DNA of 64,000 bases from Streptomyces sp. NBC_01775 (GTDB lineage: Bacteria; Actinomycetota; Actinomycetes; Streptomycetales; Streptomycetaceae), in contig NZ_CP109104.1 of the NCBI RefSeq assembly GCF_035917675.1, forward strand, positions 1,922,001 through 1,986,000. Reading direction: 5' to 3'. Positions within the stretch are counted from its first letter, which is position 1; every line of letters begins with the position of its first letter. Shown here in pieces: positions 1 through 64,000 of the stretch. The position numbers and the translations under genes were made by a program. Below the pieces are notes generated by a model that was given only the letters and a program-made list of their open reading frames with translations, did not search any database and was not told where the DNA came from.

Positions 1-444
1 GATCAGCGCCGCGTCCTCGCCGCCCGCCGCGCCGATCCTCTCGGAGTTGCCGGGGTGGCGGAAGTCGTCGTGACCGTCGAAGTACGCGAACCCGTAGCGC
101 CCGACGCGGCGCAGGGCGAGGGCCGAGCCGAGGGCGATGGAGCAGTCACCGCCCAGGACGACCGGGAAGTCGCCGCCGCGCACGTGCTGTTCGAGCCGGT
201 CGGCGAGGCGGCGGGAGTATCCGGCGAGTCGCTCGGCATGGAAGACCCCGTCACCGGGCTGCCACCCTCCCCTGTCGTAGCGCGGCGCGACGACCACTCC
301 ACCGTCCACGGCGCCGAGCCTGCGGTGCAGCCCCTGATCGCGCAGCGCGCCGGGAAGCTTGCAGCATCCGGGCACCGCTCCCTCCACGGGCGGGCGCAGA
401 CCGAGGTTGGAGGGGGCTTCGATCAGAACGAGTCGTCTACTCAT
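1..444 (-). CDS. Arginase/agmatinase/formiminoglutamase-family hydrolase, 5' part only
   Basis: The first 148 codons of a ureohydrolase-family enzyme; the 3' end lies outside the window. Seen directly: an ATG at 444 opens a frame with no stop down to base 1. It contains VVLGGDCSIALG (the GGDxS segment of the family) and, about ten residues later, FAYFDGHDDF (the DxHxD-type metal segment). These are the first two halves of the binuclear manganese site. Family members hydrolyse guanidino or formimino groups; the substrate cannot be told from this fragment. The usual DAHxD reads DGHDD, as in several divergent actinobacterial members. It lies downstream of a LapA-like gene on the same strand with a gap of about 145 bases. 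Confidence 0.8.
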   Translation of the reverse strand, partial: MSRRLVLIEAPSNLGLRPPVEGAVPGCCKLPGALRDQGLHRRLGAVDGGVVVAPRYDRGGWQPGDGVFHAERLAGYSRRLADRLEQHVRGGDFPVVLGGDCSIALGSALALRRVGRYGFAYFDGHDDFRHPGNSERIGAAGGEDAALI

Positions 445-590
445 TCGCACATTCTGCCGGGCAGCACCAGGCCGGCCCCACGGGGCAAGTCCTCCGGGAG
501 ACGGGAACACGGGGCCCGGGCCGGGGCTCCCAGCGACGAGGGAGAGCCGCCCGTCTGCCGCCCCGGCGACGTACGGGCCCGTGCACCGCT

Positions 591-815
591 TCAGCGCCGT
601 ACGCAGAACCTGCCGCACAGCCAGCCGATGACGGCCGTGGCCAGCAGCGCCGCCCACAGCGGCATGGAGATCTCCGGGATCAGCAGCCGGATCTTGGCGT
701 GCCCGGTGTTCTCAAAGATGAAGATCAGAGCGAGGACGGAAAGCACCGCGATGACGAGCCTGCCGGGAGTGACCAGGCCGCCGTCGCGCGAGCCGCCGGC
801 ATTCTTCGGAGTCAT
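591..815 (-). CDS. LapA-domain (DUF1049-like) small membrane protein
   Basis: A 74-residue inner-membrane protein. After a short polar N-terminus there are two hydrophobic stretches, about residues 20-36 and 50-66, joined by a short segment ending in EISMPLWAALLA. The pattern of a first helix ending in FxFxNTGHAKIRLLIPE followed by a second helix is that of the LapA/DUF1049 family. The ATG at 815 is the only sensible start. The gene follows the PPTase on the same strand with 47 bases between, so the two may be co-transcribed. Family members in Gram-negatives assist envelope assembly; no specific role is established for short actinobacterial copies. Confidence 0.72.
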   Translation of the reverse strand: MTPKNAGGSRDGGLVTPGRLVIAVLSVLALIFIFENTGHAKIRLLIPEISMPLWAALLATAVIGWLCGRFCVRR

Positions 816-862
816 GGCTTCACCTTGGGCAGCCGGTCCGCCGCCCGCCCGGCGGGCCGGTC

Positions 863-1564
863 CTACCGTGTGCGTGCGTCATCCGAACGGGTGAGCCGCA
901 GCGCGCTGGCCGCCGCGTACCCGGCCGGCACCGGCAGATCCGTCAGGCGCCAGCCGGGCAGCGCGGCGGGCTTGTCGAGCGCGCTGACGTAGGTGACCGA
1001 GGGGTCCTCACCGAGCCCCGATCCCGTCCCCTTGAGATACGCCTCCTTGCGGGTCCAGCAGCGGGCGAACGCGGCGGGCAGCGCGGCCTCCCCCACCTCC
1101 CCCAGCTCGGACTGCTCACGCGGATGGAGCGCGCCGAGCGTCTCGGCGGCGGTGCGCACCGCAGGGTACTCCTCGACGTCCACGCCGACCGGCACGGCGG
1201 CGAAGGCGAGCAGCACGAGGTCACCGGCGTGGGAGAGCGAGAAGTGCAGCGGATCGCCCGGCACCCGGGGCCGCCCGTGCGGGCCCCCGCACACGGGGCA
1301 GTCGGCGCGGGCAATGCGGACCTCGCCGGGCGCCACACCCAGCAGCACGCCCAGCTCCCTGCGCAGCGCGAGGTGCGCGACGAGATAGCGGTCGCGGTCC
1401 GGCTCGTGCACGAACATCGCGGCGCGCTCGCGCTCCTCGGCGGAGAGCGGCTCCAGGGCACCGGGCGCCCGCGCCCCGGAGGCGTGCTCGGACACGCGCA
1501 CCACGTGGACGGCGGGGCAGCGGGTGGGATCGGGGTCCATGGTGCCGGATGCGGCGGTCGTCAT
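863..1564 (-). CDS. 4'-phosphopantetheinyl transferase, Sfp type
   Basis: Transfers phosphopantetheine from CoA to carrier-protein serines in fatty-acid, polyketide or non-ribosomal peptide synthases. The 233-residue length fits a Sfp-type enzyme with two pseudo-repeats. Visible motifs: HFSLSH at about 107-112, VGVDVEE at about 127-132 (Mg-binding Asp129 and Glu131) and WTRKEAYLKGTGSGL at about 170-184 (Glu174 and Lys178 of the WxxKEAxxK signature). ATG at 1564 is preferred because upstream codons in the same frame are low-complexity and overlap tandem repeats. No polyketide or peptide synthase is in view, so it may serve a distant cluster. Confidence 0.9.
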   Translation of the reverse strand: MTTAASGTMDPDPTRCPAVHVVRVSEHASGARAPGALEPLSAEERERAAMFVHEPDRDRYLVAHLALRRELGVLLGVAPGEVRIARADCPVCGGPHGRPRVPGDPLHFSLSHAGDLVLLAFAAVPVGVDVEEYPAVRTAAETLGALHPREQSELGEVGEAALPAAFARCWTRKEAYLKGTGSGLGEDPSVTYVSALDKPAALPGWRLTDLPVPAGYAAASALRLTRSDDARTR

Positions 1565-1660
1565 GGGGAAAAAGTACCCGACCGGTGTGACGGCGCACCG
1601 CCCCGCCAATATCCGTCCAAGCCCCCGCCCACGAAGGCCCCTTCCGTCACGGGGTGACGG

Positions 1661-1716
1661 GCAGCGAGGCAGCGAGGCAGCGAGGCAGCGAGGCAGCGAG
1701 GCAGCGAGGCAGCGAG
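1661..1716. repeat. Seven perfect copies of an 8-bp tandem repeat
   Basis: The unit GCAGCGAG is repeated seven times without a mismatch over 56 bases. An 8-bp unit is not a multiple of three, so all three reading frames pass through each copy and no protein function is implied. It lies in the control region between divergent genes, where copy-number change by slippage could alter promoter spacing. Confidence 0.95.
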
Positions 1717-1800
1717 GACGAGCATGGCGGTCCACCGCGAGTATGGGGGCACGGCGAACGTGGCGGTCACGGCGAACAGAGGGCCACGGCGAGCACGGCG

Positions 1801-1827
1801 ACCACAGCGACCACAGCGACCACAGCC
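1801..1827. repeat. Three copies of a 9-bp tandem repeat
   Basis: The unit ACCACAGCG occurs three times in a row, the last copy ending in C instead of G. It sits about 110 bases upstream of the GTG start at 1939 and may be part of the control region. Confidence 0.85.
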
Positions 1828-1938
1828 GAACAAGACGAAAAGCGCTCGGAACACGGGCGTTGAGCCGCATACGGTGAGAGACGACTATCCCCGGCCCCCT
1901 TCCCCCTCCCCCGCCTCCCCTCCCCCCAGGACCGCGCC

Positions 1939-2883
1939 GTGACCGAACTCTTCCCGCCGACGCTGCCCGTGCTCAACGACATGCGCCGCACCGCCGACGG
2001 GCGCGAATGGCTCGCCGGCCTGCCCGCGCTGGTCGAGAAGATGCGCGAGCGCTGGCAGCTGCGCCTCGGTGCGCCCTTCCACGGCGGAAGCTGCTCGTGG
2101 GTGGCCCCCGCCAAACGGCCCGACGGCACTCCCGCCGTGCTCAAGCTCACCTGGCCGCACCCGGAAGCCCGTACCGAAGGTGAGGCGCTCACGCTGTGGG
2201 ACGGGCGCGGCGCCGTGCGGGTCTACGAGCGCGACGCGGGGCTCTACGCCCTGTTGCTGGAGCGCTGCGAGCCGGGCACCGAACTCGGCCGCGCCGAGAA
2301 CATCCCCGCAGACGAACGGCTCCTGCTGGCCGCCGAGGTGCTGCGCCGGCTGTGGTCGGCCGACACGGAGCAGGCGGCAGCGCTCGGCGTGGACCGCGTC
2401 AGCGCCGTGACGGACGAGTGGGCCGGCCTCGCCGACGAGCGCGCGGACCGCGACTGGCCCGCCGAGCTGGACCCGGGTCTGTTCCGGCTGGGTTCCCAAC
2501 TGCTGCGGGATCTCCCCCGCTCAGCACGGCGCGAGGTTCTCGTGCACGGTGACTTCAACCCCGGCAACCTCCTCTCGGCCCGGCGCGCCCCCTGGCTCGC
2601 CATCGACGCCAAGCCGATGACCGGCGACCCGGCCTTCGACCTCTGGCCCCTGCTCGAACAGGTCGACAACCCCTTCGCCCAGTCCGACCCGCACCGCGTC
2701 CTGCGCCACCGCACGGCCCTCGTGGCCGAGGCCCTGGACGAGGACCCCGCCCGCATCCGCGCCTGGTCTGTCGCCCGCCACGTCGAGTACGTGCTCTGGT
2801 CGGTCGAGGAGGACGAGGACCTTACCCGCAGCGTCCGCATGATGCGGGAGGCCCGCATCCTCGCGGACGTCGCCGGACTGTGA
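1939..2883 (+). CDS. Aminoglycoside/hydroxyurea phosphotransferase-family kinase
   Basis: A 314-residue protein-kinase-fold phosphotransferase of the APH_6_hur (streptomycin 6-kinase/hydroxyurea kinase) family. Seen: an ATP-binding lysine in AVLKLTWPHPEA (about Lys69), the catalytic loop VLVHGDFNPGNLL (about 201-212, His203/Asp205/Asn210) and the Mg-binding segment AIDAKPMTGDPAFDLWPLL (about 221-239). Members phosphorylate streptomycin-like aminoglycosides or hydroxyurea, but many chromosomal Streptomyces copies have unknown substrates, so resistance is inferred, not shown. GTG at 1939 is chosen; the preceding bases contain a weak AGGA. It has no co-directional partner. Confidence 0.85.
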   Translation: MTELFPPTLPVLNDMRRTADGREWLAGLPALVEKMRERWQLRLGAPFHGGSCSWVAPAKRPDGTPAVLKLTWPHPEARTEGEALTLWDGRGAVRVYERDAGLYALLLERCEPGTELGRAENIPADERLLLAAEVLRRLWSADTEQAAALGVDRVSAVTDEWAGLADERADRDWPAELDPGLFRLGSQLLRDLPRSARREVLVHGDFNPGNLLSARRAPWLAIDAKPMTGDPAFDLWPLLEQVDNPFAQSDPHRVLRHRTALVAEALDEDPARIRAWSVARHVEYVLWSVEEDEDLTRSVRMMREARILADVAGL

Positions 2884-2902
2884 AGGAAGCTCCCCCACCC
2901 CC

Positions 2903-3427
2903 TCACTCCCCAACGGCGCCTCCCGCCAGCTCCACGGCCACGTCCAGGTGGCCCACGTGGCGGGCGTATTCCTGGAGCAGATGGAAGAGGATCCAAGCCA
3001 GGGTCGGTGTCTCCTCCTGGATGGGGAAGCGCCCGCTCACCCCGGCCCGCTGATCCAGCTTCGCCGCAGCCGTGATCTCCCGCGAGCGTGCGCACTGGGC
3101 CTTGAACGCCTCGATGACCTCCTCGGCGCTGAGGCTCTCCGGGACGTGCCAGCGGCCCCTGGCGTCCTCGTCGCCCCAGGGCTCCCGCACGGTCTCGGCC
3201 TCGAATCCCCAGACCAGCCAGCGCTGTTCGACATGCGCCAGGTGCCGGACCAGCTCCAGCGGCGTCCAGCCCGAGGGCAGTCGACTGGCGCGCAGCTCCG
3301 TCTCCGGCAGCTCCGCCACCTTCCGCAGCAGGGCGAGGCGGTAGTAGTCGAGATAGCCCTCCAGCAGAGTGTGCGGATCGGCCAGCGAGATCTCGGGCTC
3401 GCCTTCGGGCAGCGGCGGGACGCTCAT
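2903..3427 (-). CDS. DinB-superfamily protein (DUF664)
   Basis: A 174-residue predicted four-helix-bundle protein. Histidines suited to DinB-type metal binding are visible in VRHLAHVEQRW, and in LFHLLQEYARHVGHLDVAVE near the C-terminus. DUF664/DinB proteins of actinobacteria include thiol-dependent (mycothiol) transferases, but the role of this one is unknown. Its ATG overlaps the TGA of the upstream S9 peptidase gene (ATGA at 3424-3427), so translation is coupled and it is the last gene of the peptidase operon. Confidence 0.85.
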   Translation of the reverse strand: MSVPPLPEGEPEISLADPHTLLEGYLDYYRLALLRKVAELPETELRASRLPSGWTPLELVRHLAHVEQRWLVWGFEAETVREPWGDEDARGRWHVPESLSAEEVIEAFKAQCARSREITAAAKLDQRAGVSGRFPIQEETPTLAWILFHLLQEYARHVGHLDVAVELAGGAVGE

Positions 3428-5457
3428 GAGCCGAGCTCCAGACGCGGCACGTCCTGTCGGCCGAGGCCGAAGGTCTGGGTGTAGAGCGACAGCTCGGCCT
3501 GGAGGGCACGCACGATGGTCTCGGCCATGCGGAAGCCGTGCCCCTCGCCCGCGAAGGCGATGTAGGCGTGCGGCACTCCTCTGCCCTTGACCTGCTCCAG
3601 GAAGCGCTCGCACTGCACCGGCGGGCAGATCACGTCGTCCAGCCCCTGGAGCAGCAGGAACGGCGCCGCCACCCGTTGTGCCCTGTGCAGCGGTGAGCGT
3701 TCGCGGTATCGGCCGGGGCACTCGGCGAGCGGCCCGACCAGCGACTCCAGGTACTGCGACTCGAAGTCATGGGTCTCACCCGTGGCCCATCCCTCCAGGT
3801 CGAGGATGGGATAGGTGACCGTGCCGCAGGCGTAGAGCCCTTCGGCGGCGGGTGAGGTCAGCGAGGCGGCGCTGGTCCAGCCGCCCGCGCTGCCGCCCCT
3901 GATGGCCAGCCGGTCCGGGTCGGCCGTGCCCTCGTCCGCGAGTGTGCGCGCCACCGCGGCGCAGTCCTCCACATCGACCACGCCCCACTGCTCGCGCAGC
4001 CTGTTGCGGTACTCCCTGCCGTATCCCGTCGAGCCTCCGTAGTTGACCTCCGCGACGCCGATGCCGCGCGAGGTGAAGTAGGCGATCTCCAGGTCGAGCA
4101 CCAGGGGCGCCCGGCTGGTGGGGCCGCCGTGCACCCAGATGACGTACGGCGGAAGCTCGCCCGTCGGCGCCGAGTGGTCCGGGTGGTGGGGCGGGTAGAT
4201 GTGGGCGTGGATGTCCCGCCCGTCGGGCGCGGTGAAGGTGCGGATCTGCGGTTCGGGGTAGTAGGCCGGGTCGACGTGGTCCTCATGCTGAGCGGCGAGG
4301 ACCACGGTGTGGCCGGTGCGGGTGTCCAGCTCCACGATCTCGTAGGAGGTCCGGGGGCTGGCGGCTATGCCGGTGACGCGGGTGTCGGTGACGGCGAGCG
4401 CGGCTGCCCACTCCGTCCAGGGCCCGGCGGCGTCCACCAGCTCTCCGGTCTCGGGGTCGAGCACTCCCAGCTGTTGTGCGCCACGCCCGTGCAGGGCCGC
4501 GACCAGCCCGTTGGGCAGGGGGGCGAACCAGCGCTGGCCGATCTTCCAGATGGCGCCCGCGAACTCCTCCTCGCGCGGACACAGCGGCACCGGGGGCGCG
4601 GGGCGCCCCGTCCCGGCGGCTTCCGGCGTCTCGATCTCGATCCGCTGAAGGTTCCACCAGCCGCTTACGTCCGAGGCGATCAGCAGCGAGCCGTCGTGGG
4701 CGAACTCGGCCTGTGCGACGGACTCCTCGTCGCCTCCGGCCACCACCCGCGCGCCGTTCAGGGAGCCGTCCTCAGCGACCTCGGCCACCATGACGCGGGT
4801 GCCGTCCCAGGGCATGGCGGGGTGGTCCCAGGCGAGCCAGGTGACCCGGCGTCCGTCGGACGATAGCCGCGGCCCGGTCACGAACCGGTCGTCGTCCGCG
4901 GTCAGCTCCCGCACCCGGCCACGGTGCGTCGCCGCCGAGCCGTCGAGCGGAACGGCTGCCAGCACGCGGCGCAGCTCGGTGGGCCCCTCCCCGGTGAACT
5001 CCTCCAGCACGCACCACACTTCGCCACGCTCGGGCACCACCACCGGGTCGCACCAGCGCAGCCCGCCCTCGTCGTCCGGCGACGGCGGAGTCAGCGGCCT
5101 GGGCCCGGCCCCGTCCGGCGCGTCGGGCTCCAGGACGTAGAGCCGCTGGTCGGCGAAGTGGGTGAAGACGATCAGGGGCCCGCCCTCGGCGCGGGGCGCG
5201 CCCGCCCAGGGCAGGCCGCCGTACTCGATGACGCGGTTGCGGACGTTCCACGGCGCGGGCAGCACACTGACGGCGGGACCCCGGCCTTCGCCCGTGAGCC
5301 GCATCAGCGCGCGCCGCCCGCCCTCCTGGGGGCGCGGCTCGGTCCACCACAGCTCGCCGCCGACGGCGCCGAGGAATTCGGGCCGCCCGCCGTGTTCGGC
5401 GGCGAGTCCGGCGTCGATGGGCGAGGGCCAAGTGCCGTAGGGCGCCTGAATGGTCAT
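3424..5457 (-). CDS. S9-family prolyl-oligopeptidase-type serine peptidase
   Basis: A 677-residue cytoplasmic peptidase: an N-terminal beta-propeller-like region (about 1-420) followed by an alpha/beta hydrolase domain. The nucleophile elbow RGGSAGGWTS places the catalytic serine near residue 523. The acid is in LQGLDDVICPP and the histidine in GEGHGFRMAE near residue 640. A WVHGGPTSR oxyanion-type loop precedes the elbow. The family cleaves short peptides, often acyl-aminoacyl or prolyl ones. It starts five bases before the M20 gene ends in the same transcript direction and overlaps the DinB gene by four bases, which supports one operon for oligopeptide breakdown. Confidence 0.92.
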   Translation of the reverse strand: MTIQAPYGTWPSPIDAGLAAEHGGRPEFLGAVGGELWWTEPRPQEGGRRALMRLTGEGRGPAVSVLPAPWNVRNRVIEYGGLPWAGAPRAEGGPLIVFTHFADQRLYVLEPDAPDGAGPRPLTPPSPDDEGGLRWCDPVVVPERGEVWCVLEEFTGEGPTELRRVLAAVPLDGSAATHRGRVRELTADDDRFVTGPRLSSDGRRVTWLAWDHPAMPWDGTRVMVAEVAEDGSLNGARVVAGGDEESVAQAEFAHDGSLLIASDVSGWWNLQRIEIETPEAAGTGRPAPPVPLCPREEEFAGAIWKIGQRWFAPLPNGLVAALHGRGAQQLGVLDPETGELVDAAGPWTEWAAALAVTDTRVTGIAASPRTSYEIVELDTRTGHTVVLAAQHEDHVDPAYYPEPQIRTFTAPDGRDIHAHIYPPHHPDHSAPTGELPPYVIWVHGGPTSRAPLVLDLEIAYFTSRGIGVAEVNYGGSTGYGREYRNRLREQWGVVDVEDCAAVARTLADEGTADPDRLAIRGGSAGGWTSAASLTSPAAEGLYACGTVTYPILDLEGWATGETHDFESQYLESLVGPLAECPGRYRERSPLHRAQRVAAPFLLLQGLDDVICPPVQCERFLEQVKGRGVPHAYIAFAGEGHGFRMAETIVRALQAELSLYTQTFGLGRQDVPRLELGS

Positions 5458-5461
5458 CGCG

Positions 5462-6868
5462 TCAGCCTCCTGACGGGGCGGGGAGGTCGTGGTGGACGGC
5501 GGGGCGCGGGCGGGACGGCCCGGAAGTGCCCTCGGCCAGGAGGACGCGGTCGAGCACGCGGACACCGAAGTGCAGCGCCTCGACGGGCACGCGCTCGTCC
5601 ACTCCGTGGAACAGCGCCTGGTAGTCGAAGCCTTCGGGCAGCTTGAGCGGGGTGAAGCCGTAGCCCACGATCCCGAGCCGGGAGAACTGCTTGGCGTCGG
5701 TGCCGCCCGACAAGCAGTACGGCACGGCGTGCGCTCCGGGGTCGTGGTGCTCCAGCGCCTCGCACATGGCGGCGAACAGCGGGGAGTCCACGGGGGCCTG
5801 GAGGGGGACCTCACGGTGCTGGAATTCCCACTCGACATCCGGGCCCGTGAGCCGGTCGAGCGTGGTGTGGAACTCTTCCTCGGCGTCCGGCAGCATCCGG
5901 CCGTCGACCCGCGCCGTCGCCGTCCCGGGGATCACATTGATCTTGTAACCCGCGTCCAGCATGGTCGGGTTGGCGCTGTTGCGCACGGTGGGCTCGATCA
6001 GTGCCGCGGCAGGTCCCAACTTGGCGAGCAGCGCGTCCACCTCGGCGTCCGTCACCCCGGGGCCGGGCCCGTCGAGGCCGTGCAGCTCGGCGAGGCGGGT
6101 GAGCGCGGCGCGGGCGGTGTGGGTCAGCCGGACGGGCCACTCGTGCTCGCCGATGCGGTGGACCGCGGCGGCGAGCCTGCTGACGGCATTGGCGCGGTTG
6201 GTCTTGGAGCCGTGCCCCGCCCGGCCGTGCGCGGTCAGCTTGAGCCAGGCCGTGCCCCGCTCCCCCGCCGAGACGGGGTAGAGCCGCAGCCCGTCCCCGG
6301 CGTGGAAGGTGAAGGCGCCCGACTCGCTGATTCCTTCGGTACAGCCCTCGAACAGCTCGGCGTGCTGCTTCACGAGGTGGTCGGAGCCGAACTCGGCGCT
6401 GTCCTCCTCGTCGGCCGTGAAGGCGAGGACGATGTCGCGCGGCGGGCGCACTCCCGCCCGGGCCCAGGCGCGTACCAGGGAGAGGACCATGGCGTCGGCG
6501 TTCTTCATGTCGATCGCGCCGCGCCCCCACACCACTCCGTCCCGGATCTCGCCGGAGAAGGGGTGCACGCTCCAGTCGGCGGGCTCGGCCGGCACCACGT
6601 CCAGATGGCCGTGCACCAGCAGGGCGCCGGCCGTCGGGTCCGTGCCCTCGATCCTGGCGACGACGTTGGTGCGTCCGGGCTTCTTCTCCAGCAGCGTGGG
6701 CTCGATACCGGCCTCGGCGAGCCCGGCGGCGACGTACTCGGCGGCCTGCCGCTCGGAGCCCTCGCCGCCGCCCCTGTTGGTGGTGTCGATACGGATCAGC
6801 TCCGAAGTGGCCGTCACCACCTCGTCGAAGACCCGGGCGTCCAGATGGTCCGGGACTCCAGGCGTCAT
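5462..6868 (-). CDS. M20-family zinc metallopeptidase
   Basis: A 468-residue M20 peptidase. Metal-site motifs are visible in order: VHGHLDVVPAEP, GRGAIDMKNADAM, AFTADEEDSAEFGSDH and a late YCLSGGTDAKQF/ALFHGVDERVP pair. A lid-type dimerisation domain, with GRAGHGSK at its start, lies between. Two starts are possible. ATG 6868 has GAGGAG six bases upstream and is chosen. ATG 6892, eight residues longer, has GGAGGAG four bases upstream and would overlap the M55 gene. Members remove amino acids or acyl groups from small peptides or N-acyl amino acids. It lies between the M55 and S9 genes in the same operon. Confidence 0.9.
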   Translation of the reverse strand: MTPGVPDHLDARVFDEVVTATSELIRIDTTNRGGGEGSERQAAEYVAAGLAEAGIEPTLLEKKPGRTNVVARIEGTDPTAGALLVHGHLDVVPAEPADWSVHPFSGEIRDGVVWGRGAIDMKNADAMVLSLVRAWARAGVRPPRDIVLAFTADEEDSAEFGSDHLVKQHAELFEGCTEGISESGAFTFHAGDGLRLYPVSAGERGTAWLKLTAHGRAGHGSKTNRANAVSRLAAAVHRIGEHEWPVRLTHTARAALTRLAELHGLDGPGPGVTDAEVDALLAKLGPAAALIEPTVRNSANPTMLDAGYKINVIPGTATARVDGRMLPDAEEEFHTTLDRLTGPDVEWEFQHREVPLQAPVDSPLFAAMCEALEHHDPGAHAVPYCLSGGTDAKQFSRLGIVGYGFTPLKLPEGFDYQALFHGVDERVPVEALHFGVRVLDRVLLAEGTSGPSRPRPAVHHDLPAPSGG

Positions 6869-6884
6869 GGTGCTCTCCTCCAGC

Positions 6885-7718
6885 TCAGCCATATTGCTCC
6901 TCCACGGCGGAGGAGACGACGGTGGTGACGGCCTTGAAGGCGCGGATCGCCTCATAGGCGCTCGGGGAGGTGAAGGCCACCCGGCGCTCACCCGCGGGCT
7001 CGACACCGGGGACGACCGTGGCGGCGCCCACCAGGTGCTCGGCGTCGAACTCGATCTCGATCGTGTGCGGTTCGGGACTCTGCGGGGTGTGGCGCACGGC
7101 CAGCGGCGCTGCGCGCTGCGCTGCGCCCTCGATGTCGGCGGCCGTGCGGGTCGGCGTACGGCAGATGGCGGCATACCGCGACACGTAATCCTTGACGGCT
7201 ACGCCCTCGGCCTCGGGGGCGTAGCCCTTGGCGTCCTCAATGGTGCGGTCGTCCCCGGTCACGAGGATGACCGGCACGCCGAGCTCGGCGACGACCAGGG
7301 TGTTGAGGTAGCCCTCGCTGGCGCGCACGCCGTCGGCCCATACGCCGGTCAGGGTGTTGGCGAGGTAGGTGTGGGCGAGGACGCCTTCGGTGCCCGCTCC
7401 GGTGTGGTAGCCGATGTAGGCGATCCCGTCCACGTCAGCGCGCTGGGCGCCCTCGACCATCGACAGCGACTTGTGCTTGCCGGTGAGCATCTCCACCCGC
7501 TCGTCCAGCTTCTCCAGCAGGAGGTTGCGCATGGTCCAGTGCGCTTCGTTGATGAGCACCTCATCGGCGCCCGCGGCGAAGAAGCCTCTGACAGCCGCGT
7601 CCACGTCCGAGGTGAACATCGACCGGCAGCGCTCCCACTGGGGCGTGCCGGGCAGCACGTCTGCGGGCCAGGTGACTCCCGTGGCGCCCTCCATGTCGGC
7701 GCTGATGAGGATCTTCAT
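6885..7718 (-). CDS. dppA: M55-family D-aminopeptidase (DppA-like)
   Basis: A 277-residue zinc aminopeptidase of the DppA family, which releases D-amino acids from peptides such as D-Ala-D-Ala or D-Ala-Gly-Gly. The N-terminus carries the metal-binding ISADMEGATGV motif. Further candidate ligands are a His in LINEAHWTMRNL, a His in IGYHTGAGTEG and a Glu in VRASEGYLNT. Length is as expected. ATG at 7718 is the first gene of the minus-strand peptidase operon that continues through the M20, S9 and DinB-like genes. Its promoter should lie in the 95-base gap that also contains DnaA boxes. Recycling of peptidoglycan peptides is a reasonable inference. Confidence 0.9.
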   Translation of the reverse strand: MKILISADMEGATGVTWPADVLPGTPQWERCRSMFTSDVDAAVRGFFAAGADEVLINEAHWTMRNLLLEKLDERVEMLTGKHKSLSMVEGAQRADVDGIAYIGYHTGAGTEGVLAHTYLANTLTGVWADGVRASEGYLNTLVVAELGVPVILVTGDDRTIEDAKGYAPEAEGVAVKDYVSRYAAICRTPTRTAADIEGAAQRAAPLAVRHTPQSPEPHTIEIEFDAEHLVGAATVVPGVEPAGERRVAFTSPSAYEAIRAFKAVTTVVSSAVEEQYG

Positions 7719-7758
7719 GGCCGGAACGTTACGCGGTCGCCAAACGCCACGACACCCC

Positions 7759-7822
7759 TGTGGATAACTCCACTGGTCCACACCAGCTGTTTCCACCCGG
7801 GCGGGTGAGCAGGTTATCCACA
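7759..7822. promoter_or_regulatory. Cluster of DnaA boxes upstream of dppA
   Basis: Two perfect 9-mers TTATCCACA are present in opposite orientation: on the minus strand at 7759-7767 and on the plus strand at 7814-7822. Between them at 7774-7782 is TGGTCCACA, one mismatch from the Streptomyces form TTGTCCACA. They lie between the dppA start and the end of the PAS-domain gene, whose TAA stop is part of the right box. Three sites in 64 bases suggest real DnaA binding. This is not oriC, since dnaA, dnaN and the usual ~19 boxes are absent. Confidence 0.7.
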
Positions 7823-8488
7823 CCGCCCGCTGACCTGGGCGTTCAATGCCGCGAGCGCCGGGTCGTCGAAGGGAACGGGACGGCTGACCTCCAGTACCGG
7901 AGAGCCCAGATCCAGGACCCGCCTCACGAGCCGCGCGCCCGCCTCGCGTCCGGATCGGCCCAGCATTCCCGGCAGCCGCCGGGCCAGCTCCGCGGTCTCG
8001 GGAAACCACCGGTGCGGGCCGAAGCCGGGCGCGAATCTGGCGCCCCGCAGGCCGCGTTGGCGCTGGAGCCTGGCGGCGTCCGCCGCGAGCACCAGCAGCC
8101 GGGCGGAGGAGGGAGCGGGCAGCGGATAGGCCCACCACAGCACATCGGCGCGCTCGGCGGCGTCGGAACGCTCGGCGCCGGACGCGATCCGGGCTCTGCC
8201 CGCCATGACGTGTCCCGCGCCCGCGAGGTCTCCCGCGCCGTCGAGCCAGTGGTGGTCGCCGCGGCGCGCGGTGGCGTTCAACGCGCCTGTCACGGGCAGG
8301 ACTTCACCGGCAGGTGCCCCGACGGCGTCCTGGCGGCGGTGGCCGAACAGCCCGCGTGCCCCGGCGCCCCAGTGCAGGACGGTGCCGCGCGCGTCGATGG
8401 TCACGGCGGCCGTGGGCACGCAGCCCTGTACGGCGAGGAGGCTCTCCCCCGCCCCTGGCCCCCGGGCGATGTCCGGCTCACTTTCCAT
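7814..8488 (-). CDS. PAS-domain protein, probably a shortened sensor
   Basis: A 224-residue protein whose residues about 25-75 form a PAS-like segment (VTIDARGTVLHWGAGARGLF). This resembles the N-terminal sensor of Streptomyces PAS-GAF-SpoIIE (PP2C) phosphatases. A second alpha/beta stretch follows (LLVLAADAARLQRQRGLRGA), but the frame stops at 7814 with no GAF, phosphatase or kinase domain, so it is either a stand-alone sensor or a truncated phosphatase. ATG at 8488 has GGGAGGA eight bases upstream and is chosen over the in-frame ATG at 8584. Its stop codon lies inside a DnaA box. Confidence 0.65.
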   Translation of the reverse strand: MESEPDIARGPGAGESLLAVQGCVPTAAVTIDARGTVLHWGAGARGLFGHRRQDAVGAPAGEVLPVTGALNATARRGDHHWLDGAGDLAGAGHVMAGRARIASGAERSDAAERADVLWWAYPLPAPSSARLLVLAADAARLQRQRGLRGARFAPGFGPHRWFPETAELARRLPGMLGRSGREAGARLVRRVLDLGSPVLEVSRPVPFDDPALAALNAQVSGRCG

Positions 8489-8666
8489 GGAACCAGTCCT
8501 CCCTTCCGGCGGCGGCCGGTCCCCGGCCGCTCCTGGCGCGGCCACGTCCACGGTAGGGCGGATGGCCGGCCAGGCGCGGGGCAACGCACGAACGGGTGGT
8601 ACGCCGGAGCGGGGGCGGAGCAGGAGGAGAGCCGGGAGTGAGCCCCCGCCCGCCGGAGTCTCGGAG

Positions 8667-11543
8667 TCAGTCCTCGTGGCCCAGTTGGAGGTCGCGCTCG
8701 GTGCGGCCCCCGCCGGCGATGTGCAGCACGGTGGCGACGGGCGGGTATCCGGCGGCTACCACCGTGTACTCGCCGGATGCCAGGTCGACGAAGCGGAAGA
8801 CGCCGTCTGCGCCCGTGGTCGCGGTGTCCACGACGTTGCCCGCCGCGTCCAGGAGGGTCACCCTGGCGTCCTCGACGGGCCTGCCGCCGCTGGCCCGCAC
8901 GGTGCCGCGCAGCACGGCGCCGCCCGCCAGTTCGATGTCCTGCCGCGTCTCGCGCGACGCCTGCACGGAGACGGGGAGCGCGGCGGGGCGGTAGACGGGG
9001 GCGCTCGCCGCCAGGGTGTACTCCCCCGCGACGAGTTCGGTGATGACGTAGTTGCCCTCCCGTCCGCTGCGCGTGCTTGCCACGACCTCGCCGCGCACGT
9101 CGGTGAGGGTCACCACGGCTTCCTTGACCGGGATGCCGTCGGCGGTGAGCACGCTGCCCGCCAGCCGTCCCGCGCCGCCCAGCACCACGTCGAGGTCGAC
9201 CGGCCGCTCCCCGACGGTGACGCTGACGGCGCGCGGCTGGTGCCCGCCGGCGGCGGCGATCAGCACATAGGCGCCCTCGCCCGGGGTGCTCAGCGCGTAG
9301 CGGCCGTCATCACCCGTCGCACCGCGTCCGATCTGCCGCCCCGAGGTGTCGACCAGGGTGAGCGCGGCGCGGGGCACGGTGCTGCCGTCGTGGTGCCGGA
9401 CCGCGCCGCAGAGCGGGACTCCCGCCGCGTACGGCACCGGCTGGAGCTGTGGCGACGCGCCGTTGGCCTCGGCCCCCGGGACCGGCGGGTCGTCGGCCGA
9501 GCGGGCCTGGGGGACGGACATGTGCTGGGACACCAGTGGTTTCTCCTTGAGGAAGAGGGCCAGCCCGAGCCCGAGGACGAGCACCGGCACGAGGTAGAGA
9601 AAGATCCGCGGCATCGCGTCCGCGTACGCGTGGATGTAGGCGTCACGCAGCGGTGCGGGCAGCGCGCGCACCAGTTGCGGAGTCACGGAGTCGGGGTCGG
9701 GCAGCTCGCCGTTCCGGGTGTGCGGCAGTTCGCGGATGAGCGCGTCCGCGAGGCGTTCGGCCAGGAGCGTGCCGAACAGGGCGGCTCCGACGCTGCCGCC
9801 GATCTGCCGGAAGTAGTTGTTGGCGCTGGTGGCCGCGCCGAGGTCGGCGGCGCTCACGGAGTTCTGCACTGCCAGGATCAGCACCGGCAGCACGAAGCCG
9901 ATGCCCAGGCCGAGGATGGCGGACCAGACGCCGAAGACCTGGCGGGAGGTGTCCTCGTCCAGCTTGGAGAGCAGCCACATGCCCTCGGCCGAGAGGGCGC
10001 AGCCCAGGACGGGGAAGATCTTGTAGTGGCCGGTGCGGGAGATGAGCTGCCCGGCGAGGGTGGAGGAGACGACGACACCGCACATCAGCGGCAGCATCAG
10101 CAGCCCCGAGGTGGTGGCACTCGCGCCCTCGACCATCTGGAGGAAGCTGGGCAGATAGCTGGCCGCGCCGAACAGGGCGATGCCGATCGCGGCACCCACC
10201 AGGCCGGTGACGTTGAAGATGGAGTCGCGGAACAGCCGCAGCGGCAGGACGGGTTCGGCCGCGTAGCGCTCGGCGACGAGGAACAGCAGCCCGCTGAGCA
10301 CCACGCCCGCGGCCAGGCCGACGATGACGCGGTCGCCCCACTCGTAGGTCGTACCGCCCCAGCTGGTCAGCAGGACGAGGCAGGTGGAGAAGACCGCCAG
10401 GAGCAGCGCGCCGAGCACATCGAGCCGGGGACGCGCAGGGATGCGGGGCAGCTTCAGGGCGAGCGCCGTGACCACCAGGGCGAGGAGGCCGACGGGGACG
10501 TTGAACCAGAAGCACCAGCGCCAGGAGTGCGCGTCGGTGAACCAGCCGCCCAACAGGGGTCCGGCCACCGACGCGAGGCCGAAAGCCGCACCGATCAGGC
10601 CCATGTAGCGCCCGCGCTCGCGGGGCGGTACGACGTCGGCGATGATCGCCTGAACGCCGATCATGAGGCCGCCCGCGCCTGTTCCCTGGATGGCGCGGTA
10701 GACGATGAGCTCTTCCATGGAGCCCGCCCAGCCGGCGAGCGCGGACCCGGCGGTGAAGACCGCGATGGCGAAAAGGAAGAGCCCCTTGCGGCCGAAAAGG
10801 TCGCCGAGCTTGCCGTAGACGGGCAGTCCGATGGTGGCGGCGAGCAGGTAGGCGGTGACCGCCCACGACATCTGCCGCAGGCCGTCGAGTTCACCGACGA
10901 TCTTCGGAAGCGCCGTGGCGACAATGGTCTGTTCGAGCGCGGCGAGCAGCAGCGAGAGCATCAGGGCGCCGAAGACGAACCGAAGGCGGCGCGGGCTGAG
11001 GGCCGCGCCCTGCTGCGCCGGGTCCGTGGGCCGCGCCGACTCCGCGGGCCTTTCGGTGTGCTGCCATCCGGTGCGGTAGGCCTCTGGCCGGGCATCCGGC
11101 TGTGCGTCCGCCGCGGACGGCTGTACGGCGGTCCCCGCCGGGCCTCGGACGGGCAAGGACTGCACGGGTTCGACCGATCCCGACGGAACATGACCGGGCG
11201 TCAGCCGCTCGGAGGGACCGGGCGGGACCGGATCCTGCCCGGGAGTGTCCGGCCCGGTCGGCTCCGGACCGGAACGCCCGCTCCAGGAGTGCATCGGGTC
11301 CGGATACTCGACCCCGCCCGGCAGCACCTCGCTCGGCAACGCGTCCGGATGCTCCGCCCCTGCCGGCGGCTGATCCGCGGGGGCCTCGTGGCCGCCGGGG
11401 ATCTCGACGGTGACCTCGACCGCGGCCGGTGCCAACGTGGGGCCGTGGCCCCGCACTTCGGGCGGCGATTCGCCGCCGTACGCCCGCCGAGCGGGGTTCT
11501 CATCGTCCTTGCTGTCGAGGATCGCCCCGCCGGTCCCGCCCAT
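8667..11543 (-). CDS. DHA2-type MFS exporter with three C-terminal carboxypeptidase-regulatory-like repeats
   Basis: A 958-residue fusion. Residues 1 to about 180 are Pro/Gly-rich and probably disordered. About 183-670 is a 14-helix EmrB/QacA-type drug:H+ antiporter, with LDRT-like motif D1 seen as [11 protein letters not shown] and motif A as [13 protein letters not shown]. After the last helix, three beta-sandwich repeats of about 80 residues begin near 708, 791 and 876. Each follows the pattern GxVxxxxGxPVxxAxVTLxDxxGxVV...G.Y.V..L..GEYTL typical of CarboxypepD_reg domains. ATG at 11543 has AGGGGAG four bases upstream; an earlier in-frame ATG at 11606 lacks one. It is monocistronic; substrate unknown. 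Confidence 0.88.
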
Positions 11544-11773
11544 CGCACTCCCCTTGCCGCTTCCTCCGGGGGAGTATTTCTCGCATTGCACGACAAGAGC
11601 GTTCAAGCAAGGTCCAAGCGCGCGCCGTGGGACTCAGGACCTCAACTCTTTTGCCCGAGGCTCCTGTCGGGCGGCCGAGCAGGGGCTTTCGCCGCGGAGC
11701 GGGTACCACCGGCGCACCTCGGCCCCGCCGCGAAAACCACTCGTTCCGGTGAGCGGCACGGCGCCGCGCGCCG

Positions 11774-12238
11774 CTACTCCGCGGCCGTGCCGCCCTGCTC
11801 GACGTGCGCGGCCAGGCGGCTGAGCACGTCGTCGTAGATACGGGCGAGGCCCTTGGGGGCGAAGGTCTTCTCGAAGAAGCCGCCGATGCCGCCCGCGCCG
11901 TTCCATACGGTCGTCACGGTGACCCGGGCGGTCTTCTCACCGCTGCCGGGGGTCACCCGCCAGGTGGTGACCATCGAGGAATTCTGGTCCTTTTCGACCA
12001 GCTCTCCGTCGGAAGGCTCGGTGACCTCCAGCAGGCAGTCGCGGATGCGCTTGCTGGTCGCCTGGAGCTTCCAGTGCACGACGGTGCCCGCGCCGTCGCC
12101 CCCCTCCTTGACCTCGTACTCGCTGAAGTGCCCGGGGAGCAGCTTGGCCCGGGTCTCGCTGTAGTCGGCGAGTGCGTCGAACACCTCGTCGGGACCGGCG
12201 GCGATCTCCCGCTGCGTGGTCGCCTCGACCTGCGCCAT
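11774..12238 (-). CDS. SRPBCC-family (START-like) protein
   Basis: A 154-residue protein with the SRPBCC helix-grip pattern. An opening strand VEATTQREIAAGPDEVFDALADY is followed by a long set of alternating strands (GTVVHWKLQAT, ARVTVTTVWNG) and a long amphipathic C-terminal helix (LARIYDDVLSRLAAHVEQ). Members bind hydrophobic ligands or act as polyketide cyclases/aromatases; stand-alone copies like this one have no assigned role. ATG at 12238 is divergent from the radical SAM gene, with about 190 bases between the two. Confidence 0.85.
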   Translation of the reverse strand: MAQVEATTQREIAAGPDEVFDALADYSETRAKLLPGHFSEYEVKEGGDGAGTVVHWKLQATSKRIRDCLLEVTEPSDGELVEKDQNSSMVTTWRVTPGSGEKTARVTVTTVWNGAGGIGGFFEKTFAPKGLARIYDDVLSRLAAHVEQGGTAAE

Positions 12239-12349
12239 AACTCCTCCTGTGCTGGGCGCCCCACGGGCCTCCGCAGGGCGCTACGGACATGGCGCCCAGC
12301 CAATCACCCTCGCGTCGGCCGCCAAAATCCGGCTTGACAGAGAGGTGGG

Positions 12350-12361
12350 GAACAGGTGTTC
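12350..12361 (+). promoter_or_regulatory. Candidate LexA (SOS) box
   Basis: GAACAGGTGTTC matches the actinobacterial SOS-box core GAAC-N4-GTTC exactly and is a near-perfect palindrome. A TTGACA hexamer lies just upstream (12334-12339) and TATTCT just downstream (12362-12367). Their 22-base spacing is too long for a standard promoter, so the true -10/-35 pair is uncertain. The site is 65 bases upstream of the radical SAM gene. Confidence 0.65.
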
Positions 12362-12426
12362 TATTCTGGACGAGCAAGCGACAGTGCCGCCAGAGGGACG
12401 CGACACCACCACTGAGGAGGCCGCAC

Positions 12427-13491
12427 ATGCGCTGGGACGAGCTGAGCGACAAGGGACCGACCGCGGCGCCGGCGCTCTTCGGGACCTCCGCCGTCACCAC
12501 TCGGACGTTCGACACCCCCGAGTTCCGCGGGATCACCTTCCACGAGGTCAGGGCCCGCTCCCTGGTGAACAAGGTGCCCGGAGCGTCCCGGATGCCGTTC
12601 GAATGGACGGTGAACCCCTACCGCGGCTGCTCGCACGCGTGCGTCTACTGCTTCGCCCGGCGCAGCCACAGCTATCTCGACCTGGACACCGGCGAGGGCT
12701 TCGACTCCCAGATCGTCGTCAAGGTCAACGCGCCCGAGGTGCTACGCAAGGAGCTGAGCGGCCCGCGCTGGTGCGGCCAGCACATCGCCATGGGCACCAA
12801 TGTCGATTGTTATCAGCGGGCGGAAGGACGCTACCGGTTGATGCCGGGCATCCTGACGGCCCTGCGCGACTGCGCCAACCCGTTCTCGATCCTCACCAAG
12901 GGCACGCTCATCCTGCGCGACCTCGACCTCCTGCGCTCGGCAGCCGCCGTCACCGACATCGGGGTCTCCGTCTCGGTCGGCTTCACCGACGAGGAACTGT
13001 GGCGCACGGTCGAGCCCGGCGCGCCCGCACCCCAGCGGCGGCTGGACGTCGTCCGTACGCTCACCGAGCACGGCATCCCGTGCGGGGTGCTGATGGCACC
13101 CGTGATCCCCTTCCTGAGCGACTCACCCGCACAGCTGCGCGAGACCGTCCGCGCCATCGCGGCGGCGGGCGCCACCTCCGTCACCCCGCTCGCCCTGCAT
13201 CTGCGGCCCGGCGCGCGCGAGTGGTTCTCCCGCTGGCTGGCCGAGCACCACCCGCACCTGGTGCGGCACTACGAGGCGCTCTACGCCAACGGCCCGTACG
13301 CGCCCAAGTGGTATCAGCGGCGCATCACGCGCCAGGTGCACGAACTGGCGGCGGAATACGGCGTGGGCCCCTCCTCCCCCGGCGCGGCGCGACGCATCGA
13401 GCCACCGGCGCAGACCGCGCGTCCCGCGCTGGAGGAACGGGCAGCGCAGGAGGCCGAGGACGCGCGCTGCACCCAGCTCACCCTGCTGTGA
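12427..13491 (+). CDS. Rv2578c/SplB-like radical SAM protein
   Basis: A 354-residue radical SAM enzyme. The cluster-binding motif CSHACVYC (Cys68, Cys72, Cys75) is the CxxxCxxC signature, preceded by NPYRGC as in spore-photoproduct-lyase-like proteins. The remainder fits a partial TIM barrel followed by a variable C-terminus ending in a CTQLTLL tail. Actinobacterial Rv2578c homologues are uncharacterised; similarity to SplB suggests, but does not prove, a role with damaged nucleic acid. ATG at 12427 has GAGGAGG eight bases upstream. The upstream candidate LexA box supports DNA-damage control. Confidence 0.88.
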   Translation: MRWDELSDKGPTAAPALFGTSAVTTRTFDTPEFRGITFHEVRARSLVNKVPGASRMPFEWTVNPYRGCSHACVYCFARRSHSYLDLDTGEGFDSQIVVKVNAPEVLRKELSGPRWCGQHIAMGTNVDCYQRAEGRYRLMPGILTALRDCANPFSILTKGTLILRDLDLLRSAAAVTDIGVSVSVGFTDEELWRTVEPGAPAPQRRLDVVRTLTEHGIPCGVLMAPVIPFLSDSPAQLRETVRAIAAAGATSVTPLALHLRPGAREWFSRWLAEHHPHLVRHYEALYANGPYAPKWYQRRITRQVHELAAEYGVGPSSPGAARRIEPPAQTARPALEERAAQEAEDARCTQLTLL

Positions 13492-13515
13492 GCCACCGGC
13501 TCGGGACCGCGCTGT

Positions 13516-13527
13516 CAGACCGGTCTG
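13516..13527. promoter_or_regulatory. 12-bp palindrome upstream of ridA
   Basis: CAGACCGGTCTG is a perfect palindrome in the 49-base gap between the radical SAM gene and ridA, 13 bases before the ridA ATG. It could be an operator or part of a terminator; the sequence alone does not decide. Confidence 0.4.
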
Positions 13528-13540
13528 GGATCATTTCGGC

Positions 13541-13942
13541 ATGTCATCGCTCACTCATATCGCCACCCCCGACGGCCTCGCTCCCGGCAACGGCTTCAGC
13601 CATGTCGTGTGGGGAGAGGGCAGGTTCGTCGCGATCTCGGGCCAGGTGGCCGTCGACGCGGAAGGCCAGGTCGTCGGCGAAAGCGACCCGGCCGCACAGG
13701 CGCGCCAGGTGTTCGCCAACCTCCAGCGCTGCCTGGAGGAGGCGGGAGCCGCCTTCACCGATGTCGTGAAGTTCACCTTCTTCGTGACCGACCTGTCCGT
13801 GATGCCCGCCCTGCGGGAGGTCCGGGACACCTACCTCGACCCCGAACGGCTCCCCGCGTGCAGCGCCGTCCAGGTCGCCGGGCTGGTGCGGCCCGAACTG
13901 CTCATAGAGATCGAGGCGTTCGCCGTGATCCCCGCACCGTGA
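13541..13942 (+). CDS. ridA: RidA/YjgF-family protein
   Basis: A 133-residue RidA-family protein. Family members form trimers and hydrolyse reactive enamine/imine intermediates made by PLP enzymes. The subfamily hallmarks are visible: an N-terminal GFSHVVWGEGRFVAISGQ strand pair, the FANLQRCLEEAGAAFTDVVKFT helix-strand unit, and VAGLVRPELLIEIEAFAVI at the end, where an Arg (about 123) fits the conserved carboxylate-binding arginine. ATG at 13541 has no evident ribosome site, so initiation may be leaderless or depend on upstream translation. The final codons lie within the first copy of a 28-bp tandem repeat. Confidence 0.88.
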   Translation: MSSLTHIATPDGLAPGNGFSHVVWGEGRFVAISGQVAVDAEGQVVGESDPAAQARQVFANLQRCLEEAGAAFTDVVKFTFFVTDLSVMPALREVRDTYLDPERLPACSAVQVAGLVRPELLIEIEAFAVIPAP

Positions 13943-14008
13943 TCCGGGTGCCGTGATCCCCGCACCGTGATCCGGGTGCTGTGATCCCCGCACCCTGATC
14001 CGCGTGTC
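13925..14008. repeat. Three 28-bp tandem repeats starting inside ridA
   Basis: Copies run 13925-13952, 13953-13980 and 13981-14008, the first two differing by one base and the third by four. Each unit is itself two related halves beginning GTGATCC. Copy 1 encodes the last residues and stop codon of RidA; copies 2 and 3 are non-coding. Confidence 0.92.
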
Positions 14009-14045
14009 GCGATCCGTACGCCGTGACCCGGTCGCGGTGGCGGCC

Positions 14046-14570
14046 TCAGTCCTCGCGCGGGGGCGCGTCGTCGTTGCCGCGCCGGATGGTGCGCAGGGGG
14101 CGGCCCGGCTTCCACGTCCGGAAGACGATGTCCGGCGCCTCGATGAAGACCACGACCACCTCCGTCAGCTCGACGCGGAAGAGGTGGAAGACCTCGGGCG
14201 CATGGCCTTCGGGCGCACCGGCGGCCCAGCGCGCCGTCTCCTCCTCGTCCCGCACCTCCACGGCCCGTCCGGTCACCCGCGCGTCGCCCCCGTCCATCTC
14301 CGTACCGGAGCCCGGGTTGGCGTACAGGGAAAAGCGGGGGTCGCGTCGCAGGTCCAGCGCCTTGAGCGAGCTGGGCATCATTCCCAGCCACAGCTCTCCC
14401 TCTCTGAAGTCGGCCTCCAGGCCCGTCAGCCGGGGCGAGCCGTCCTTGCGCAAGGTGGCCAGCACATGGTGGGTGTAGCGCTCGAACCGCCGCCGCACCC
14501 GGTCGGCGAAATCCGGCTCCGCCTTCACGAAGCCCGCCCAGCTCACATCCGTCAATTCGCTCCTCGTCAT
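14046..14570 (-). CDS. Pyridoxamine 5'-phosphate oxidase-fold (FMN/F420-binding) protein
   Basis: A 174-residue split-barrel protein. The early segment HHVLATLRKDGSPRLTGLEA is the classical flavin-binding strand pair of this superfamily. LWLGMMPSSLKALDLRRDP and DARVTGRAVEVRDEEE complete the barrel. The C-terminal IVFRTWKPGRPLRTIRR is usual in the Streptomyces group. Members act on pyridoxamine, or reduce quinone-like substrates with F420, or sequester haem; no choice can be made here. It is convergent with ridA across the 28-bp repeats. ATG at 14570 is chosen. Confidence 0.83.
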   Translation of the reverse strand: MTRSELTDVSWAGFVKAEPDFADRVRRRFERYTHHVLATLRKDGSPRLTGLEADFREGELWLGMMPSSLKALDLRRDPRFSLYANPGSGTEMDGGDARVTGRAVEVRDEEETARWAAGAPEGHAPEVFHLFRVELTEVVVVFIEAPDIVFRTWKPGRPLRTIRRGNDDAPPRED

Positions 14571-14682
14571 AGGGGGCAGCCTCGCGCACCAACCAGACAC
14601 CCTCTGTCGGGTATGACGCCGGTCTGCCGGCTTGTTACGCCGGCTGCCGCGCCGTCGCCGCTCAGGGTGTGCCGCGGTGAGG

Positions 14683-14735
14683 GCGTTGGATCCGGTGCGG
14701 AGCGTTAATCCGGTGCGGGCGTTGATCCGGTGCCG
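14683..14735. repeat. Three 17-18 bp imperfect tandem repeats
   Basis: The sequence GCGTTGATCCGGTGCGG occurs in three near-copies at 14683-14700, 14702-14718 and 14719-14735. They lie in the gap before the collapsed GNAT gene. The core GATCCGGTG resembles part of the 28-bp repeat near ridA, so the two arrays may share an origin. Confidence 0.8.
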
Positions 14736-14766
14736 CTCCCACCTGTCCCGCTGCCACCATCGCCGC

Positions 14767-15099
14767 ATGAGGGTGCGGGCGATGGCTGAGGGCGATACGG
14801 AGGCCGTCTTCGAGGCACGGGTGCGCGGCTGGCAGCACGCCTACGCGGAGCTGATCCCGCAGGCTCATCCCGACGCGATGCACCCGGCCGAGAACACGGC
14901 CAGGCGGCGCCGCGCGCGGCGCGGCCGGCCCCGGATGCTGCTGTGGGTGCCGGAGGGCAACGCGCGCACCCGCCGCTTCTACGAGAAGGCGGGCTTCGCG
15001 CACGACGGGCTCGCCGACTCCCTCGAGGTGGGCGGCGCCACCGTTCCCGAGGTGCGCTACGTACGCTCGCTCGCCGACCTGGAGCCGGCCGAGGTCTGA
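14767..15099 (+). pseudogene. GNAT acetyltransferase gene with internal deletion
   Basis: An open frame of 110 codons that joins the beginning and the end of a GNAT acetyltransferase. The N-terminal RAMAEGDTEAVFEARVRGWQ and C-terminal LWVPEGNARTRRFYEKAGFA segments are typical. The 60-80 residues expected between them, including the acetyl-CoA-binding V..xxRGxGxG/A loop, are missing. They are replaced by an Arg-rich junction ([13 protein letters not shown]). The frame is intact, but catalysis is very unlikely. The 3' end overlaps the convergent HEAT-repeat gene by 43 bases. Confidence 0.75.
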
Positions 15100-15680
15100 G
15101 CGGGGATGCGGGCCAGCGCCGCCTTCGCCGAGGGGGAGAGTCTGTGGTGCTCAGCCGCCGCGTCCAGCACGGGCACCGCGCGCTTGTCGCCGAGCGCGCC
15201 GAGGCCCAGGACGCACGCCTCGGCGATCGGGTAGTAGTGCAGCGGCCCGATGAGCAGCCGCTGGAGGACGTTGATCAGCGTCGGCACCGATTCGGGGGCC
15301 CGCAGCGCGGTGAGCAGCCGCACGGGATACAGGGCGTAGGCGGTGCGCAGTTCGTTGGTGGCCAGGGCCGCCGCCGCCTTGGCCGTACGTGGGTCGCGCA
15401 GCTTCTCCAACGCCTGTGCCGCGCTGGCGCAGCGGGTGGGATCGCGGTAGTTCAGCATGAACACCAGCGTCTCGAAGGCCCGGCTGTCCCCCGCGCTGCC
15501 CAGCGCGAAGGCCGCGATCTCGCGGGCCCACAGCGGCCGTTCGGTCTCCACGAGCACGGAAGCGAGCTGGTCGCGCGCCTCCGGCCCGCGCTGCCTGGCC
15601 AGCGTGACCAGGCGCGCGTACTCGACGGGCTCGGCCTCTGGCCGCACTCGGTCGATCAGCGCTCGGAATGCGTCGCCCAC
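15057..15680 (-). CDS. HEAT-repeat protein
   Basis: A 207-residue all-helical protein. At least four helical pairs of the HEAT/PBS-lyase type can be read, for example AREIAAFALGSAGDSRAFET, SAAQALEKLRDPRTAKAAAA and EACVLGLGALGDKRAVPVLD. Such repeats form protein-binding solenoids; no catalytic residue is evident. GTG at 15680 has GGGGGAGG four bases upstream. It faces the 3-hydroxyacyl-CoA dehydrogenase gene across a 338-base gap. Sequence gives no specific function. Confidence 0.8.
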   Translation of the reverse strand: MGDAFRALIDRVRPEAEPVEYARLVTLARQRGPEARDQLASVLVETERPLWAREIAAFALGSAGDSRAFETLVFMLNYRDPTRCASAAQALEKLRDPRTAKAAAALATNELRTAYALYPVRLLTALRAPESVPTLINVLQRLLIGPLHYYPIAEACVLGLGALGDKRAVPVLDAAAEHHRLSPSAKAALARIPAQTSAGSRSASERT

Positions 15681-16018
15681 TCCGCCTCCCCCTCACGTGC
15701 TGTGTGCCACAGCGTTGGAAGTGCTCCTACCCCTGGCTTTCTAGTTACCCACGAGTTACGGTGCTCATCAGAGCGGCACCCCCGCTCAGGCGGCCTGGTG
15801 ACGCAGCCGCCGAGAGTGACGTCGGTTCGGCGCGGAGCACCGCGCATACGGCACGTCTCACGGTCGGGCCCCGGGACAGGGCCGGCCGAAGGGGCCTGTC
15901 CCGTAACTCCCCTGCCTTCAGCGTGCGTACGCCCGTGCGCCCGGTAGTGCACAGAACCCTCACCCTCATCAGCCGCGCCCCTGTCCGGGGCCTGTGTCAC
16001 ACCCTCTGGAGTCCCGTG
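15681..16018. other. Divergent intergenic region before the ethylmalonyl-CoA cluster
   Basis: No gene is supported. Two features stand out. AGTTAC occurs twice at an 11-bp interval (15743 and 15754), a spacing that would place two half-sites on the same DNA face. A hairpin with 8-bp arms lies at 15873-15880 and 15895-15902. Promoters for the HEAT gene and the dehydrogenase should be here; none is clear-cut. Confidence 0.5.
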
Positions 16019-17803
16019 ATGGACCGTCCTCCCCTGCGTACCATCGCCGTCGTCGGCCTCGGCACGATGGGCACCGGCATCGCTGACATTCTCGCCCGCG
16101 CCGGACGAGAGGTCATCGGCATTGACACGAACGAAGCAGCCGCACGGCAGGCGGTTGCCGCTCTGGAGGCGTCGACGGCGCGGGCCGTGCGGCGAGAGCG
16201 GATGACGCAGAGCGAGCGCCAGGACGTGCTGGCGCGCCTGCGCACCTGCACGGAGGTGACGGCGGCGGCGGAGGCGGACCTCGTCATCGAGGTCGTGCCC
16301 GAGGACTACGACACCAAGTGCCAGGTCTTCGCCGCGCTCGACGCCGTCGTCAAGCCCGACACGATCCTGGCCACGGGCACCAACGCGTTGTCGGTGACGA
16401 GGCTGGCCGCCGACTCCGACCGGCCCGAACGCGTCCTGGGGCTGCACTTCTTCAACCCGGCGCCCGCGATGAAGCTGGTCGAGATCGTCTCCTCGGTACT
16501 GACCTCGCCGGAAGCGGTCACCGCCGTCACCGCGCTCGCACGGGAGCTGGGCAAGGATCCGATCGCGGTCGGTGACCGTCCCGGATTCGTCGCGGACGGC
16601 CTGCTGTTCGGCTATCTGAACCGGGCCGCCCAGATGTACGAGTCGCGGTACGCCACCCGCGAGGACATCGACTCCGCCATGAGGCTGGGCTGTGGCCTGC
16701 CCATGGGCCCGCTCGCACTGCTTGATCTGATCGGGGTGGATACGGCGCGCACCGTCCTGGACGCGATGTACGCGCAATCACGCGATCGCCTCCACGCCCC
16801 GGCGCCGGTGCTGCGCCAGCTCTCGGACGCGGGGCTGACCGGCCGCAAGGCGGGGCGCGGCTTCTACTCGTACGAGGCGCCGGGCAGCGGCACGGTGGTG
16901 CCCGACGCGCTCACCCCGGACCCGGCGGCGCCGCGCGCCGAGGGCCGCCCCGTCGCGTCGGTGGGTGTCGTGGGGTCGGGGACGATGGCCGCCGGCATCG
17001 CCGAGGTCTTCGCCAAGGCCGGATATCCGACGGTGCTCGCGGCCCGGAGCCAGGAGAAGGCGCAGGCGGCCAAGGCCAGGGTCGCGGGGTCGCTGGAGCG
17101 CGCGGTGCGCAAGGGCCGGATGACCCCGGAGAACCGGGACGAGGCACTGGCACTGGTCATCCCGGCCGCTTCGCTGGAGGCGCTCGCCGGGGCCGACCTG
17201 GTCGTCGAGGCGGTGGCCGAAGATCTCCAGGTGAAGCGGCAGTTGTTCGCCGCGCTGGACGCGGTGTGCAAGCAGGGCGCGGTGCTGGCCACCACCACCT
17301 CCTCGCTGCCGGTGGTCGCCTGTGCCCGCGCCACCTCCCGGCCGCGGGACGTGATCGGCATGCACTTCTTCAACCCGGCACCGGCCATGAAGCTGGTCGA
17401 GGTGGTGACCACGGTGCTGACCGCCGAGGACAGCCACGCCACGGTCCGCGAGGTGTGCGCGCGGGTGCGCAAGCACCCGGTGGACTGCGGGGACCGCGCG
17501 GGCTTCATCGTCAACGCGCTGCTGTTCCCGTACCTGAACAACGCCGTGAAGATGGTCCAGGAGCACTACGCCTCGCTCGATGACATCGACGCCGCGATGA
17601 AGCTCGGCGGCGGTTACCCGATGGGGCCGTTCGAGCTGCTGGACGTCGTCGGGCTGGATGTGTCGCTGGCCATCGAACAGGTGCTGCACCGCGAGTTCCG
17701 CGACCCCTCGCTGGCGCCCGCTCCTTTGCTGGAGCACCTGGTCGCGGCGGGGTGCCTGGGCAGGAAGACGGGGCGCGGCTTCCGTGAGTACGCACGCCGG
17801 TGA
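16019..17803 (+). CDS. Double-module 3-hydroxyacyl-CoA (3-hydroxybutyryl-CoA) dehydrogenase
   Basis: A 594-residue tandem duplication of the ~285-residue HADH fold. Each half has an N-terminal Rossmann motif (GLGTMGTGIAD and GSGTMAAGIAE), the HFFNPAPAMKLVE segment and a C-terminal helical domain. Half 2 keeps the full active site: TTTSSLP, MHFFNP and FIVNALLFPYLN. Half 1 keeps His and Glu, but the Ser-containing loop reads TGTNALS and the conserved Asn reads Asp (FVADGLLF). Half 1 may therefore be inactive or altered. The enzyme supplies crotonyl-CoA precursors, matching ccr downstream. ATG 16019 is preceded by GGAG and an adjacent in-frame GTG. Confidence 0.9.
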   Translation: MDRPPLRTIAVVGLGTMGTGIADILARAGREVIGIDTNEAAARQAVAALEASTARAVRRERMTQSERQDVLARLRTCTEVTAAAEADLVIEVVPEDYDTKCQVFAALDAVVKPDTILATGTNALSVTRLAADSDRPERVLGLHFFNPAPAMKLVEIVSSVLTSPEAVTAVTALARELGKDPIAVGDRPGFVADGLLFGYLNRAAQMYESRYATREDIDSAMRLGCGLPMGPLALLDLIGVDTARTVLDAMYAQSRDRLHAPAPVLRQLSDAGLTGRKAGRGFYSYEAPGSGTVVPDALTPDPAAPRAEGRPVASVGVVGSGTMAAGIAEVFAKAGYPTVLAARSQEKAQAAKARVAGSLERAVRKGRMTPENRDEALALVIPAASLEALAGADLVVEAVAEDLQVKRQLFAALDAVCKQGAVLATTTSSLPVVACARATSRPRDVIGMHFFNPAPAMKLVEVVTTVLTAEDSHATVREVCARVRKHPVDCGDRAGFIVNALLFPYLNNAVKMVQEHYASLDDIDAAMKLGGGYPMGPFELLDVVGLDVSLAIEQVLHREFRDPSLAPAPLLEHLVAAGCLGRKTGRGFREYARR

Positions 17804-17873
17804 TCGGCGGCCACGAGGGGTGGGGCGGGCTGCTGGAGCCTTCGCCAGGTGGCCCGCCCACCGACCCCGTCAC

Positions 17874-17897
17874 GGCATGTAACGTTCAGCACATGCC
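17874..17897. promoter_or_regulatory. Palindrome covering the TetR gene start
   Basis: GGCATGT and ACATGCC are perfect 7-bp inverted arms separated by 10 bases, and the right arm includes the ATG at 17893. No ribosome site is present within 15 bases. A TAACGT hexamer ends seven bases before the ATG. This suggests a leaderless transcript with an autoregulatory operator on the promoter. Confidence 0.55.
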
Positions 17898-18678
17898 AGA
17901 GCCCGCGAAGAACTCCCGTACGAACACGACTCGTGCGAACGGTGCAGCCACCCAGCGCCTCAAGGTGCGCCGAGAGTTGGCCGCTGCCGCGATGGAGCTT
18001 TTCGCGACAAAGGGCTACGAGGCGACAACGGTTGACGAGATCGCGGCGACGGCCGGTGTCGCGCGCCGCACCTTCTTCCGGCACTTCCGCTCCAAGGAAG
18101 AGGCGATCTTCCCCGACCACGACGACACCCTCGTACGCGCCCAGGCGGTGCTGGAGGCCGCGCCGCCGCACGAGAACCCGCTGGACACCGTGTGCCGGGG
18201 CATCAAGGAAGTCATGAAGATGTACGCCTCGTCGCCCAAGGGCAGCGTCGAGCGCTACAAGCTGACCCGCGAGGTCCCGGCGCTGCGGGAGCGGGAGATC
18301 GCCTCCGTCGCCCGCTACGAGCGGCTGTTCACCCGCTATCTGCTGGGCCACTTCGATGAGGAGGCGCACCGCGACGGCGTCAGCGGCTACGACGAGCCGC
18401 TGCTCGCCGAGGTGGCGGCCTCCGCGGTGGTCACGGCGCACAACCACGTGCTGCGCCGGTGGCTGCGCTCGGGCGGCGTCGGGGATGTCGAGACCCAGCT
18501 CGATCACGCGTTCGCGATCGTACGGCGCACCTTCGGTACGGGCTTCGGCGCGAACCGCTCGGTGGCGGAACGGTCCGTCGCGGTCGAGCGCGAGGACGAG
18601 GTCCTGGTGACGGTCGCGCGGACGGATGCCCCGCTCGGGGAGATCATGGCGACGATCGAGCGCGCGCTGGCCCGCTGA
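17893..18678 (+). CDS. TetR-family transcriptional regulator
   Basis: A 261-residue regulator. The helix-turn-helix is at about residues 25-70: AAAMELFATKGYEATTVDEI followed by AATAGVARRTFFRHFRSKEEA. The C-terminal part, with helices such as LLAEVAASAVVTAHNHVLRRW, is the ligand/dimer domain. The protein is longer than the TetR average because of a polar extension after residue 215. It lies between the 3-hydroxyacyl-CoA dehydrogenase and the permease, so it may control the ethylmalonyl-CoA genes; a CoA thioester would be a reasonable ligand, by inference only. The start is discussed under the overlapping palindrome. Confidence 0.88.
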   Translation: MPEPAKNSRTNTTRANGAATQRLKVRRELAAAAMELFATKGYEATTVDEIAATAGVARRTFFRHFRSKEEAIFPDHDDTLVRAQAVLEAAPPHENPLDTVCRGIKEVMKMYASSPKGSVERYKLTREVPALREREIASVARYERLFTRYLLGHFDEEAHRDGVSGYDEPLLAEVAASAVVTAHNHVLRRWLRSGGVGDVETQLDHAFAIVRRTFGTGFGANRSVAERSVAVEREDEVLVTVARTDAPLGEIMATIERALAR

Positions 18679-18853
18679 CGCTCCACCCCTTCCCCGGGCG
18701 AACCGGATACTTCCGGAAGGGCCGGACTCTCAGGGGTGAGCCGGGCTCTTCCGGGGGAGTCGGGTGAATTGCGGCCTCGCCCACGTCGCGTTCCCGGCCC
18801 CGAGCCCGATGACCGGGAACCATGGCGCCCTACGGCGACGTGGAGGTGCGGCA

Positions 18854-20368
18854 GTGGCGGCTGGGCCAGATTCCCGCGGAACGAAGGGCTCCAGGCCCTG
18901 GCTGCGGACCAAGTCCATCGAGGAGTCCATCCGCGACACCGACGATCCGGAGCGGGGCCTGCACAAGTCGCTCTCCGCGCTCGATCTGACCGTCTTCGGC
19001 GTCGGCGTCGTGATCGGCACCGGCATCTTCGTACTGACCGGGCAGATCGCCAAGACCATGGCGGGGCCCTCGGTCGCGATCTCCTTCGCCGTGGCAGGTG
19101 TGGTGTGTGCGCTGGCCGCGCTGTGCTACGCCGAGTTCGCCTCCACCGTGCCGGTGGCCGGATCCGCCTACACCTTCGCCTACGCCTCGCTGGGTGAGCT
19201 GCCCGCCTGGATCATCGGCTGGGACCTGGTGCTGGAGCTGGCGCTGGGGTGCGCGGTGGTGGCGGTCGGCTGGTCGGGCTATGTCCGCTCACTGCTCGAC
19301 AACGCCGGGTGGCACCTGCCGCAGTGGCTCTCCGGCACCACGGACGAGACGGGTTTCGGCTTCGACCTGCTGGCCTGTGTGCTCGTGCTGCTGCTGACGG
19401 CGATCCTGGTGCTGGGCATGAAGCTGTCGGCCCGCGTCACCACCATCGTCGTCGCGGTCAAGGTCGGGGTGGTGCTGATCGTCATCATCGCCGGCGCCTT
19501 CTTCGTCACGGCTGACAACTACCGCCCGTTCATCCCACCGGCCAAGGGAGACGCGGCGGGTGGTTCAGGGCTGGCCGCGCCGCTGATCCAGCTGATGTCC
19601 GGGTACGAGCCGACCACGTTCGGCGTGATGGGCATCTTCACCGCGGCGGCCGTCGTCTTCTTCGCCTTCATCGGCTTCGACGTCGTCGCCACGGCGGCCG
19701 AGGAGACCCGGAACCCGCAGCGCGACATGCCGCGCGGCATCCTCAGCTCGCTGGTCATCTGCACGATGCTGTACGTGGCCGTCTCGATCGTGGTCACGGG
19801 CATGCGCAAGTACACCGAGCTGACCGTCCAGGCGCCCCTGGCCGACGCGTTCAAAGCCGTCGGCGAACCCTTCTGGGCGGGCCTGATCAGCTTCGGCGCC
19901 GCGGTCGGCCTCACCACCGTGTGCATGATCCTGCTGCTGGGACAGTCCCGGGTCTTCTTCGCGATGAGCCGCGACGGGCTGCTCCCGCGGTTCTTCTCCC
20001 GCGTGCACCCGCGCTTCCAGACGCCGTACCGCTCCACCATGCTGCTGGGCGTCCTGGTCGCGGTCGTCGCGGGCTTCACGAGCATCTCCGAGCTGGCCGA
20101 GCTGGTGAACATCGGCACCCTCTTCGCGTTCGTCGTCGTCGCGCTGGGCGTGGTGATCCTGCGGCGCACGCGCCCGGATCTGCCCCGGGCGTTCCGCACG
20201 CCCCTCGTACCGGTGCTGCCCATCGCCTCGGTGCTGGCCTCGCTGTGGCTGATGATCAACCTGCCGACCGAGACGTGGCTGCGGTTCGCCGCCTGGATGG
20301 TGCTCGGCGTCGTCATCTACGGCGTGTACGGACGGCGGCACAGCACGATGCACCAGCGCGCCGAGTAG
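18854..20368 (+). CDS. APC-family cationic amino-acid permease
   Basis: A 504-residue membrane protein with about 12 hydrophobic helices. The conserved first helix (LTVFGVGVVIGTGIFVLTGQ) and the FFAFIGFDVVATAAEETRNP segment are those of the amino-acid permease/CAT (YfnA-like) family. It imports an amino acid, probably in symport with protons; the substrate is not readable. GTG 18854 is chosen because GGAGG stands seven bases upstream and the product then begins shortly before the conserved WLRTKSIEESI. It runs in the same direction as ccr, with a 415-base gap. Confidence 0.88.
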   Translation: MAAGPDSRGTKGSRPWLRTKSIEESIRDTDDPERGLHKSLSALDLTVFGVGVVIGTGIFVLTGQIAKTMAGPSVAISFAVAGVVCALAALCYAEFASTVPVAGSAYTFAYASLGELPAWIIGWDLVLELALGCAVVAVGWSGYVRSLLDNAGWHLPQWLSGTTDETGFGFDLLACVLVLLLTAILVLGMKLSARVTTIVVAVKVGVVLIVIIAGAFFVTADNYRPFIPPAKGDAAGGSGLAAPLIQLMSGYEPTTFGVMGIFTAAAVVFFAFIGFDVVATAAEETRNPQRDMPRGILSSLVICTMLYVAVSIVVTGMRKYTELTVQAPLADAFKAVGEPFWAGLISFGAAVGLTTVCMILLLGQSRVFFAMSRDGLLPRFFSRVHPRFQTPYRSTMLLGVLVAVVAGFTSISELAELVNIGTLFAFVVVALGVVILRRTRPDLPRAFRTPLVPVLPIASVLASLWLMINLPTETWLRFAAWMVLGVVIYGVYGRRHSTMHQRAE

Positions 20369-20420
20369 CCCCCGGCCCGAGCAGCCCCGCCCCGAGCAGC
20401 CCCGGGGTCGGGGCCGGGGG
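20369..20420 (+). terminator. GC-rich hairpin after the permease gene
   Basis: The arms CCCCCGGCCCGA (20369-20380) and TCGGGGCCGGGGG (20408-20420) pair with one bulged G. The loop itself contains a near-duplicate of CCGAGCAGCCCCG. No U-run follows, as is common in Streptomyces. It immediately follows the stop codon. Confidence 0.6.
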
Positions 20421-20783
20421 GTCCCGCACCAAGTGACACCGACAGGAGCCAGGTCCGGCCTCGCCCCCCCCGCGCGACCTGCGATGATCGATCATCGCTC
20501 ACATGAGCCCAGTTTGCCGCAGGTGAGAAATCACGGCACCCGGTGTCTTGTCTACTGGCACTGGGTGTCATACCTTGGCATCAGTCCGGGCCCTGTCCCC
20601 GTGGTTCACGCCGCGTTTTCCCGGACCGCTTGGCGTCACAAGCGACCCGGCGCACACCCGCGCCCGCACCACCTCGCCGAACCGACGGCACTGCCTCACA
20701 AACCGACGACTCCCCCTGGGGGCACCTCCCGGCCGAAGGCCGGGGGACTCCTTCCTCAATCCGCGCTTCGCCGGAGGCATCCC
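20421..20783 (+). promoter_or_regulatory. Upstream control region of ccr
   Basis: No gene is supported. Seen here: a perfect 18-bp palindrome GCGATGATCGATCATCGC at 20481-20498; a plausible promoter with -35 TTGTCT (20548-20553), 17-bp spacer and -10 TACCTT (20571-20576); and two similar 12-mers, GCACCCGGTGTC (20536-20547) and GCACTGGGTGTC (20558-20569), 22 bp apart over the promoter. The leader would be about 200 bases. It contains a dispersed hairpin repeat (20708-20749). GGAGG stands before the GTG at 20784. Confidence 0.55.
20708..20749. repeat. Dispersed hairpin repeat in the ccr leader
   Basis: A CCTGGGGGCACCTCCCGGCC segment continues into GAAGGCCGGGGGACTCC and folds as a hairpin (CCCGGCC/GGCCGGG). 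The same module recurs at 51945-51973 and, with differences, at 32057-32090. It lies 35 bases before the ccr start codon. Confidence 0.75.
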
Positions 20784-22157
20784 GTGAACCAGATACTCGA
20801 CGCGATCCTCGCGTCAGACACTCCGCCGGAGGACTTCGCCGCCCTCCCCCTGCCCGACTCGTACCGCGCCATGACCGTCCACAAGGACGAGGCGGAGATG
20901 TTCGAGGGGCTGGAGACCCAGGACAAGGACCCGCGCAAGTCACTGCACCTCGACGAGGTGCCGGTGCCCGAACTCGGCCCCGGCGAGGCCCTGGTGGCAG
21001 TCATGGCCTCCTCGGTCAACTACAACTCCGTGTGGACCTCGATCTTCGAGCCGCTGCCCACCTTCGGGTTCCTGGAGCGCTACGGACGCCTCTCGCCGCT
21101 GACCAAGCGGCACGACCTGCCGTACCACATCATCGGCTCCGACCTGTCGGGCGTCGTGCTGCGCACCGGCGCGGGCGTCAACTCCTGGAAGCCGGGCGAC
21201 GAGGTGGTCGCGCACTGTCTGTCCGTCGAGCTGGAGTCCGCCGACGGGCACAACGACACGATGCTCGACCCCGAACAGCGGATCTGGGGCTTCGAGACCA
21301 ACTTCGGCGGGCTGGCGGAGATCGCGCTGGTCAAGTCCAACCAGCTGATGCCCAAGCCGGACCACCTCACCTGGGAGGAGGCCGCCTCCCCCGGGCTGGT
21401 CAACTCCACCGCCTACCGCCAGCTCGTCTCGCGCAACGGCGCGGGCATGAAGCAGGGCGACAACGTGCTCATCTGGGGCGCCAGCGGCGGACTGGGCTCG
21501 TACGCCACGCAGTTCGCCCTCGCCGGCGGCGCCAACCCGATCTGCGTGGTCTCCAGCGACGACAAGGCCGAGATCTGCCGCAAGATGGGCGCCGAAGCGA
21601 TCATCGACCGCAAGGCGGAGGGCTACCGCTTCTGGAAGGACGAGCACCACCAGGACCCGAAGGAGTGGAAGCGCTTCGGCAAGCGCATCCGCGAGCTGAC
21701 CGGCGGCGAGGACGTGGACATCGTCTTCGAGCACCCGGGGCGGGAGACCTTCGGCGCCAGCGTCTACGTCACGCGCAAGGGCGGCACCATCGTCACCTGC
21801 GCCTCCACCTCCGGCTACGAGCACAGCTACGACAACCGCTACCTGTGGATGTCGCTCAAGCGGATCGTCGGCTCGCACTTCGCCAACTACCGCGAGGCGT
21901 GGGAGGCCAACCGCCTCATCGCCAAGGGCAAGATCCACCCCACGCTGTCGAAGACGTACCACCTGGAAGAGACCGGCCAGGCCGCCCACGACGTGCACCG
22001 CAACCTCCACCAGGGCAAGGTCGGCGTCCTCGCGCTGGCCCCCGAGGAGGGGCTTGGAGTCCGCAACCCGGAGAAGCGCGCTCGTCACATCGACGGCATC
22101 AATCTGTTCAGGGATGCCGAAGGCGAGCGGACCGGCAAGCACAGCGGGAATGTCTGA
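20784..22157 (+). CDS. ccr: Crotonyl-CoA carboxylase/reductase
   Basis: A 457-residue medium-chain reductase that converts crotonyl-CoA, CO2 and NADPH to ethylmalonyl-CoA, the defining step of the ethylmalonyl-CoA pathway and a source of C4 polyketide extender units. The N-terminus YRAMTVHKDEAEMFEGLETQ, the GroES-like domain (HIIGSDLSGVVLRTGAGVNS) and the nucleotide fold (LIWGASGGLGSYATQFALAG) are characteristic. So is the CO2-site region around WGFETNFGGLAE and IVFEHPGRETFG. GTG 20784 is supported by GGAGG seven bases upstream. The gene overlaps meaA by eight bases. Confidence 0.97.
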   Translation: MNQILDAILASDTPPEDFAALPLPDSYRAMTVHKDEAEMFEGLETQDKDPRKSLHLDEVPVPELGPGEALVAVMASSVNYNSVWTSIFEPLPTFGFLERYGRLSPLTKRHDLPYHIIGSDLSGVVLRTGAGVNSWKPGDEVVAHCLSVELESADGHNDTMLDPEQRIWGFETNFGGLAEIALVKSNQLMPKPDHLTWEEAASPGLVNSTAYRQLVSRNGAGMKQGDNVLIWGASGGLGSYATQFALAGGANPICVVSSDDKAEICRKMGAEAIIDRKAEGYRFWKDEHHQDPKEWKRFGKRIRELTGGEDVDIVFEHPGRETFGASVYVTRKGGTIVTCASTSGYEHSYDNRYLWMSLKRIVGSHFANYREAWEANRLIAKGKIHPTLSKTYHLEETGQAAHDVHRNLHQGKVGVLALAPEEGLGVRNPEKRARHIDGINLFRDAEGERTGKHSGNV

Positions 22158-24246
22158 GGTGACGGTGCCGGACAAGGATCGTCCCTGGCTGATGCGGACG
22201 TACGCCGGGCACTCGACCGCCGAGGCGTCCAACGAGCTGTACCGCCGCAACCTCACCAAGGGACAGACGGGGCTGTCGGTCGCGTTCGACCTGCCCACCC
22301 AGACCGGGTACGACCCCGACCACGTGCTCGCGCGCGGCGAGGTCGGCCGGGTCGGGGTGCCGGTCTCCCACCTGGGCGACATGCGCAGGCTGTTCGAGGG
22401 CATCCCGCTGGAGCAGATGAACACCTCGATGACCATCAACGCCACGGCCATGTGGCTGCTGGCGCTCTACCAGGTCGTCGCGGAGGAACAGGGGGCGGAC
22501 GTCTCCCGGCTTCAGGGGACGACGCAGAACGACATCGTCAAGGAGTACCTCTCGCGCGGGACGCACGTCTTCCCGCCGGTCCCCTCGCTGCGGCTGACGA
22601 CGGACATGATCGCGTACACCGTCGCCCACCTCCCCAGGTGGAATCCGGTCAACATCTGTAGCTACCACCTCCAGGAGGCGGGGGCGACCCCCGTCCAGGA
22701 GATCTCCTACGCGATGGCCACGGCCGTCGCCGTGCTGGACGCCGTACGGGACAGCGGGCAGGTGCCGGCGGAGGAGTTCGGGCGGGTCGTGGCCCGGATC
22801 TCGTTCTTCGTGAACGCCGGGGTCCGCTTCGTCGAGGAGATGTGCAAGATGCGGGCCTTCACCCGCGTGTGGGAGCGGATCACCAGCGAGCGCTACGGCA
22901 TCACCGACCCCAAGCAGCGCAGGTTCCGCTACGGCGTGCAGGTCAACTCGCTGGGGCTGACCGAGGCGCAGCCGGAGAACAACGTCCAGCGCATCGTGCT
23001 GGAGATGCTCGCGGTCACCCTCTCCAAGGACGCGCGGGCCCGCGCCGTGCAACTGCCCGCGTGGAACGAGGCGCTGGGCCTGCCCCGGCCCTGGGACCAG
23101 CAGTGGTCGCTGCGTATCCAGCAGGTGCTCGCACACGAGAGCGATCTGCTGGAGTACGAGGACCTCTTCGACGGGTCGCATGTGATCGAGGCGAAGGTGG
23201 AGACGCTGGTCAAGGAGAGCTGGGCCGAGATCGAGCGCATCGAGGAGATGGGCGGGGTGATGGCGGCCGTCGAGTCCGGCTATCTCAAGTCCCAGCTGGT
23301 CTCCTCGCACGCCGAACGCCGCGCGCGCATCGAGTCGGGCGAGGAGCGGATCATCGGCGTCAACTGCTACGAGGCGACCGAGCCCAGCCCGCTGACCGCC
23401 GATCTGGACACCGCGATCATGACGGTGGACGCCGCCGGTGAGGCGTCCACCGTCGCGGCGGTGCGGCGCTGGCGCGAGACCCGCGACGAGCCGTTCTGGC
23501 GCGAGGGGACCCGCGACCCCGGGCTGTATCCCAGTGCGGAGCAGGCGCTGCGGCAGCTGAAAGAGGCCGCGGCCACGGACGCCAACTTGATGGAGGCGAC
23601 CGTGGAGTGCGCCCGCGCCGGGGTCACGACCGGGGAGTGGGCGGGCGCGCTGCGGGAGGTGTTCGGCGAGTTCCGCGCCCCCACGGGCGTGAGCGGCGCC
23701 CCTGTCGCGGTCACGGCCGAGGAGGGCTCGGCGCTGGCCACCGTGCGGCACGGCGTGGAGCGCACGGCCGCCGACCTGGGAGTGGGCAAGCTGCGGCTGC
23801 TGGTCGGCAAGCCCGGCCTGGACGGCCACAGCAACGGCGCCGAACAGATCGCCGTACGGGCCCGTGACGCGGGCTTCGAGGTGGTCTACCAGGGCATCAG
23901 GCTCACACCCGAGGAGATCGTCGCGGCTGCCGTCGCCGAGGACGTGCACTGTGTGGGCCTGTCCATCCTGTCCGGTTCGCACACCGAGCTGGTGCCGGAC
24001 GTGCTGGGCAGGATGCGCGAGGCGGGCGCGGGCGACGTGCCCGTGATCGTGGGCGGCATCATTCCGTCGGCGGACGCGCGGGCGCTGCGCGAGGCGGGCG
24101 TCGCCGCCGTCTTCACCCCGAAGGACTTCGGGATCACGGAGATCATCGGCCGTATCGTCGGCGAGATCCGGACAGCGAACAGGCTAGACAAGCTGGACCA
24201 GCACGATCGGCCCGTCCAGCGAGACCCCCAGGAGGTCACTCAGTGA
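22150..24246 (+). CDS. meaA: B12-dependent ethylmalonyl-CoA mutase (MeaA)
   Basis: A 698-residue adenosylcobalamin mutase converting ethylmalonyl-CoA (after epimerisation) to methylsuccinyl-CoA. The N-terminal mutase barrel begins with RTYAGHSTAEASNELYRRNL and has GLSVAFDLPTQTGYDPDH. The C-terminal cobalamin domain carries GLDGHSNGAEQIA (DxHxxG near 557-562), LSILSGSHTELVP and IVGGIIPSADA. Single-chain architecture and length match Streptomyces MeaA. ATG 22150 overlaps the ccr stop by eight bases and indicates coupled translation; a GTG at 22159 is an alternative. The stop overlaps the next GTG start (GTGA). Confidence 0.96.
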   Translation: MSEVTVPDKDRPWLMRTYAGHSTAEASNELYRRNLTKGQTGLSVAFDLPTQTGYDPDHVLARGEVGRVGVPVSHLGDMRRLFEGIPLEQMNTSMTINATAMWLLALYQVVAEEQGADVSRLQGTTQNDIVKEYLSRGTHVFPPVPSLRLTTDMIAYTVAHLPRWNPVNICSYHLQEAGATPVQEISYAMATAVAVLDAVRDSGQVPAEEFGRVVARISFFVNAGVRFVEEMCKMRAFTRVWERITSERYGITDPKQRRFRYGVQVNSLGLTEAQPENNVQRIVLEMLAVTLSKDARARAVQLPAWNEALGLPRPWDQQWSLRIQQVLAHESDLLEYEDLFDGSHVIEAKVETLVKESWAEIERIEEMGGVMAAVESGYLKSQLVSSHAERRARIESGEERIIGVNCYEATEPSPLTADLDTAIMTVDAAGEASTVAAVRRWRETRDEPFWREGTRDPGLYPSAEQALRQLKEAAATDANLMEATVECARAGVTTGEWAGALREVFGEFRAPTGVSGAPVAVTAEEGSALATVRHGVERTAADLGVGKLRLLVGKPGLDGHSNGAEQIAVRARDAGFEVVYQGIRLTPEEIVAAAVAEDVHCVGLSILSGSHTELVPDVLGRMREAGAGDVPVIVGGIIPSADARALREAGVAAVFTPKDFGITEIIGRIVGEIRTANRLDKLDQHDRPVQRDPQEVTQ

Positions 24247-25214
24247 GCACCGTCAACCGGCAGCGCCCCACCCGGCCCCGCCGCTCCTGCCTCGCCGTGC
24301 CGGGCAGCAACCCGCGCTTCCTGGAGAAGGCCCAGGGCCTGCCCGCCGACCAGGTCTTCCTCGACCTGGAGGACGCGTGCGCTCCGCTGGCCAAGCCGGA
24401 GGCGCGGCACACCATCGTGAAGTTCCTCAACGAGGGCGACTGGGGCGGCAAGACCCGGGTCGTGCGGGTCAACGACTGGACGACCGAGTGGACCTATCGC
24501 GACGTGGTCACCGTCGTGGAGGGGGCGGGGCAGAACCTGGACTGCGTCATGCTGCCGAAGGTGCAGGACGCGCAGCAGGTGCAGGCGCTGGACATGCTGC
24601 TGACGCAGATCGAGAAGACGATGGGCTTCGAGGTCGGCAGGATCGGCATCGAGGCGCAGATCGAGAACGCCAAGGGCCTGGTGAACGTGGACGCGATCGC
24701 GGGTGCCTCACCGCGCGTGGAGACGATCATTTTCGGCCCCGCCGACTTCATGGCCTCCATCAACATGAAATCCCTGGTCGTGGGCGAGCAGCCGCCGGGC
24801 TATCCGGCCGACGCCTACCACTACATCCTGATGCGGATCCTGATGGCCGCCCGGTCCCACGACCTCCAGGCGATCGACGGCCCCTATCTCCAGATCAAGA
24901 ATGTGGACGGCTACCGCGAGGTCGCCCAGCGCGCCGCCGCGCTCGGCTTCGACGGCAAGTGGGTGCTGCACCCGGGCCAGGTCGAGGCGTCGAACGAGAT
25001 CTTCTCGCCCTCCCAGGAGGACTACGACCACGCCGAGCTGATCCTGGACGCGTACGACTACTACACGTCGGAGGCGGGCGGCAAGAAGGGCTCCGCGATG
25101 CTCGGCGACGAGATGATCGACGAGGCCAGCCGCAAGATGGCCCTGGTCATCTCCGGCAAGGGCCGCGCCGCGGGAATGCGGCGCACCTCCACCTTCGTCC
25201 CCCCGGAGGACTGA
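24243..25214 (+). CDS. mcl: HpcH/HpaI-CitE-type CoA lyase (malyl/beta-methylmalyl-CoA lyase)
   Basis: A 323-residue TIM-barrel lyase. Recognisable pieces are SCLAVPGSNPRFLEKAQGLP, FLDLEDACAPLAKPEAR (Mg/CoA site) and GIEAQIENAKGLVNVDAIA with the metal-binding Glu. IIFGPADFMASINM and WVLHPGQVEASNEIFSP follow. Neighbours make malyl-CoA/beta-methylmalyl-CoA lyase the likely activity: cleavage to glyoxylate plus acetyl- or propionyl-CoA. Its GTG overlaps the meaA stop by four bases. Family members with citrate-lyase-like roles look alike, so the assignment rests mainly on context. Confidence 0.92.
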   Translation: MSTVNRQRPTRPRRSCLAVPGSNPRFLEKAQGLPADQVFLDLEDACAPLAKPEARHTIVKFLNEGDWGGKTRVVRVNDWTTEWTYRDVVTVVEGAGQNLDCVMLPKVQDAQQVQALDMLLTQIEKTMGFEVGRIGIEAQIENAKGLVNVDAIAGASPRVETIIFGPADFMASINMKSLVVGEQPPGYPADAYHYILMRILMAARSHDLQAIDGPYLQIKNVDGYREVAQRAAALGFDGKWVLHPGQVEASNEIFSPSQEDYDHAELILDAYDYYTSEAGGKKGSAMLGDEMIDEASRKMALVISGKGRAAGMRRTSTFVPPED

Positions 25215-25216
25215 GC

Positions 25217-25741
25217 ATGCAATTCGGCCGCACCTACGAGGAATTCTCCGTCGGGGACACCTACAAGCACTGGCCCGGCAAGACGGTCACCGAGTACGAC
25301 GACCACCTCTTCTGTCTGCTCACGATGAACCACCATCCGCTGCACATGGACAGCAACTACGCGGAGTCGACGACGGACTTCGGCAAGAACGTGGTGGTGG
25401 GCAACTACATCTACTCGCTGCTGCTGGGCATGTCGGTGCCGGACGTCTCGGGGAAGGCCATCGCCAATCTGGAGATCGAATCGCTGCGGCACGTCGCCCC
25501 GACGTTCCACGGCGACACGCTCTACGGCGAGACGACGGTGCTGGGGAAGATTCCGTCGAAGTCGAAGAACGACCGGGGAATCGTGCATGTCGAGACCAAG
25601 GGCTACAAGCAGGACGGCACTCTCGTGTGTGTCTTCCGGCGCAAGGTGATGGTGCCGACCCAGGCCTACATCAAGGAACGCGGCGGGGAGCAGCCGGGCC
25701 GTCCCGAACTCGTCGAACCGGCGCCGAAGGGGGGCAGGTGA
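25217..25741 (+). CDS. mch: MaoC-domain dehydratase (probable mesaconyl-CoA hydratase)
   Basis: A 174-residue hot-dog-fold hydratase, single-domain. The family catalytic region is seen as HHPLHMDSNYAESTTDFGKN (an Asp/His pair typical of MaoC), with VVVGNYIYSLLLGMSVPDVS after it and a GDTLYGETTVL strand later. In the ethylmalonyl-CoA pathway, mesaconyl-CoA is hydrated to beta-methylmalyl-CoA, and this gene sits exactly between the lyase and the dehydrogenase that would share those intermediates. It begins two bases after the lyase stop and ends one base before the next ATG. Confidence 0.9.
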   Translation: MQFGRTYEEFSVGDTYKHWPGKTVTEYDDHLFCLLTMNHHPLHMDSNYAESTTDFGKNVVVGNYIYSLLLGMSVPDVSGKAIANLEIESLRHVAPTFHGDTLYGETTVLGKIPSKSKNDRGIVHVETKGYKQDGTLVCVFRRKVMVPTQAYIKERGGEQPGRPELVEPAPKGGR

Positions 25742-25742
25742 G

Positions 25743-26957
25743 ATGGGACGCCTGGCACAGACCGAGGGCCTGACCGAGATCCAGCGGGAAATACTCTCGA
25801 CCGTGCGGAGCTTCGTCGACAAGGAGATTCTCCCGGTCGCCACGGAGCTGGAGCACAAGGATGAGTATCCGGCGGAGATCGTGGAGGGCCTGAAGGAGTT
25901 GGGGATCTTCGGCCTGATGATCCCCGAGGAGTACGGCGGGCTCGGTGAGTCACTGCTCACTTACGCGCTGTGTGTCGAGGAGATCGCCCGGGGCTGGATG
26001 AGCGTCTCGGGCATCATCAACACGCACTTCATCGTGGCGTACATGCTCAAGCAGCACGGCACGCCCGAGCAGAAGGACTATTTCCTGCCGAAGATGGCGG
26101 CCGGCGAGATCCGTGGCGCCTTCTCCATGTCGGAGCCGGGCCTCGGTTCGGACGTCTCGGCCATTACGTCCAAGGGCGTGCCGGCCGGGGACGAATCCGG
26201 GGACTTCCTGCTGACCGGCCAGAAGATGTGGCTGACCAACGGAGGCACATCCACCCTGGTCGCGGTGTTGTGCCGGACCGATGAGGGACATACCGAAGGG
26301 ACACCCCCGCACAAGTCGATGACGACTTTCCTGGTGGAGAAGGAGCCCGGTTTCGGCACGGTCCGGCCCGGCCTCAGCATTCCCGGGAAGATCGACAAAA
26401 TGGGCTACAAGGGCGTCGACACCACCGAGCTGATCATGGACGACCTGCGCATTCCGGCTGATCGCGTACTCGGCGGCACCACCGGCCGCGGTTTTTACCA
26501 GATGATGGACGGGGTCGAGGTCGGCCGCGTGAATGTCGCCGCGCGTGGCTGTGGTGTCGCCCAGCGTGCCTTTGAACTGGGTATCGACTACGCACAGCAA
26601 CGACACACCTTCGGAAAGCCGATCGCGGGCCATCAGGCCATTCAGTTCAAGCTCGCGGAGATGGCGACAAAGGTCGAGGCGGCACACGCGCTGATGGTCG
26701 GCGCCGCCCGGAAGAAGGACTCCGGTCAACGCAACGACCTGGAGGCCGGAATGGCGAAATATCTCGCCTCCGAGTACTGCAAGGAGGTCGTGGAGGACTC
26801 GTTCCGCATCCACGGCGGGTACGGTTTCAGTAAGGAATACGAGATCGAGCGCCTCTACCGGGAGGCGCCGATGCTCCTCATCGGCGAAGGAACCGCCGAG
26901 ATCCAGAAGATGATCGTGGGCCGGCGGCTACTCGAGGAGTACCGCACCCAGGGTTGA
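25743..26957 (+). CDS. Acyl-CoA dehydrogenase (probable methylsuccinyl-CoA dehydrogenase)
   Basis: A 404-residue flavoprotein of the acyl-CoA dehydrogenase family. FAD-binding and substrate motifs are visible: FSMSEPGLGSDVSAI, WLTNGGTSTL, QRHTFGKPIAGHQAIQF and FRIHGGYGFSKEYEIERLYR. The latter is followed by the usual C-terminal signature PMLLIGEGTAEIQKMIVG, where the Glu is at the catalytic-base position. Context as the last gene of the ccr operon points to methylsuccinyl-CoA to mesaconyl-CoA oxidation. It lacks the N-terminal extension known from proteobacterial Mcd. ATG 25743 lies one base after the hydratase stop. Confidence 0.9.
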   Translation: MGRLAQTEGLTEIQREILSTVRSFVDKEILPVATELEHKDEYPAEIVEGLKELGIFGLMIPEEYGGLGESLLTYALCVEEIARGWMSVSGIINTHFIVAYMLKQHGTPEQKDYFLPKMAAGEIRGAFSMSEPGLGSDVSAITSKGVPAGDESGDFLLTGQKMWLTNGGTSTLVAVLCRTDEGHTEGTPPHKSMTTFLVEKEPGFGTVRPGLSIPGKIDKMGYKGVDTTELIMDDLRIPADRVLGGTTGRGFYQMMDGVEVGRVNVAARGCGVAQRAFELGIDYAQQRHTFGKPIAGHQAIQFKLAEMATKVEAAHALMVGAARKKDSGQRNDLEAGMAKYLASEYCKEVVEDSFRIHGGYGFSKEYEIERLYREAPMLLIGEGTAEIQKMIVGRRLLEEYRTQG

Positions 26958-27036
26958 ATGTCCTTTTCGGGGTGTTTTCTTGGGGAACAAGATCACACCC
27001 CGACCTGGGACTTCGGCCACTGACTGGCCCTCTGGC

Positions 27037-27067
27037 TTGCCCAGTTGCCATCAGAAACCGGTAGCAT
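27037..27067 (+). promoter_or_regulatory. Candidate psd promoter
   Basis: TTGCCC (27037-27042) and TAGCAT (27062-27067) are separated by 19 bases and lie about 60 bases before psd, in the gap after the acyl-CoA dehydrogenase. The spacing is slightly long, so this is tentative. Confidence 0.3.
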
Positions 27068-27127
27068 CCCGGGAAAGCCGCCGTCCCCCCGTTACCTACG
27101 CGGCTCCCTCCGCTACGAAGGTCATTC

Positions 27128-27835
27128 ATGCCCCACAGCCCATCCACTGCACCCAGCGGCTCCCCCGCGCGCGGCTCTGGTCCCAGCGGGCCCGGCATGT
27201 CCGGCGCGTCCGGTGTGCCCCGCGTACGTCTGGCGCGCGGAGCGTCCCCCTGGCTCCTGCCGACCGTGGCGACGGCGGCTCTCAGCCTGGCACGCTCCCG
27301 CAGGTCCGGACGGGCCGCGCTGGTCGCCGTGCCCGCCACGGCGCTCGCCGCGGGCATGCTGTGGTTCTTCCGGGACCCGGAGCGGGAAATCGGCCAGGGC
27401 CGGGTGATCTCACCGGCCGACGGCGTGGTGCAGAGCATCATGCCGTGGAAGGACGGCCGCACCCGCGTCGCCATCTTCATGAGCCCGCTGAACGTCCACG
27501 TCAACCGCGCTCCGCTCGCCGGGACGGTGACCTCCGTCGAGCACATCCCCGGCGGCTACGTTCCCGCGTTCAACAAGGAGAGCGAGAACAACGAGCGCGT
27601 CGTCTGGCACTTCGACACCGAGCTGGGCGACATCGAGATGGTCCAGATCGCCGGCGCCGTCGCGCGACGCATCGTCCCCTACGTGCCCAGTGACACCAAG
27701 GTGGAGCAGGGCGAGCGCATCGGACTGATCCGATTCGGCTCCCGGGTGGATGTGTACCTCCCGGAGGGGGTCGAGACGGCCGTGGAGGTCGGCCAGACCA
27801 CGACAGCGGGGGTGACTCGCCTTGACCGTGATTGA
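27128..27835 (+). CDS. psd: Phosphatidylserine decarboxylase proenzyme, short type
   Basis: A 235-residue proenzyme that decarboxylates phosphatidylserine to phosphatidylethanolamine at the membrane. Typical segments: FFRDPEREIGQGRVISPADG, VAIFMSPLNVHVNRAPLAG, YVPAFNKESENNER and the C-terminal IRFGSRVDVYLPEG. Ser205 in FGSR is the expected self-cleavage point that becomes the pyruvoyl group of the alpha chain. A hydrophobic segment (about 43-76) follows a Gly/Ser/Pro-rich N-terminus. It overlaps pssA by 14 bases. Confidence 0.95.
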   Translation: MPHSPSTAPSGSPARGSGPSGPGMSGASGVPRVRLARGASPWLLPTVATAALSLARSRRSGRAALVAVPATALAAGMLWFFRDPEREIGQGRVISPADGVVQSIMPWKDGRTRVAIFMSPLNVHVNRAPLAGTVTSVEHIPGGYVPAFNKESENNERVVWHFDTELGDIEMVQIAGAVARRIVPYVPSDTKVEQGERIGLIRFGSRVDVYLPEGVETAVEVGQTTTAGVTRLDRD

Positions 27836-28706
27836 TCCGGACACCCAGGCGGCGTGGGTTCCTGGCGCCGATGCCGCCCACGCCGACGACGTCGACGGGC
27901 TGGAGGACGACGCGGCGGACGAGATGCCGCTGTCCACCCGCCTGTCAATAGCGGACACGCTGACGCTGGGCAATGCCACGTGCGGCTTCATGGCGGTGTA
28001 CTTCACCACCACCGGCGTCCTCATCCCGCACCTGACCGGCAGCGAGGACGGCGGCATGGCGCGGCACAGCGCCGCCACGGCCGTCGTGCTGATGCTGATG
28101 GCCTCGGTCTTCGACCTGTTCGACGGCCTGGTCGCGCGCAAGCTGCGCAGCTCCGCGATGGGCGCCGAGCTGGACAACCTCTCCGACCTGATCAGCTTCG
28201 GGCTGGCGCCCGCGTACTTCGTGGTCGTGTGGGGGATGGTCGCCAACGACGCGCACCAGCGGGTCTCGGTGGTGGCCGCGATCGTGGTGTTGCTGGCGGT
28301 GGTGCTGCGGCTTGCGCGGTTCTCCTGCGTGACCGTGCGGGACGGAGTGTTCCAGGGCATGCCGGGGCCGTTCGGCGCGCTGACCGTTGTCTCCATCGTG
28401 CTGTTGGAGCTGCCGTTCGTGCCGACCGCGCTCGCGATCGTGGGCGTCGCGTGGCTGATGGTGAGCCGCGTGGAGTACCCCAAGCCGCGGGGGCGGCTGG
28501 CCGTCGCGATGCTGAGCTGGATCGTGCTCAGCATGGGATTGCTGGCGGCCTGGGCGTTCGACGCGCCGGGTGGTGAGCTGCTGTTGCAGACCGGGTGCGC
28601 GCTTCAGGTGGTGCTCGGTGCGGTGATTCCGCTCTTCGCGACGTTCCGTCGCGTTAATTCCTTCCGTGACAACCGGCGCGAGGCGCGGGCAGCCGCACAG
28701 AGCTGA
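27822..28706 (+). CDS. pssA: CDP-diacylglycerol-serine O-phosphatidyltransferase
   Basis: A 294-residue integral membrane enzyme making phosphatidylserine from CDP-diacylglycerol and serine, the substrate for Psd. The CDP-alcohol phosphatidyltransferase signature is visible as FDLFDGLVARKLRSSAMG followed by AELDNLSD. About six to eight hydrophobic helices follow. The start is TTG 27822 or GTG 27828, both inside psd, so translation is coupled to psd. An acidic N-terminal tail of about 35 residues precedes the first helix. Confidence 0.93.
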   Translation: MTVIDPDTQAAWVPGADAAHADDVDGLEDDAADEMPLSTRLSIADTLTLGNATCGFMAVYFTTTGVLIPHLTGSEDGGMARHSAATAVVLMLMASVFDLFDGLVARKLRSSAMGAELDNLSDLISFGLAPAYFVVVWGMVANDAHQRVSVVAAIVVLLAVVLRLARFSCVTVRDGVFQGMPGPFGALTVVSIVLLELPFVPTALAIVGVAWLMVSRVEYPKPRGRLAVAMLSWIVLSMGLLAAWAFDAPGGELLLQTGCALQVVLGAVIPLFATFRRVNSFRDNRREARAAAQS

Positions 28707-28802
28707 TCCCTTCGGGGGGCCCGAGTCGCTTCGGGGGTGCCCCTTCTGCGGCGTATCGCGGCTGCGGGTGTGCTGCGGCTGAGCGCGCAGTTCCTCGCGC
28801 CC

Positions 28803-28837
28803 CTTCAAGGGCCCGGTCTTCGACCGGGCCCTTGAAG
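28803..28837 (+). terminator. Strong terminator after psd-pssA
   Basis: Perfect 16-bp arms CTTCAAGGGCCCGGTC (28803-28818) and GACCGGGCCCTTGAAG (28822-28837) enclose a TTC loop and are followed by TCTTTTCT. It has a stem plus U-run form and stands about 100 bases after pssA. Confidence 0.9.
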
Positions 28838-28948
28838 TCTTTTCTGGGGGCGGCGGGGCGCAGGAAAGTGTTATCGGAGGGGGCCCCACACCGTCTCCTG
28901 GGCGTACGACACCATCGTCAGCCCCCACCTCCACCAGGAGCCCCTCTC

Positions 28949-30211
28949 ATGCCGCACCCCCACAAGGCCAAGCACCGCCTCTCGCGTCGCCATGTTCTCC
29001 GGCTCGGTGGCGGTCTCGCGGCGGCCGGCGCCGTCGTCGGCGGCACCGCCGCCGCGTTCGGCAGCGGCGGCTCGGCGGACGCCGCGCCCGATGAGGGGCG
29101 GCGCGCCAAGGCCGCCTTCGCCCACCCCGGCATGCTGCACGCCGCGGACGACCTCCAGCGGGCCAAGGAGGGCGTCGCCGCGGGCAAGGAGCCGTGGCTG
29201 GCCGGATGGCGGAGACTGACCGCCAACCGGCACTCCGCGAGCGACTGGGCCGCCAGGCCGACGGAGAACGTCGTACGCGGCGGCGCCGGCCAGAACTACC
29301 GGAGCCTCTACAACGACATCCACGCCGCCTACCAGAACGCGCTCCGCCACCGCATGGACGGCTCGAAGGAGCACGGCGACGCCGCACGGGACATCCTCAA
29401 CGCCTGGTCGGGCACGCTCAAGACGGTCACGGGCAACGCCGACCGCTTCCTCGCGGGCGGCATCTACGGCTGGCAGTTCGCGAACGCCGCCGAGCTGATG
29501 CGCGGCTACGAGGGCTTCGACCTGCCCCGCTTCCAGAAGATGATGACCTCGGTCTTCCAGCCGCTGAACGAGGACTTCCTCGCCCACCACAACGGCGCGC
29601 ACATCGAGAACTACTGGGCGAACTGGGACCTGTGCAACGTCGCCTCGCTCATGGCCATCGCCATCCTCACCGACGACAGGGCGCTCTTCGACCGGGCCGT
29701 GACCTATATGAAGGAGGGCCCGGGCAACGGCTCGATCCCGCACGCCGTCCCCTTCCTCCACGAGGGCGGCCTCGCGCAGTGGCAGGAGAGCGGCCGGGAC
29801 CAGGGCCACACGATGATGGGCATGGGCCAGCTCGGCGCGATCTGCGAGATGGCCTGGAGCCAGGGCACCGACCTGTACGGCTTCGACGACAACCGCTTCT
29901 TGAAGGCCGCGGAGTACGTCGCCAAGTACAACCTGGGCCAGAGCGTCCCGTTCAAGACCTACACCTGGCACCAGGGGCAGCCCCCGGGCAAGGTGATGTC
30001 GCAGACCGTCATCTCCGACGCCGCCCGCGGCCAGCTCCGCCCCGTCTGGGAGATGCTGCACCACCACTACGCGGACCGCCGCGGCCTGGAGGCTCCGTAT
30101 CTCGCCGAGTTCGCGCAGAAGAACCGGGCAGAGGGAGGCGGCGGCGACTACGGCTCGGACAGCGGCGGCTTCGACCAGCTCGGCTTCGGCACGCTGCTGT
30201 ACGCCAGGTAG
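28949..30211 (+). CDS. Tat-exported alginate-lyase-family protein
   Basis: A 420-residue secreted protein. The N-terminus has a twin-arginine signal (SRRHVLRL, then a Gly/Ala-rich hydrophobic stretch), with likely cleavage near ADAAP at about residue 47. The mature part is an alpha/alpha toroid of the alginate lyase (PF05426) type: HNGAHIENYWANWDLCNVAS is the active-site region, with GQGHTMMG-like DQGHTMMGMGQLG downstream. Polysaccharide lyase activity is therefore likely, but the uronate polymer is not known. The gene immediately precedes the tethered sigma factor in the same direction. Confidence 0.85.
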   Translation: MPHPHKAKHRLSRRHVLRLGGGLAAAGAVVGGTAAAFGSGGSADAAPDEGRRAKAAFAHPGMLHAADDLQRAKEGVAAGKEPWLAGWRRLTANRHSASDWAARPTENVVRGGAGQNYRSLYNDIHAAYQNALRHRMDGSKEHGDAARDILNAWSGTLKTVTGNADRFLAGGIYGWQFANAAELMRGYEGFDLPRFQKMMTSVFQPLNEDFLAHHNGAHIENYWANWDLCNVASLMAIAILTDDRALFDRAVTYMKEGPGNGSIPHAVPFLHEGGLAQWQESGRDQGHTMMGMGQLGAICEMAWSQGTDLYGFDDNRFLKAAEYVAKYNLGQSVPFKTYTWHQGQPPGKVMSQTVISDAARGQLRPVWEMLHHHYADRRGLEAPYLAEFAQKNRAEGGGGDYGSDSGGFDQLGFGTLLYAR

Positions 30212-30267
30212 ACCGCGTGGGATTCCGGCCCTCGTATCCCCGGCCGGCGGGAGGGGAGCAGCGACGC

Positions 30268-31992
30268 GTGGACGTACGGGAGTGGCGTGCTGTCGTCGAG
30301 GCGGCACAGGGCGGGGACCGGCAGGCCCTCGACGAGCTGGTCGAGGGCTGGCTCCCGCTGGTCTACAACATCGTCGGCCGCGCCCTGAACGGCCACGCCG
30401 ACGTGGACGACGTCGTGCAGGAGACCATGCTCCGCGCCGTCCACCATCTGCCCGCGCTGCGCGATCCCGAGGGCTTCCGCTCCTGGCTCGTGGCCATCGC
30501 CATGCGCCAGGTGCGCGAGCGGCTGCGCCGCCGGGCGCGTGCGGAGGAGCCGGTGACACCGGCTGAGGCCGAGGCTGCGGCTGAGGACTTCGCGGAGCTG
30601 GCCGTGGTGCGGCTGGAGCTGGACGGCGAGCGCCGGGAGGTCGTCGAGGCGGTGCGCTGGCTGGACGGACCGGACCGCGAGCTGCTGTCCCTGTGGTGGC
30701 AGGAGGTCGGCGGCAGGCTGACGCGCAGCGAGGTCGCCGGTGCGCTGGGCATCAGCCGCCGGCACGCCGCCGTCCGCGTGCAGCGGATGAAGGGGCGGCT
30801 GGAGACGGCGCGCGGCATCGTACGGGCGCTGGAGCGCTCCCGCTGCCGCGAGCTGGCGAAGCTGACCGGCGGCTGGGAGGGGCGCCCCTCCTCGGTCTGG
30901 CGCAAGCGCTTCGCCCGCCATCTGCGGGGCTGCCGGTGGTGCGGTCGGGCGCGGGAGGGTTTCGTACCGCCCGAGCGGCTGCTTGTCGGGCTCGCGCTGG
31001 TCCCGGTCCCGGTCGGGTTCACGGTGGCGTCGCTGCTGGGCGGCGGCAAGGCGGCGGCAGTGGGACTGGGGGCCGCTGCCGCCTCAGCGAGCTGGTCGGC
31101 GAAGGTCCTCGCGGCCGTCGGCAAGCCGGTGGCCGGGCTCACGGCGGGCGCGTCGCTGGTGGCGGGCGGCGCGTACGTCATCTACGAGCGGACGGTCCCG
31201 CACGGCACGCCCCCGCCCCCGGCCACGGCCTCCGCGAACCCCTCCCCCACGGCTCGCTCAGCCCCCTCGGTGACGGGCTCCCCCACCACGCCGCCACGCG
31301 ATGCCCCCTCACCGACGGCCGAGAAACCGCGGGCGCGCGCCGCGTACGGCAGCGTCGTGGACGCGGCCGACCGGGCGCCGGACCCGGGGCGGCGGCCCGG
31401 CGCGCTGCCGCGGCGCGCCGACCGGGGACTGACGAGCAGCGGCGGCGGCAAAGCCGTGCTGACCCACCGGGGGGAGTCGGTGTCCCTGCGCGGCACCGGC
31501 TATGTGCGCGTCCGCTGGCAGATCCTCCCGGACCAGCGCCCGGGAAGCCTCGTCATGCCCACCTGGACCCGGCTGCACGGCAAGCTCTTCCACGTCGCCT
31601 CGGGCGGCGGGCGCCGCATGGACGACCGCCGGCCGGGCGCGGGTGACAGGACGTGGATGGGCTCGCCGTCCGGCGGGCTCACCCAGCTTCCGCGTGGCGC
31701 ACAGCAGATGTGGCAGAACGAGTACTTCTGGCTGGACGGCGGCGTCACTCTGCACCTGAACGAGAGCGGCGCCGACTACAACCTCATCGTGGAGCCGATG
31801 AGGCGCGAGGACATTCGCGCCGACCTCGGGACCGGCCCCGACCCCGCCCAGGGCGTCGTCCGCTACGGCCTCGTCCGCGACACGGGCAACGACCGGGCGC
31901 CGGTCCCCCAGTACGTCACGCGCTCGTCCCCCGGCGACCCGGCGACGGTGCCGCAGCGCTCCCGGCTCCGCTGGGGAGTGTCTTCGAAGTAG
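30268..31992 (+). CDS. Membrane-tethered ECF-type sigma factor with extracytoplasmic C-terminal domain
   Basis: A 574-residue fusion. Residues about 8-75 are sigma region 2 (LPLVYNIVGRALNGHADVDD, then VVQETMLRAV). About 130-185 is region 4 with helix-turn-helix LTRSEVAGALGISRRHAAVR. HLRGCRWC (about 217-224) resembles the HxxxCxxC zinc motif of anti-sigma factors. Hydrophobic segments follow near 235-260 and 265-310, then a Pro/Ser/Thr linker and a C-terminal region of about 200 residues of unknown fold. GTG 30268 has GGGGAG nine bases upstream; GTG 30217 is possible. Its stop lies in the left end of a repeat element. Confidence 0.82.
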   Translation: MDVREWRAVVEAAQGGDRQALDELVEGWLPLVYNIVGRALNGHADVDDVVQETMLRAVHHLPALRDPEGFRSWLVAIAMRQVRERLRRRARAEEPVTPAEAEAAAEDFAELAVVRLELDGERREVVEAVRWLDGPDRELLSLWWQEVGGRLTRSEVAGALGISRRHAAVRVQRMKGRLETARGIVRALERSRCRELAKLTGGWEGRPSSVWRKRFARHLRGCRWCGRAREGFVPPERLLVGLALVPVPVGFTVASLLGGGKAAAVGLGAAAASASWSAKVLAAVGKPVAGLTAGASLVAGGAYVIYERTVPHGTPPPPATASANPSPTARSAPSVTGSPTTPPRDAPSPTAEKPRARAAYGSVVDAADRAPDPGRRPGALPRRADRGLTSSGGGKAVLTHRGESVSLRGTGYVRVRWQILPDQRPGSLVMPTWTRLHGKLFHVASGGGRRMDDRRPGAGDRTWMGSPSGGLTQLPRGAQQMWQNEYFWLDGGVTLHLNESGADYNLIVEPMRREDIRADLGTGPDPAQGVVRYGLVRDTGNDRAPVPQYVTRSSPGDPATVPQRSRLRWGVSSK

Positions 31993-32199
31993 CGTCGTCC
32001 GCCCGGAAGGCGGGCCCGGCGGTGCCTGGTGTGTGCGATCGCAAGGCGGAGGAGGGTGGGGGCACCTCCCGGCCGGAGGCTGGGGGGACCCCGCGGAGCA
32101 GCGGCGACCGACGACAACGCCGCTGGGGGCACCCCCTGCTCGGAGAGCTTGGGGGAGTGCGTGCCAGGCACCACCGGGCAGACGGGACTTCGAAGACAC
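31978..32199. mobile_element. MITE-like element with inverted ends
   Basis: GTGTCTTCGAAGT at 31978-31990 recurs inverted at 32187-32199. Further similarity inward (CGTC..GCCCGG, GGTGCCTGG) continues the inverted repeat to about 50 bases at each end. No coding capacity. The interior carries two hairpin modules shared with the element at 51764-52105. Its left end supplies the last codons and TAG of the sigma-factor gene. No target-site duplication is evident. Confidence 0.65.
32117..32166. repeat. 50-bp repeat module, copy 1
   Basis: The stretch starting AACGCCGCTGGGGGCACCCC and ending GGGGGAGTGCGTGCC is identical, apart from one base, to 52018-52067. It can fold on itself (CCCCCTGCTC/GAGAGCTTGGGGG). 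It is part of the inverted-end element. Confidence 0.85.
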
Positions 32200-32369
32200 G
32201 ACCTAGGTGTGTTGTCCCGGCAATCGGGCGCGGCACCAGCTGTATCCGCTCCGGGCGTTGTTCACGCGGACGGCTCGACAACCGGCCGGCGAACCGCCGG
32301 ACGGGCGAGCACGGTTGCTCGGTGAGGCGTCGTTGCCGCGCTGTCAGTCCCACCTGAAAAGATCCGGGA

Positions 32370-35300
32370 ATGACCAGCAGCACAAACACTCCCGTCCCGC
32401 TCCCGGCCAACCACCGCGTCTCCCAGAGCTACGCCGACTGGGCGCGCACGCAGGATCCAGGATCCGAGCACACCGCGGTCGAAGTACTCGACAAGGCCGA
32501 GCGGAAGCGGGGGCGGATCCTGGAAAAGCCCGGGCGGTTCGTGGACGACATGGAAGGTTTGGCCCGCGGTCTCCCGGCCGCCCATCTGCCCTGGTTCTGG
32601 GACACCATCGGCCACTGGCTGCTGGCGGCGCACCGCCGCTCCGCCGCCCGTGCGTACGGCCAGGCGCGCGCCGCCGAACGCACTCACCGGCTGCCCGTCG
32701 ACCCCGGCTGGCGGCAGGTGAACGTACTGCTGTTCGCTCGGTTCGGCGCCCTGCCCGCCACCGAACTCAGCGGCCATCACGGGTGGCTCGCCGACATCCT
32801 CGAACCTGCTGACGCGCACCGCGAGTTCACGCGGGTGCTGACCTCCTGGGCGGCGTCGCCCGGCGAGTTCCCCGCCGACCTGGCCCGCCGGGTCCGCGAA
32901 TCGGCCCGCGCCGCCGGCCTCGGCGCCGAGGAGGAGGCCCGGGTGCTGGGCGGACTGCTGGCCGCAGGCCGCGGCAAGGCCGTACCCGACCGGCTGCTCG
33001 ACGCAGCCGCCGGACCGCTCACCGCGCACCCGCCGGCGGACGACCAGGCCACCGCACTCCTTGAGCTGTTCCCCGAGTCGAAGAACGACGCGGCTGCCTG
33101 GCTGCGGCTGCTCATCGGCTGCGGCGCCGCCGACGCCGCAGCCGCCGGCCGGATCGCCCCCGAGGGCGGCCTCGGCGACTGGCTCCGCCGCTACGCCGCC
33201 GGCTATTCGCACCGCACCGTCGCCGGCGGCGGTGTGACCCGCCAGCCCATGCCGACCGAACTTCTCGATCTGGTGGGCCGGTTCGCACCGCTGCTGCGGG
33301 CGTCCGACACCCCCGTCCCGCTGCACGAGGACCGCTACCGGTGGCCCCACCTGGACGCCGACCTGCTCGACCTCTGCCTCGCCGAGGGCATACCCGTCGA
33401 GGACCCCGGCCCCGCCGTCCGTCTGGAGTTCTGGGGCGAGCGCTCGCAGCGGGACCTCAAAGCGCTCGCCGCCGACCCGGTGTTCGGGCCCCGGCTGGAG
33501 GGCACCGTGCACGCCGGCCTCCGCACCAGCGGCGGCACCGCCATCACCCGGCTCCCGCACAACCCGGGCGTGGCCACCGAGGTGCACGCCCGGGTCGAGA
33601 AGCTGCTGGAGGCCCTGCGCGACGGCGGACTCGCCGCCGCCGACGAGGCCGTCGAGGAACTGCGCGACCTCCTCGACCGGCCCACCGCTGTCGCCCTGGA
33701 CGGCATCGAGGAAGCCCTCGAAGCCCTCGACCTCACCGGCCCGCTGACCCGCGCCCTGCGCGCCGGACTGCCCGAGGAGCTGGGCTGGCCCGCCCTGGAG
33801 CAGGCACTCGCCGAGTTCCGGCCCGACGAGACCGTGCACGTCACGTGCACCTGGCCGGTACTCACCGTGTACGGGGACGCACGCGTCATCGCCGTCGATC
33901 ACGCCGGCCGACGCGGCGACCACAGCCTGGAGCTGCCAGGCGCCTCCCGCTCCCACACCGCGCACTGGGTCGGCGACCGGTTCCTCGTCGCCTGGAACGA
34001 GGAACACGAGGACGAGTGGCACAGGAGGGCCTACTGGTCCGACCGGGCCGGCGAGACCTTCGTACCGGAGGAGACGTACGGACTGCGCCCCTACGGCGGC
34101 AGCATCCAAGGCGGCCTCGGCTACCAGTTCGAAACTCCCGACGCCGGCGGTCGGTTCGACGGCGAACGCGTCCTGCGCGCCGGTGGCCGCGAGGGCATCG
34201 GCCACCGCGACTACCAGATGAGCGACGGATCCGCCGTCTGGAGCTCCAAGGTGTTCGGCGAAGACCACGGCGGCTGGGCCCGCCTCGCCCCGGCCACCGG
34301 CGCCCCCACCGAAGACCGCACCCTGCCCGCGTTCCACCGCCCCGCCGAAACCCCGCCCGGGACCGAGCCCTTCACCGACCATCGGATCCTCGCCGCGCTG
34401 CCGCCAGGCGCCCCGCCCTCCCCGCTCGGCCAGGACGGGCGGCTCACCGGCTGCCGGGTCCGCTACCGCACGCCGTACGCCGGGCCGTCGCCCCGCGAAT
34501 TCGTGCTGGAGACCATCGACGGCCGCACCGCCTCCTACCGCAGCCGCCGCTGGGGCCGACGCCCCTGGGGCGTCCTCGCCCTGCCGCTCGGCGGGGAGGA
34601 CGCAGTCGTGACCGGCGAGACCACCATCCGCGGCCACGCCGCCGAGGACAACTCCCTGCTATGGCAGGTCCGCGGCTTCCCCGGCAGCAGAGACCGCTCC
34701 CCGGTACGCGCCACCTTCGGCGAGCAGGCCGGGCCGGTGCCGCCGCCCGCCTATTGGCACTTCCTCACCCCCCGTGACGAGGCATCCTCCCAGGCCCTGC
34801 GGGCCGTCACCGACGCCGCCGTCCGCCGGCTGCTGCACCCCGGCACCGGGAGCGACAATGACGGGCCCCACCCCCTGTCCGGTGTGACCGACCCGCGAAT
34901 CCGAGAGGGCGTCGACCGCGCCGCCCGGCTCGCCGCCGACGTGCTGCGCCGCCGCCGGGAGCTGTCCCACCGGGTCGCCGTCATGCGGTCCGGGCCGGTC
35001 GTGGACCTGCCCGACCCGGCACCCGACACCCGCCTCACCCCCGCCCTGCGCGACCTGCTGCCAGACCTGTACCCCTACGAGGCACAGCCTCCGCAGCCGC
35101 AGCCCGCTCTCCTCACCGCGGTCGCCGCCGACGGCCGGCACCTGCGCGGGGAGATCGACGATGAGGTCCGGGTGCTCGCCCTGCCCGCCGCACCGCCCGA
35201 GTGGGCGGTACTGACCGGCAAGATCGACGCCGTGGCCTGGCGAGCCGCCTGCGCCGCCGCCCCCGACGAGGAGCGGCAGGCCCTCACCGCCCTGCTCGGC

Positions 35301-36494
35301 GTATGGAGCCGGCAGCCGTTCGCCGAGGCCGGCAGCGCCTGGCGGACCGGCCGCGCCCCCGAAGAGCGGATCGCCGAACTCCGCGCGAATGGCGCCACTG
35401 TGGCCTCCGGGCCGGTCCGCAGCGGCCTCGCCCCCTTCCTCCAGCGCGCCGCCGACCCGGCGCCCGCCGACGCCGAGGAGTGCGAAACCCACACCATCGC
35501 CGGTGACGACGCCATCCGGCTCCCCCGCCTGCTGGCGCTGCTCGCCGAGCACGGCCCGCTGCCGGTGCCCGAAGAGGCCGTGGATCTGTTCCGCTGGCGC
35601 ACCGGAGTGCCGCGCCCCACCGCCGCCCTGGTCCTCGACGGATTCCCCGGCAGAGACGACTACGACGAGCACCGCAAGCTGCTCCGCGCCAAGCCGTACA
35701 AGGCGGACCGGGCCGCCGTCCATACGTACGGGGAGTTCCGGGGGCGGCTCGGCACAGTCGGCCGGCGCACCGTGCTCGCGGCGGCCCTGCCCGCCGACCC
35801 GGCCGAACTGTGGGCGCCGGGGGGCATGACCGCCGCCGCGGACCGAATGGCCACCGCCTGGGCCGGGCTCCTCAACACCGGCCCGTACATCGACGACGGC
35901 AGCCACGCCGCCGCCCTCGCCGCAGACCGCGGCCTGCCCGAGACTTGGGCTGCGGCCCTGCTCACCGGCCGCGTCCCGGAGCCCCTGGACGCCGACGGGG
36001 CGCGGGCCACCACAACGGCCGCCGCCTGGGCGCTCACCGACCGCCCGGTCGGCGACCCGGCCGCAGCGGGCGCCCGCACTCTGATCGACCGGCTCACGGA
36101 CGCCCCCGGCGTCCCCGCCGATCTCCTCGCCGCCCTGCGCCGGCTGGCGGACCGATCCGCCACCACCCCGGTCCCGCCGGGCCAGTACGAGAACAACCCG
36201 CTGGTCAGCGTCCCGGACCTGGTGGACGAGGTCGCGGCATCCCTCGGCGTCGGCCGCGACGCTGCGGCCCTCCACCTCCAGACGCACGCCCTCGACCGGC
36301 CGGCCGATCGCACCGTCCGTCGCTGGAACATGTGGACCCTCGGCCACCACCGCGCCGTCCGCAAGGAACTCATCGCCGCGAAGGCACCCCGTCCCGCGCC
36401 GTCCGGCGCGGCGGACGCGCGGCCGGCGATCCCGGCCCCCGTCCACGAACGGTTCGCCCTCTCCTGGGCGGAACAGCAGCCACGACAGGGCTAG
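32370..36494 (+). CDS. Unrecognised 1374-residue protein
   Basis: A very large soluble protein with no domain I can name. Residues about 1-320 are Ala/Leu-rich helical, with repeats that look solenoid-like. About 480-800 are rich in beta-type segments with aromatic/Gly turns (AHWVGDRFLVAWNEEHEDEW, GHRDYQMSDGSAVWSSKVFG). About 850-1370 again is helical, with RNATURE-like short repeats absent. No signal peptide, membrane helix, Walker motif or nuclease motif was found. ATG 32370 is used; its ribosome site is weak. No operon partner. Both flanks are dispersed repeats, and the TAG stop sits in repeat-like sequence. Codon use is still high-GC. Confidence 0.85.
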   Translation: MTSSTNTPVPLPANHRVSQSYADWARTQDPGSEHTAVEVLDKAERKRGRILEKPGRFVDDMEGLARGLPAAHLPWFWDTIGHWLLAAHRRSAARAYGQARAAERTHRLPVDPGWRQVNVLLFARFGALPATELSGHHGWLADILEPADAHREFTRVLTSWAASPGEFPADLARRVRESARAAGLGAEEEARVLGGLLAAGRGKAVPDRLLDAAAGPLTAHPPADDQATALLELFPESKNDAAAWLRLLIGCGAADAAAAGRIAPEGGLGDWLRRYAAGYSHRTVAGGGVTRQPMPTELLDLVGRFAPLLRASDTPVPLHEDRYRWPHLDADLLDLCLAEGIPVEDPGPAVRLEFWGERSQRDLKALAADPVFGPRLEGTVHAGLRTSGGTAITRLPHNPGVATEVHARVEKLLEALRDGGLAAADEAVEELRDLLDRPTAVALDGIEEALEALDLTGPLTRALRAGLPEELGWPALEQALAEFRPDETVHVTCTWPVLTVYGDARVIAVDHAGRRGDHSLELPGASRSHTAHWVGDRFLVAWNEEHEDEWHRRAYWSDRAGETFVPEETYGLRPYGGSIQGGLGYQFETPDAGGRFDGERVLRAGGREGIGHRDYQMSDGSAVWSSKVFGEDHGGWARLAPATGAPTEDRTLPAFHRPAETPPGTEPFTDHRILAALPPGAPPSPLGQDGRLTGCRVRYRTPYAGPSPREFVLETIDGRTASYRSRRWGRRPWGVLALPLGGEDAVVTGETTIRGHAAEDNSLLWQVRGFPGSRDRSPVRATFGEQAGPVPPPAYWHFLTPRDEASSQALRAVTDAAVRRLLHPGTGSDNDGPHPLSGVTDPRIREGVDRAARLAADVLRRRRELSHRVAVMRSGPVVDLPDPAPDTRLTPALRDLLPDLYPYEAQPPQPQPALLTAVAADGRHLRGEIDDEVRVLALPAAPPEWAVLTGKIDAVAWRAACAAAPDEERQALTALLGVWSRQPFAEAGSAWRTGRAPEERIAELRANGATVASGPVRSGLAPFLQRAADPAPADAEECETHTIAGDDAIRLPRLLALLAEHGPLPVPEEAVDLFRWRTGVPRPTAALVLDGFPGRDDYDEHRKLLRAKPYKADRAAVHTYGEFRGRLGTVGRRTVLAAALPADPAELWAPGGMTAAADRMATAWAGLLNTGPYIDDGSHAAALAADRGLPETWAAALLTGRVPEPLDADGARATTTAAAWALTDRPVGDPAAAGARTLIDRLTDAPGVPADLLAALRRLADRSATTPVPPGQYENNPLVSVPDLVDEVAASLGVGRDAAALHLQTHALDRPADRTVRRWNMWTLGHHRAVRKELIAAKAPRPAPSGAADARPAIPAPVHERFALSWAEQQPRQG

Positions 36495-36593
36495 GACCGT
36501 GACCGGCAATGTTCGCCCCGTCAAGGAGCGTCGTCCGGTGGGTGCGATCGCGGGGCGGCCGGAAGTCCTCGGACGGGGTCTCCCCCGAAGACG
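36491..36593. repeat. Dispersed repeat, copy C, covering the end of the 1374-residue gene
   Basis: CTAG, two variable bases, then CCGTGACCGGCAATGTT (36497-36513) and a further match through GTCAAGGAGCGTCGTC to about 36535 align with 51800-51842. GTGCGATCGC, GGCGGCCGGAAG and GGGGTCTCCCCCG downstream also recur there. The TAG of the preceding gene is within the conserved block. Confidence 0.75.
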
Positions 36594-36626
36594 TTGTCGG
36601 TGCCGCTGGGCTGGCTGCCCCTCGGC

Positions 36627-37760
36627 TCAGAGGTTCTCTTCGGCGAGGCGGGCGGCCAGCTGTTCCAGCAGGGGGCCCGCCTCGGCGACGCAGCGGGCGA
36701 CGTCGGGCTCGATGTCCGTCAGGGCGTAGGCATGCTCGATGCCCGCGGCGTTCAGCTCCTTCTTGCCGATGGCGAGCCGCCCGCAGACGGCCAGCACCGG
36801 CTTGCCCGCGCTCCGCGCGGCAGCCGCGACACCCGCGGGTGCCTTGCCGTGCAGGGTCTGCTCGTCGAGCGACCCCTCGCCGGTGATGACGAGCGAGGCC
36901 CGCTCGATCGCTTGGGCCACGCGCAGCTCCTCCATGAGGATCTCGATGCCGGGGCGGAAGCGCGCCCGCAGGCCCACGAGCGCCGCGAAGCCGATGCCGC
37001 CCGCGGCCCCGGCGCCGGGCGAACCGGCAGCCTCCGTCTCGCCGAGGACCTCGGCGAAATGGGTGAGCGCGGCGTCCAGCAGAGCCACGTCCTCCTCGCC
37101 CGCGCCCTTTTGCGGGCCGTAGACGGCCGCGGCGCCCTTGGGGCCCGTGAGGGGGTTGTCGACGTCGCTGGCCAGGATGACCTCGACGTCCTTCAGGCGC
37201 GGGTCGAGGCCCGACAGGTCGGCGGAGACCAGCTCGCGCAGGCCGCCGCCGCCCCACGGGACGGAGTCGCCGTCCCGGTCGAGCAGACTCGCGCCCAGCG
37301 CGTCGAGCATGCCGGCGCCGCCGTCGGTGGTGGCCGAGCCGCCGACGCCGAGGATGACGGTGCGCGCGCCCGCGTCCACGGCGGCCAGCAGCAGCTCGCC
37401 GACGCCGTAGGTGGTGGCGGTCAGCGGGACGAAGACCTCGGGCGGCAGGTGCTGGAGTCCGGAGGCTTCGGCCATTTCCACGACGGCGGTGTCCCCGCGC
37501 AGCGCGAAGGCCGCCGTGACCGAGGCGCCGAGGGGGCCGGTGACCTCGGCCTCGTGCCGTTCGAAGCCGTTCGCGACGGCTGCCGCCACGGTGCCGTCTC
37601 CCCCGTCCGCGACCGGCAGGGACTCGATCTCCGTCTCCGGGCGTGCCGTGTGGATTCCGGCGGTGACGCGTGCGGCGACCTCGACGGCCGTCAGCGATCC
37701 CTTGAACTTGTCCGCGGCGATCAGCACGCGCGCCGGTGTGGTCCGCGCCGTCGTAGTCAT
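36627..37760 (-). CDS. Glycerate kinase, type II (GlxK/GarK)
   Basis: A 377-residue kinase phosphorylating D-glycerate, the entry of glyoxylate-derived carbon to glycolysis. Signature segments are VLIAADKFKGSLTAVEVAAR at the N-terminus, SLPVADGGDGTVAAAV, VILGVGGSATTDGGAGMLDA and a C-terminal LVITGEGSLDEQTLHGKAP. All belong to the glycerate-kinase fold. ATG 37760 is chosen; the upstream frame extension has no similarity to the family. Glyoxylate from the lyase of the ethylmalonyl-CoA block could be a source of its substrate, though the genes are 11 kb apart. Confidence 0.93.
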   Translation of the reverse strand: MTTTARTTPARVLIAADKFKGSLTAVEVAARVTAGIHTARPETEIESLPVADGGDGTVAAAVANGFERHEAEVTGPLGASVTAAFALRGDTAVVEMAEASGLQHLPPEVFVPLTATTYGVGELLLAAVDAGARTVILGVGGSATTDGGAGMLDALGASLLDRDGDSVPWGGGGLRELVSADLSGLDPRLKDVEVILASDVDNPLTGPKGAAAVYGPQKGAGEEDVALLDAALTHFAEVLGETEAAGSPGAGAAGGIGFAALVGLRARFRPGIEILMEELRVAQAIERASLVITGEGSLDEQTLHGKAPAGVAAAARSAGKPVLAVCGRLAIGKKELNAAGIEHAYALTDIEPDVARCVAEAGPLLEQLAARLAEENL

Positions 37761-38004
37761 GGTTCTGCCCCTGGGGTCTGTCTTGCGTTCGAACAGGCAG
37801 TCGCGCCTGTGCGACCCTATCTGCCCGGCTGCTCGCTCGACCATGGGCCGGGGCCGGGCGGCCCCTTGACGGGGGACTTGCTCCGCGCCCGTATCCGGAC
37901 CCGATTCCGTCGCAATCGCCCCAAAGCGGGGCGACATGACCGCCGATGCCGGGGGCGAGATCTGACGGAGCGGTTCCAGCCCGCGGTCAGACCTGTCAGG
38001 CCGG

Positions 38005-39438
38005 TCAGGCCGCCGCGCGGCGCAGGCGGCGCCACACCGCGCGGGCCGCGTGGTGGCCGGCCATGCCGTGGACGCCGGGTCCGGGGGGCGTGGCCGAGGA
38101 GCACAGGAACACGGAGGGGTGCGCCGTCTCGTAGGGGACCCGCTTGAGCTTGGGCCGGATCAGCAGGCGCAGCCCGGCCGCGGAGCCGCAGGCGATGTCG
38201 CCGCCGACGTAGTTGGCGTTGCGGGCCGCCAGCTCGGGCGGACCCGCCGTCGCGCGGGCGAGGACGCGGTCGCGGAAGCCGGGCGCGAAACGTTCGAGCT
38301 GACGCTCGATCGCCTCGGTCGCATCGCCCTCCCAGCGCGCCGGCACATGCCCGTACGCCCAGAAGACGTGCTTGCCCTCGGGCGCCCTGGTGGGGTCGAC
38401 GAGGGAGGGCTGCGAGGTGATGAGGAACGGCTTCTCGGGGGCGCGCCCGCGCACGACCGCGTCGCGCATGGCGGTGTTGATGTCGTCGATGGTGGGGCCG
38501 ACGTGTACGGTCCCGGCGCGCGCGGCCTCGGGCGAGGTCCAGGGCACGGGGCCGTCCAGGGCGTAGTCGATCTTGAAGACGCTCGCGCCGTAGCGGACGT
38601 TGTCGTACGCGCTGCCGAGCCCGGCGATCCGGGCGAGGGCCGTGGGCGAGGTGTCGAAGATGTACGCGCGCGCGGGCGGGAGTTCGTCCAGGCGCTTGAC
38701 CTCGGTACCGGTGTGGATCGTGCCGCCCAGGGCGCGCAGATACCCGGCCAGCGCGTCCGAGATGGCCTGGGAGCCGCCGCGCGGGACGGGCCAGCCGTGG
38801 GCGTGCGCCGCGAGCGCGAAGACGAGCGCGGGCGCCGTCATGAACAGGTTGCCCATCGGGGCGATGACGTGGCCGGCGAGCCCGGCGAACAGCGCGCGGG
38901 CCTTCTCGTCCCGGAAGCGCGCCCTGGTCCATGTCACCGGCTGAAGTCCGGTCAGGCCGAAGCGGACGAGCTGGACGGGGTCGTACGGGAAGCGTCCGTT
39001 GAGGGCCGAGCCGTAGCCGAGGAAGTCGGCGGCGAGGCTGTCCCAGCGGCCGGTGAAGGGCGCGACCATGCGGCGGTAGGCGCCCGCGTCGCGGGGGCCG
39101 AGGGAGGCCGCCGTCTCGCCGATGGAGTGGGCCAGGACAGCGGCCGAACCGTCGGGGAACGGGTGCGCCATGGCGAGTTCTGGGTGCAGCCACTCCAGGC
39201 CGTGGTCCGCCAGCGGCATGCCGCGGAAGGCGGGTGAGCCCGCACCGGTGGGGTGGACGGCGGAGCAGGGGTCGTGCCGGAAGCCGGGGAGGGTCAGCTC
39301 CTCGGTGCGGGCGCCGCCGCCGACGGTGTCCTTGGCCTCGAACAGCTCGACCTCGAAGCCGCGGCGGGCCAGTTCGACGGCGGCGGTCAGGCCGTTGGGC
39401 CCGGCTCCGACCACGACCGCGTCCCGGATCGATGGCAC
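38005..39438 (-). CDS. FAD-dependent oxidoreductase, phytoene-desaturase-like
   Basis: A 477-residue flavoprotein of the COG1233 type. A Rossmann dinucleotide motif [20 protein letters not shown] near the N-terminus is followed by [20 protein letters not shown]. The C-terminal [17 protein letters not shown] corresponds to the FAD-contacting GxxxHG..G region. These enzymes resemble carotenoid desaturases, but no crtB/crtE-like genes are nearby, so the substrate is unknown. GTG 39438 is chosen over GTG 39468 because AGGGGAG stands six bases upstream. It follows the inositol-monophosphatase-like gene with 26 bases between, so the two are probably co-transcribed. Confidence 0.88.
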
Positions 39439-39464
39439 TTTCGGCTCCCCTCGCCCGCCCCTGC

Positions 39465-40310
39465 TCACAGAGGGCTCGTGTCGCTTCCGTCACGCAGGAG
39501 CCCCACCATACGCCGGGCCACCTGGGCATCACGTGCGGCGGTGAAGGGCAGTGCGTTGCCGCCCGCGAGGCGGAACGGCACCCCGTCGACGGTGCCGCTG
39601 GCACCGCCCGCCTCGGCGACCATGAGCAGCCCGGCGGCGTGGTCCCAGGCAGCCTCCCAGCTGTAGGCGACCGCGTCGAGGTCCCCCGCCGCGACGGCGA
39701 GATACTCCAGGCCCGCCGAGCCGGTGGGGCGGGGCGCGACGCCCTCCGTGCGCAGTCGGCGCAAGGCGCGCTCCTGGGCCTCGTCGGTGAAGTCGGGGTG
39801 GGAGACGGCGACGCGCAAGGTGGCGCCCGGCGCGGGGGAACCCGCGTGCAGGGGCTCGCCGTTGAGCAGCGCGCCGCGCCCGCGCCGGGCCACGGCGGTG
39901 CGGCCGAGCGCGGGCGCGTGGATCCACGCGGCGAGGGTCTCCCCACGCTGGGCGAGGGCGACCATGGTGCAGAACCCCTCGTCACCCGCCACGAACTGCC
40001 GGGTGCCGTCGATGGGGTCGATGATCCATACGGGCGCCTCCTCCTCCAGCGCCTCGTAGGAGGACGGGTTCGCGTGCACGCCCTCCTCGCCGACGACGGC
40101 GGAGCCGGGCAGCAACGCGGCGAGCGCGTCGGCGAGTTGGCGCTCGGCCCGCTGGTCGGCGACGGTGACCAGGTCGTGGCTGCCGGTCTTGGTCGTGACC
40201 TCGTCCTCGGCCAGTTGCCGCCAGCGCGGCATGACCTCGTCCTCGACGGCGGCACGGACCGCCCGTTCCACCGCCGCTGTCAGCTCGTCCGTCGGTTCGT
40301 TGTCGATCAC
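39465..40310 (-). CDS. Inositol-monophosphatase-family phosphatase
   Basis: A 281-residue Mg-dependent phosphatase. The three metal motifs are present in order: [25 protein letters not shown] and [20 protein letters not shown] (WDxAAG). Members hydrolyse inositol phosphates, histidinol phosphate, 3'-phosphoadenosine phosphate and similar; substrate here is open, though similarity of the HisN type is plausible. GTG 40310 is chosen; an in-frame ATG 13 codons upstream is possible. It is upstream of the FAD oxidoreductase on the same strand and divergent from the sirtuin gene. Confidence 0.9.
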
Positions 40311-40431
40311 ACGCCCATGGAAGCACGGACCGGGGCGGGATCCGGCCAACCGGGTTCCTGCGGGGGTGGTCTGAAGGGGTGCCCTCGTCCGACGGCCGGG
40401 GCGGGGCCCGGGACCGGCTTACGCTGGGGTC

Positions 40432-41184
40432 ATGGGTGCACCGAAGAACGCGCCGCTGGTGGCCGTCCTGAGCGGGGCCGGGATCTCCACCGACTCGGGT
40501 ATCCCCGACTACCGGGGGCCGCAAGGGATGTGGCGGCGGGACCCGGAGGCGGAAAAGCTCGTCACGTACGAGTACTACATGTCCGACCCCGACATCAGGC
40601 GCCGCTCGTGGCGGATGCGCGGCGAGAGCCCCGTATGGCGCGCGCGGCCGAACGCCGCGCACGCCGCCGTCGCGCGCCTGGATCGCTCCGGTGCGCCCGT
40701 ACGCGTCATCACCCAGAACGTGGACGGCCTGCACCAGGCAGCGGGGGTCCCGGACCGCAAGGTCCTGGAGCTGCACGGCAACGCCCGCACCGTCCTGTGC
40801 ACGGTCTGCGGTGCGCGCTCGACGATGGAGCGTGCGCTGGAGCGGGTGGCGGCGGGTGAGGAGGACCCCGCGTGCGAGGAGTGCGGCGGCATCCTCAAGT
40901 CCGCGACGGTGATGTTCGGCCAGCAGCTCGACTCCGAGGTGCTGACGCAGGCCGTGGCCGTCACCAAGGCGTGTGAGGTCTTCATCGCCGTGGGCACCAG
41001 CCTCCAGGTGCAGCCCGCCGCCTCACTGGCGGGCCTCGCGGCGGAGAACGGCGCCCGGCTCATCATCGTCAACGCGGAGCCCACGCCCTACGACCCGCTC
41101 GCCGACGAGGTCGTGCGCGAGCCCATCGGCGAGGCCCTGCCGAAGCTGCTGGAGGGGCTGGAGCCCTCCGGCGCGGCAGGCTGA
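40432..41184 (+). CDS. cobB: NAD-dependent protein deacylase (sirtuin)
   Basis: A 250-residue sirtuin. NAD-binding GAGISTDSGIPDYRG, the TQNVDGLH loop (catalytic-domain Asn/Asp) and ELHGN with the catalytic His are clear. Four zinc cysteines are at 123, 126, 148 and 151. VFIAVGTSLQVQPAASL and IIVNAEPTPYDPLAD complete the fold. It removes acyl groups from lysines, for example on acyl-CoA synthetases. The deacylase/deacetylase preference is not decided by sequence. ATG 40432 is the start; the next gene follows five bases after its stop, so they form an operon. Confidence 0.95.
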   Translation: MGAPKNAPLVAVLSGAGISTDSGIPDYRGPQGMWRRDPEAEKLVTYEYYMSDPDIRRRSWRMRGESPVWRARPNAAHAAVARLDRSGAPVRVITQNVDGLHQAAGVPDRKVLELHGNARTVLCTVCGARSTMERALERVAAGEEDPACEECGGILKSATVMFGQQLDSEVLTQAVAVTKACEVFIAVGTSLQVQPAASLAGLAAENGARLIIVNAEPTPYDPLADEVVREPIGEALPKLLEGLEPSGAAG

Positions 41185-41189
41185 GCGGG

Positions 41190-42095
41190 ATGACACGGCC
41201 TCCTTCGGCCGACACCGTGCGCCGCCTCGTCGACCGGGTGCTCGCCGGGGATCCCGAGAAGGAGCGGCGGATCGAGCCCGTCCACGAGGGCGGCGAACAC
41301 GCGACATGGCGGGTGGGCGACCGCTATGTGCTGCGGCTGGCGCCCGACCGCGCGGCCTCCGCCCGCCAGCGCCGCGAGGCAGCACTGCGCGAGGCCGTCG
41401 CCGCGAAGCTGAGCGTGCCGGTGCCGCGCAGTGCGGCCACGGGTGAGTGGGACGAGGGCCGCACGTACACGCTCGACCTCGCGCCGGCAGGTGAATCCGC
41501 CGAGCAGCGGCCGGTGCCGGCGGCGGGCGAACGGGACCTGGCGGCACTGCTGTCGGGGCTCGCGGACTTCCCCGTACGAGAGGCGGAGGCACTCGGCGTG
41601 CCCCGCACCGCACCGCGACAGGTGACGGCGGTGTGGACGGGCGCGGAACGGGCGCGCGGGGCGGTACGGGGGCGCGAGGCCGAACTCGCCGCTCTCCGGC
41701 GGCTGGAGACCGTCCGCCCCGCGACGCCGGCCGCCGGGACGCCGACGGCGCTGGTGCACCACGACCTCAAGGGCGAGCACCTGCTCCTGACCCCGGCCGG
41801 GCGGGTGAGCGGGGTGCTGGACTGGACGGACGCGGTGCTCGGCGACCCCGCTGAGGACATCGCGGGGCTGGCGCTGTCGATCGGCGCGACGGCCGCGCTC
41901 CGGGTGGCCGCGAACGCGGGCTACGGCACCGGGATGTGCGCGCGGGCACTCCAACTGGTGCGCTGCGACACGCTCGTCCGGCTGGCCGCCCGGCTCGCCG
42001 GGGTGGACGACAGCCCTCTGCCGCTGCTGCGCACCCAGCGGGCGCGGGCATGGGAGACGACCCCGCTGGACGAGTCGGCCGCGGCCGTTTCCTAG
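41190..42095 (+). CDS. Phosphotransferase (APH/kinase-fold) protein
   Basis: A 301-residue aminoglycoside-phosphotransferase-fold protein. The early GGEHATWRVGDRYVLRLAPD fits the ATP-binding strands with a lysine replaced by Arg. The catalytic loop is LVHHDLKGEHLLLT, in which the family HxDxxxxN reads HxDxxxxH, a known variant. The metal segment is GVLDWTDAVLGDPAEDIAGL. Because the invariant Asn is changed, activity is uncertain; the substrate is unknown. It is coupled to the sirtuin gene (five-base gap). Confidence 0.82.
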   Translation: MTRPPSADTVRRLVDRVLAGDPEKERRIEPVHEGGEHATWRVGDRYVLRLAPDRAASARQRREAALREAVAAKLSVPVPRSAATGEWDEGRTYTLDLAPAGESAEQRPVPAAGERDLAALLSGLADFPVREAEALGVPRTAPRQVTAVWTGAERARGAVRGREAELAALRRLETVRPATPAAGTPTALVHHDLKGEHLLLTPAGRVSGVLDWTDAVLGDPAEDIAGLALSIGATAALRVAANAGYGTGMCARALQLVRCDTLVRLAARLAGVDDSPLPLLRTQRARAWETTPLDESAAAVS

Positions 42096-42128
42096 GGGCG
42101 CACCCGCCGTTGCCCAGGGCCGCGCGAG

Positions 42129-42207
42129 GCATTTCGCAGGGCCGCACCATGCGTTGCCCCAGAGCCGCACCAGCTCGCGGCGCGCCGTGCGGCCCCGCCA
42201 GAAATGC
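42129..42207. repeat. Imperfect inverted repeat in the gap before the SDR gene
   Basis: A stretch of about 18 bases beginning GCATTTCG (42129-42146) is found in imperfect inverted form at 42188-42207, and GCC(C)AGGGCCGC-like blocks repeat between. It occupies most of the 202-base gap. No gene is seen there. Confidence 0.45.
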
Positions 42208-42297
42208 CGCGTCCGGATCCCGCCAGCGTCGGCCGCCGTACCGCCGGAGGATTGAATCGTTCAGGCGGAAACCACGACGTATCGGCAGGTATTGACC

Positions 42298-43050
42298 ATG
42301 TCCAGCAACTCCCCCACCCCCTCCCTGCACGGCAAGGTGGCCCTCGTCACGGGCGGCAGCCGGGGCATCGGCGCGGCCGTCGCACAGCGGCTCGCGGCGG
42401 AGGGGGCCCAGGTGGCGCTCACCTACGACACCAACGCGGAGCGGGCCAAGGAGACGGCCGAGCGCATCGAGAAGAACGACGGCCGGGCGTGGACCGTACG
42501 CGCCGACCTGACGGACGCGGAGTCGATCCGCGCGGCGGTGGACGGGACCGTCGCCGAGTTCGGCCGCCTCGACATCGTCGTCAACAACGCGGGTACGGGC
42601 ACGGGCGGCCCACTGGAGGAGGTGGAGCTCGCGGAGCTCGACCGCGTGCTGACGGTCAACGTGCGCGGTGCCTACCTCGTGGCCCAGACGGCTGCCTCGC
42701 AGCTGGCCGAGGGCGGCCGGATCATCAACCTCGGAAGCTGCATCGCCGACCGGGTCCCCTTCCCGGGGATGACGCTGTACGCCACCAGCAAGGCCGCGAT
42801 CACGGGCCTGACCCAGGGCCTGGCCCGCGAGTTGGGCCCGCGCGGTATCACCGTCAACCAGGTGGCGCCCGGCCCGACCGACACCGACATGAACCCCGCG
42901 AACGGCGAGGGTGCCGAGTCCCAGGCGGCCCTCACCTCCCTGGGCCGCTACGGCACCCCGGAGGAGGTGGCCCACACGGTCGCCCACCTCGCCACGGACG
43001 GCGCGAGCTACATCACGGGCGCGTCCTTCGCCGTGGACGGCGGAATCTGA
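42298..43050 (+). CDS. SDR-family oxidoreductase
   Basis: A 250-residue short-chain dehydrogenase. The cofactor motif VTGGSRGIGAAVAQ, the NNAGTGTGG motif, the catalytic Ser in LGSCIADRVPFPGMTL, and the YATSK Tyr/Lys pair are all present. VAPGPTDTDMNP and the FAVDGGI ending are usual. FabG-like but without a fatty-acid context. ATG 42298 is used; a TTG six bases upstream is in frame. It is monocistronic and ends at a hairpin terminator. Confidence 0.92.
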   Translation: MSSNSPTPSLHGKVALVTGGSRGIGAAVAQRLAAEGAQVALTYDTNAERAKETAERIEKNDGRAWTVRADLTDAESIRAAVDGTVAEFGRLDIVVNNAGTGTGGPLEEVELAELDRVLTVNVRGAYLVAQTAASQLAEGGRIINLGSCIADRVPFPGMTLYATSKAAITGLTQGLARELGPRGITVNQVAPGPTDTDMNPANGEGAESQAALTSLGRYGTPEEVAHTVAHLATDGASYITGASFAVDGGI

Positions 43051-43119
43051 ACCGCCCCGCTGAGCTCGCTGAAAGCCCGTTGAAGGCCCCGCTGGACCCG
43101 TCAAAGGCCCCCTGAGCAC

Positions 43120-43143
43120 CCCCGCCTTCTTGTGGAGGCGGGG
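43120..43143 (+). terminator. Hairpin terminator after the SDR gene
   Basis: CCCCGCCT (43120-43127) and AGGCGGGG (43136-43143) form a perfect 8-bp stem with an 8-base loop, 70 bases after the SDR stop. Confidence 0.7.
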
Positions 43144-43154
43144 ACTCGGGCGAT

Positions 43155-43190
43155 CATCATGACGGCGTTGTTGTCCGGACGATCATGATG
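43155..43190. promoter_or_regulatory. Inverted repeat before an uncharacterised gene
   Basis: CATCATGA (43155-43162) and TCATGATG (43183-43190) are perfect inverted arms 20 bases apart, and CGATCAT precedes both. It is just before the gene starting at 43201 and could be an operator. Confidence 0.45.
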
Positions 43191-43200
43191 TGCGTGGGCG

Positions 43201-44292
43201 GTGGTGAGCGTGGTGGCGGTCCTTCGGGCGACGAGGAAGCTGCTCGACAGGTATGCCGACGACCCGGCGAAGGTGACCGGGACATGGGAGTCGCGGGTCG
43301 TGGCGGTCGTACTGCGCCACGGGTCCCGGGCAGACGCGGAAGCGCTGCTCCCGCTCTTCGTCGACGACCCCGGAGCCCGCGAGGGCCTGCTTCCCGTGCT
43401 CGCCCGGCACGGAGACAGGACGCTCGCCGCACGCCTGCTGGAGGCAGGCACGGAATCGGGCCGCCTGATCGAAGGCGTTCCGGCCGAACTCCTGCACACG
43501 GTGGGCTACTTGGGGTACGAGCCCGCCGAGCGGATGCTGTGGGAACACGTCGAGGGCACGTACGAGGAAGACCCCTGCGACGAGGTCTCGTACGGGGAGG
43601 TCTCGTACGGGGAGGCGATGAGCGCGTGCCTGGGGTTGCTGCACCTGCCGTGCCAGGGTCTGCGGACCGGGATCGCCGCTGCTCTTGAGCGGCATCGGGG
43701 CTCCCCCTTCTTCCCCGAGTTCCTGCCGGCTCTGGCCACGAAGACGGGCGACCCGGCATGGCTGGGCAAGCTCCTCGAGTGGGGTGCGGGCGGCGCGTCC
43801 ACGGACTGCAACGGCGGGCTGATTCTGGGCATCGCCCTGCACGGCGGGGCCGCACGTGCGGAGTTCACCCGGCTGTTGTGGGATCCGCGCTGGGAAGCCC
43901 ACGGCGGGGGCACGGGAGCCGACCGCTGGGCGTACGCGGGTACGCGCGTGCTGGGCCTCGGCCTGCCGGAGCTGTATGCCGCGCTGCGGGCCCGGCTGCG
44001 GATGCGGCCCGGCTCCCCCGAGGCCGCGCGGCACGCCCTGGCCGTATTCACCGCGCTGTTGCGGCTGCGGGTGGCCCGGCCATGGCTCGGCGTGCGCCTG
44101 GCCGCCGAGCCGCAGGACACCTGCGAGGCCCTGTACGACCTCCTGTTCGAGTGGTCCTCCCCCGACGAGGACGACTCGCTGACCGGCCTGGCGCTGCGGG
44201 CACTCACCGCCGACGACCCCCTCCTTGCGAGCCTCTACGATGTGGCCCGGCGCCTGGACACCGAGGCGCGGCACGAGCTGGACCCGGTGTGA
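43201..44292 (+). CDS. Uncharacterised helical-repeat protein
   Basis: A 363-residue protein with no recognised domain. It is Leu/Ala/Arg-rich with repeated helix pairs of solenoid appearance (LLPLFVDDPGAREGLLPVLA, AALRARLRMRPGSPEAARHA). A 15-bp direct duplication inside (about 43580-43610) encodes two copies of EVSYG in a row. No signal peptide or membrane helix. Starts at GTG 43201, with a second in-frame GTG next to it; both lack a strong ribosome site. The next gene begins about 130 bases downstream in the same direction. Confidence 0.72.
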   Translation: MVSVVAVLRATRKLLDRYADDPAKVTGTWESRVVAVVLRHGSRADAEALLPLFVDDPGAREGLLPVLARHGDRTLAARLLEAGTESGRLIEGVPAELLHTVGYLGYEPAERMLWEHVEGTYEEDPCDEVSYGEVSYGEAMSACLGLLHLPCQGLRTGIAAALERHRGSPFFPEFLPALATKTGDPAWLGKLLEWGAGGASTDCNGGLILGIALHGGAARAEFTRLLWDPRWEAHGGGTGADRWAYAGTRVLGLGLPELYAALRARLRMRPGSPEAARHALAVFTALLRLRVARPWLGVRLAAEPQDTCEALYDLLFEWSSPDEDDSLTGLALRALTADDPLLASLYDVARRLDTEARHELDPV

Positions 44293-44424
44293 GCCGGGTG
44301 GAGGCCGGTATGAGCCGGGCGAAGGCCGGTGCGATCCGGGCGGAGGCCCGTGCGGCCCGGGTTGAGCCCGGCGGCGCGATGCCCGCGGGGACGCCCTGAA
44401 ACCCATCACCTAGCATGCCAAGCC

Positions 44425-45222
44425 ATGGCGATGTTCGTGCACTTGACCTCGGCGGCCAACGCGCCGCGCATCCGGCGCTCCGGGATCCGCGCGGTCAGCC
44501 GCGGGCAGGGCGAAGCGCGCGGGGTGTACTGCTTTCCGGTACTGCCGTCGTACACCCTCACCCACCAGTGGCTGCGCGAGCTGGCCCGTTCCGGCAGCCG
44601 GGGAGGGCTCGTCGCGGTCCATGTGCGGCTGGACGACGCTCAGCGGGTGCTGGTCGGGAGCTATTCGGATCGCGCGCGGGGGACCCAGACGGGCATCACC
44701 GCCGCCGAGGCGGTGCGGCGGATCGCGGCGCTGGAAGATCCGCGCGGGTGGGAGGTGTTCGTGCCCCGGGCGATCCGTCCGCGCGAGGTGCACAGGGTGC
44801 GGGCCGCGCCGCAGGTGGCGGGCTGGCGGTACTGGCCGAAGGCACACGGCGTCCGCCCCTGCACCTGCTTCGGGTGCCGGGTGCGCGGCGAGTACGGTGC
44901 GCGGCGCCTGCGCGAGCGGTTGCCGCATCCGCTGGACGGCCCGCCGCCGCCGGCGCGGGTGCTGCTCGCCAAGGTCGCGGCGGCCGGTGACCCCGGCGAC
45001 CCGGCCGCGCTGCGGGAGGCGCTGCACTGGTTCGGGATGCGCCGACGGGGTCCGCTCGCCCAGCTGGGCCACCTCGCCGCTCACCCCGACCCGCGGGTGC
45101 GGGAGGAGCTGGTGTGGGCGGTCGCCCGCTGGTCGACCCCCGGGGTCGCGGAGCTGCTGGACGGCCTCGCCGACGACCCGGACCCGGACGTCCGGGAGGC
45201 GGTGGAGGCGATCCGCGAGTAG
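44425..45222 (+). CDS. HEAT-repeat protein with an ART-like N-terminus
   Basis: A 265-residue protein. The C-terminal third is HEAT-like (LGHLAAHPDPRVREELVWAV and LLDGLADDPDPDVREAVEAI). The N-terminal MFVHLTSAANAPRIRRSGIR has the spacing of the first motif of ADP-ribosyltransferase-fold proteins such as KptA/Tpt1 and DarT. It is followed by a VAVHVRLDDAQRVLVGSYSD strand pair. Between them is a CTCFGC cluster. ART activity is an inference from that motif alone. ATG 44425 is chosen over the upstream in-frame ATG at 44329, which precedes low-complexity sequence. Confidence 0.78.
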   Translation: MAMFVHLTSAANAPRIRRSGIRAVSRGQGEARGVYCFPVLPSYTLTHQWLRELARSGSRGGLVAVHVRLDDAQRVLVGSYSDRARGTQTGITAAEAVRRIAALEDPRGWEVFVPRAIRPREVHRVRAAPQVAGWRYWPKAHGVRPCTCFGCRVRGEYGARRLRERLPHPLDGPPPPARVLLAKVAAAGDPGDPAALREALHWFGMRRRGPLAQLGHLAAHPDPRVREELVWAVARWSTPGVAELLDGLADDPDPDVREAVEAIRE

Positions 45223-45272
45223 CACTGACCGGCCATCAGGTCCCTGCCGCTGACCGAGCGCCGGCCGCTCGG

Positions 45273-45347
45273 CTCTCCGCACGGGCGCTCTCCGCAGGAG
45301 CACTCTCCGCACGTGCGCTCTCCGTATCGGCACTCTCCCCACGGGCG
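45273..45347. repeat. Five 15-bp tandem repeats
   Basis: Units beginning CTCTCCGCACGGGCG follow each other at 45273, 45288, 45303, 45318 and 45333. The first six bases are constant and the rest vary. The array lies 75 bases upstream of the lipoate ligase gene. Confidence 0.9.
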
Positions 45348-45421
45348 TCCTTCGCACAGCGGAAGCCGGGAAAGCCGCGCGCTATCGTGAAGGCGGTCTG
45401 TGACGAGGAAGGCGGAGCGGC

Positions 45422-46486
45422 ATGCACGGCGAGTACAAGGTTCCCGGGGGCAAACTGGTCGTCGTGGATCTGGACGAGCGCGATGGAGTGCTTCGCGACG
45501 TCCAGGTGGCCGGCGACTTCTTCCTGGAGCCCGACGAGGCGCTCTTCGCCATCACCCGCGCCCTGGAAGGCGCGCCCGCGACGACGGACGCGGAGGGCCT
45601 CACCCAGCGCATCAAGGCCGCGGTGCCCGACGACACGGTGATGTACGGCCTCAGCGCCGAGGGTGTCGCCATCGCTGTTCGCCGGGCACTCGCCAAGGCC
45701 ACCGACTGGGCCGACTTCGCATGGCAATTGATCCACGAGGCCCCCCAGCCCCCCGCCCTGCACATGGCGCTCGACCAGGTCCTCACCGAGGAGGTCGCCG
45801 CAGGCCATCGCTCCCCGACCCTGCGCGTCTGGGAATGGGGCGCCCCCGCGGTCATCATCGGCAGCTTCCAGTCCCTGCGGAACGAGGTCGACCCCGAAGG
45901 CGCAGCCCGGCATGGCATCGAGGTCGTACGACGCGTTTCCGGCGGAGGGGCCATGTTCGTGGAGAGCGGGAATACGATCACCTACTCGCTCAGCGCCCCG
46001 GCGTCCCTCGTATCGGGCCTGTCTTTCGCCGACTCCTACGCGTACCTCGACGAGTGGGTGCTCGGCGCGCTGGGCGACATGGGTATCAAAGCGTGGTATC
46101 AGCCGCTCAACGACATCGCCACCGACGCGGGCAAGGTCGCCGGTGCGGCGCAGAAGCGGATGGTCGGCCCCGACGGCCACATCGGAGCCGTGCTGCACCA
46201 CGTGACCATGTCCTACGACATCGACGTCGACAAGATGCTCGACGTCCTCCGCATCGGCAAGGAGAAGATGTCCGACAAGGGCACCAAGAGCGCCAAGAAG
46301 CGCGTCGACCCGCTCCGCCGCCAGACCGGCCTCGACCGCGAAACCGTCATCGACCGCATGATCGACTCCTTCCGCACCCGCTACGGCCTCACCCAAGGCC
46401 ACGTCACCACCGACGAAATGGCCCGCGCGGAACACCTCGCCACCACCAAGTTCACCAGCCCCGAATGGACCGCCCGCATCCCCTGA
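45422..46486 (+). CDS. lplA: Lipoate-protein ligase A with N-terminal accessory domain
   Basis: A 354-residue enzyme that activates lipoate with ATP and attaches it to E2/H-protein lysines. Residues 1 to about 90 (GEYKVPGGKLVVVDLDERDG ... VAGDFFLEPDEALFAITRAL) match the lipoate-ligase accessory domain usually found at the C-terminus or as a separate LplB. Residues about 100-350 are the catalytic domain with VRRVSGGGAMFVESGNTITY and KVAGAAQKR. The domain order is therefore reversed compared with E. coli LplA. ATG 45422 gives the full accessory domain. Confidence 0.9.
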   Translation: MHGEYKVPGGKLVVVDLDERDGVLRDVQVAGDFFLEPDEALFAITRALEGAPATTDAEGLTQRIKAAVPDDTVMYGLSAEGVAIAVRRALAKATDWADFAWQLIHEAPQPPALHMALDQVLTEEVAAGHRSPTLRVWEWGAPAVIIGSFQSLRNEVDPEGAARHGIEVVRRVSGGGAMFVESGNTITYSLSAPASLVSGLSFADSYAYLDEWVLGALGDMGIKAWYQPLNDIATDAGKVAGAAQKRMVGPDGHIGAVLHHVTMSYDIDVDKMLDVLRIGKEKMSDKGTKSAKKRVDPLRRQTGLDRETVIDRMIDSFRTRYGLTQGHVTTDEMARAEHLATTKFTSPEWTARIP

Positions 46487-46544
46487 CCCCACCGGTTCGG
46501 CCCGCGAGGGGAGTCCGGGCTGCCGCCTTGGCTAATCTGCACGG

Positions 46545-49500
46545 ATGACCACCGACCTGACCCTGCTGCCGCGTGTCGCCTATCGCGGACAGGAGGTCAC
46601 CGCGCCCCGGATCCGCGGCCTCCTCGCGCTGCTCGCGGGCGACTTGCGCACCGGCTGCGGCACCGAGCGGCTGGTGGCGGGGCTGTGGCCGGACGAGTTG
46701 CCGGAGCGGCCGGGAAAGGCGGTGCAGGTCCTCGTGTCCAGGGCGCGGGCGCAGCTGGGCGCCGACGTCCTCGCAAGCACACCGACCGGATACCGGCTCG
46801 CCCTCGCCGAGGACCAGGTCGACAGCTCAGCCCTGCTGCTGCACGCCGCCGCGAGCGCGGACCGGGCCAGGGCCGGGGACCACGCGGGTTCGCTGGCCGC
46901 GGCCGAGGCCGGACTCGCGCTGTGGGAGGGCACCCCTGACGGGGCCGGCGGGCCCGGCGAAAGCACAGACCCCGTAGCCGCGTTGCGCACCGAGCGCGCC
47001 CCCGTCCGCGGCACGCTCATACGCGCGCGGGCGCTCGCGCTCGCCCGGCTGGGGCGGCACGCGGAGGCGGCCGGGCCGCTGGCCGTGGCCGCCTCGGAGC
47101 ATCCGCGCGACGAGGAGGTGCTCGCCGAGCTGCTGCGCGGCGAGGCGGCGACGACGGGCCCGTCCGCCGCGCTGACGCGGTACGAGACGTACCGCCGTGA
47201 GCTGCGCGAGACGCTCGGCACGGATCCGGGCGCCGGGCTCAAGGCCGTACAGCGGGAGCTGCTGCGCGGCGAGGCGCCCGTGGTCCGGCGCGGCGTGCCG
47301 CACGAGCCGAACCCGCTGCTGGGACGGGACGAGGACATCGCGGCGGTGGAGCGGCTGCTGCGCGCCTCCCGCGCCGTCACCGTCGTCGGCCCCGGCGGCC
47401 TCGGCAAGACCCGGCTCGCGCACGCCGTCAGCCGCCAATGGGGTCTCCCCTGCTCGAGCGAAGCCGAGAGCTTGGGGAACGAGCAGCGCGTGGTGTATTT
47501 CGTGCCCCTCGCCGGCGTCCCCGTGGACGAGGACGTGGCCGCGGAGGTGGCCTCCGCGCTCGGTGCGGGCGAGGGGCGGCCGGCCGCCATGAGCGGCCAT
47601 GCCCCGGCCGACCCGGTGTCCGGCATCCTCGGTGCGCTCGGCTCCGGGCCCGCGCTGCTGGTCCTCGACAACTGCGAGCAGGTCATCCGGGGCGCCGCCG
47701 ACCTCGTACAGGCCCTGGTCTCGTCCTCGAAGGACCTGCGGGTGCTCGCCACCAGCCGGGCCCCACTGGGCCTCACGTCGGAGGCCGTGTACGCGCTGCC
47801 GGAGCTCCACCCCGCCACCTCGGCCGAGCTGTTCACGCAGCGGGCCCGGGCCGCCCGGCCCGGCGTGGAGCTGCCGCCGGACGCGGTGGGCGAGCTGTGC
47901 CGCCACCTCGACGGGCTGCCGCTCGCCGTGGAGTTGGCAGCGGCGCGGGTGCGGGTGTTGTCGGTGCCGGAGATCGCCCGCCGCCTCGGTGACCGGTTCG
48001 CGCTGCTGCGCGGCGGGGCGCGGGACGCACCGGAGCGCCACCGCACGCTGCACGCCGTCGTGGAGTGGAGCTGGAACCTGCTCGCTGAGGACGCCAGGGC
48101 GGCGCTGCGCACGCTGTCCGTCTTCCCCGGTGGCTTCGCCGGCGAGGCGGCGGAGCAGGTGCTCGGTGAGGATGCGCTGCTTGTGCTGGAGCAGTTGGCC
48201 GGTCAGTCGCTGCTCACCGTCGCCGACACCCCGGCCGGCATCCGGTTCCGGATGCTGGAGACCGTACGGGAGTTCTGCGCGGCCAGGCGCACGGAGGCGG
48301 GCGAGGACGAGGAGGCCGTCGCCCAATTCCTGGCCTGGGCACGGGACTTCGGGGTCGCGTACCACGGCTGGTTCTTCGGCTCGGAACCTTCCCCAGGCTC
48401 TCGGCTCCGCTCCCCCATTGCCGCCTGGGAGCGGATCAGGGCCGAGCAGGACAACCTCGTGCTGGCCCTGCGGCACGCCCTGGCCCGCGACGACGGCCCC
48501 GCCATCGCCGCTCTCACCGCCGTCCTGGCCGCCCTGTGGTCCACCGGCTCCAACTACCCCCGCCTCGCCGCCCTCGCCACGGACACCGGCCCGCCGCTGT
48601 CGCACTACCACCCCGAGCCCGAGTACGTCGAAGTCGCCCGCGCCGCAGCGGTGTTGTGCACGGCGAGCCTGTTCATGGGCTACGGCCCGCGCGCCGGACG
48701 CCACCTCGTCACCCTCCGGCGGCTGCCCCCGGCCCCGCCGGACACGCTGCCGCGGGCCATCGGGGTCGTGCTGAGCGCGGTCCCCGAGATGCTGCCTCCC
48801 GGCTACGACGTGCTGCGCGAACTCAGCGACAGCGAGCAGCCGCTGCTCGCCGGCACCGCGGAGTACATCGCCACCCTCGTCTGGGAGTCCGAGCACGACA
48901 TAGACCGCGCGCTCGCCTCCGCTCGCCGGATGATCGCCGCACTGGCACCGGTCGACAACCCGTTCCTGCAAGTCATCGGCCACGCCCGGCTGGGCGAGCT
49001 GTGCTTGCAGACGGAGCAGGGCGAGGCCGCGTACGAGCACCTCAAGGCGGCGCTCGAGGCGCTGCCGCGGCTCGGCGACGAGCAGGACTCCATCGGCGTC
49101 CGCTGGGGCCTCGTCCTCGCCTGCCTGCATCGTGGCGACCCCGACGAGGCCGAGTACTGGCTGCGGCAGGCGGAAGGCGACAACCCGCAGCAGGACGCCT
49201 TCTCGAACCTCGACCTCGGCAGCAGCCGCGCCGAGATCGCGCTGACCCGCGGACTGACGGAGGTCGGACTCGGCCTGTGGCGCGGCGCCGTGGAACGGAT
49301 GCCCGAGGCCGGCCCGACGCACAGCACCGACACCGACCCCTTCTTCGACCGGTGGGCGCTACAGCTCCAGTCGGCGGCGGTGACGGCGCACGCGCACGCC
49401 GGCCGTCTCGAACTGGTCGCAGGGCTGGCCGACCGGCTGCGGCAGCGGCTGCGGACCCTGCTGTCCGGCCCGTCCCCCTCGCCCATGGAGCTCCCTGTGT

Positions 49501-49799
49501 TCGGGACGGCGCTGCACGCGCTCGGCATGGCGGGGCTCGCGTCCGGCCGACGTGACCCCGACCCCGCCCCCGACCCCGCCGCTGCTGCCGCCGCCGTACG
49601 GATGATCGCGCTGGCTGAACGGCTGCGTGTGCTGCGCGACTTCCAGCCGACGATGTCGGCGGACCGCGCCCGGACGGCGGCCCGGAACGCCGACAGGGCG
49701 GCGTACGCCGACGCGGTGTCGGAGTACGCCGCCCTGGGGCGGGACGAGTTGCGGGAGGCAGCCCGCGCTGTCATGGCGGTTACTTCGGGTCGCGGTTGA
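46545..49799 (+). CDS. AfsR-like BTAD/NB-ARC transcriptional regulator
   Basis: A 1084-residue STAND regulator. A short winged-helix region (about 1-75) is followed by the BTAD all-helical domain (about 80-245). A nucleotide-binding domain has the P-loop GPGGLGKTRLAHA (about 281-294) and LLVLDNCEQVI Walker B, and ends in LLEQLAGQSLLTVADTPAGI-type sequence. A large helical TPR-like C-terminus completes it. Two in-frame hairpin insertions break the otherwise conserved order (residues about 299-312 and 615-625). ATG 46545. The gene ends convergently with the DrrB-type permease, overlapping by 20 bases, so regulation of that transporter is plausible. Confidence 0.9.
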   Translation: MTTDLTLLPRVAYRGQEVTAPRIRGLLALLAGDLRTGCGTERLVAGLWPDELPERPGKAVQVLVSRARAQLGADVLASTPTGYRLALAEDQVDSSALLLHAAASADRARAGDHAGSLAAAEAGLALWEGTPDGAGGPGESTDPVAALRTERAPVRGTLIRARALALARLGRHAEAAGPLAVAASEHPRDEEVLAELLRGEAATTGPSAALTRYETYRRELRETLGTDPGAGLKAVQRELLRGEAPVVRRGVPHEPNPLLGRDEDIAAVERLLRASRAVTVVGPGGLGKTRLAHAVSRQWGLPCSSEAESLGNEQRVVYFVPLAGVPVDEDVAAEVASALGAGEGRPAAMSGHAPADPVSGILGALGSGPALLVLDNCEQVIRGAADLVQALVSSSKDLRVLATSRAPLGLTSEAVYALPELHPATSAELFTQRARAARPGVELPPDAVGELCRHLDGLPLAVELAAARVRVLSVPEIARRLGDRFALLRGGARDAPERHRTLHAVVEWSWNLLAEDARAALRTLSVFPGGFAGEAAEQVLGEDALLVLEQLAGQSLLTVADTPAGIRFRMLETVREFCAARRTEAGEDEEAVAQFLAWARDFGVAYHGWFFGSEPSPGSRLRSPIAAWERIRAEQDNLVLALRHALARDDGPAIAALTAVLAALWSTGSNYPRLAALATDTGPPLSHYHPEPEYVEVARAAAVLCTASLFMGYGPRAGRHLVTLRRLPPAPPDTLPRAIGVVLSAVPEMLPPGYDVLRELSDSEQPLLAGTAEYIATLVWESEHDIDRALASARRMIAALAPVDNPFLQVIGHARLGELCLQTEQGEAAYEHLKAALEALPRLGDEQDSIGVRWGLVLACLHRGDPDEAEYWLRQAEGDNPQQDAFSNLDLGSSRAEIALTRGLTEVGLGLWRGAVERMPEAGPTHSTDTDPFFDRWALQLQSAAVTAHAHAGRLELVAGLADRLRQRLRTLLSGPSPSPMELPVFGTALHALGMAGLASGRRDPDPAPDPAAAAAAVRMIALAERLRVLRDFQPTMSADRARTAARNADRAAYADAVSEYAALGRDELREAARAVMAVTSGRG
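47440..47480 (+). repeat. In-frame palindromic insertion 1 in the AfsR-like gene
   Basis: GGGGTCTCCCCTGCTCGAGC, then GAAGCCGAGAGCTTGGGGAAC, encodes QWGLPCSSEAESLGNE between the P-loop helix and the following strand. It can fold as a hairpin (CCCC..GCTCG / CGAG..GC..GGGG) and resembles the hairpin modules of the intergenic elements. Confidence 0.65.
48388..48420 (-). repeat. In-frame palindromic insertion 2 in the AfsR-like gene
   Basis: On the minus strand this reads CAATGGGGGAGCGGAGCCGA, then GAGCCTGGGGAAGG, which shares CAATGGGG, AGCCGAGAGC and TGGGGAA with insertion 1 but in the opposite orientation. In the protein it gives EPSPGSRLRSPIAAW, about residues 615-629. Confidence 0.6.
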
Positions 49800-50598
49800 A
49801 CAACGACGTCGACCAGCGGTAGCCGAGCGCGGTCAGACCGACGCACCAGACGATCGCGATCCACCCGTCGTTGCCGATCTCGGTGCCGAGCAGCAGGCCG
49901 CGCAGGGTCTCGATGGCGGGGGTGAACGGCTGGTAGTCGGCGATCGGCTGGAACCAGCCCGGCATCGTGTCGGCCGGGATGAAGGCGCTGGAGATGAGCG
50001 GGAGGAGGATCAGCGGCATGGCCATGTTGCCGGCCGCCTCGGGGTTCGGGCTGGCCATGCCCATCCCGACCGCGATCCAGGTGAGCGCCAGGGCGAACAG
50101 CGCGACCAGCCCGAACGCCGCCAGCCACTCCAGGACCGTGGCGTCCGTGGACCGGAAGCCCATGGCCAGGGCGACGGCGCCCACGAGAACCACGCTCATC
50201 ACGCACTGCAACACGGTGCCGACGACATGCCCGACGAGCACGGAGCCGCGGTAGACCGCCATCGTACGGAAGCGGGCGATGAGGCCCTGGGTCATGTCCA
50301 TGGAGACGGACACCGCGGCCCCGATCACGGTGCTGCCGATGGTCATCATCAGCAGGCCCGGGACGATGTAGGCGATGTACTCGGAGCGGTCCGCGCCGCC
50401 GCCGCCGATGCCCGCGCTCATCACGTCTCCGAAGATGTAGACGAAGAGCAGCAGCATCATGATCGGCGTGAGCAGCAGGTTCAGGGTTCCGGACGGGTAG
50501 CGCCACGCGTGCAGCAGATTGCGGCGCAGCATCGTGTTCGAGTCGCGGACGGCGAGGGAGATCCGGGTCGGGCGGGTGGGGGCCATAGGGGCACTCAT
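49780..50598 (-). CDS. DrrB-type ABC-2 transporter permease
   Basis: A 272-residue membrane protein with six predicted helices. The N-terminal cytoplasmic part, the first helix region TLNLLLTPIMMLLLFVYIFG and the later MPLILLPLISSAFIPADTMP are those of ABC-2 (DrrB-like) exporters. The family exports drugs or glycopeptidolipids; substrate is unknown. ATG 50598 overlaps the ATPase stop by four bases (ATGA), so the two proteins are made together. The 3' end overlaps the AfsR-like gene by 20 bases. Confidence 0.92.
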   Translation of the reverse strand: MSAPMAPTRPTRISLAVRDSNTMLRRNLLHAWRYPSGTLNLLLTPIMMLLLFVYIFGDVMSAGIGGGGADRSEYIAYIVPGLLMMTIGSTVIGAAVSVSMDMTQGLIARFRTMAVYRGSVLVGHVVGTVLQCVMSVVLVGAVALAMGFRSTDATVLEWLAAFGLVALFALALTWIAVGMGMASPNPEAAGNMAMPLILLPLISSAFIPADTMPGWFQPIADYQPFTPAIETLRGLLLGTEIGNDGWIAIVWCVGLTALGYRWSTSLFNRDPK

Positions 50599-51563
50599 CG
50601 GACGTTCTCCTTGGGCTGGTTGGGGATGTTGGCCGGGCCGGTCAGGGCGAAGAACACGTCGTCGAGGTCGGGGGTGTGCACGGTGAGTTCGTCGGCCTCG
50701 ATGCCGGCGGAGTCCAGCCAGTCGAGGATGGCGCGCAGCTCGCGCTGGCTGCCGTCGCTGGGGATCTGTAGCGACAGTGCCTCGTCGTCCCTGGTGACCT
50801 CGCGCAGGGCGACGGCGGCGGACTGGTACGCGGCCGGGTCGGTGAACCGCAGCCGCACGTGGCCGCCCGGGATGAGCCGCTTCAGCTCGTTGGCACTCCC
50901 CTCGGCGGCGATCTTGCCGTCGCTCAGCACCGCGATACGGTCTGCGAGCTCGTCGGCCTCCTCCAGATACTGAGTGGTGAGGAAGACGGTGACGCCGCCG
51001 GAGACGAGCTCGCGGATGATCTGCCACATGTTGTGGCGGGAGCGCGGGTCGAGGCCGGTGGTCGGCTCGTCGAGGAAGATGATCCGCGGGTTGCCGACCA
51101 GCGTCATGGCGAGGTCGAGGCGGCGCTTCATGCCGCCGGAGTAGGTGGAGGCGGGCTTCTTCGCGGCCTCGGTGAGGTCGAAGCGCTCAAGGAGTTCGGC
51201 GGCGGTGCGGCGGCCTTCGCTGCGGGAGAGGTGGTGCAGGTCCGCCAGGAGGAGCATGTTCTCCTCACCGGTGATCAGGCCGTCGACTGCGGAGAACTGC
51301 CCGGTGACGCCGATCGCGGCCCGCACGGCCTGCGGGTCGGCGGCCAGGTCGTGGCCGCCGACGTGCAGGTCGCCGGCGTCGGCGGTGATGAGGGTGGAGA
51401 GGATCTTGACGGCCGTGGTCTTGCCGGCGCCGTTGGGGCCCAGGAGGGAGAAAACCGTACTCTGCGGCACGGCCAGGTCGATGCCGTCGAGGACCTTTTT
51501 CTCGCCGTAGGCCTTGTGCAGCCCCTTGGCTGCGATGGCGGGTGCGTTCGATGTCGTTGTCAT
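50595..51563 (-). CDS. DrrA-type ABC transporter ATP-binding protein
   Basis: A 322-residue ATPase, partner of the DrrB-type permease. Walker A GPNGAGKTTAVKI, Q-loop (VTGQFSAVDGLITGEEN), signature STYSGGMKRRLDLAM, Walker B RIIFLDEPTTGLDPRSR and H-loop-type LTTQYLEEAD are all present. The ~90-residue C-terminal extension after 230 is that of the DrrA class, in which the daunorubicin-resistance C-terminal domain ends close to VHTPDLDDVFFALTG. ATG 51563 is used; a start three codons upstream is possible. Confidence 0.94.
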   Translation of the reverse strand: MTTTSNAPAIAAKGLHKAYGEKKVLDGIDLAVPQSTVFSLLGPNGAGKTTAVKILSTLITADAGDLHVGGHDLAADPQAVRAAIGVTGQFSAVDGLITGEENMLLLADLHHLSRSEGRRTAAELLERFDLTEAAKKPASTYSGGMKRRLDLAMTLVGNPRIIFLDEPTTGLDPRSRHNMWQIIRELVSGGVTVFLTTQYLEEADELADRIAVLSDGKIAAEGSANELKRLIPGGHVRLRFTDPAAYQSAAVALREVTRDDEALSLQIPSDGSQRELRAILDWLDSAGIEADELTVHTPDLDDVFFALTGPANIPNQPKENVR

Positions 51564-51787
51564 GCCCCACAACTTGCAGCGGGGCGGTTTCAGCGCGGAT
51601 TCAGCACGGTTTCAGCGCCCTGGAACCGAGCGGCGCAGGACAGTCCTTCCGTGGTCCATGTTCAGCCCTGAAGCACGAGAGCACCTCGTCGACCGCGCGA
51701 GGACTGGGTCCTCCCGGCACCCGCCCTGCTCCGAACACGTCCTCGCTCTCCGCCGTATGCCCCAGTGCCCCTCCCGGCAAGCTTCGC

Positions 51788-51815
51788 CCGGTCACGGCAC
51801 TAGTGCCGTGACCGG
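51788..51815. repeat. Perfect 28-bp palindrome inside the MITE-like element
   Basis: Its left arm is CCGGTCACGGCACT, continued without a spacer by AGTGCCGTGACCGG. The right half with the following CAATGTTTGCCCGTCAAGG matches copy C at 36491-36593. Confidence 0.9.
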
Positions 51816-52017
51816 CAATGTTTGCCCGTCAAGGAGCGTCGTCGTGGGGGCACCGCCCGCCCGCCCGCGCGAGCGGAGCCGAGCGTGGGGGAGCGTGCGA
51901 TCGCAAGGCGGCCGGAAGCCCTTGATCGGGGTCTCCCCCGCTCTGGGGGCACCTCCCGGCCGAAGGCCGGGGGAGAAGCTGAGAGCTTGGGGAAGGAGCT
52001 ACCAGGGCTTTTGGCCA

Positions 52018-52067
52018 ACGCCGCTGGGGGCACCCCCTGCTCGGAGAGCTCGGGGGAGTGCGTGCCG
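52018..52067. repeat. 50-bp repeat module, copy 2
   Basis: Matches 32117-32166 apart from one base (CTC for CTT in the GAGAGCTY segment). See copy 1. Confidence 0.85.
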
Positions 52068-52143
52068 GACGACGCGACGGGGCAAAGCTTGCCGGGAGGG
52101 GCACTATCTGGAGCAGCGTCTTGTCGGCGTCGGTGCGAGGTGT

Positions 52144-53055
52144 TCAGGAGACCGGTGCGGCGAAGTAGTCGCCGTGCTCCAGGTCGTCGAGCAGTGTCGG
52201 GTGGATGGGCGACCAGCCGAGCAGCTCCTGCGTGTAAGAGCTGGAGACGGGCGCGTCGAAGCCGTAGACCGTGGCCATGAACGGGCTTGCGAAGTGCGCG
52301 GCAGCCTCGTCCGGGGCCAGCGAGACCGCGGGCAGACCGAGGCCTTGAGCGATCGTCTCCGCGACGCTCTTCAGGGTGACGCCGCTTTCGGCCACTCCGT
52401 GCAGCACGCTGCCTGCGGGAGCCTTCTCCAACGCCAGGCGGAACAGCATCGCGGCGTCGAGCCGATGCACCGCAGGCCATCGGTTGCCGCCTTCGCCGAC
52501 GTAGGCCGACACGCCGGTCCTTCGTGCGGTGGCGACGAGCATGCCGATGAAGCCGTAGTCCCCGGGGCCGTGGACGGTAGGAGCGAGCCGGACCAGGCTC
52601 GCGCGTACTCCCTGGGCGGCGAAGCCCAGGCAGGCACGCTCGCCCGGGATCCGGAAGCCGGCGATCCCGGCCGGGTCGGGCTCGTCCTTCTCGGTGCTCT
52701 CCCGGTCGGCGGGCATGACCAGCGTGCCGGAGGTGCTGACGAACGGCTTGCCCGAGCGCTCCAACGCCTGGCCGAGCGTCTCGATCGCGGTCCGGTCGCG
52801 CCTCATCATGTCGTCCGGGTCGGCGAAGTCGCCGCCGAAGGCCATGTGCAGGACGCCGTCGGCGGCTTCGGCGCCGCTCCGCAGACTGTCGAGGTCGTCC
52901 AGGGAGCCGCGGTGCGGTGTGGCGCCCAGCGACTCCAGCCGGGCGGCGGCGGCGTCCGAGCGCGCCAGACCGGTGACGGTGTGACCGGCCGCGACGAGCT
53001 CAGCGACGACGGTGGGGCCGGTCAGGCCGGAACCACCGGTAACGAAGACATGCAT
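52144..53055 (-). CDS. NAD-dependent epimerase/dehydratase-family protein
   Basis: A 303-residue extended SDR. FVTGGSGLTGPTVVAELVAA at the N-terminus is the dinucleotide motif, followed by DGVLHMAFGGDF and VSTSGTLVMP. The catalytic YxxxK is replaced: where it would be expected the sequence reads RIPGERACLG, so the fold may work as a reductase with different chemistry or not be a standard epimerase. ATG 53055 has GGGAGAG six bases upstream. It is divergent from a TetR gene, and direct repeats in the gap suggest control by that regulator. Confidence 0.87.
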   Translation of the reverse strand: MHVFVTGGSGLTGPTVVAELVAAGHTVTGLARSDAAAARLESLGATPHRGSLDDLDSLRSGAEAADGVLHMAFGGDFADPDDMMRRDRTAIETLGQALERSGKPFVSTSGTLVMPADRESTEKDEPDPAGIAGFRIPGERACLGFAAQGVRASLVRLAPTVHGPGDYGFIGMLVATARRTGVSAYVGEGGNRWPAVHRLDAAMLFRLALEKAPAGSVLHGVAESGVTLKSVAETIAQGLGLPAVSLAPDEAAAHFASPFMATVYGFDAPVSSSYTQELLGWSPIHPTLLDDLEHGDYFAAPVS

Positions 53056-53074
53056 GAATACTCTCCCACTTGAC

Positions 53075-53137
53075 GCCAGTTGCCGGCGCCATCTGTAGCG
53101 CCAGTCACTGACTCTACAGGTAATGCCAGTCACTGGC
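53075..53137. promoter_or_regulatory. Three GCCAGT sites at exactly 25-bp spacing
   Basis: GCCAGT begins at 53075, 53100 and 53125. The last two extend to GCCAGTCACTG, and the third is a palindrome GCCAGTCACTGGC. A related GTCGGTGACTGA lies beyond, at about 53149. They fill the gap between the divergent epimerase-like and TetR genes. Confidence 0.7.
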
Positions 53138-53180
53138 GCAACGTGGCGTCGGTGACTGAAACCTGCGATAGCCTCGGGGG

Positions 53181-53771
53181 GTGCCACGGAGCGGAGCAGA
53201 AGCGCGTCGCCGCCTTCAGCAGGCGGCCCTGGACCTGTATCGGGAACAGGGGTTCGACCAGACCACCACGGCGGAGATCGCCGGACGGGCCGGTGTCAAC
53301 GAGCGCACGTTCTTCCGGCACTTCCCCGACAAGCGCGAGGTGCTCTTCGACGGCGAAGCCGCCCTACGCGCCGCGCTGACGCAGGCGGTGGCCGAAGCGC
53401 CCGATGGTCTGCAACCGCTCGAAATACTGCTCTGCGCCTTCCGCGAAGCCGGGCGGATCCTTGAGGAGAACCGCCCGTTCTCCGAACCACGGCTGGAAGT
53501 CATCGCCAAGACTCCAGCGCTCCGCGAACGCGAGTTGGCCAAGGCCGCGTCGCTCACCGAAGCGGTGGCGGAGGCGCTGCGGCAGCGCGATGTCGCCGAC
53601 CGGCTGGCCGACCTGGCCGCTCGGACCGGCTGGGCCGCCTTTCACCAAGCGGCCCAAGCCTGGATCGAAGACCCCTCACAGAGCTTGGCCGCGCATCTCT
53701 CCCGAGCCTTCGACGATCTGCGCGCCCTCTCCGCGACCGCCCTGCTGACGAAGGCGGACGCCGAAGGCTGA
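53181..53771 (+). CDS. TetR-family regulator
   Basis: A 196-residue regulator. The helix-turn-helix is residues about 10-55: LQQAALDLYREQGFDQTTTA then EIAGRAGVNERTFFRHFPDK. C-terminal helices form the ligand domain (about 70-190). GTG 53181 is preceded by GGGG. It is divergent from an epimerase-like gene and very probably represses it and itself through the 25-bp spaced repeats. The ligand is unknown. Nothing is recognised in the roughly 200-base gap after it. Confidence 0.9.
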   Translation: MPRSGAEARRRLQQAALDLYREQGFDQTTTAEIAGRAGVNERTFFRHFPDKREVLFDGEAALRAALTQAVAEAPDGLQPLEILLCAFREAGRILEENRPFSEPRLEVIAKTPALRERELAKAASLTEAVAEALRQRDVADRLADLAARTGWAAFHQAAQAWIEDPSQSLAAHLSRAFDDLRALSATALLTKADAEG

Positions 53772-53979
53772 TACGGCATCACCCGCCGTCACCGATCGGC
53801 ACGACTGGGCCGCGTACCGCCGTCGGGAAAGACCTGGCAGCGCCCGACGCGGGCCGAAGCCACGTCACTCCCGCCGAGCCGGCCCGCGCCGGAGAGCTCC
53901 TTCCGGGCTCGTGACTCCGCCCGGTGCGCAGCCAGGTTCCCCGTGGAGGTGAAATGCCAGGTCAGGACATGGGAACCAA

Positions 53980-54807
53980 GTGAACCCTCACTCGAACGGT
54001 CGCGTTCGTGTGCGACTCGCGAAGGAGGATCGCACGCTTGAGCCCATGAGAGCTGGCAAAGCGGCGCTCGCGGTCGCGACCATCACGCCACTGACACTGC
54101 TGATGCTCGGCACCGTCTCCATCCAAGAGACAGCGCCGGCAGTGGCACGGGCCGACGCCCCGGAACGCCGAGCCGCTCCCCGCCCGCACATCGTCTCCCG
54201 GCCCGAATGGGGCGCCGACGACGAGGCGGTGCGCGAGCGGCGGCCCCCGTACGCCCACGGGGTGCGCGCCGTCTTCATCCACCACACCAATCACCCCAAC
54301 GAGTACGACTGCGACAACGTCCCCGGCATGTTGCGAGCACTACAGGCCGACCACATTCAGCGTGGGTGGGACGACGTCGGCTACAACTTCATCGTCGATC
54401 GCTGCGGCACCATCTACGAGGGCCGACGCGGCGCGATGGGGCACGCGGTCAAGGGGGCCCACACCAAGGGCTTCAACACCCACAGCCTCGGCATAGCGGC
54501 GCTCGGTACCTTCGACGAAGGCGTGAAAGTGCCCAAAGCGATGTTGAAGTCGATCGCCGCGGTGACCGCGTGGAAACTCCGCCCCGGTATCAATCCGCGG
54601 GGCCGCACGAAAATGACCTCGACGAGCGACGAGAGCCGCTATCCGCGGGGCGACAAGGCGAAGTTCAACGTCATATCCGGCCACCGCGACGCCTACGACA
54701 CCGACTGCCCCGGCAAGGCTCTGTACAAGAAACTCCCGCTACTGAGGAAAATGGTCGCCAACGCGGTGCGACACCACAGCCACGGGAAGGCCGGCAAGCA
54801 CATCTGA
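53980..54807 (+). CDS. Secreted N-acetylmuramoyl-L-alanine amidase/PGRP-domain protein
   Basis: A 275-residue exported amidase-2 (peptidoglycan-recognition) protein. A signal sequence is visible in AALAVATITPLTLLMLG with likely cleavage near ARADA. The catalytic domain (about 70-250) shows FIHHTNHPNEYDCDN, YNFIVDRCGTIYEGRRG, the HSLGIAALGTFDE strand and ISGHRDAYDTDCPGKALY. These provide two zinc histidines and the zinc Cys. It cleaves the amide between muramic acid and the stem peptide. GTG 53980 gives a long positively charged tail; ATG 54046 gives a standard signal peptide, but an AAGGAGGA lies 16 bases before it, which is too far. Confidence 0.88.
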   Translation: MNPHSNGRVRVRLAKEDRTLEPMRAGKAALAVATITPLTLLMLGTVSIQETAPAVARADAPERRAAPRPHIVSRPEWGADDEAVRERRPPYAHGVRAVFIHHTNHPNEYDCDNVPGMLRALQADHIQRGWDDVGYNFIVDRCGTIYEGRRGAMGHAVKGAHTKGFNTHSLGIAALGTFDEGVKVPKAMLKSIAAVTAWKLRPGINPRGRTKMTSTSDESRYPRGDKAKFNVISGHRDAYDTDCPGKALYKKLPLLRKMVANAVRHHSHGKAGKHI

Positions 54808-54823
54808 CCCGGACGGCGGTGCC

Positions 54824-54862
54824 AACGCGGCGGCGGCCGGCAAAGCCGGCCGCCGCCGCGTT
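54824..54862. terminator. Bidirectional terminator between convergent genes
   Basis: AACGCGGCGGCGGCCGGC (54824-54841) and GCCGGCCGCCGCCGCGTT (54845-54862) are perfect 18-bp arms around AAA, between the amidase gene and the convergent membrane-protein gene. Confidence 0.88.
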
Positions 54863-54897
54863 CCGCTTGCCCGACGGGCCGCGTTACGCGAGCGTCC

Positions 54898-55371
54898 TCA
54901 GACGTGCTCCATCCCTCTCTCCGCACCGCTTCGCCCCCTGCCCCGGACCCACACGAGCAGGATGAGCGCCGTCAGGGCGGAGACGGCCTGGGCGACCGCG
55001 ATGACGTTCTTGTCGGTGAACCACAGGGGCTCGTACATATCGGGGAACGGCCCGAGCACCCCGATGTCGAAGTAGCGGTAGATCAGCAGCAAAGCCAGTC
55101 CGCCCAGAGAGACGGCCAGCGCGAACGTATCGGCCGGCCTGCTGCGCCACACCAGGACGAGGAGGGCGGCCAGGGCGGCCAGCGCGGCCTCCAGGCGGAA
55201 CAGCGTGCCCTGGCTGATCGATTCGGTCACCACGTCGTACTGGTCGGCGAGACGTGCGTGGACCTGCGCGTTCACCGCGAGACCTGCCGCGGTCACGATG
55301 CGCAGCACGGCCTGCACCGGGGTGATTCTTCCGGTGCAGGGGAGGGGCCGAAGAGGCGGGTGAGATCGCAT
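54898..55371 (-). CDS. Integral membrane protein, function unknown
   Basis: A 157-residue protein with four hydrophobic helices: PVQAVLRIVTAAGLAVNAQV, FRLEAALAALAALLVLVWRS, TFALAVSLGGLALLLIYRYF and VIAVAQAVSALTALILLVWV. A conserved-looking exposed stretch DIGVLGPFPDMYEPLWFTDK separates the last two. No family is recognised. ATG 55371 has GGAG six bases upstream and is chosen; a longer in-frame start upstream is of low-complexity sequence. It runs in the same direction as the next secreted-protein gene. Confidence 0.72.
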   Translation of the reverse strand: MRSHPPLRPLPCTGRITPVQAVLRIVTAAGLAVNAQVHARLADQYDVVTESISQGTLFRLEAALAALAALLVLVWRSRPADTFALAVSLGGLALLLIYRYFDIGVLGPFPDMYEPLWFTDKNVIAVAQAVSALTALILLVWVRGRGRSGAERGMEHV

Positions 55372-55605
55372 GGGGCACTCCACGGGGGGAATCGGCCGAT
55401 GTCCGGGACCCCGCGCCGTCGGCCGCCCGCCGACGGAGGAGACGGACAGCGAAGAGGTGGACAGCGCAGGAGGCACGGACAGCCGCGACGGGCAGGGGTG
55501 GGCGCGGGCCGAGCCGGGCGGGACGGGGTGGGGCGGCGTGGGCCGGGGCCCACGCCCCGGCCCACGCCCGGTGAGGGCCCGACCGGTGGGCGATCCACTC
55601 GATGA

Positions 55606-55638
55606 GCGGGTCCACCCGGTGGCCGGGTCCACCCGGTG
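55606..55638. repeat. Two near-identical 16-17 bp tandem copies
   Basis: GCGGGTCCACCCGGTG (55606-55621) and GCCGGGTCCACCCGGTG (55622-55638) follow each other, and the start of a third (AGCGGGTCA) follows. The array lies between the convergent-running end of the secreted protein and the membrane-protein gene. No other gene is seen from 55372 to 55644. Confidence 0.75.
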
Positions 55639-55644
55639 AGCGGG

Positions 55645-56199
55645 TCAGTATCCGCCGTTGCCCTTGCTCTTGCTCGGTGAGGACTTGCCCTTGTGCGAAC
55701 GCTTGTGGAGGACCGCCTTCCCGTGCGGGTCCACCACGTACCACTTGCCGCCGAACTGGTCGAGGCCCTCGCCGTTGATCTGTCCGGCCTTCTTGTCCTC
55801 ATGGAAGCGGTAGAGCGGGTGGCCGTGATAGGTGACCTGCTTCTGCCCCTTGTCCCGGCTCGACGTCGACACCAGGGACTTCATGGCGCCCTTCTTGGCC
55901 TTGGGCTTGTCCGCCGTCATGGGCGGCCATTCCTTCGCGCAACTGCCCAGGCAGGTCGACTTCTTGGACGTGTCCTTCTTGAAGAGGTAGAGCGTCCTGC
56001 CCTTTCCGTCCACCAGTATCTTTCCGTACTTCGTCTTCTTGACCTTCACCGTCTTCGCCGCGGACGAGGCCTTCTTCTCCGGTATCGTCGTCACCCTCGT
56101 GCCCGTGGGGGCTTCGGTGGCGAACGAGGAACCGGCCGTGATCCCGGTGAACACGACGGCGGTGACCAGCGGGACCGCAGTCCTGATGAATTTACCCAT
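55645..56199 (-). CDS. Secreted lipoprotein-like repeat protein (PF03640)
   Basis: A 184-residue exported protein. The signal sequence runs through residues 1 to about 28 (AVPLVTAVVFTGITAGSSFA). Two copies of the 'secreted repeat of unknown function' follow: ILVDGKGRTLYLFKKDTSKK ... CLGSCAKEWPPMTAD, and QVTYHGHPLYRFHEDKKAGQ ... KWYVVDPHGKA. The paired Cys of the first are in CLGSC. The C-terminus is very Lys-rich. Members bind haem or metal in some cases; the role is unknown. ATG 56199. Confidence 0.87.
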   Translation of the reverse strand: MGKFIRTAVPLVTAVVFTGITAGSSFATEAPTGTRVTTIPEKKASSAAKTVKVKKTKYGKILVDGKGRTLYLFKKDTSKKSTCLGSCAKEWPPMTADKPKAKKGAMKSLVSTSSRDKGQKQVTYHGHPLYRFHEDKKAGQINGEGLDQFGGKWYVVDPHGKAVLHKRSHKGKSSPSKSKGNGGY

Positions 56200-56403
56200 G
56201 AGACTTCCCCTCGATCGGCCGCTCGGCGCGGCCAGACATGGTGTGGCGCTGCACGCTCCACGGGACTATGTGTTCGAGTCCGAGGCGATCCGGCTATGGC
56301 ATTCGGGTGACTTCCGCCGTTCGAGGAGTGCCCCTGTGTGTTCGGTCCAGGTGTCGGGGCGGGCCGGGGCCACTTCCCGCGGTGGCGCGCCGTTCTCCCC
56401 GGC

Positions 56404-57216
56404 TCAGGCTCGGGCGCCGCCGTCGACGCGCAGGACCGTGCCGGTCACGTAGGAGGAGCGGTCGCTCAGCAGCCAGGCGGCGGCCTGTGCGATTTCTTCG
56501 GGGTCGGCCGCGCGGCCGAGCGGGGTGCGCGCCTTGAGGCGCTTGACGAGTCCGGGCGACTCCGCTTCCCAGGTACGGATCATCTCGGTCGCCGTGTGGC
56601 CGGGCGCGATGGCGTTGACGCGGATGCCTTCGGGGCCGTAGGTGATGGCAGCCGACTCGGTGAGGCTGTTGACCGCGCGCTTCATCGCACCGTAGACGGG
56701 CAGCTCGGGGTTGCCCCTCAGACTGCCGACGCTGGAGTTGTTGACGATGGCGCCCGTCCCGGCGGTGGTCCGGATGGCGGCGACCTCGGCGGCCATGGCC
56801 AGCCACGGTCCCTTGAGGTTCACGGCGTAGACGTGGTCGAAGTCGGCCTCCCGCACCTGGTCCATCGGGCCGGGCGGCACGAACGTCGCGCCGTTGTTGA
56901 AGGCGACGTCGAGGCGGCCGTACAGGTCCGTGGCGCGGTCGACGGCGGCGCGCACACTGGCCGCGTCGGCCAGATCGCACACCACGTGGTCGGCGATGCC
57001 GCCCGCCGCCCGGACCTCCTGGGTCACCGCCTTCAACTGCGCCTGCGTCCGGGCCGCGAGCAGGACCCGGGCGCCCTCCCGCGCGAACAGCCGCGCCGCG
57101 GCGGCGCCGATACCGCGACCGGCACCGGTGATGAAGGCGATCTTGCCGGCCAGCAGGCCCGGCGCCGCGGGGGCTGCGGGGGTGGTGGATGTGTCGGTGG
57201 TCGGTGTGTTGTCCAT
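56404..57216 (-). CDS. SDR-family oxidoreductase
   Basis: A 270-residue short-chain dehydrogenase with ITGAGRGIGAAAARLFAREG, NNGATFVPPG (NNAG variant), the catalytic Ser in NNSSVGSLRG, YGAMK and VDGGARA at the end. A Thr/Ala/Pro-rich tail of about 20 residues precedes the fold. ATG 57216. It is divergent from a Xre regulator with a long palindrome between them, so it is probably the regulator's target. Confidence 0.9.
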   Translation of the reverse strand: MDNTPTTDTSTTPAAPAAPGLLAGKIAFITGAGRGIGAAAARLFAREGARVLLAARTQAQLKAVTQEVRAAGGIADHVVCDLADAASVRAAVDRATDLYGRLDVAFNNGATFVPPGPMDQVREADFDHVYAVNLKGPWLAMAAEVAAIRTTAGTGAIVNNSSVGSLRGNPELPVYGAMKRAVNSLTESAAITYGPEGIRVNAIAPGHTATEMIRTWEAESPGLVKRLKARTPLGRAADPEEIAQAAAWLLSDRSSYVTGTVLRVDGGARA

Positions 57217-57236
57217 GGCGGCGAGCCTGCACCCGT

Positions 57237-57283
57237 CCGCAGGGCCGATCCAGGCACTGGCGGTGCCTGGATCGACCCTGCGG
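57237..57283. promoter_or_regulatory. Long palindrome between divergent SDR and Xre genes
   Basis: Arms of 20 bases (57237-57256 and 57264-57283) are complementary apart from one position, around CTGGCGG. The core is GATCCAGGCA / TGCCTGGATC. It lies 20 bases from either start codon and would bind the Xre regulator. Confidence 0.75.
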
Positions 57284-57303
57284 CACCCGCGCACACTGGG
57301 GAT

Positions 57304-58022
57304 GTGGACAGACGAGAAGTGGCGGCCTTCCTGCGCAGCCGGCGCGAGCGGATCGCCCCCGCCGACGTGGGGCTGCCCGCCGGGCCCCGGCGCCGCACCC
57401 CGGGGCTGCGCCGCGAGGAGGTGGCGCAGCTGGCGTTCATCTCGACGGAGTACTACACGCGGCTGGAGCAGGCCCGCGGCCCACGGCCGTCCCGCGAGGT
57501 GCTGGCCGGGCTGGCGCGGGCCCTGCGCCTGCCGGACGCCGAGCGCGACCACCTCCATCACCTGGCGGGCGCACCGCCCGGCCCCCGCCCCGGGCCCTCG
57601 CGCGAGGTACGGCAGAGCATCCTCGACCTGCTGCACCGGCTGCCGCAGGCCGCCGCCACGGTGACGTCCGCGACGTTCGAGGTGCTTGCCTGGAACGATC
57701 TCGCGGCGGCCCTCATGGAGGACTTCTCCGCCCTGCCGCCGCGCGACCGCAACTTTGTGCGCCGTGTCTTCCTCGGGCCTTACCCCCAAGGGCGGCGGCT
57801 GTACGGGGTGTCGGACGCGGACGCTTTCGCCCGCGTCTCGACCCAGCGCCTGCGCGCCGCCGCCGCCCGCTACCCCGAGCTGACCGAGATGGTGGGCGAA
57901 CTCCTCGCCGGGAGTGAGGAGTTCGCGCGCCTGTGGGCGTCGCACGACGTGGCGGCGGAGCCCACTTTGCGCAAGACCTTCCAGCACCCGCTGGTCGGCC
58001 CGGTCACCGTCAACTGCGACGT
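57304..58022 (+). CDS. Xre/MmyB-type regulator, C-terminus lost
   Basis: The first 240 codons of a helix-turn-helix regulator, then a chimeric tail. VAAFLRSRRERIAPADVGLP and GLRREEVAQLAFISTEYYTR (about 30-75) form the HTH. The MmyB-like ligand domain runs to HPLVGPVTVNCDV, where normal homologues continue with 20-40 more residues. Here the frame runs on through an out-of-frame metallo-beta-lactamase remnant to a stop at 58614, so the actual product would be 436 residues with a nonsense segment. DNA binding may be preserved. GTG 57304. Confidence 0.75.
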
Positions 58023-58614
58023 CGGAGCACTCGCAGCACACGTTCGCTCATGTGCGCGATCTGCCGGGCTCGTTGGAGAGCCTCGGCGTGGATCCCGTCG
58101 GCCTCGACATGGTCGCCTTCACCCATCTCCATGGCGACCACACCGGCTGGGCCCGGCCCGACGCGGCCGACGACGGCCACGGGCTGTTCCCGAAGGCCCG
58201 TTGGATGGTCGGGGAAGGCGAGCTGACAGCGGCCGGCCTGACCCTCGCCGGCGGGAGCACACGGACCACGGCCGTGGCGGACGGCACCGAGATCGCCGAG
58301 GGCATCCGCGCCTGGCCCCTCCCCGGTCACACCCCCGGGCACACGGCCTGGGTACTCGGCCCGGGGACGGCCGGGAGGTCGTGGCCTTCGGTGACGCCAT
58401 GCACTCCCCCGTCCAGACCCAGCACCCGGACTGGGACGTGGTGCTCGACGGTCACCGCGACGAGGCCGAACGCTCGCGGCGCCTGCTCGTGGAGCACCTG
58501 GCCCGGGAGGGGGTCTACGGCTTCGGGGTCCACTTCGCCGATCAGCAGCTGGGCACCGTCGACGGCGCGGGCCGCTGGCGCCCCTGGGCGGACGAGACCG
58601 ACGCGGCGTCCTGA
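58023..58614 (+). pseudogene. Metallo-beta-lactamase-fold hydrolase, truncated and frameshifted
   Basis: In one frame, HTFAHVRDLPGSLESLGVDP to FTHLHGDHTGWARP (HxHxDH) and LPGHTPGHTAWVLGPG are read. Then the fold continues in another frame from GREVVAFGDAMHSPVQTQHP to FGVHFADQQLGTV. A one-base loss near 58370 breaks the gene. The N-terminal part of the protein is missing at the junction with the Xre gene, so a deletion joined two genes. The remnant is still well conserved, so the event is recent. Confidence 0.78.
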
Positions 58615-58663
58615 GCACGGCGCCGGCAGGGGGCGTTGGCCGTGGGCGCGGCCGTGGGCGCGG

Positions 58664-59374
58664 TCACGATTTCGTTCCCACCGCGAGGTAGAGCACGGCC
58701 GTGGACTTGATCGGAATCATGCGCACTTCCTCGCGGCGCCGGAGGAGGTAGCGCATTCCGTCGCGGAAGTGCGGGCGCAGGCCGAGCAGTTCGAGTTCCA
58801 CGCCGTGTGTCCGCGCGGCCCGGGTGAGCCGTTCGCGGTTGACGAAGAGGCGGTGGTCGTGGGTGCCGCGCGGTGGCCTGCCGGGAAGAGGGAGGTTCTC
58901 GGCCAGCGTGATGCCGGCCAGCCGGGCCAGCCTGGTGTCGGCGATGGTGTCGAGGATCAGCGTGCCGCCGGGGCGCAGGACCCGGCACAGCTCCCGGACC
59001 ACCGCGTAGGGGTCTGCCACATGTTCGAGGCACTGTCCCGCGGTGACCACGTCGACCGACTCGTCCGCCACCGGGAGTCTCGTGATGTCGGCCTGCGCGA
59101 CCGCGTCGAAGCCGTGCCGGCGGGCCTCGCGGAGGCCCATGACCGACAGGTCCATGCCGAGTACGCGGTACCCCTTGCCGGCCAGGTGCGGGCCGAACAG
59201 TCCGCCGCCGCAGGCGACGTCCAGCAAGGTCGCGTGCGCGTTCCCGGGGGCCGGGACGAACCCGGCGCGGGCCCGCGCGATCCAGCCCAGGGGTGCGAGG
59301 GATCCGCGCGGGTCCCACCACTGGTCGGCGAGAGCGTCGTAATCGGCGATGAAATCACTGCGGAGCTTCGACAT
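58664..59374 (-). CDS. Class I SAM-dependent methyltransferase (UbiG-like)
   Basis: A 236-residue methyltransferase. The SAM motif LLDVACGGGLFGPHLAGKGY, then RVLGMDLSVMGLREAR, VVTAGQCLEHVADPYAVVRE and LRPGGTLILDTIADT are visible. The order is that of UbiG/COQ3-like O-methyltransferases acting on quinone rings, but substrate is not deduced. ATG 59374 is chosen; ATG 59383 is possible, neither with a strong ribosome site. Confidence 0.88.
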   Translation of the reverse strand: MSKLRSDFIADYDALADQWWDPRGSLAPLGWIARARAGFVPAPGNAHATLLDVACGGGLFGPHLAGKGYRVLGMDLSVMGLREARRHGFDAVAQADITRLPVADESVDVVTAGQCLEHVADPYAVVRELCRVLRPGGTLILDTIADTRLARLAGITLAENLPLPGRPPRGTHDHRLFVNRERLTRAARTHGVELELLGLRPHFRDGMRYLLRRREEVRMIPIKSTAVLYLAVGTKS

Positions 59375-59594
59375 GACCACCATCCGGCGCGTACGGAAGC
59401 CAAGCCTGGCCTGAAGTGCCTGACCCGCCGGATCGAGGATCAAGGATCAAGCCTGCTTGAGCTGCGGAACTACTTGCTCCGCGAACAACGCCAGGGAGGT
59501 CCGCGCGGTTTCGGGTGCGTTCCCGAGAAGTGGAACCGGGCGCCGGCACCCCGGCCGGCCTTGTTGTCACAGAGGGCGGCGCCATACTTCCGGC

Positions 59595-60563
59595 ATGCTG
59601 CTTCCTCTCACCGTGACCACGGAATCCGGGCCCGAACGACAGGGCGTGAGCGCCGAGGAGCTGGCCGCGCTGCTGGCCGGACTCGGCGGCCAGGGCGACC
59701 ACTTCGTCTCCGCCCGGCACACATCTCCCCCAGCCGCGTCCGGCGGCTGGCTGCGCGTGCTGCGGGCCGGCAGCGGCCCCTTCGAGCTGGAGCGGGAAGA
59801 GGCCCCCGGCGACGGCGACGGCGACGGTGCCGTGGCCGGGGGCCCGGGTGAGCGGCGCACCGCGCGGGTGGAGACGGCTCGGGAGGCCGCCGCGCTGTTC
59901 TCCTCCTGGGCGGCGGGCGAGGACGGCTGGGACGCGGGCATACGCTGGCAGCCCGTCGACCACGCCACCCCTCAGTTGTCTCCCCATGTGCGGGAGGAGG
60001 CCGAGGAGTTGGCGCGCGAGCTGGTGCACGCCGGGTTCGACGGCCGCACCCGGATCGCCGCGGACCTGCTGACCGTGCTCGGCGAGGGCCGCTCCGAGCC
60101 GCGTGGCCCCTCGGCGGCGGAGGCGCGCGGCATCACCGACCAGGTGTGGGACGCCCGGCTCGCCGAGCAGCGCGAGTGGCCGGAGACCACCGAGGCGGAC
60201 AGGGTGGAGCGGGCCTTCGAGGCGATGGCCGGTGCGGGAGTCACCGCCCGTATGCACTTCCAGTGCTGTATGCCCTGCGCGGTCGGCGCCGTCGAGGACG
60301 AACGGGCAGAGGGCGAGGACGGCTTCGCGTTCTTCCACGTCCAGGACACGGACGCGGCGGTGGAAGGCCGTGGCCTCTTCATCAGCTTCGGCTCCTACGA
60401 CGGCGACCCGGCACGGGAAGCGCTCATAGCCGACCGTGTCACCGAGGCGCTGCGGCACGAAGGGCTCCCCGTCCACACCGTCGGCGACCCCGAGGGCATC
60501 ATCCACCTCCACCCGCTGCGGTGGCGCAAGCGGCTGCCGACGGAGGCGCCCGCCGGCCGCTGA
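59595..60563 (+). CDS. DUF6891-domain protein
   Basis: A 322-residue cytoplasmic protein. The C-terminal half (about 175-310) is the DUF6891 region: TEADRVERAFEAMAGAGVTA, MHFQCCMPCAVGAVEDERAE, GLFISFGSYDG and a VHTVGDPEGIIHLHPLRW end. A vicinal CC and another Cys are in that segment. No function is established. GDGDGDG in a linker is low complexity. ATG 59595, with AGGGCG-type weak site. It is divergent from the methyltransferase gene. Confidence 0.83.
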   Translation: MLLPLTVTTESGPERQGVSAEELAALLAGLGGQGDHFVSARHTSPPAASGGWLRVLRAGSGPFELEREEAPGDGDGDGAVAGGPGERRTARVETAREAAALFSSWAAGEDGWDAGIRWQPVDHATPQLSPHVREEAEELARELVHAGFDGRTRIAADLLTVLGEGRSEPRGPSAAEARGITDQVWDARLAEQREWPETTEADRVERAFEAMAGAGVTARMHFQCCMPCAVGAVEDERAEGEDGFAFFHVQDTDAAVEGRGLFISFGSYDGDPAREALIADRVTEALRHEGLPVHTVGDPEGIIHLHPLRWRKRLPTEAPAGR

Positions 60564-60639
60564 CCGTACCCCTCGCCGGGCGGGCCTCCCCCCGTGTGAG
60601 GCGCGCCCGTCCCGCGCCCTGCCGTCAGCCCCCGTTCGA

Positions 60640-61524
60640 TCAGCGCCCGTGCGGTCGGCGGAAGTCCTCCGCGTGGTCCGCCACCCAGTCGCGGTAGGTG
60701 CGCCCGGGGCGGCCCGCCAGGGCTTCGAAGCCGGGGGCCACCGTCTCGGGTTCGGCTTCCATCCGGGCGTGGGCGTCGAGGATGCCGGTGGCGTAGTGGG
60801 GCGGGAGGCCGGTGGCGACCAGCTCGGCGTGGGCCTCGTCGCGGGGCAGCTCCTCGGCCTTCAGGGGCCGCCCGAGGACCTCGCCGATGATGCGCACCTG
60901 TTCGGCCTGGGTGAGCACTTCGGGCCCGCTCATCGTGGGTGCGGTGCCGACGAGTTCGTCGGTGAGGAGGGCGCGGACGGCGACGGCCGCGATGTCGGCC
61001 TCGTGGATGAGGGAGCGCCCGGCGCGCGGGGAGGCCATCCGCACGACCTCGCCCGCGCGGACCTGCGGGGCCCATCCCAGGGTGTTGGCCGCGAAGCCGC
61101 CGGGCCGCAGCAGGGTCCACTCGGCGCCGGAGCCCCGCACGAGCCGTTCCAGGGTGGTGTGGTTGCCGATGATGCCGGGCTCGGGCTCGGTGGTGTCGGT
61201 GCCGGTCAGGCCCTCGGGCACACCCCACGCGGAGAGGTAGACGACGCGGCGCGCGTGCTCCGCCAGCGTGGCGACGGCGGCGCGGGCCGCCCCGGTGCCT
61301 TCGAGGGGCCACATCAGAAAGACGGACCCGACGCCGTCGAGCGCGGCCCGCAGACTCGCGGTGTCGCCCAGATCCCCGGCGACGGCCTCCACTCCCCCGG
61401 GCAGCCGGGCCTTGGCGGGGTCGCGGACGAGGGCCCGTACGGGGGCGCCCGCCTCGGCGAGCTGCGCCGCCACCTGTCCGCCGACGTTGCCTGTCGCTCC
61501 AGTCACCAGAATCACGGCCGTCAC
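60640..61524 (-). CDS. NmrA-like NAD(P)H-binding protein
   Basis: A 294-residue atypical SDR. ILVTGATGNVGGQVAAQLAE is the Rossmann motif, followed by PVRALVRDPAKARLPGGVEA and LRPGGFAANTLGWAPQVRAG. It lacks a Tyr/Lys catalytic pair, as usual for NmrA-type redox sensors or azoreductase-like QorB. The start is GTG 61524 or GTG 61515; the latter has AAAGG nine bases upstream. The gap to the divergent DsbA-like gene contains a TTGAA...TTCAA palindrome. Confidence 0.88.
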   Translation of the reverse strand: MTAVILVTGATGNVGGQVAAQLAEAGAPVRALVRDPAKARLPGGVEAVAGDLGDTASLRAALDGVGSVFLMWPLEGTGAARAAVATLAEHARRVVYLSAWGVPEGLTGTDTTEPEPGIIGNHTTLERLVRGSGAEWTLLRPGGFAANTLGWAPQVRAGEVVRMASPRAGRSLIHEADIAAVAVRALLTDELVGTAPTMSGPEVLTQAEQVRIIGEVLGRPLKAEELPRDEAHAELVATGLPPHYATGILDAHARMEAEPETVAPGFEALAGRPGRTYRDWVADHAEDFRRPHGR

Positions 61525-61629
61525 CCTTTTCCGTTCGAATGCGTTTCATGTGCGGGTCTCGTATGCCGTCACGTGCGTCCGCTGTGCGCGTCCGCGTGCG
61601 TTCTTCGGCGTGCGGATCCACTCTGCGAG

Positions 61630-61645
61630 TTGAAGTGAGGTTCAA
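61630..61645. promoter_or_regulatory. TTGAA-N6-TTCAA inverted repeat
   Basis: TTGAAGTGAGGTTCAA in the 229-base gap between divergent genes. The form is like MerR- or HxlR-family operators that control NmrA-like oxidoreductases; no such regulator gene is adjacent. Confidence 0.4.
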
Positions 61646-61753
61646 GTCAACCGCCGCGCCCCGGTCGGCCCCACGCTCCGGCGCCGGACGGCCCCGCACT
61701 CCAATGGCCGCTCCCCGTTGCCCACCACCGCCCGCGCGCGCAGGCTGGACGGC

Positions 61754-62353
61754 ATGATCCCGGCGAACACGACAGGCACGGGCGGCACGACGGTGGTCTA
61801 CGGGGCCGACCCGGAGGGACCGTCGCCGGGGCCTCCCGTCCTCGACGTCTACGCCGACCTGCGCTGTCCGTACTGCAAGCGCATGGAGAACGCGCTCGGC
61901 GCCACGATGCGGCAGCTCGCGGACGACGGGGACGTGGTGCTGCACTACCACTTCGCGACGTTCCTGGACGAGACACTCGGCGGCCACGGCTCGCACCGCG
62001 CGCTCAACGCGCTCGGCGCCGCCGCCAACAGGGGACAGCGCCAGTTCATGGCCTACCTGCGCACCCTCTACCGCAACCAGCCGCACGAGCACAACGACGG
62101 CTTCGCCGAGCCGCGCACGCTGATGGGCCTGGCCAACGATGTGGAGGGGCTGCGCGACCCGGCGTTCGAGGCCCAGGTGCTGGAGTCGGCGTTCCACGAG
62201 TGGGTGGAGCGGGTCGGCCGCGCGTTCTACGAGAGCGGGGTCGCGGCGACGCCGACAGTGCTGTTCGAGGACCGTCCGGTCGCTGTCCTCGACGGTAGGG
62301 GCCACGCTGTACATCCCGAGGAGTTCACCGCGCAGATCCACGCGACCGCATGA
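61754..62353 (+). CDS. DsbA-family thiol oxidoreductase
   Basis: A 199-residue thioredoxin-fold protein with a CPYC active site (about 36-39, DLRCPYCKRMEN) and the cis-Pro loop GVAATPTVLFE near 173. The inserted helical domain is intact. It lacks a signal peptide, so it is cytoplasmic and may be a FrnE-like reductase. ATG 61754. Its stop overlaps the next ATG (ATGA), so the two genes are translated together. Confidence 0.88.
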   Translation: MIPANTTGTGGTTVVYGADPEGPSPGPPVLDVYADLRCPYCKRMENALGATMRQLADDGDVVLHYHFATFLDETLGGHGSHRALNALGAAANRGQRQFMAYLRTLYRNQPHEHNDGFAEPRTLMGLANDVEGLRDPAFEAQVLESAFHEWVERVGRAFYESGVAATPTVLFEDRPVAVLDGRGHAVHPEEFTAQIHATA

Positions 62354-62709
62354 GTTCGACCAGTCCGAGTCAGGGAGCAGCAGGCATGGGCGAGACCAAG
62401 GACGAGGCCCGGGACCAGCGTGTCGAGATCACCGACAACCCCGCCGAGGGCCGCTACGAGGCCCGCATCGACGGGGCCCTGGCCGGGGTCGCGCAGTATC
62501 TCCGCGCCCCGGGAGTGGTGGCGCTGACCCACACCGAGGTGGAGCCGGACTACGAGGGCAGGGGCGTGGGCGGGGCGCTCTCCCGTGCGGTGCTGGAGTC
62601 GGCACGGGAGGCGGGCGACAAGGTCGCGCCGGTCTGCCCCTTCTTCGCGGGCTGGGTGCGCAAGCACCCGGACTACCAGTCGCTGATCTTCGAAAAGAAC
62701 GAGAGCTGA
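62350..62709 (+). CDS. Small GNAT (YidJ/Acetyltransf_CG-type) N-acetyltransferase
   Basis: A 119-residue protein with VEITDNPAEGRYEARIDGAL, VALTHTEVEPDYEGRGVGGA (GNAT acetyl-CoA motif) and VCPFFAGWVRKHPDYQSLIF. The C-terminal CPFxxxWxxxHPDY is the signature of the small COG2388 group. Substrates are unknown. ATG 62350 overlaps the DsbA-like stop; ATG 62386 with AGGCATG context is an alternative. Confidence 0.88.
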   Translation: MSSTSPSQGAAGMGETKDEARDQRVEITDNPAEGRYEARIDGALAGVAQYLRAPGVVALTHTEVEPDYEGRGVGGALSRAVLESAREAGDKVAPVCPFFAGWVRKHPDYQSLIFEKNES

Positions 62710-62745
62710 GGGCGGCGTCCCGTACCCGCCGCCCCCGTACTCCCG

Positions 62746-63765
62746 TCAGGCCGGCGCGCCCAGAGCCGGGATCACCCCTGACCCGTAGGCGTCGATGGCC
62801 CGCTCCTTCGCGTCGTGCATCGCGTACAGCGCGAACTGGTCGACGCCCAGCTCCGCCAGCTCCCGCAGCCGCGCGACGTGGGCCTGTTCGGGGCCGATGA
62901 GGCAGAAGCGGTCGATGATGTCGTCGGGCACGAAGGCCGTGTCGGGGTTGCCGGCGCGGCCGTGGTGGGCGTAGTCGTAGCCGTCGCGCTCCTTGATGTA
63001 GGAGGTGAGCGCGGCGGGCACCGCGTCGGAGTGCTCGCCGTAGCGGGCGACGAGGTCGGCGACGTGGTTGCCGACCATGCCGCCGAACCAGCGGCACTGC
63101 TCGCGCGCGTGCGCGAGCGCCTCCGGCGTGTCCTCGCACACGTACGCGGGCGCGGCCACACAGATGGTGACCGAGGCCGGGTCCCGGCCCGCCTGGGCCG
63201 CCGCCGCGCGGACGGCGGCCGTCATCCACGCGGTCAGCACCGGGTCGGCGAGTTGGAGTATGAAGCCGTCCGCCTCACGCCCGGCCAGGGCCAGCGCCTT
63301 GGGGCCGTAGGCGGCCATCCATACGGGCAGCTTGCCGTCGCGTACCCACGGCAGCCGCAGCGGGGTGCCGTCCACGACGGCCTCGCGGCCCTCGGCCAGG
63401 TCGCGGATGGCGGTGATGGCCTGGCCGAGCCGGTGGAGGGTGACGGGCGGGCGCCCGGCGACCCGCATCGCCGAGTCGCCGCGCCCGATGCCGCACACGG
63501 TGCGGTTGCCGTACATCTCGTTGAGGGTGGCGAAGGTGGAGGCGGTGACCTCCCAGGCGCGGGTGCCGGGGTTGGTCACCATCGTGCCGACGGTCATCTG
63601 GGTGGTGTGGGCGAGGATGCGGCTGTGGAGGACGTACGGCTCCTGCCACAGCACGGGCGAGTCGAAGGTCCAGCCGTAGCGGAAGCCGTTGCGTTCGGCG
63701 CGGCGCATGAGGCCGACGGTGGCGGAGCCGGGCGGGTCGGTCTGGAGAACGAGTCCGAAGTCCAT
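62746..63765 (-). CDS. LLM-class F420-dependent oxidoreductase (TIGR03842-like)
   Basis: A 339-residue luciferase-like monooxygenase-fold enzyme. MDFGLVLQTDPPGSATVGLM, YGWTFDSPVLWQEPYVLHSR and NRTVCGIGRGDSAMRVAGRP are characteristic of the TIGR03842 group. It would use F420 rather than FMN, by family. It lies directly downstream of the dihydropyrimidinase gene (41 bases), a pairing seen in Streptomyces pyrimidine-catabolism loci; the step it performs is not established. Confidence 0.88.
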   Translation of the reverse strand: MDFGLVLQTDPPGSATVGLMRRAERNGFRYGWTFDSPVLWQEPYVLHSRILAHTTQMTVGTMVTNPGTRAWEVTASTFATLNEMYGNRTVCGIGRGDSAMRVAGRPPVTLHRLGQAITAIRDLAEGREAVVDGTPLRLPWVRDGKLPVWMAAYGPKALALAGREADGFILQLADPVLTAWMTAAVRAAAAQAGRDPASVTICVAAPAYVCEDTPEALAHAREQCRWFGGMVGNHVADLVARYGEHSDAVPAALTSYIKERDGYDYAHHGRAGNPDTAFVPDDIIDRFCLIGPEQAHVARLRELAELGVDQFALYAMHDAKERAIDAYGSGVIPALGAPA

Positions 63766-63806
63766 GACTAGGCCCTTCAGTTCAGGCTGCGTTAGTTCAA
63801 GCCGCG

Positions 63807-64000
63807 TCAATTCAAAAGCTGGCAGATGCCGCGCGGGACGTACTGACCGTGACCGGCGTGGCCGGTGTATTCGCGCCGGTCGATGACGGTCTCGCCGCGC
63901 GAGAAGACGGTCTCGACGCGGCCGGTGAGCCGTTTGCCCTCGTAGGCGGAGTAGTCGACGTTCATGTGGTGGGTGGCGGCGGAGAGGGTCTGTTCGGCGT
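63807..64000 (-). CDS. hydA: Dihydropyrimidinase/hydantoinase, C-terminal part
   Basis: The last 64 codons of a cyclic amidase; the rest is beyond the window. TLSAATHHMNVDYSAYEGKR, TGRVETVFSRGETVIDRR and GHAGHGQYVPRGICQLLN are the typical C-terminus of bacterial dihydropyrimidinases. The enzyme opens dihydropyrimidines or hydantoins to carbamoyl amino acids. Stop TGA at 63807-63809. It leads the LLM oxidoreductase gene on the same strand. Confidence 0.88.
   Translation of the reverse strand, partial: AEQTLSAATHHMNVDYSAYEGKRLTGRVETVFSRGETVIDRREYTGHAGHGQYVPRGICQLLN

Follow-up and report, generated by a model that had tools for sequence, protein, structure and literature searches.

In-frame copies of a dispersed palindromic repeat within an AfsR-like gene of Streptomyces

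An AfsR-like gene of Streptomyces sp. NBC_01775 carries two related palindromic segments, and the question raised by this locus is whether they are old parts of the protein or pieces of inserted DNA which have kept the reading frame open. The first-pass annotation of the window (the whole 64,000-nt stretch of DNA which was analysed) had read them as in-frame insertions of a hairpin repeat, a phenomenon hitherto treated mainly as a Rickettsia feature. Both AfsR segments were confirmed as copies of one dispersed palindromic repeat, and the interpretation of in-frame insertion was supported. The segments very probably arose by insertion of a small mobile palindrome, which would be non-autonomous and is spread across the genus Streptomyces.

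The AfsR-like gene and its two inserts

The open reading frame which houses both segments (Table 1) gave a BTAD match of 77.4 bits (cut-off 22.1) in the domain profile search and an AAA_16 match below threshold (30.6 bits vs. a cut-off of 32.6). The protein identity of its orthologues in other Streptomyces genomes is 86% and lower. That two related repeats lie in opposite orientations in one AfsR-like gene was confirmed by this BTAD-containing ORF, by a 24-nt inverted pair in the window (47456-47479 and 48389-48412, 92% complementary) and by the 20-mer GAAGCCGAGAGCTTGGGGAA, for which three window matches with up to 3 mismatches (47460 on the + strand, 48389 on the - strand and 51975 on the + strand) were obtained, compared with 0.00 expected from shuffles. 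The repeats do lie at the extents first noted (47440-47480 and 48388-48420), but their borders had to be corrected to those in Table 1.

Table 1. Features of the window with their positions, strand and the basis of each entry
Feature	Positions	Strand	Basis or remark
Shorter of the two long composite intergenic elements, related modules at 32057-32078 and 32124-32145	31978-32199		inverted-repeat search
AfsR-like regulator ORF, 1084 aa, BTAD and NTPase-like region, houses both inserts	46545-49799	+	one open frame
Insert 1, palindromic module of the AA subfamily, 43 nt	47437-47479	+	codon-level orthologue alignment, letters checked
Insert 2, opposite-strand copy of the module of insert 1, 31 nt	48389-48419	-	codon-level orthologue alignment, letters checked
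Long composite intergenic element, several hairpins, 33-nt terminal inverted arms	51764-52105		arms 51764-51796 and 52073-52105, 91% complementary
Module of the AfsR inserts within the long intergenic element, short hairpin in its loop	51924-51994	+	own-genome copies compared
Nested short hairpin, 31 nt, TGGGGGCACC...GGGGGA	51944-51974	+	net +27 nt vs. uninterrupted copies

A 1261-bp query spanning both inserts was compared with 392 Streptomyces genomes and matched 86 places in 83 of them, and 50 of the 86 places (the window, 29 returned loci and 20 fetched loci) were aligned. The denominator for insert 2 is 49, as one row (L252) stops short of its region. Insert 1 (AATGGGG...GGGGAA) has zero mismatches to the module core pattern and is present in 2/50 rows, the window and L214 (genome G329). 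Relatives with an empty site have GGGC instead, and the net gain is +39 nt, i.e., 13 codons encoding the peptide WGLPCSSEAESLG. Insert 2 is present in 4/49 rows, those of the window, L209 (G239), L210 (G032) and L211 (G124); its empty-site relatives have CCGC, and the net gain in the window is +27 nt, or 9 codons. The addition in frame was thus read correctly at the outset, but its size of 11-14 residues was not, the net additions being 13 and 9 residues. The empty rows for both inserts include the most distant orthologues aligned, and the inserted residues, whose occurrence in distant orthologues had been named beforehand as evidence against insertion, are absent from them. Three rows (L209, L210 and L211) keep the full 39-nt net form at the site of insert 2, and, therefore, the window copy has lost 12 nt in frame. 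Moreover, L214 carries insert 1 without insert 2, while L209, L210 and L211 carry insert 2 without insert 1, which indicates that the two inserts were separate events.

The segments had also been placed in protein regions expected to be conserved. The flanks are indeed conserved, but the inserts themselves fall into low-pLDDT coil of a low-confidence model (mean pLDDT 68, pTM 0.44), which was built from 19 sequences for residues 241-700. Insert 1 was modelled as coil between the helix following the P-loop and the next strand, insert 2 as coil between two helices, both mostly with pLDDT <50. Both would be compatible with tolerated loop insertions, the model being too weak for more. No RNA family reached its gathering score between 47200 and 52400, where one sub-threshold microRNA match (49694-49737) was obtained. 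Loss from the orthologues in place of gain was ruled out by the empty AfsR rows.

Spread and anatomy of the repeat family

In its own genome, the repeat was found at 32 places with the 20-mer (reversed control 1), at 10 places with a 33-nt core (control 0) and at 88 places with the 17-nt half of a related short hairpin (control 3). The core is present in 77/121 Streptomyces genomes, with 513 copies in total and a maximum of 62 per genome, and the reversed pattern gave 0 matches in the same 121 genomes. None of the 354 sampled genomes of other genera contained the core; in a class-wide sample of 394 genomes it occurs in 23, all among the 40 Streptomyces genomes of that sample. A genome_contigs scan returned at least 120 stretches, and the titles among the matches listed were those of Streptomyces, Actinacidiphila or [Kitasatospora] papulosa only. 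An absence of other genomic copies had been regarded as contrary to insertion; instead, there are many in the genome itself and in the genus. Chance similarity of the segments was ruled out by the shuffle and reversed-pattern controls.

The module is a unit of about 43 nt (AATGGGG...GGGGAA or RTGGGGG...GGGGGA) with a shorter relative of 31 nt. Base counts in 114 copies place its ends near RATGGGG(G) and GGGGRAG, and the flanks outside carry little information, 34% of the flanking bases being C. The centre of the module is GAGCGAAGC, which we take to resemble the very stable DNA mini-hairpin GCGAAGC. The description of the segments as hairpins holds for the family and not for the single copies. 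Taken alone, insert 1 and insert 2 fold no more stably than their shuffled versions (RNA z -0.64 and -0.36, repeat strand), and, therefore, the label rests on family-wide covariation of the stem. In a set of 159 copies, pair 11-18, both columns of which were free in the search, is GC in 124 and AT in 25; its Fisher value of 3e-22 is a guide only and no true probability, since the copies are related. Pair 6-23 varies in step as well (CG 148, TA 7, TG 3). Variable columns were left free in this set, and the constancy of the remaining pairs is partly forced by the search pattern. Six-frame translation of four consensus units gave no stop codon for the two main forms and the short hairpin, and a single stop, in one frame, for one subvariant of the module. 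By a rough estimate, such openness is not rare in GC-rich DNA and is, therefore, weak evidence of adaptation.

The resemblance of the AfsR segments to the two long intergenic elements of the window, as originally noticed, is real. The module in the longer of these elements is interrupted by another hairpin (Table 1). The fetched loci L002-L030 include 23 copies of the own genome in which both inner borders are present, and the nested site of these holds GAAC in 6, the 31-nt hairpin in 13, a 32-nt form in 3 and an 18-nt form in 1. A head-to-tail array of modules was observed in another genome (G036, L160:1462-1533), in which the modules follow one another every 39 nt exactly, a distance equal to the net insertion length.

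Empty sites, net lengths and the reading frame

Filled and empty sites were also compared in other genes. PepN was matched in 113/121 Streptomyces genomes, and in the alignment of L262 with the best 30 loci 8/31 rows carry the insert, all at precisely the same position. The gain is 39 nt in seven of these and 18 nt in the eighth, L387 (G029), with an in-frame loss of 21 nt inside the inserted module. FolP was matched in 119/121 genomes, and 3/34 aligned rows (L318, 30 loci and 3 fetched loci) are filled, each with +39 nt. The short hairpin in MerR (L133, in the window's own genome, G000) adds 27 nt and is filled only in that genome among 12 rows; the 11 relatives were chosen from the matches, and the cut may be misplaced by one or two bases, as the flanks differ. 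At six filled/empty sites (the two in AfsR, PepN, FolP, MerR and the nested intergenic site), read from the alignments without a script, 4 target nt are missing and none is duplicated. The replaced 4-mers are GGGC, CCGC, AACC, CAGC, GAAC and ACGC, all of which end in C. Since 43 - 4 = 39 and 31 - 4 = 27, the net gain is a multiple of three, and this is true of all gains in genes: +39 at both AfsR sites, PepN and FolP, +27 in MerR, and +27 (window insert 2) and +18 (L387) in decayed copies. In-frame internal deletions were thus seen in the modules of two genes, 21 nt in L387 and 12 nt at 48389-48419 of the window.

Copies were assigned to coding sequence by open frames and by GC content at the codon positions, not from annotation, and L147 (own genome) and perhaps L182 (other genomes) may be false coding calls. 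In the own genome, coding sequence seems to flank 9/108 modules on either side, among them the two AfsR inserts and L147, the latter probably by chance. Among the first loci of other genomes, the same holds for 10/30 modules, including L166, which is AfsR insert 2 of G032. On named contigs, 117 distinct copies were found among the matches listed, of which 14 lie too close to a contig end. The 103 classifiable copies have no coding flank in 54 cases, one in 27 and two in 22. Of these last 22 copies among the matches listed, 19 have both flanks on the same strand and in the same frame, 2 on the same strand in another frame and 1 on opposite strands; the 19 represent 18 sites if FabH of L332 and L372 is counted once. 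Frame keeping upon palindrome insertion, proposed for the AfsR inserts and borne out in both, was also observed in 19/21 other same-strand copies with coding sequence on both sides among the matches listed, compared with one third expected (p = 8e-8). The two out-of-frame copies are L277 and L259; L259 has a stop, and they perhaps mark the ends of genes or disrupted ones. Of 2400 positions drawn at random from the same loci, 1135 were in the same frame, 55 in another frame and 243 in neither class, and by this measure the genes bearing the repeat look as unbroken as those free of it. The module is under-represented in genes (19/103 among the matches listed vs. 1135/2400 random places), as expected for tolerated insertions.

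The frame and orientation in which the module is read vary from gene to gene, and the resulting peptides are unrelated. PepN, FabH and FolP were identified as hosts by matches to solved structures. The gaps of PepN and FolP relative to the solved structures shown amount to 13 residues in total; those of FabH and a short-chain dehydrogenase are not clean in the PDB alignments. In FabH of two species (L332, L372), the module lies at what seems to be one site. Further hosts presumably include NuoM, NuoN, a P-type ATPase, the short-chain dehydrogenase and others. Additional own-genome modules apparently in coding frame were noticed at L105, L106, L128, L129 and L070, the hosts of which we take to be Wzz-like, DeoR/LacI-like, PucR-like, rifampin-phosphotransferase-like and SMC-like ORFs.

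Probable movement of the repeat and its place among known elements

Several explanations have to be weighed against mobile insertion. That the segments belonged to the ancestral protein and were lost by most orthologues, with a merely coincidental GC-rich likeness to intergenic repeats, is scarcely credible: the gene trees do not group the carriers, as this would allow, but insert 1 is absent from 48/50 and insert 2 from 45/49 rows, the most distant included, and intergenic DNA as well as many genes of unrelated function contain the module, the latter in differing frames, with controls near zero. It is also highly improbable that the inserts were selected for a useful peptide or mRNA hairpin in the host gene. 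Their presence in several species, in PepN as in AfsR, would be in line with such a use, but the same DNA yields unrelated peptides in its several frames and orientations, copies decay via in-frame deletion (window, L387), and both AfsR inserts lie in low-confidence coil. A REP-like nature, with movement by a Y1 (HUH) transposase, is suggested by the small size, palindromic structure and high copy number of the elements and by their occasional position inside ORFs, as described for REPs in the available part of PMC3733652. Genes matching PF01797 (Y1_Tnp) occur in 33/121 Streptomyces genomes, and genomes with at least 10 module copies have them more often (10/16 vs. 23/105 others, p = 0.0016, with a cut-off chosen post hoc). 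On the other hand, the presence of Y1_Tnp is not associated with that of the module (22/33 vs. 55/88, p = 0.83) nor clearly with its copy number (mean 8.0 with vs. 2.8 without Y1_Tnp, p = 0.11), no module was found near Y1_Tnp at the five loci examined out of many, one genome without a Y1_Tnp match (G026) contains 37 copies, and neither consensus end of the 114 copies has a GTAG or CGTC tag. Such an origin is, on balance, unlikely, and Y1_Tnp was rejected as an evident mobiliser on account of the missing association and the five module-free loci. The search for a transposase partner, which covered PF01797 only, found none.

The history at single sites bears on two further explanations. On the gene tree of PepN, built from 2517 columns, no fewer than 5 changes of the filled state are required even if well supported branches alone are counted, and the filled rows as one clade are rejected (p-AU 2.9e-6). 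Therefore, simple insertion must be supplemented by recurrent insertion at the exact base or by replacement through recombination. The corresponding test for AfsR weakly rejected one clade for insert 1 (p-AU 0.029) and gave 0.116 for insert 2, the bootstrap of this tree not being settled. It may be entertained tentatively that each site was struck once, in an ancestor, and that the insert was later lost precisely on several occasions or exchanged for empty alleles by homologous recombination, the element being no longer mobile. On our own reading, the legible PepN inserts all belong to one subvariant, and the filled label is somewhat clustered on the tree (18/500 shuffles as low). The base adjacent to the insert is C in 8/8 filled and A in 8/8 empty rows of a 16-row set (TTCCCC, or TACCCC in L384, vs. 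TTCACC), and gene exchange among streptomycetes is well known. However, the more distant empty rows L398, L401 and L408 also have the C, and the 60-nt flanks hardly group the filled alleles (mean identity FF 0.947, EF 0.939, EE 0.954, F and E being filled and empty). Filled/empty sister pairs occur twice with full support (L262/L383 and L386/L399), and the empty sisters L383 and L399 show the pre-insertion bases, which simple deletion cannot yield. The divergence of the insert is out of step with that of the gene: L388 and L390 differ by 0.31 in the insert and by 0.08 at third positions, whereas the corresponding values for L262 and L384 are 0.07 and 0.15. Copies without mismatch to the degenerate core exist in many genomes. 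Recurrent insertion, in which the same base would be chosen repeatedly via some target signal, perhaps a local hairpin, deserves comparable reserve. It is consistent with same-base occupancy next to empty close relatives in AfsR-1 (window, L214), PepN and FolP, with the consensus-like FolP copy of L318 and the diverged copies of L421/L425 at one base, and with the final C of the six replaced 4-mers. The flanks of the 114 copies, though, hold little information beyond the element ends, and six sites are few where C makes up 34% of the flanking bases. The PepN site reflects either repeated hits or very short exchanged tracts.

Under the preferred explanation, mobile insertion, the palindromic unit of 43 or 31 nt would insert in either orientation and replace 4 target nt, for a net gain of 39 or 27 nt. 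As the main consensus forms are stop-free in six frames, the struck gene would stay open and gain 13 or 9 residues. Copies would survive where the added residues land in tolerant loops, and such genic copies would then decay through in-frame deletion and substitution. The dispersal of the family, the empty sites in orthologues, the net lengths, the kept frame, the nested modules and the in-frame decay were all observed. Movement of the unit, on its own or with help in trans, is more probable than some copying error, the folded single strand may be the moving form, and selection on the protein would act mainly to tolerate the insert. The at least 5 changes of the PepN filled state, the 2/21 coding-context copies out of frame among the matches listed, the lack of a target duplication and the negative PF01797 search for a transposase partner speak against this explanation. 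A bolder version, which we consider rather unlikely, is that a transposase-free or other single-strand pathway inserts a self-folding hairpin of fixed length at chosen bases; with 4 nt replaced every time, gains of 39 and 27 nt would be frame-neutral by construction. The family would then have evolved to be harmless to genes, being a multiple of three and stop-free in six frames, and would re-target the same bases across species, steadily lengthening proteins.

The general features of a non-autonomous mobile repeat, i.e., unrelated loci and clean empty sites in relatives, were found for the family, and its closest analogy is as originally suggested. According to the available parts of PMC2229807 and PMC10969869, Rickettsia palindromic elements (RPEs) are 105-150 bp long, have terminal inverted repeats and lie in frame within unrelated conserved genes; Wolbachia palindromic repeats are known here from a title cited in PMC2229807. 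The Streptomyces module is likewise a dispersed palindrome, found in frame in coding genes which are empty in relatives. However, its units of 43 or 31 nt lack terminal inverted repeats and replace 4 target nt, and it belongs to a high-GC actinomycete genus. The comparison with Rickettsia is thus apt as an analogy and does not by itself indicate membership. REPs, described in the part of PMC3733652 available as 20-40 nt palindromes of high copy number, mostly intergenic and with some copies within ORFs, share small size, palindromic form, high copy number and some ORF copies with the module, but REP, BIME and REPIN elements with their RAYT differ in the GTAG/CGTC tag and the transposase partner, neither of which was found here (PF01797 search). 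The available text of PMC2229807 describes ERIC/RU-1, RU-3 and the 107-bp form of Correia as non-autonomous elements of ~100-130 bp with terminal inverted repeats, some fused in frame in genes, and with target duplications in ERIC and Correia. The module, too, is in frame in genes and probably non-autonomous, but, unlike in these MITE-like repeats, its palindrome is internal (CCCC...GGGG), its ends AATGGGG and GGGGAA are not inverted repeats, and no target-site duplication is present at the six resolved sites. The family therefore lacks the size and terminal repeats of RPEs, and it has the defining characters of neither REPs nor MITEs. Small dispersed repeats of cyanobacteria (Elhai et al., 2008, as cited in the available part of PMC2884548) are very short and mobile. 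The module resembles them, by description only, in being a very short, probably mobile repeat. Cyanobacterial repeats of this kind are also said to nest and to insert precisely.

On the best reading, the family would work like the RPEs and yet be none of them, and it appears undescribed within the literature searched. The search, which included the repeat's own letters, gave no account of it or of such in-frame palindromes in Streptomyces, in agreement with the first-pass annotation; subscription papers lay mostly outside the coverage. The word Streptomyces is absent from the available parts of PMC3733652, PMC2229807, PMC10969869, PMC2884548 and PMC2267715, and occurs once in those of PMC1525189, concerning IS117, and once in those of PMC1590033. 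In-frame palindrome insertion is now seen in a large, free-living and genetically tractable genus, including the core enzymes PepN and FolP (with FabH, NuoM and NuoN as candidates). Hundreds of copies, together with natural filled and empty alleles, make the movement of minute elements, frame keeping and protein neutrality testable. Indels of 13 and 9 residues in Streptomyces alignments may be mobile DNA. Module repeats may also break assemblies. In one genome (G095), contigs C5, C9, C16, C19, C27 and C30 have a module 1-43 bases from their first base, and, with six contigs starting at or close to it, the module seems to break this assembly.
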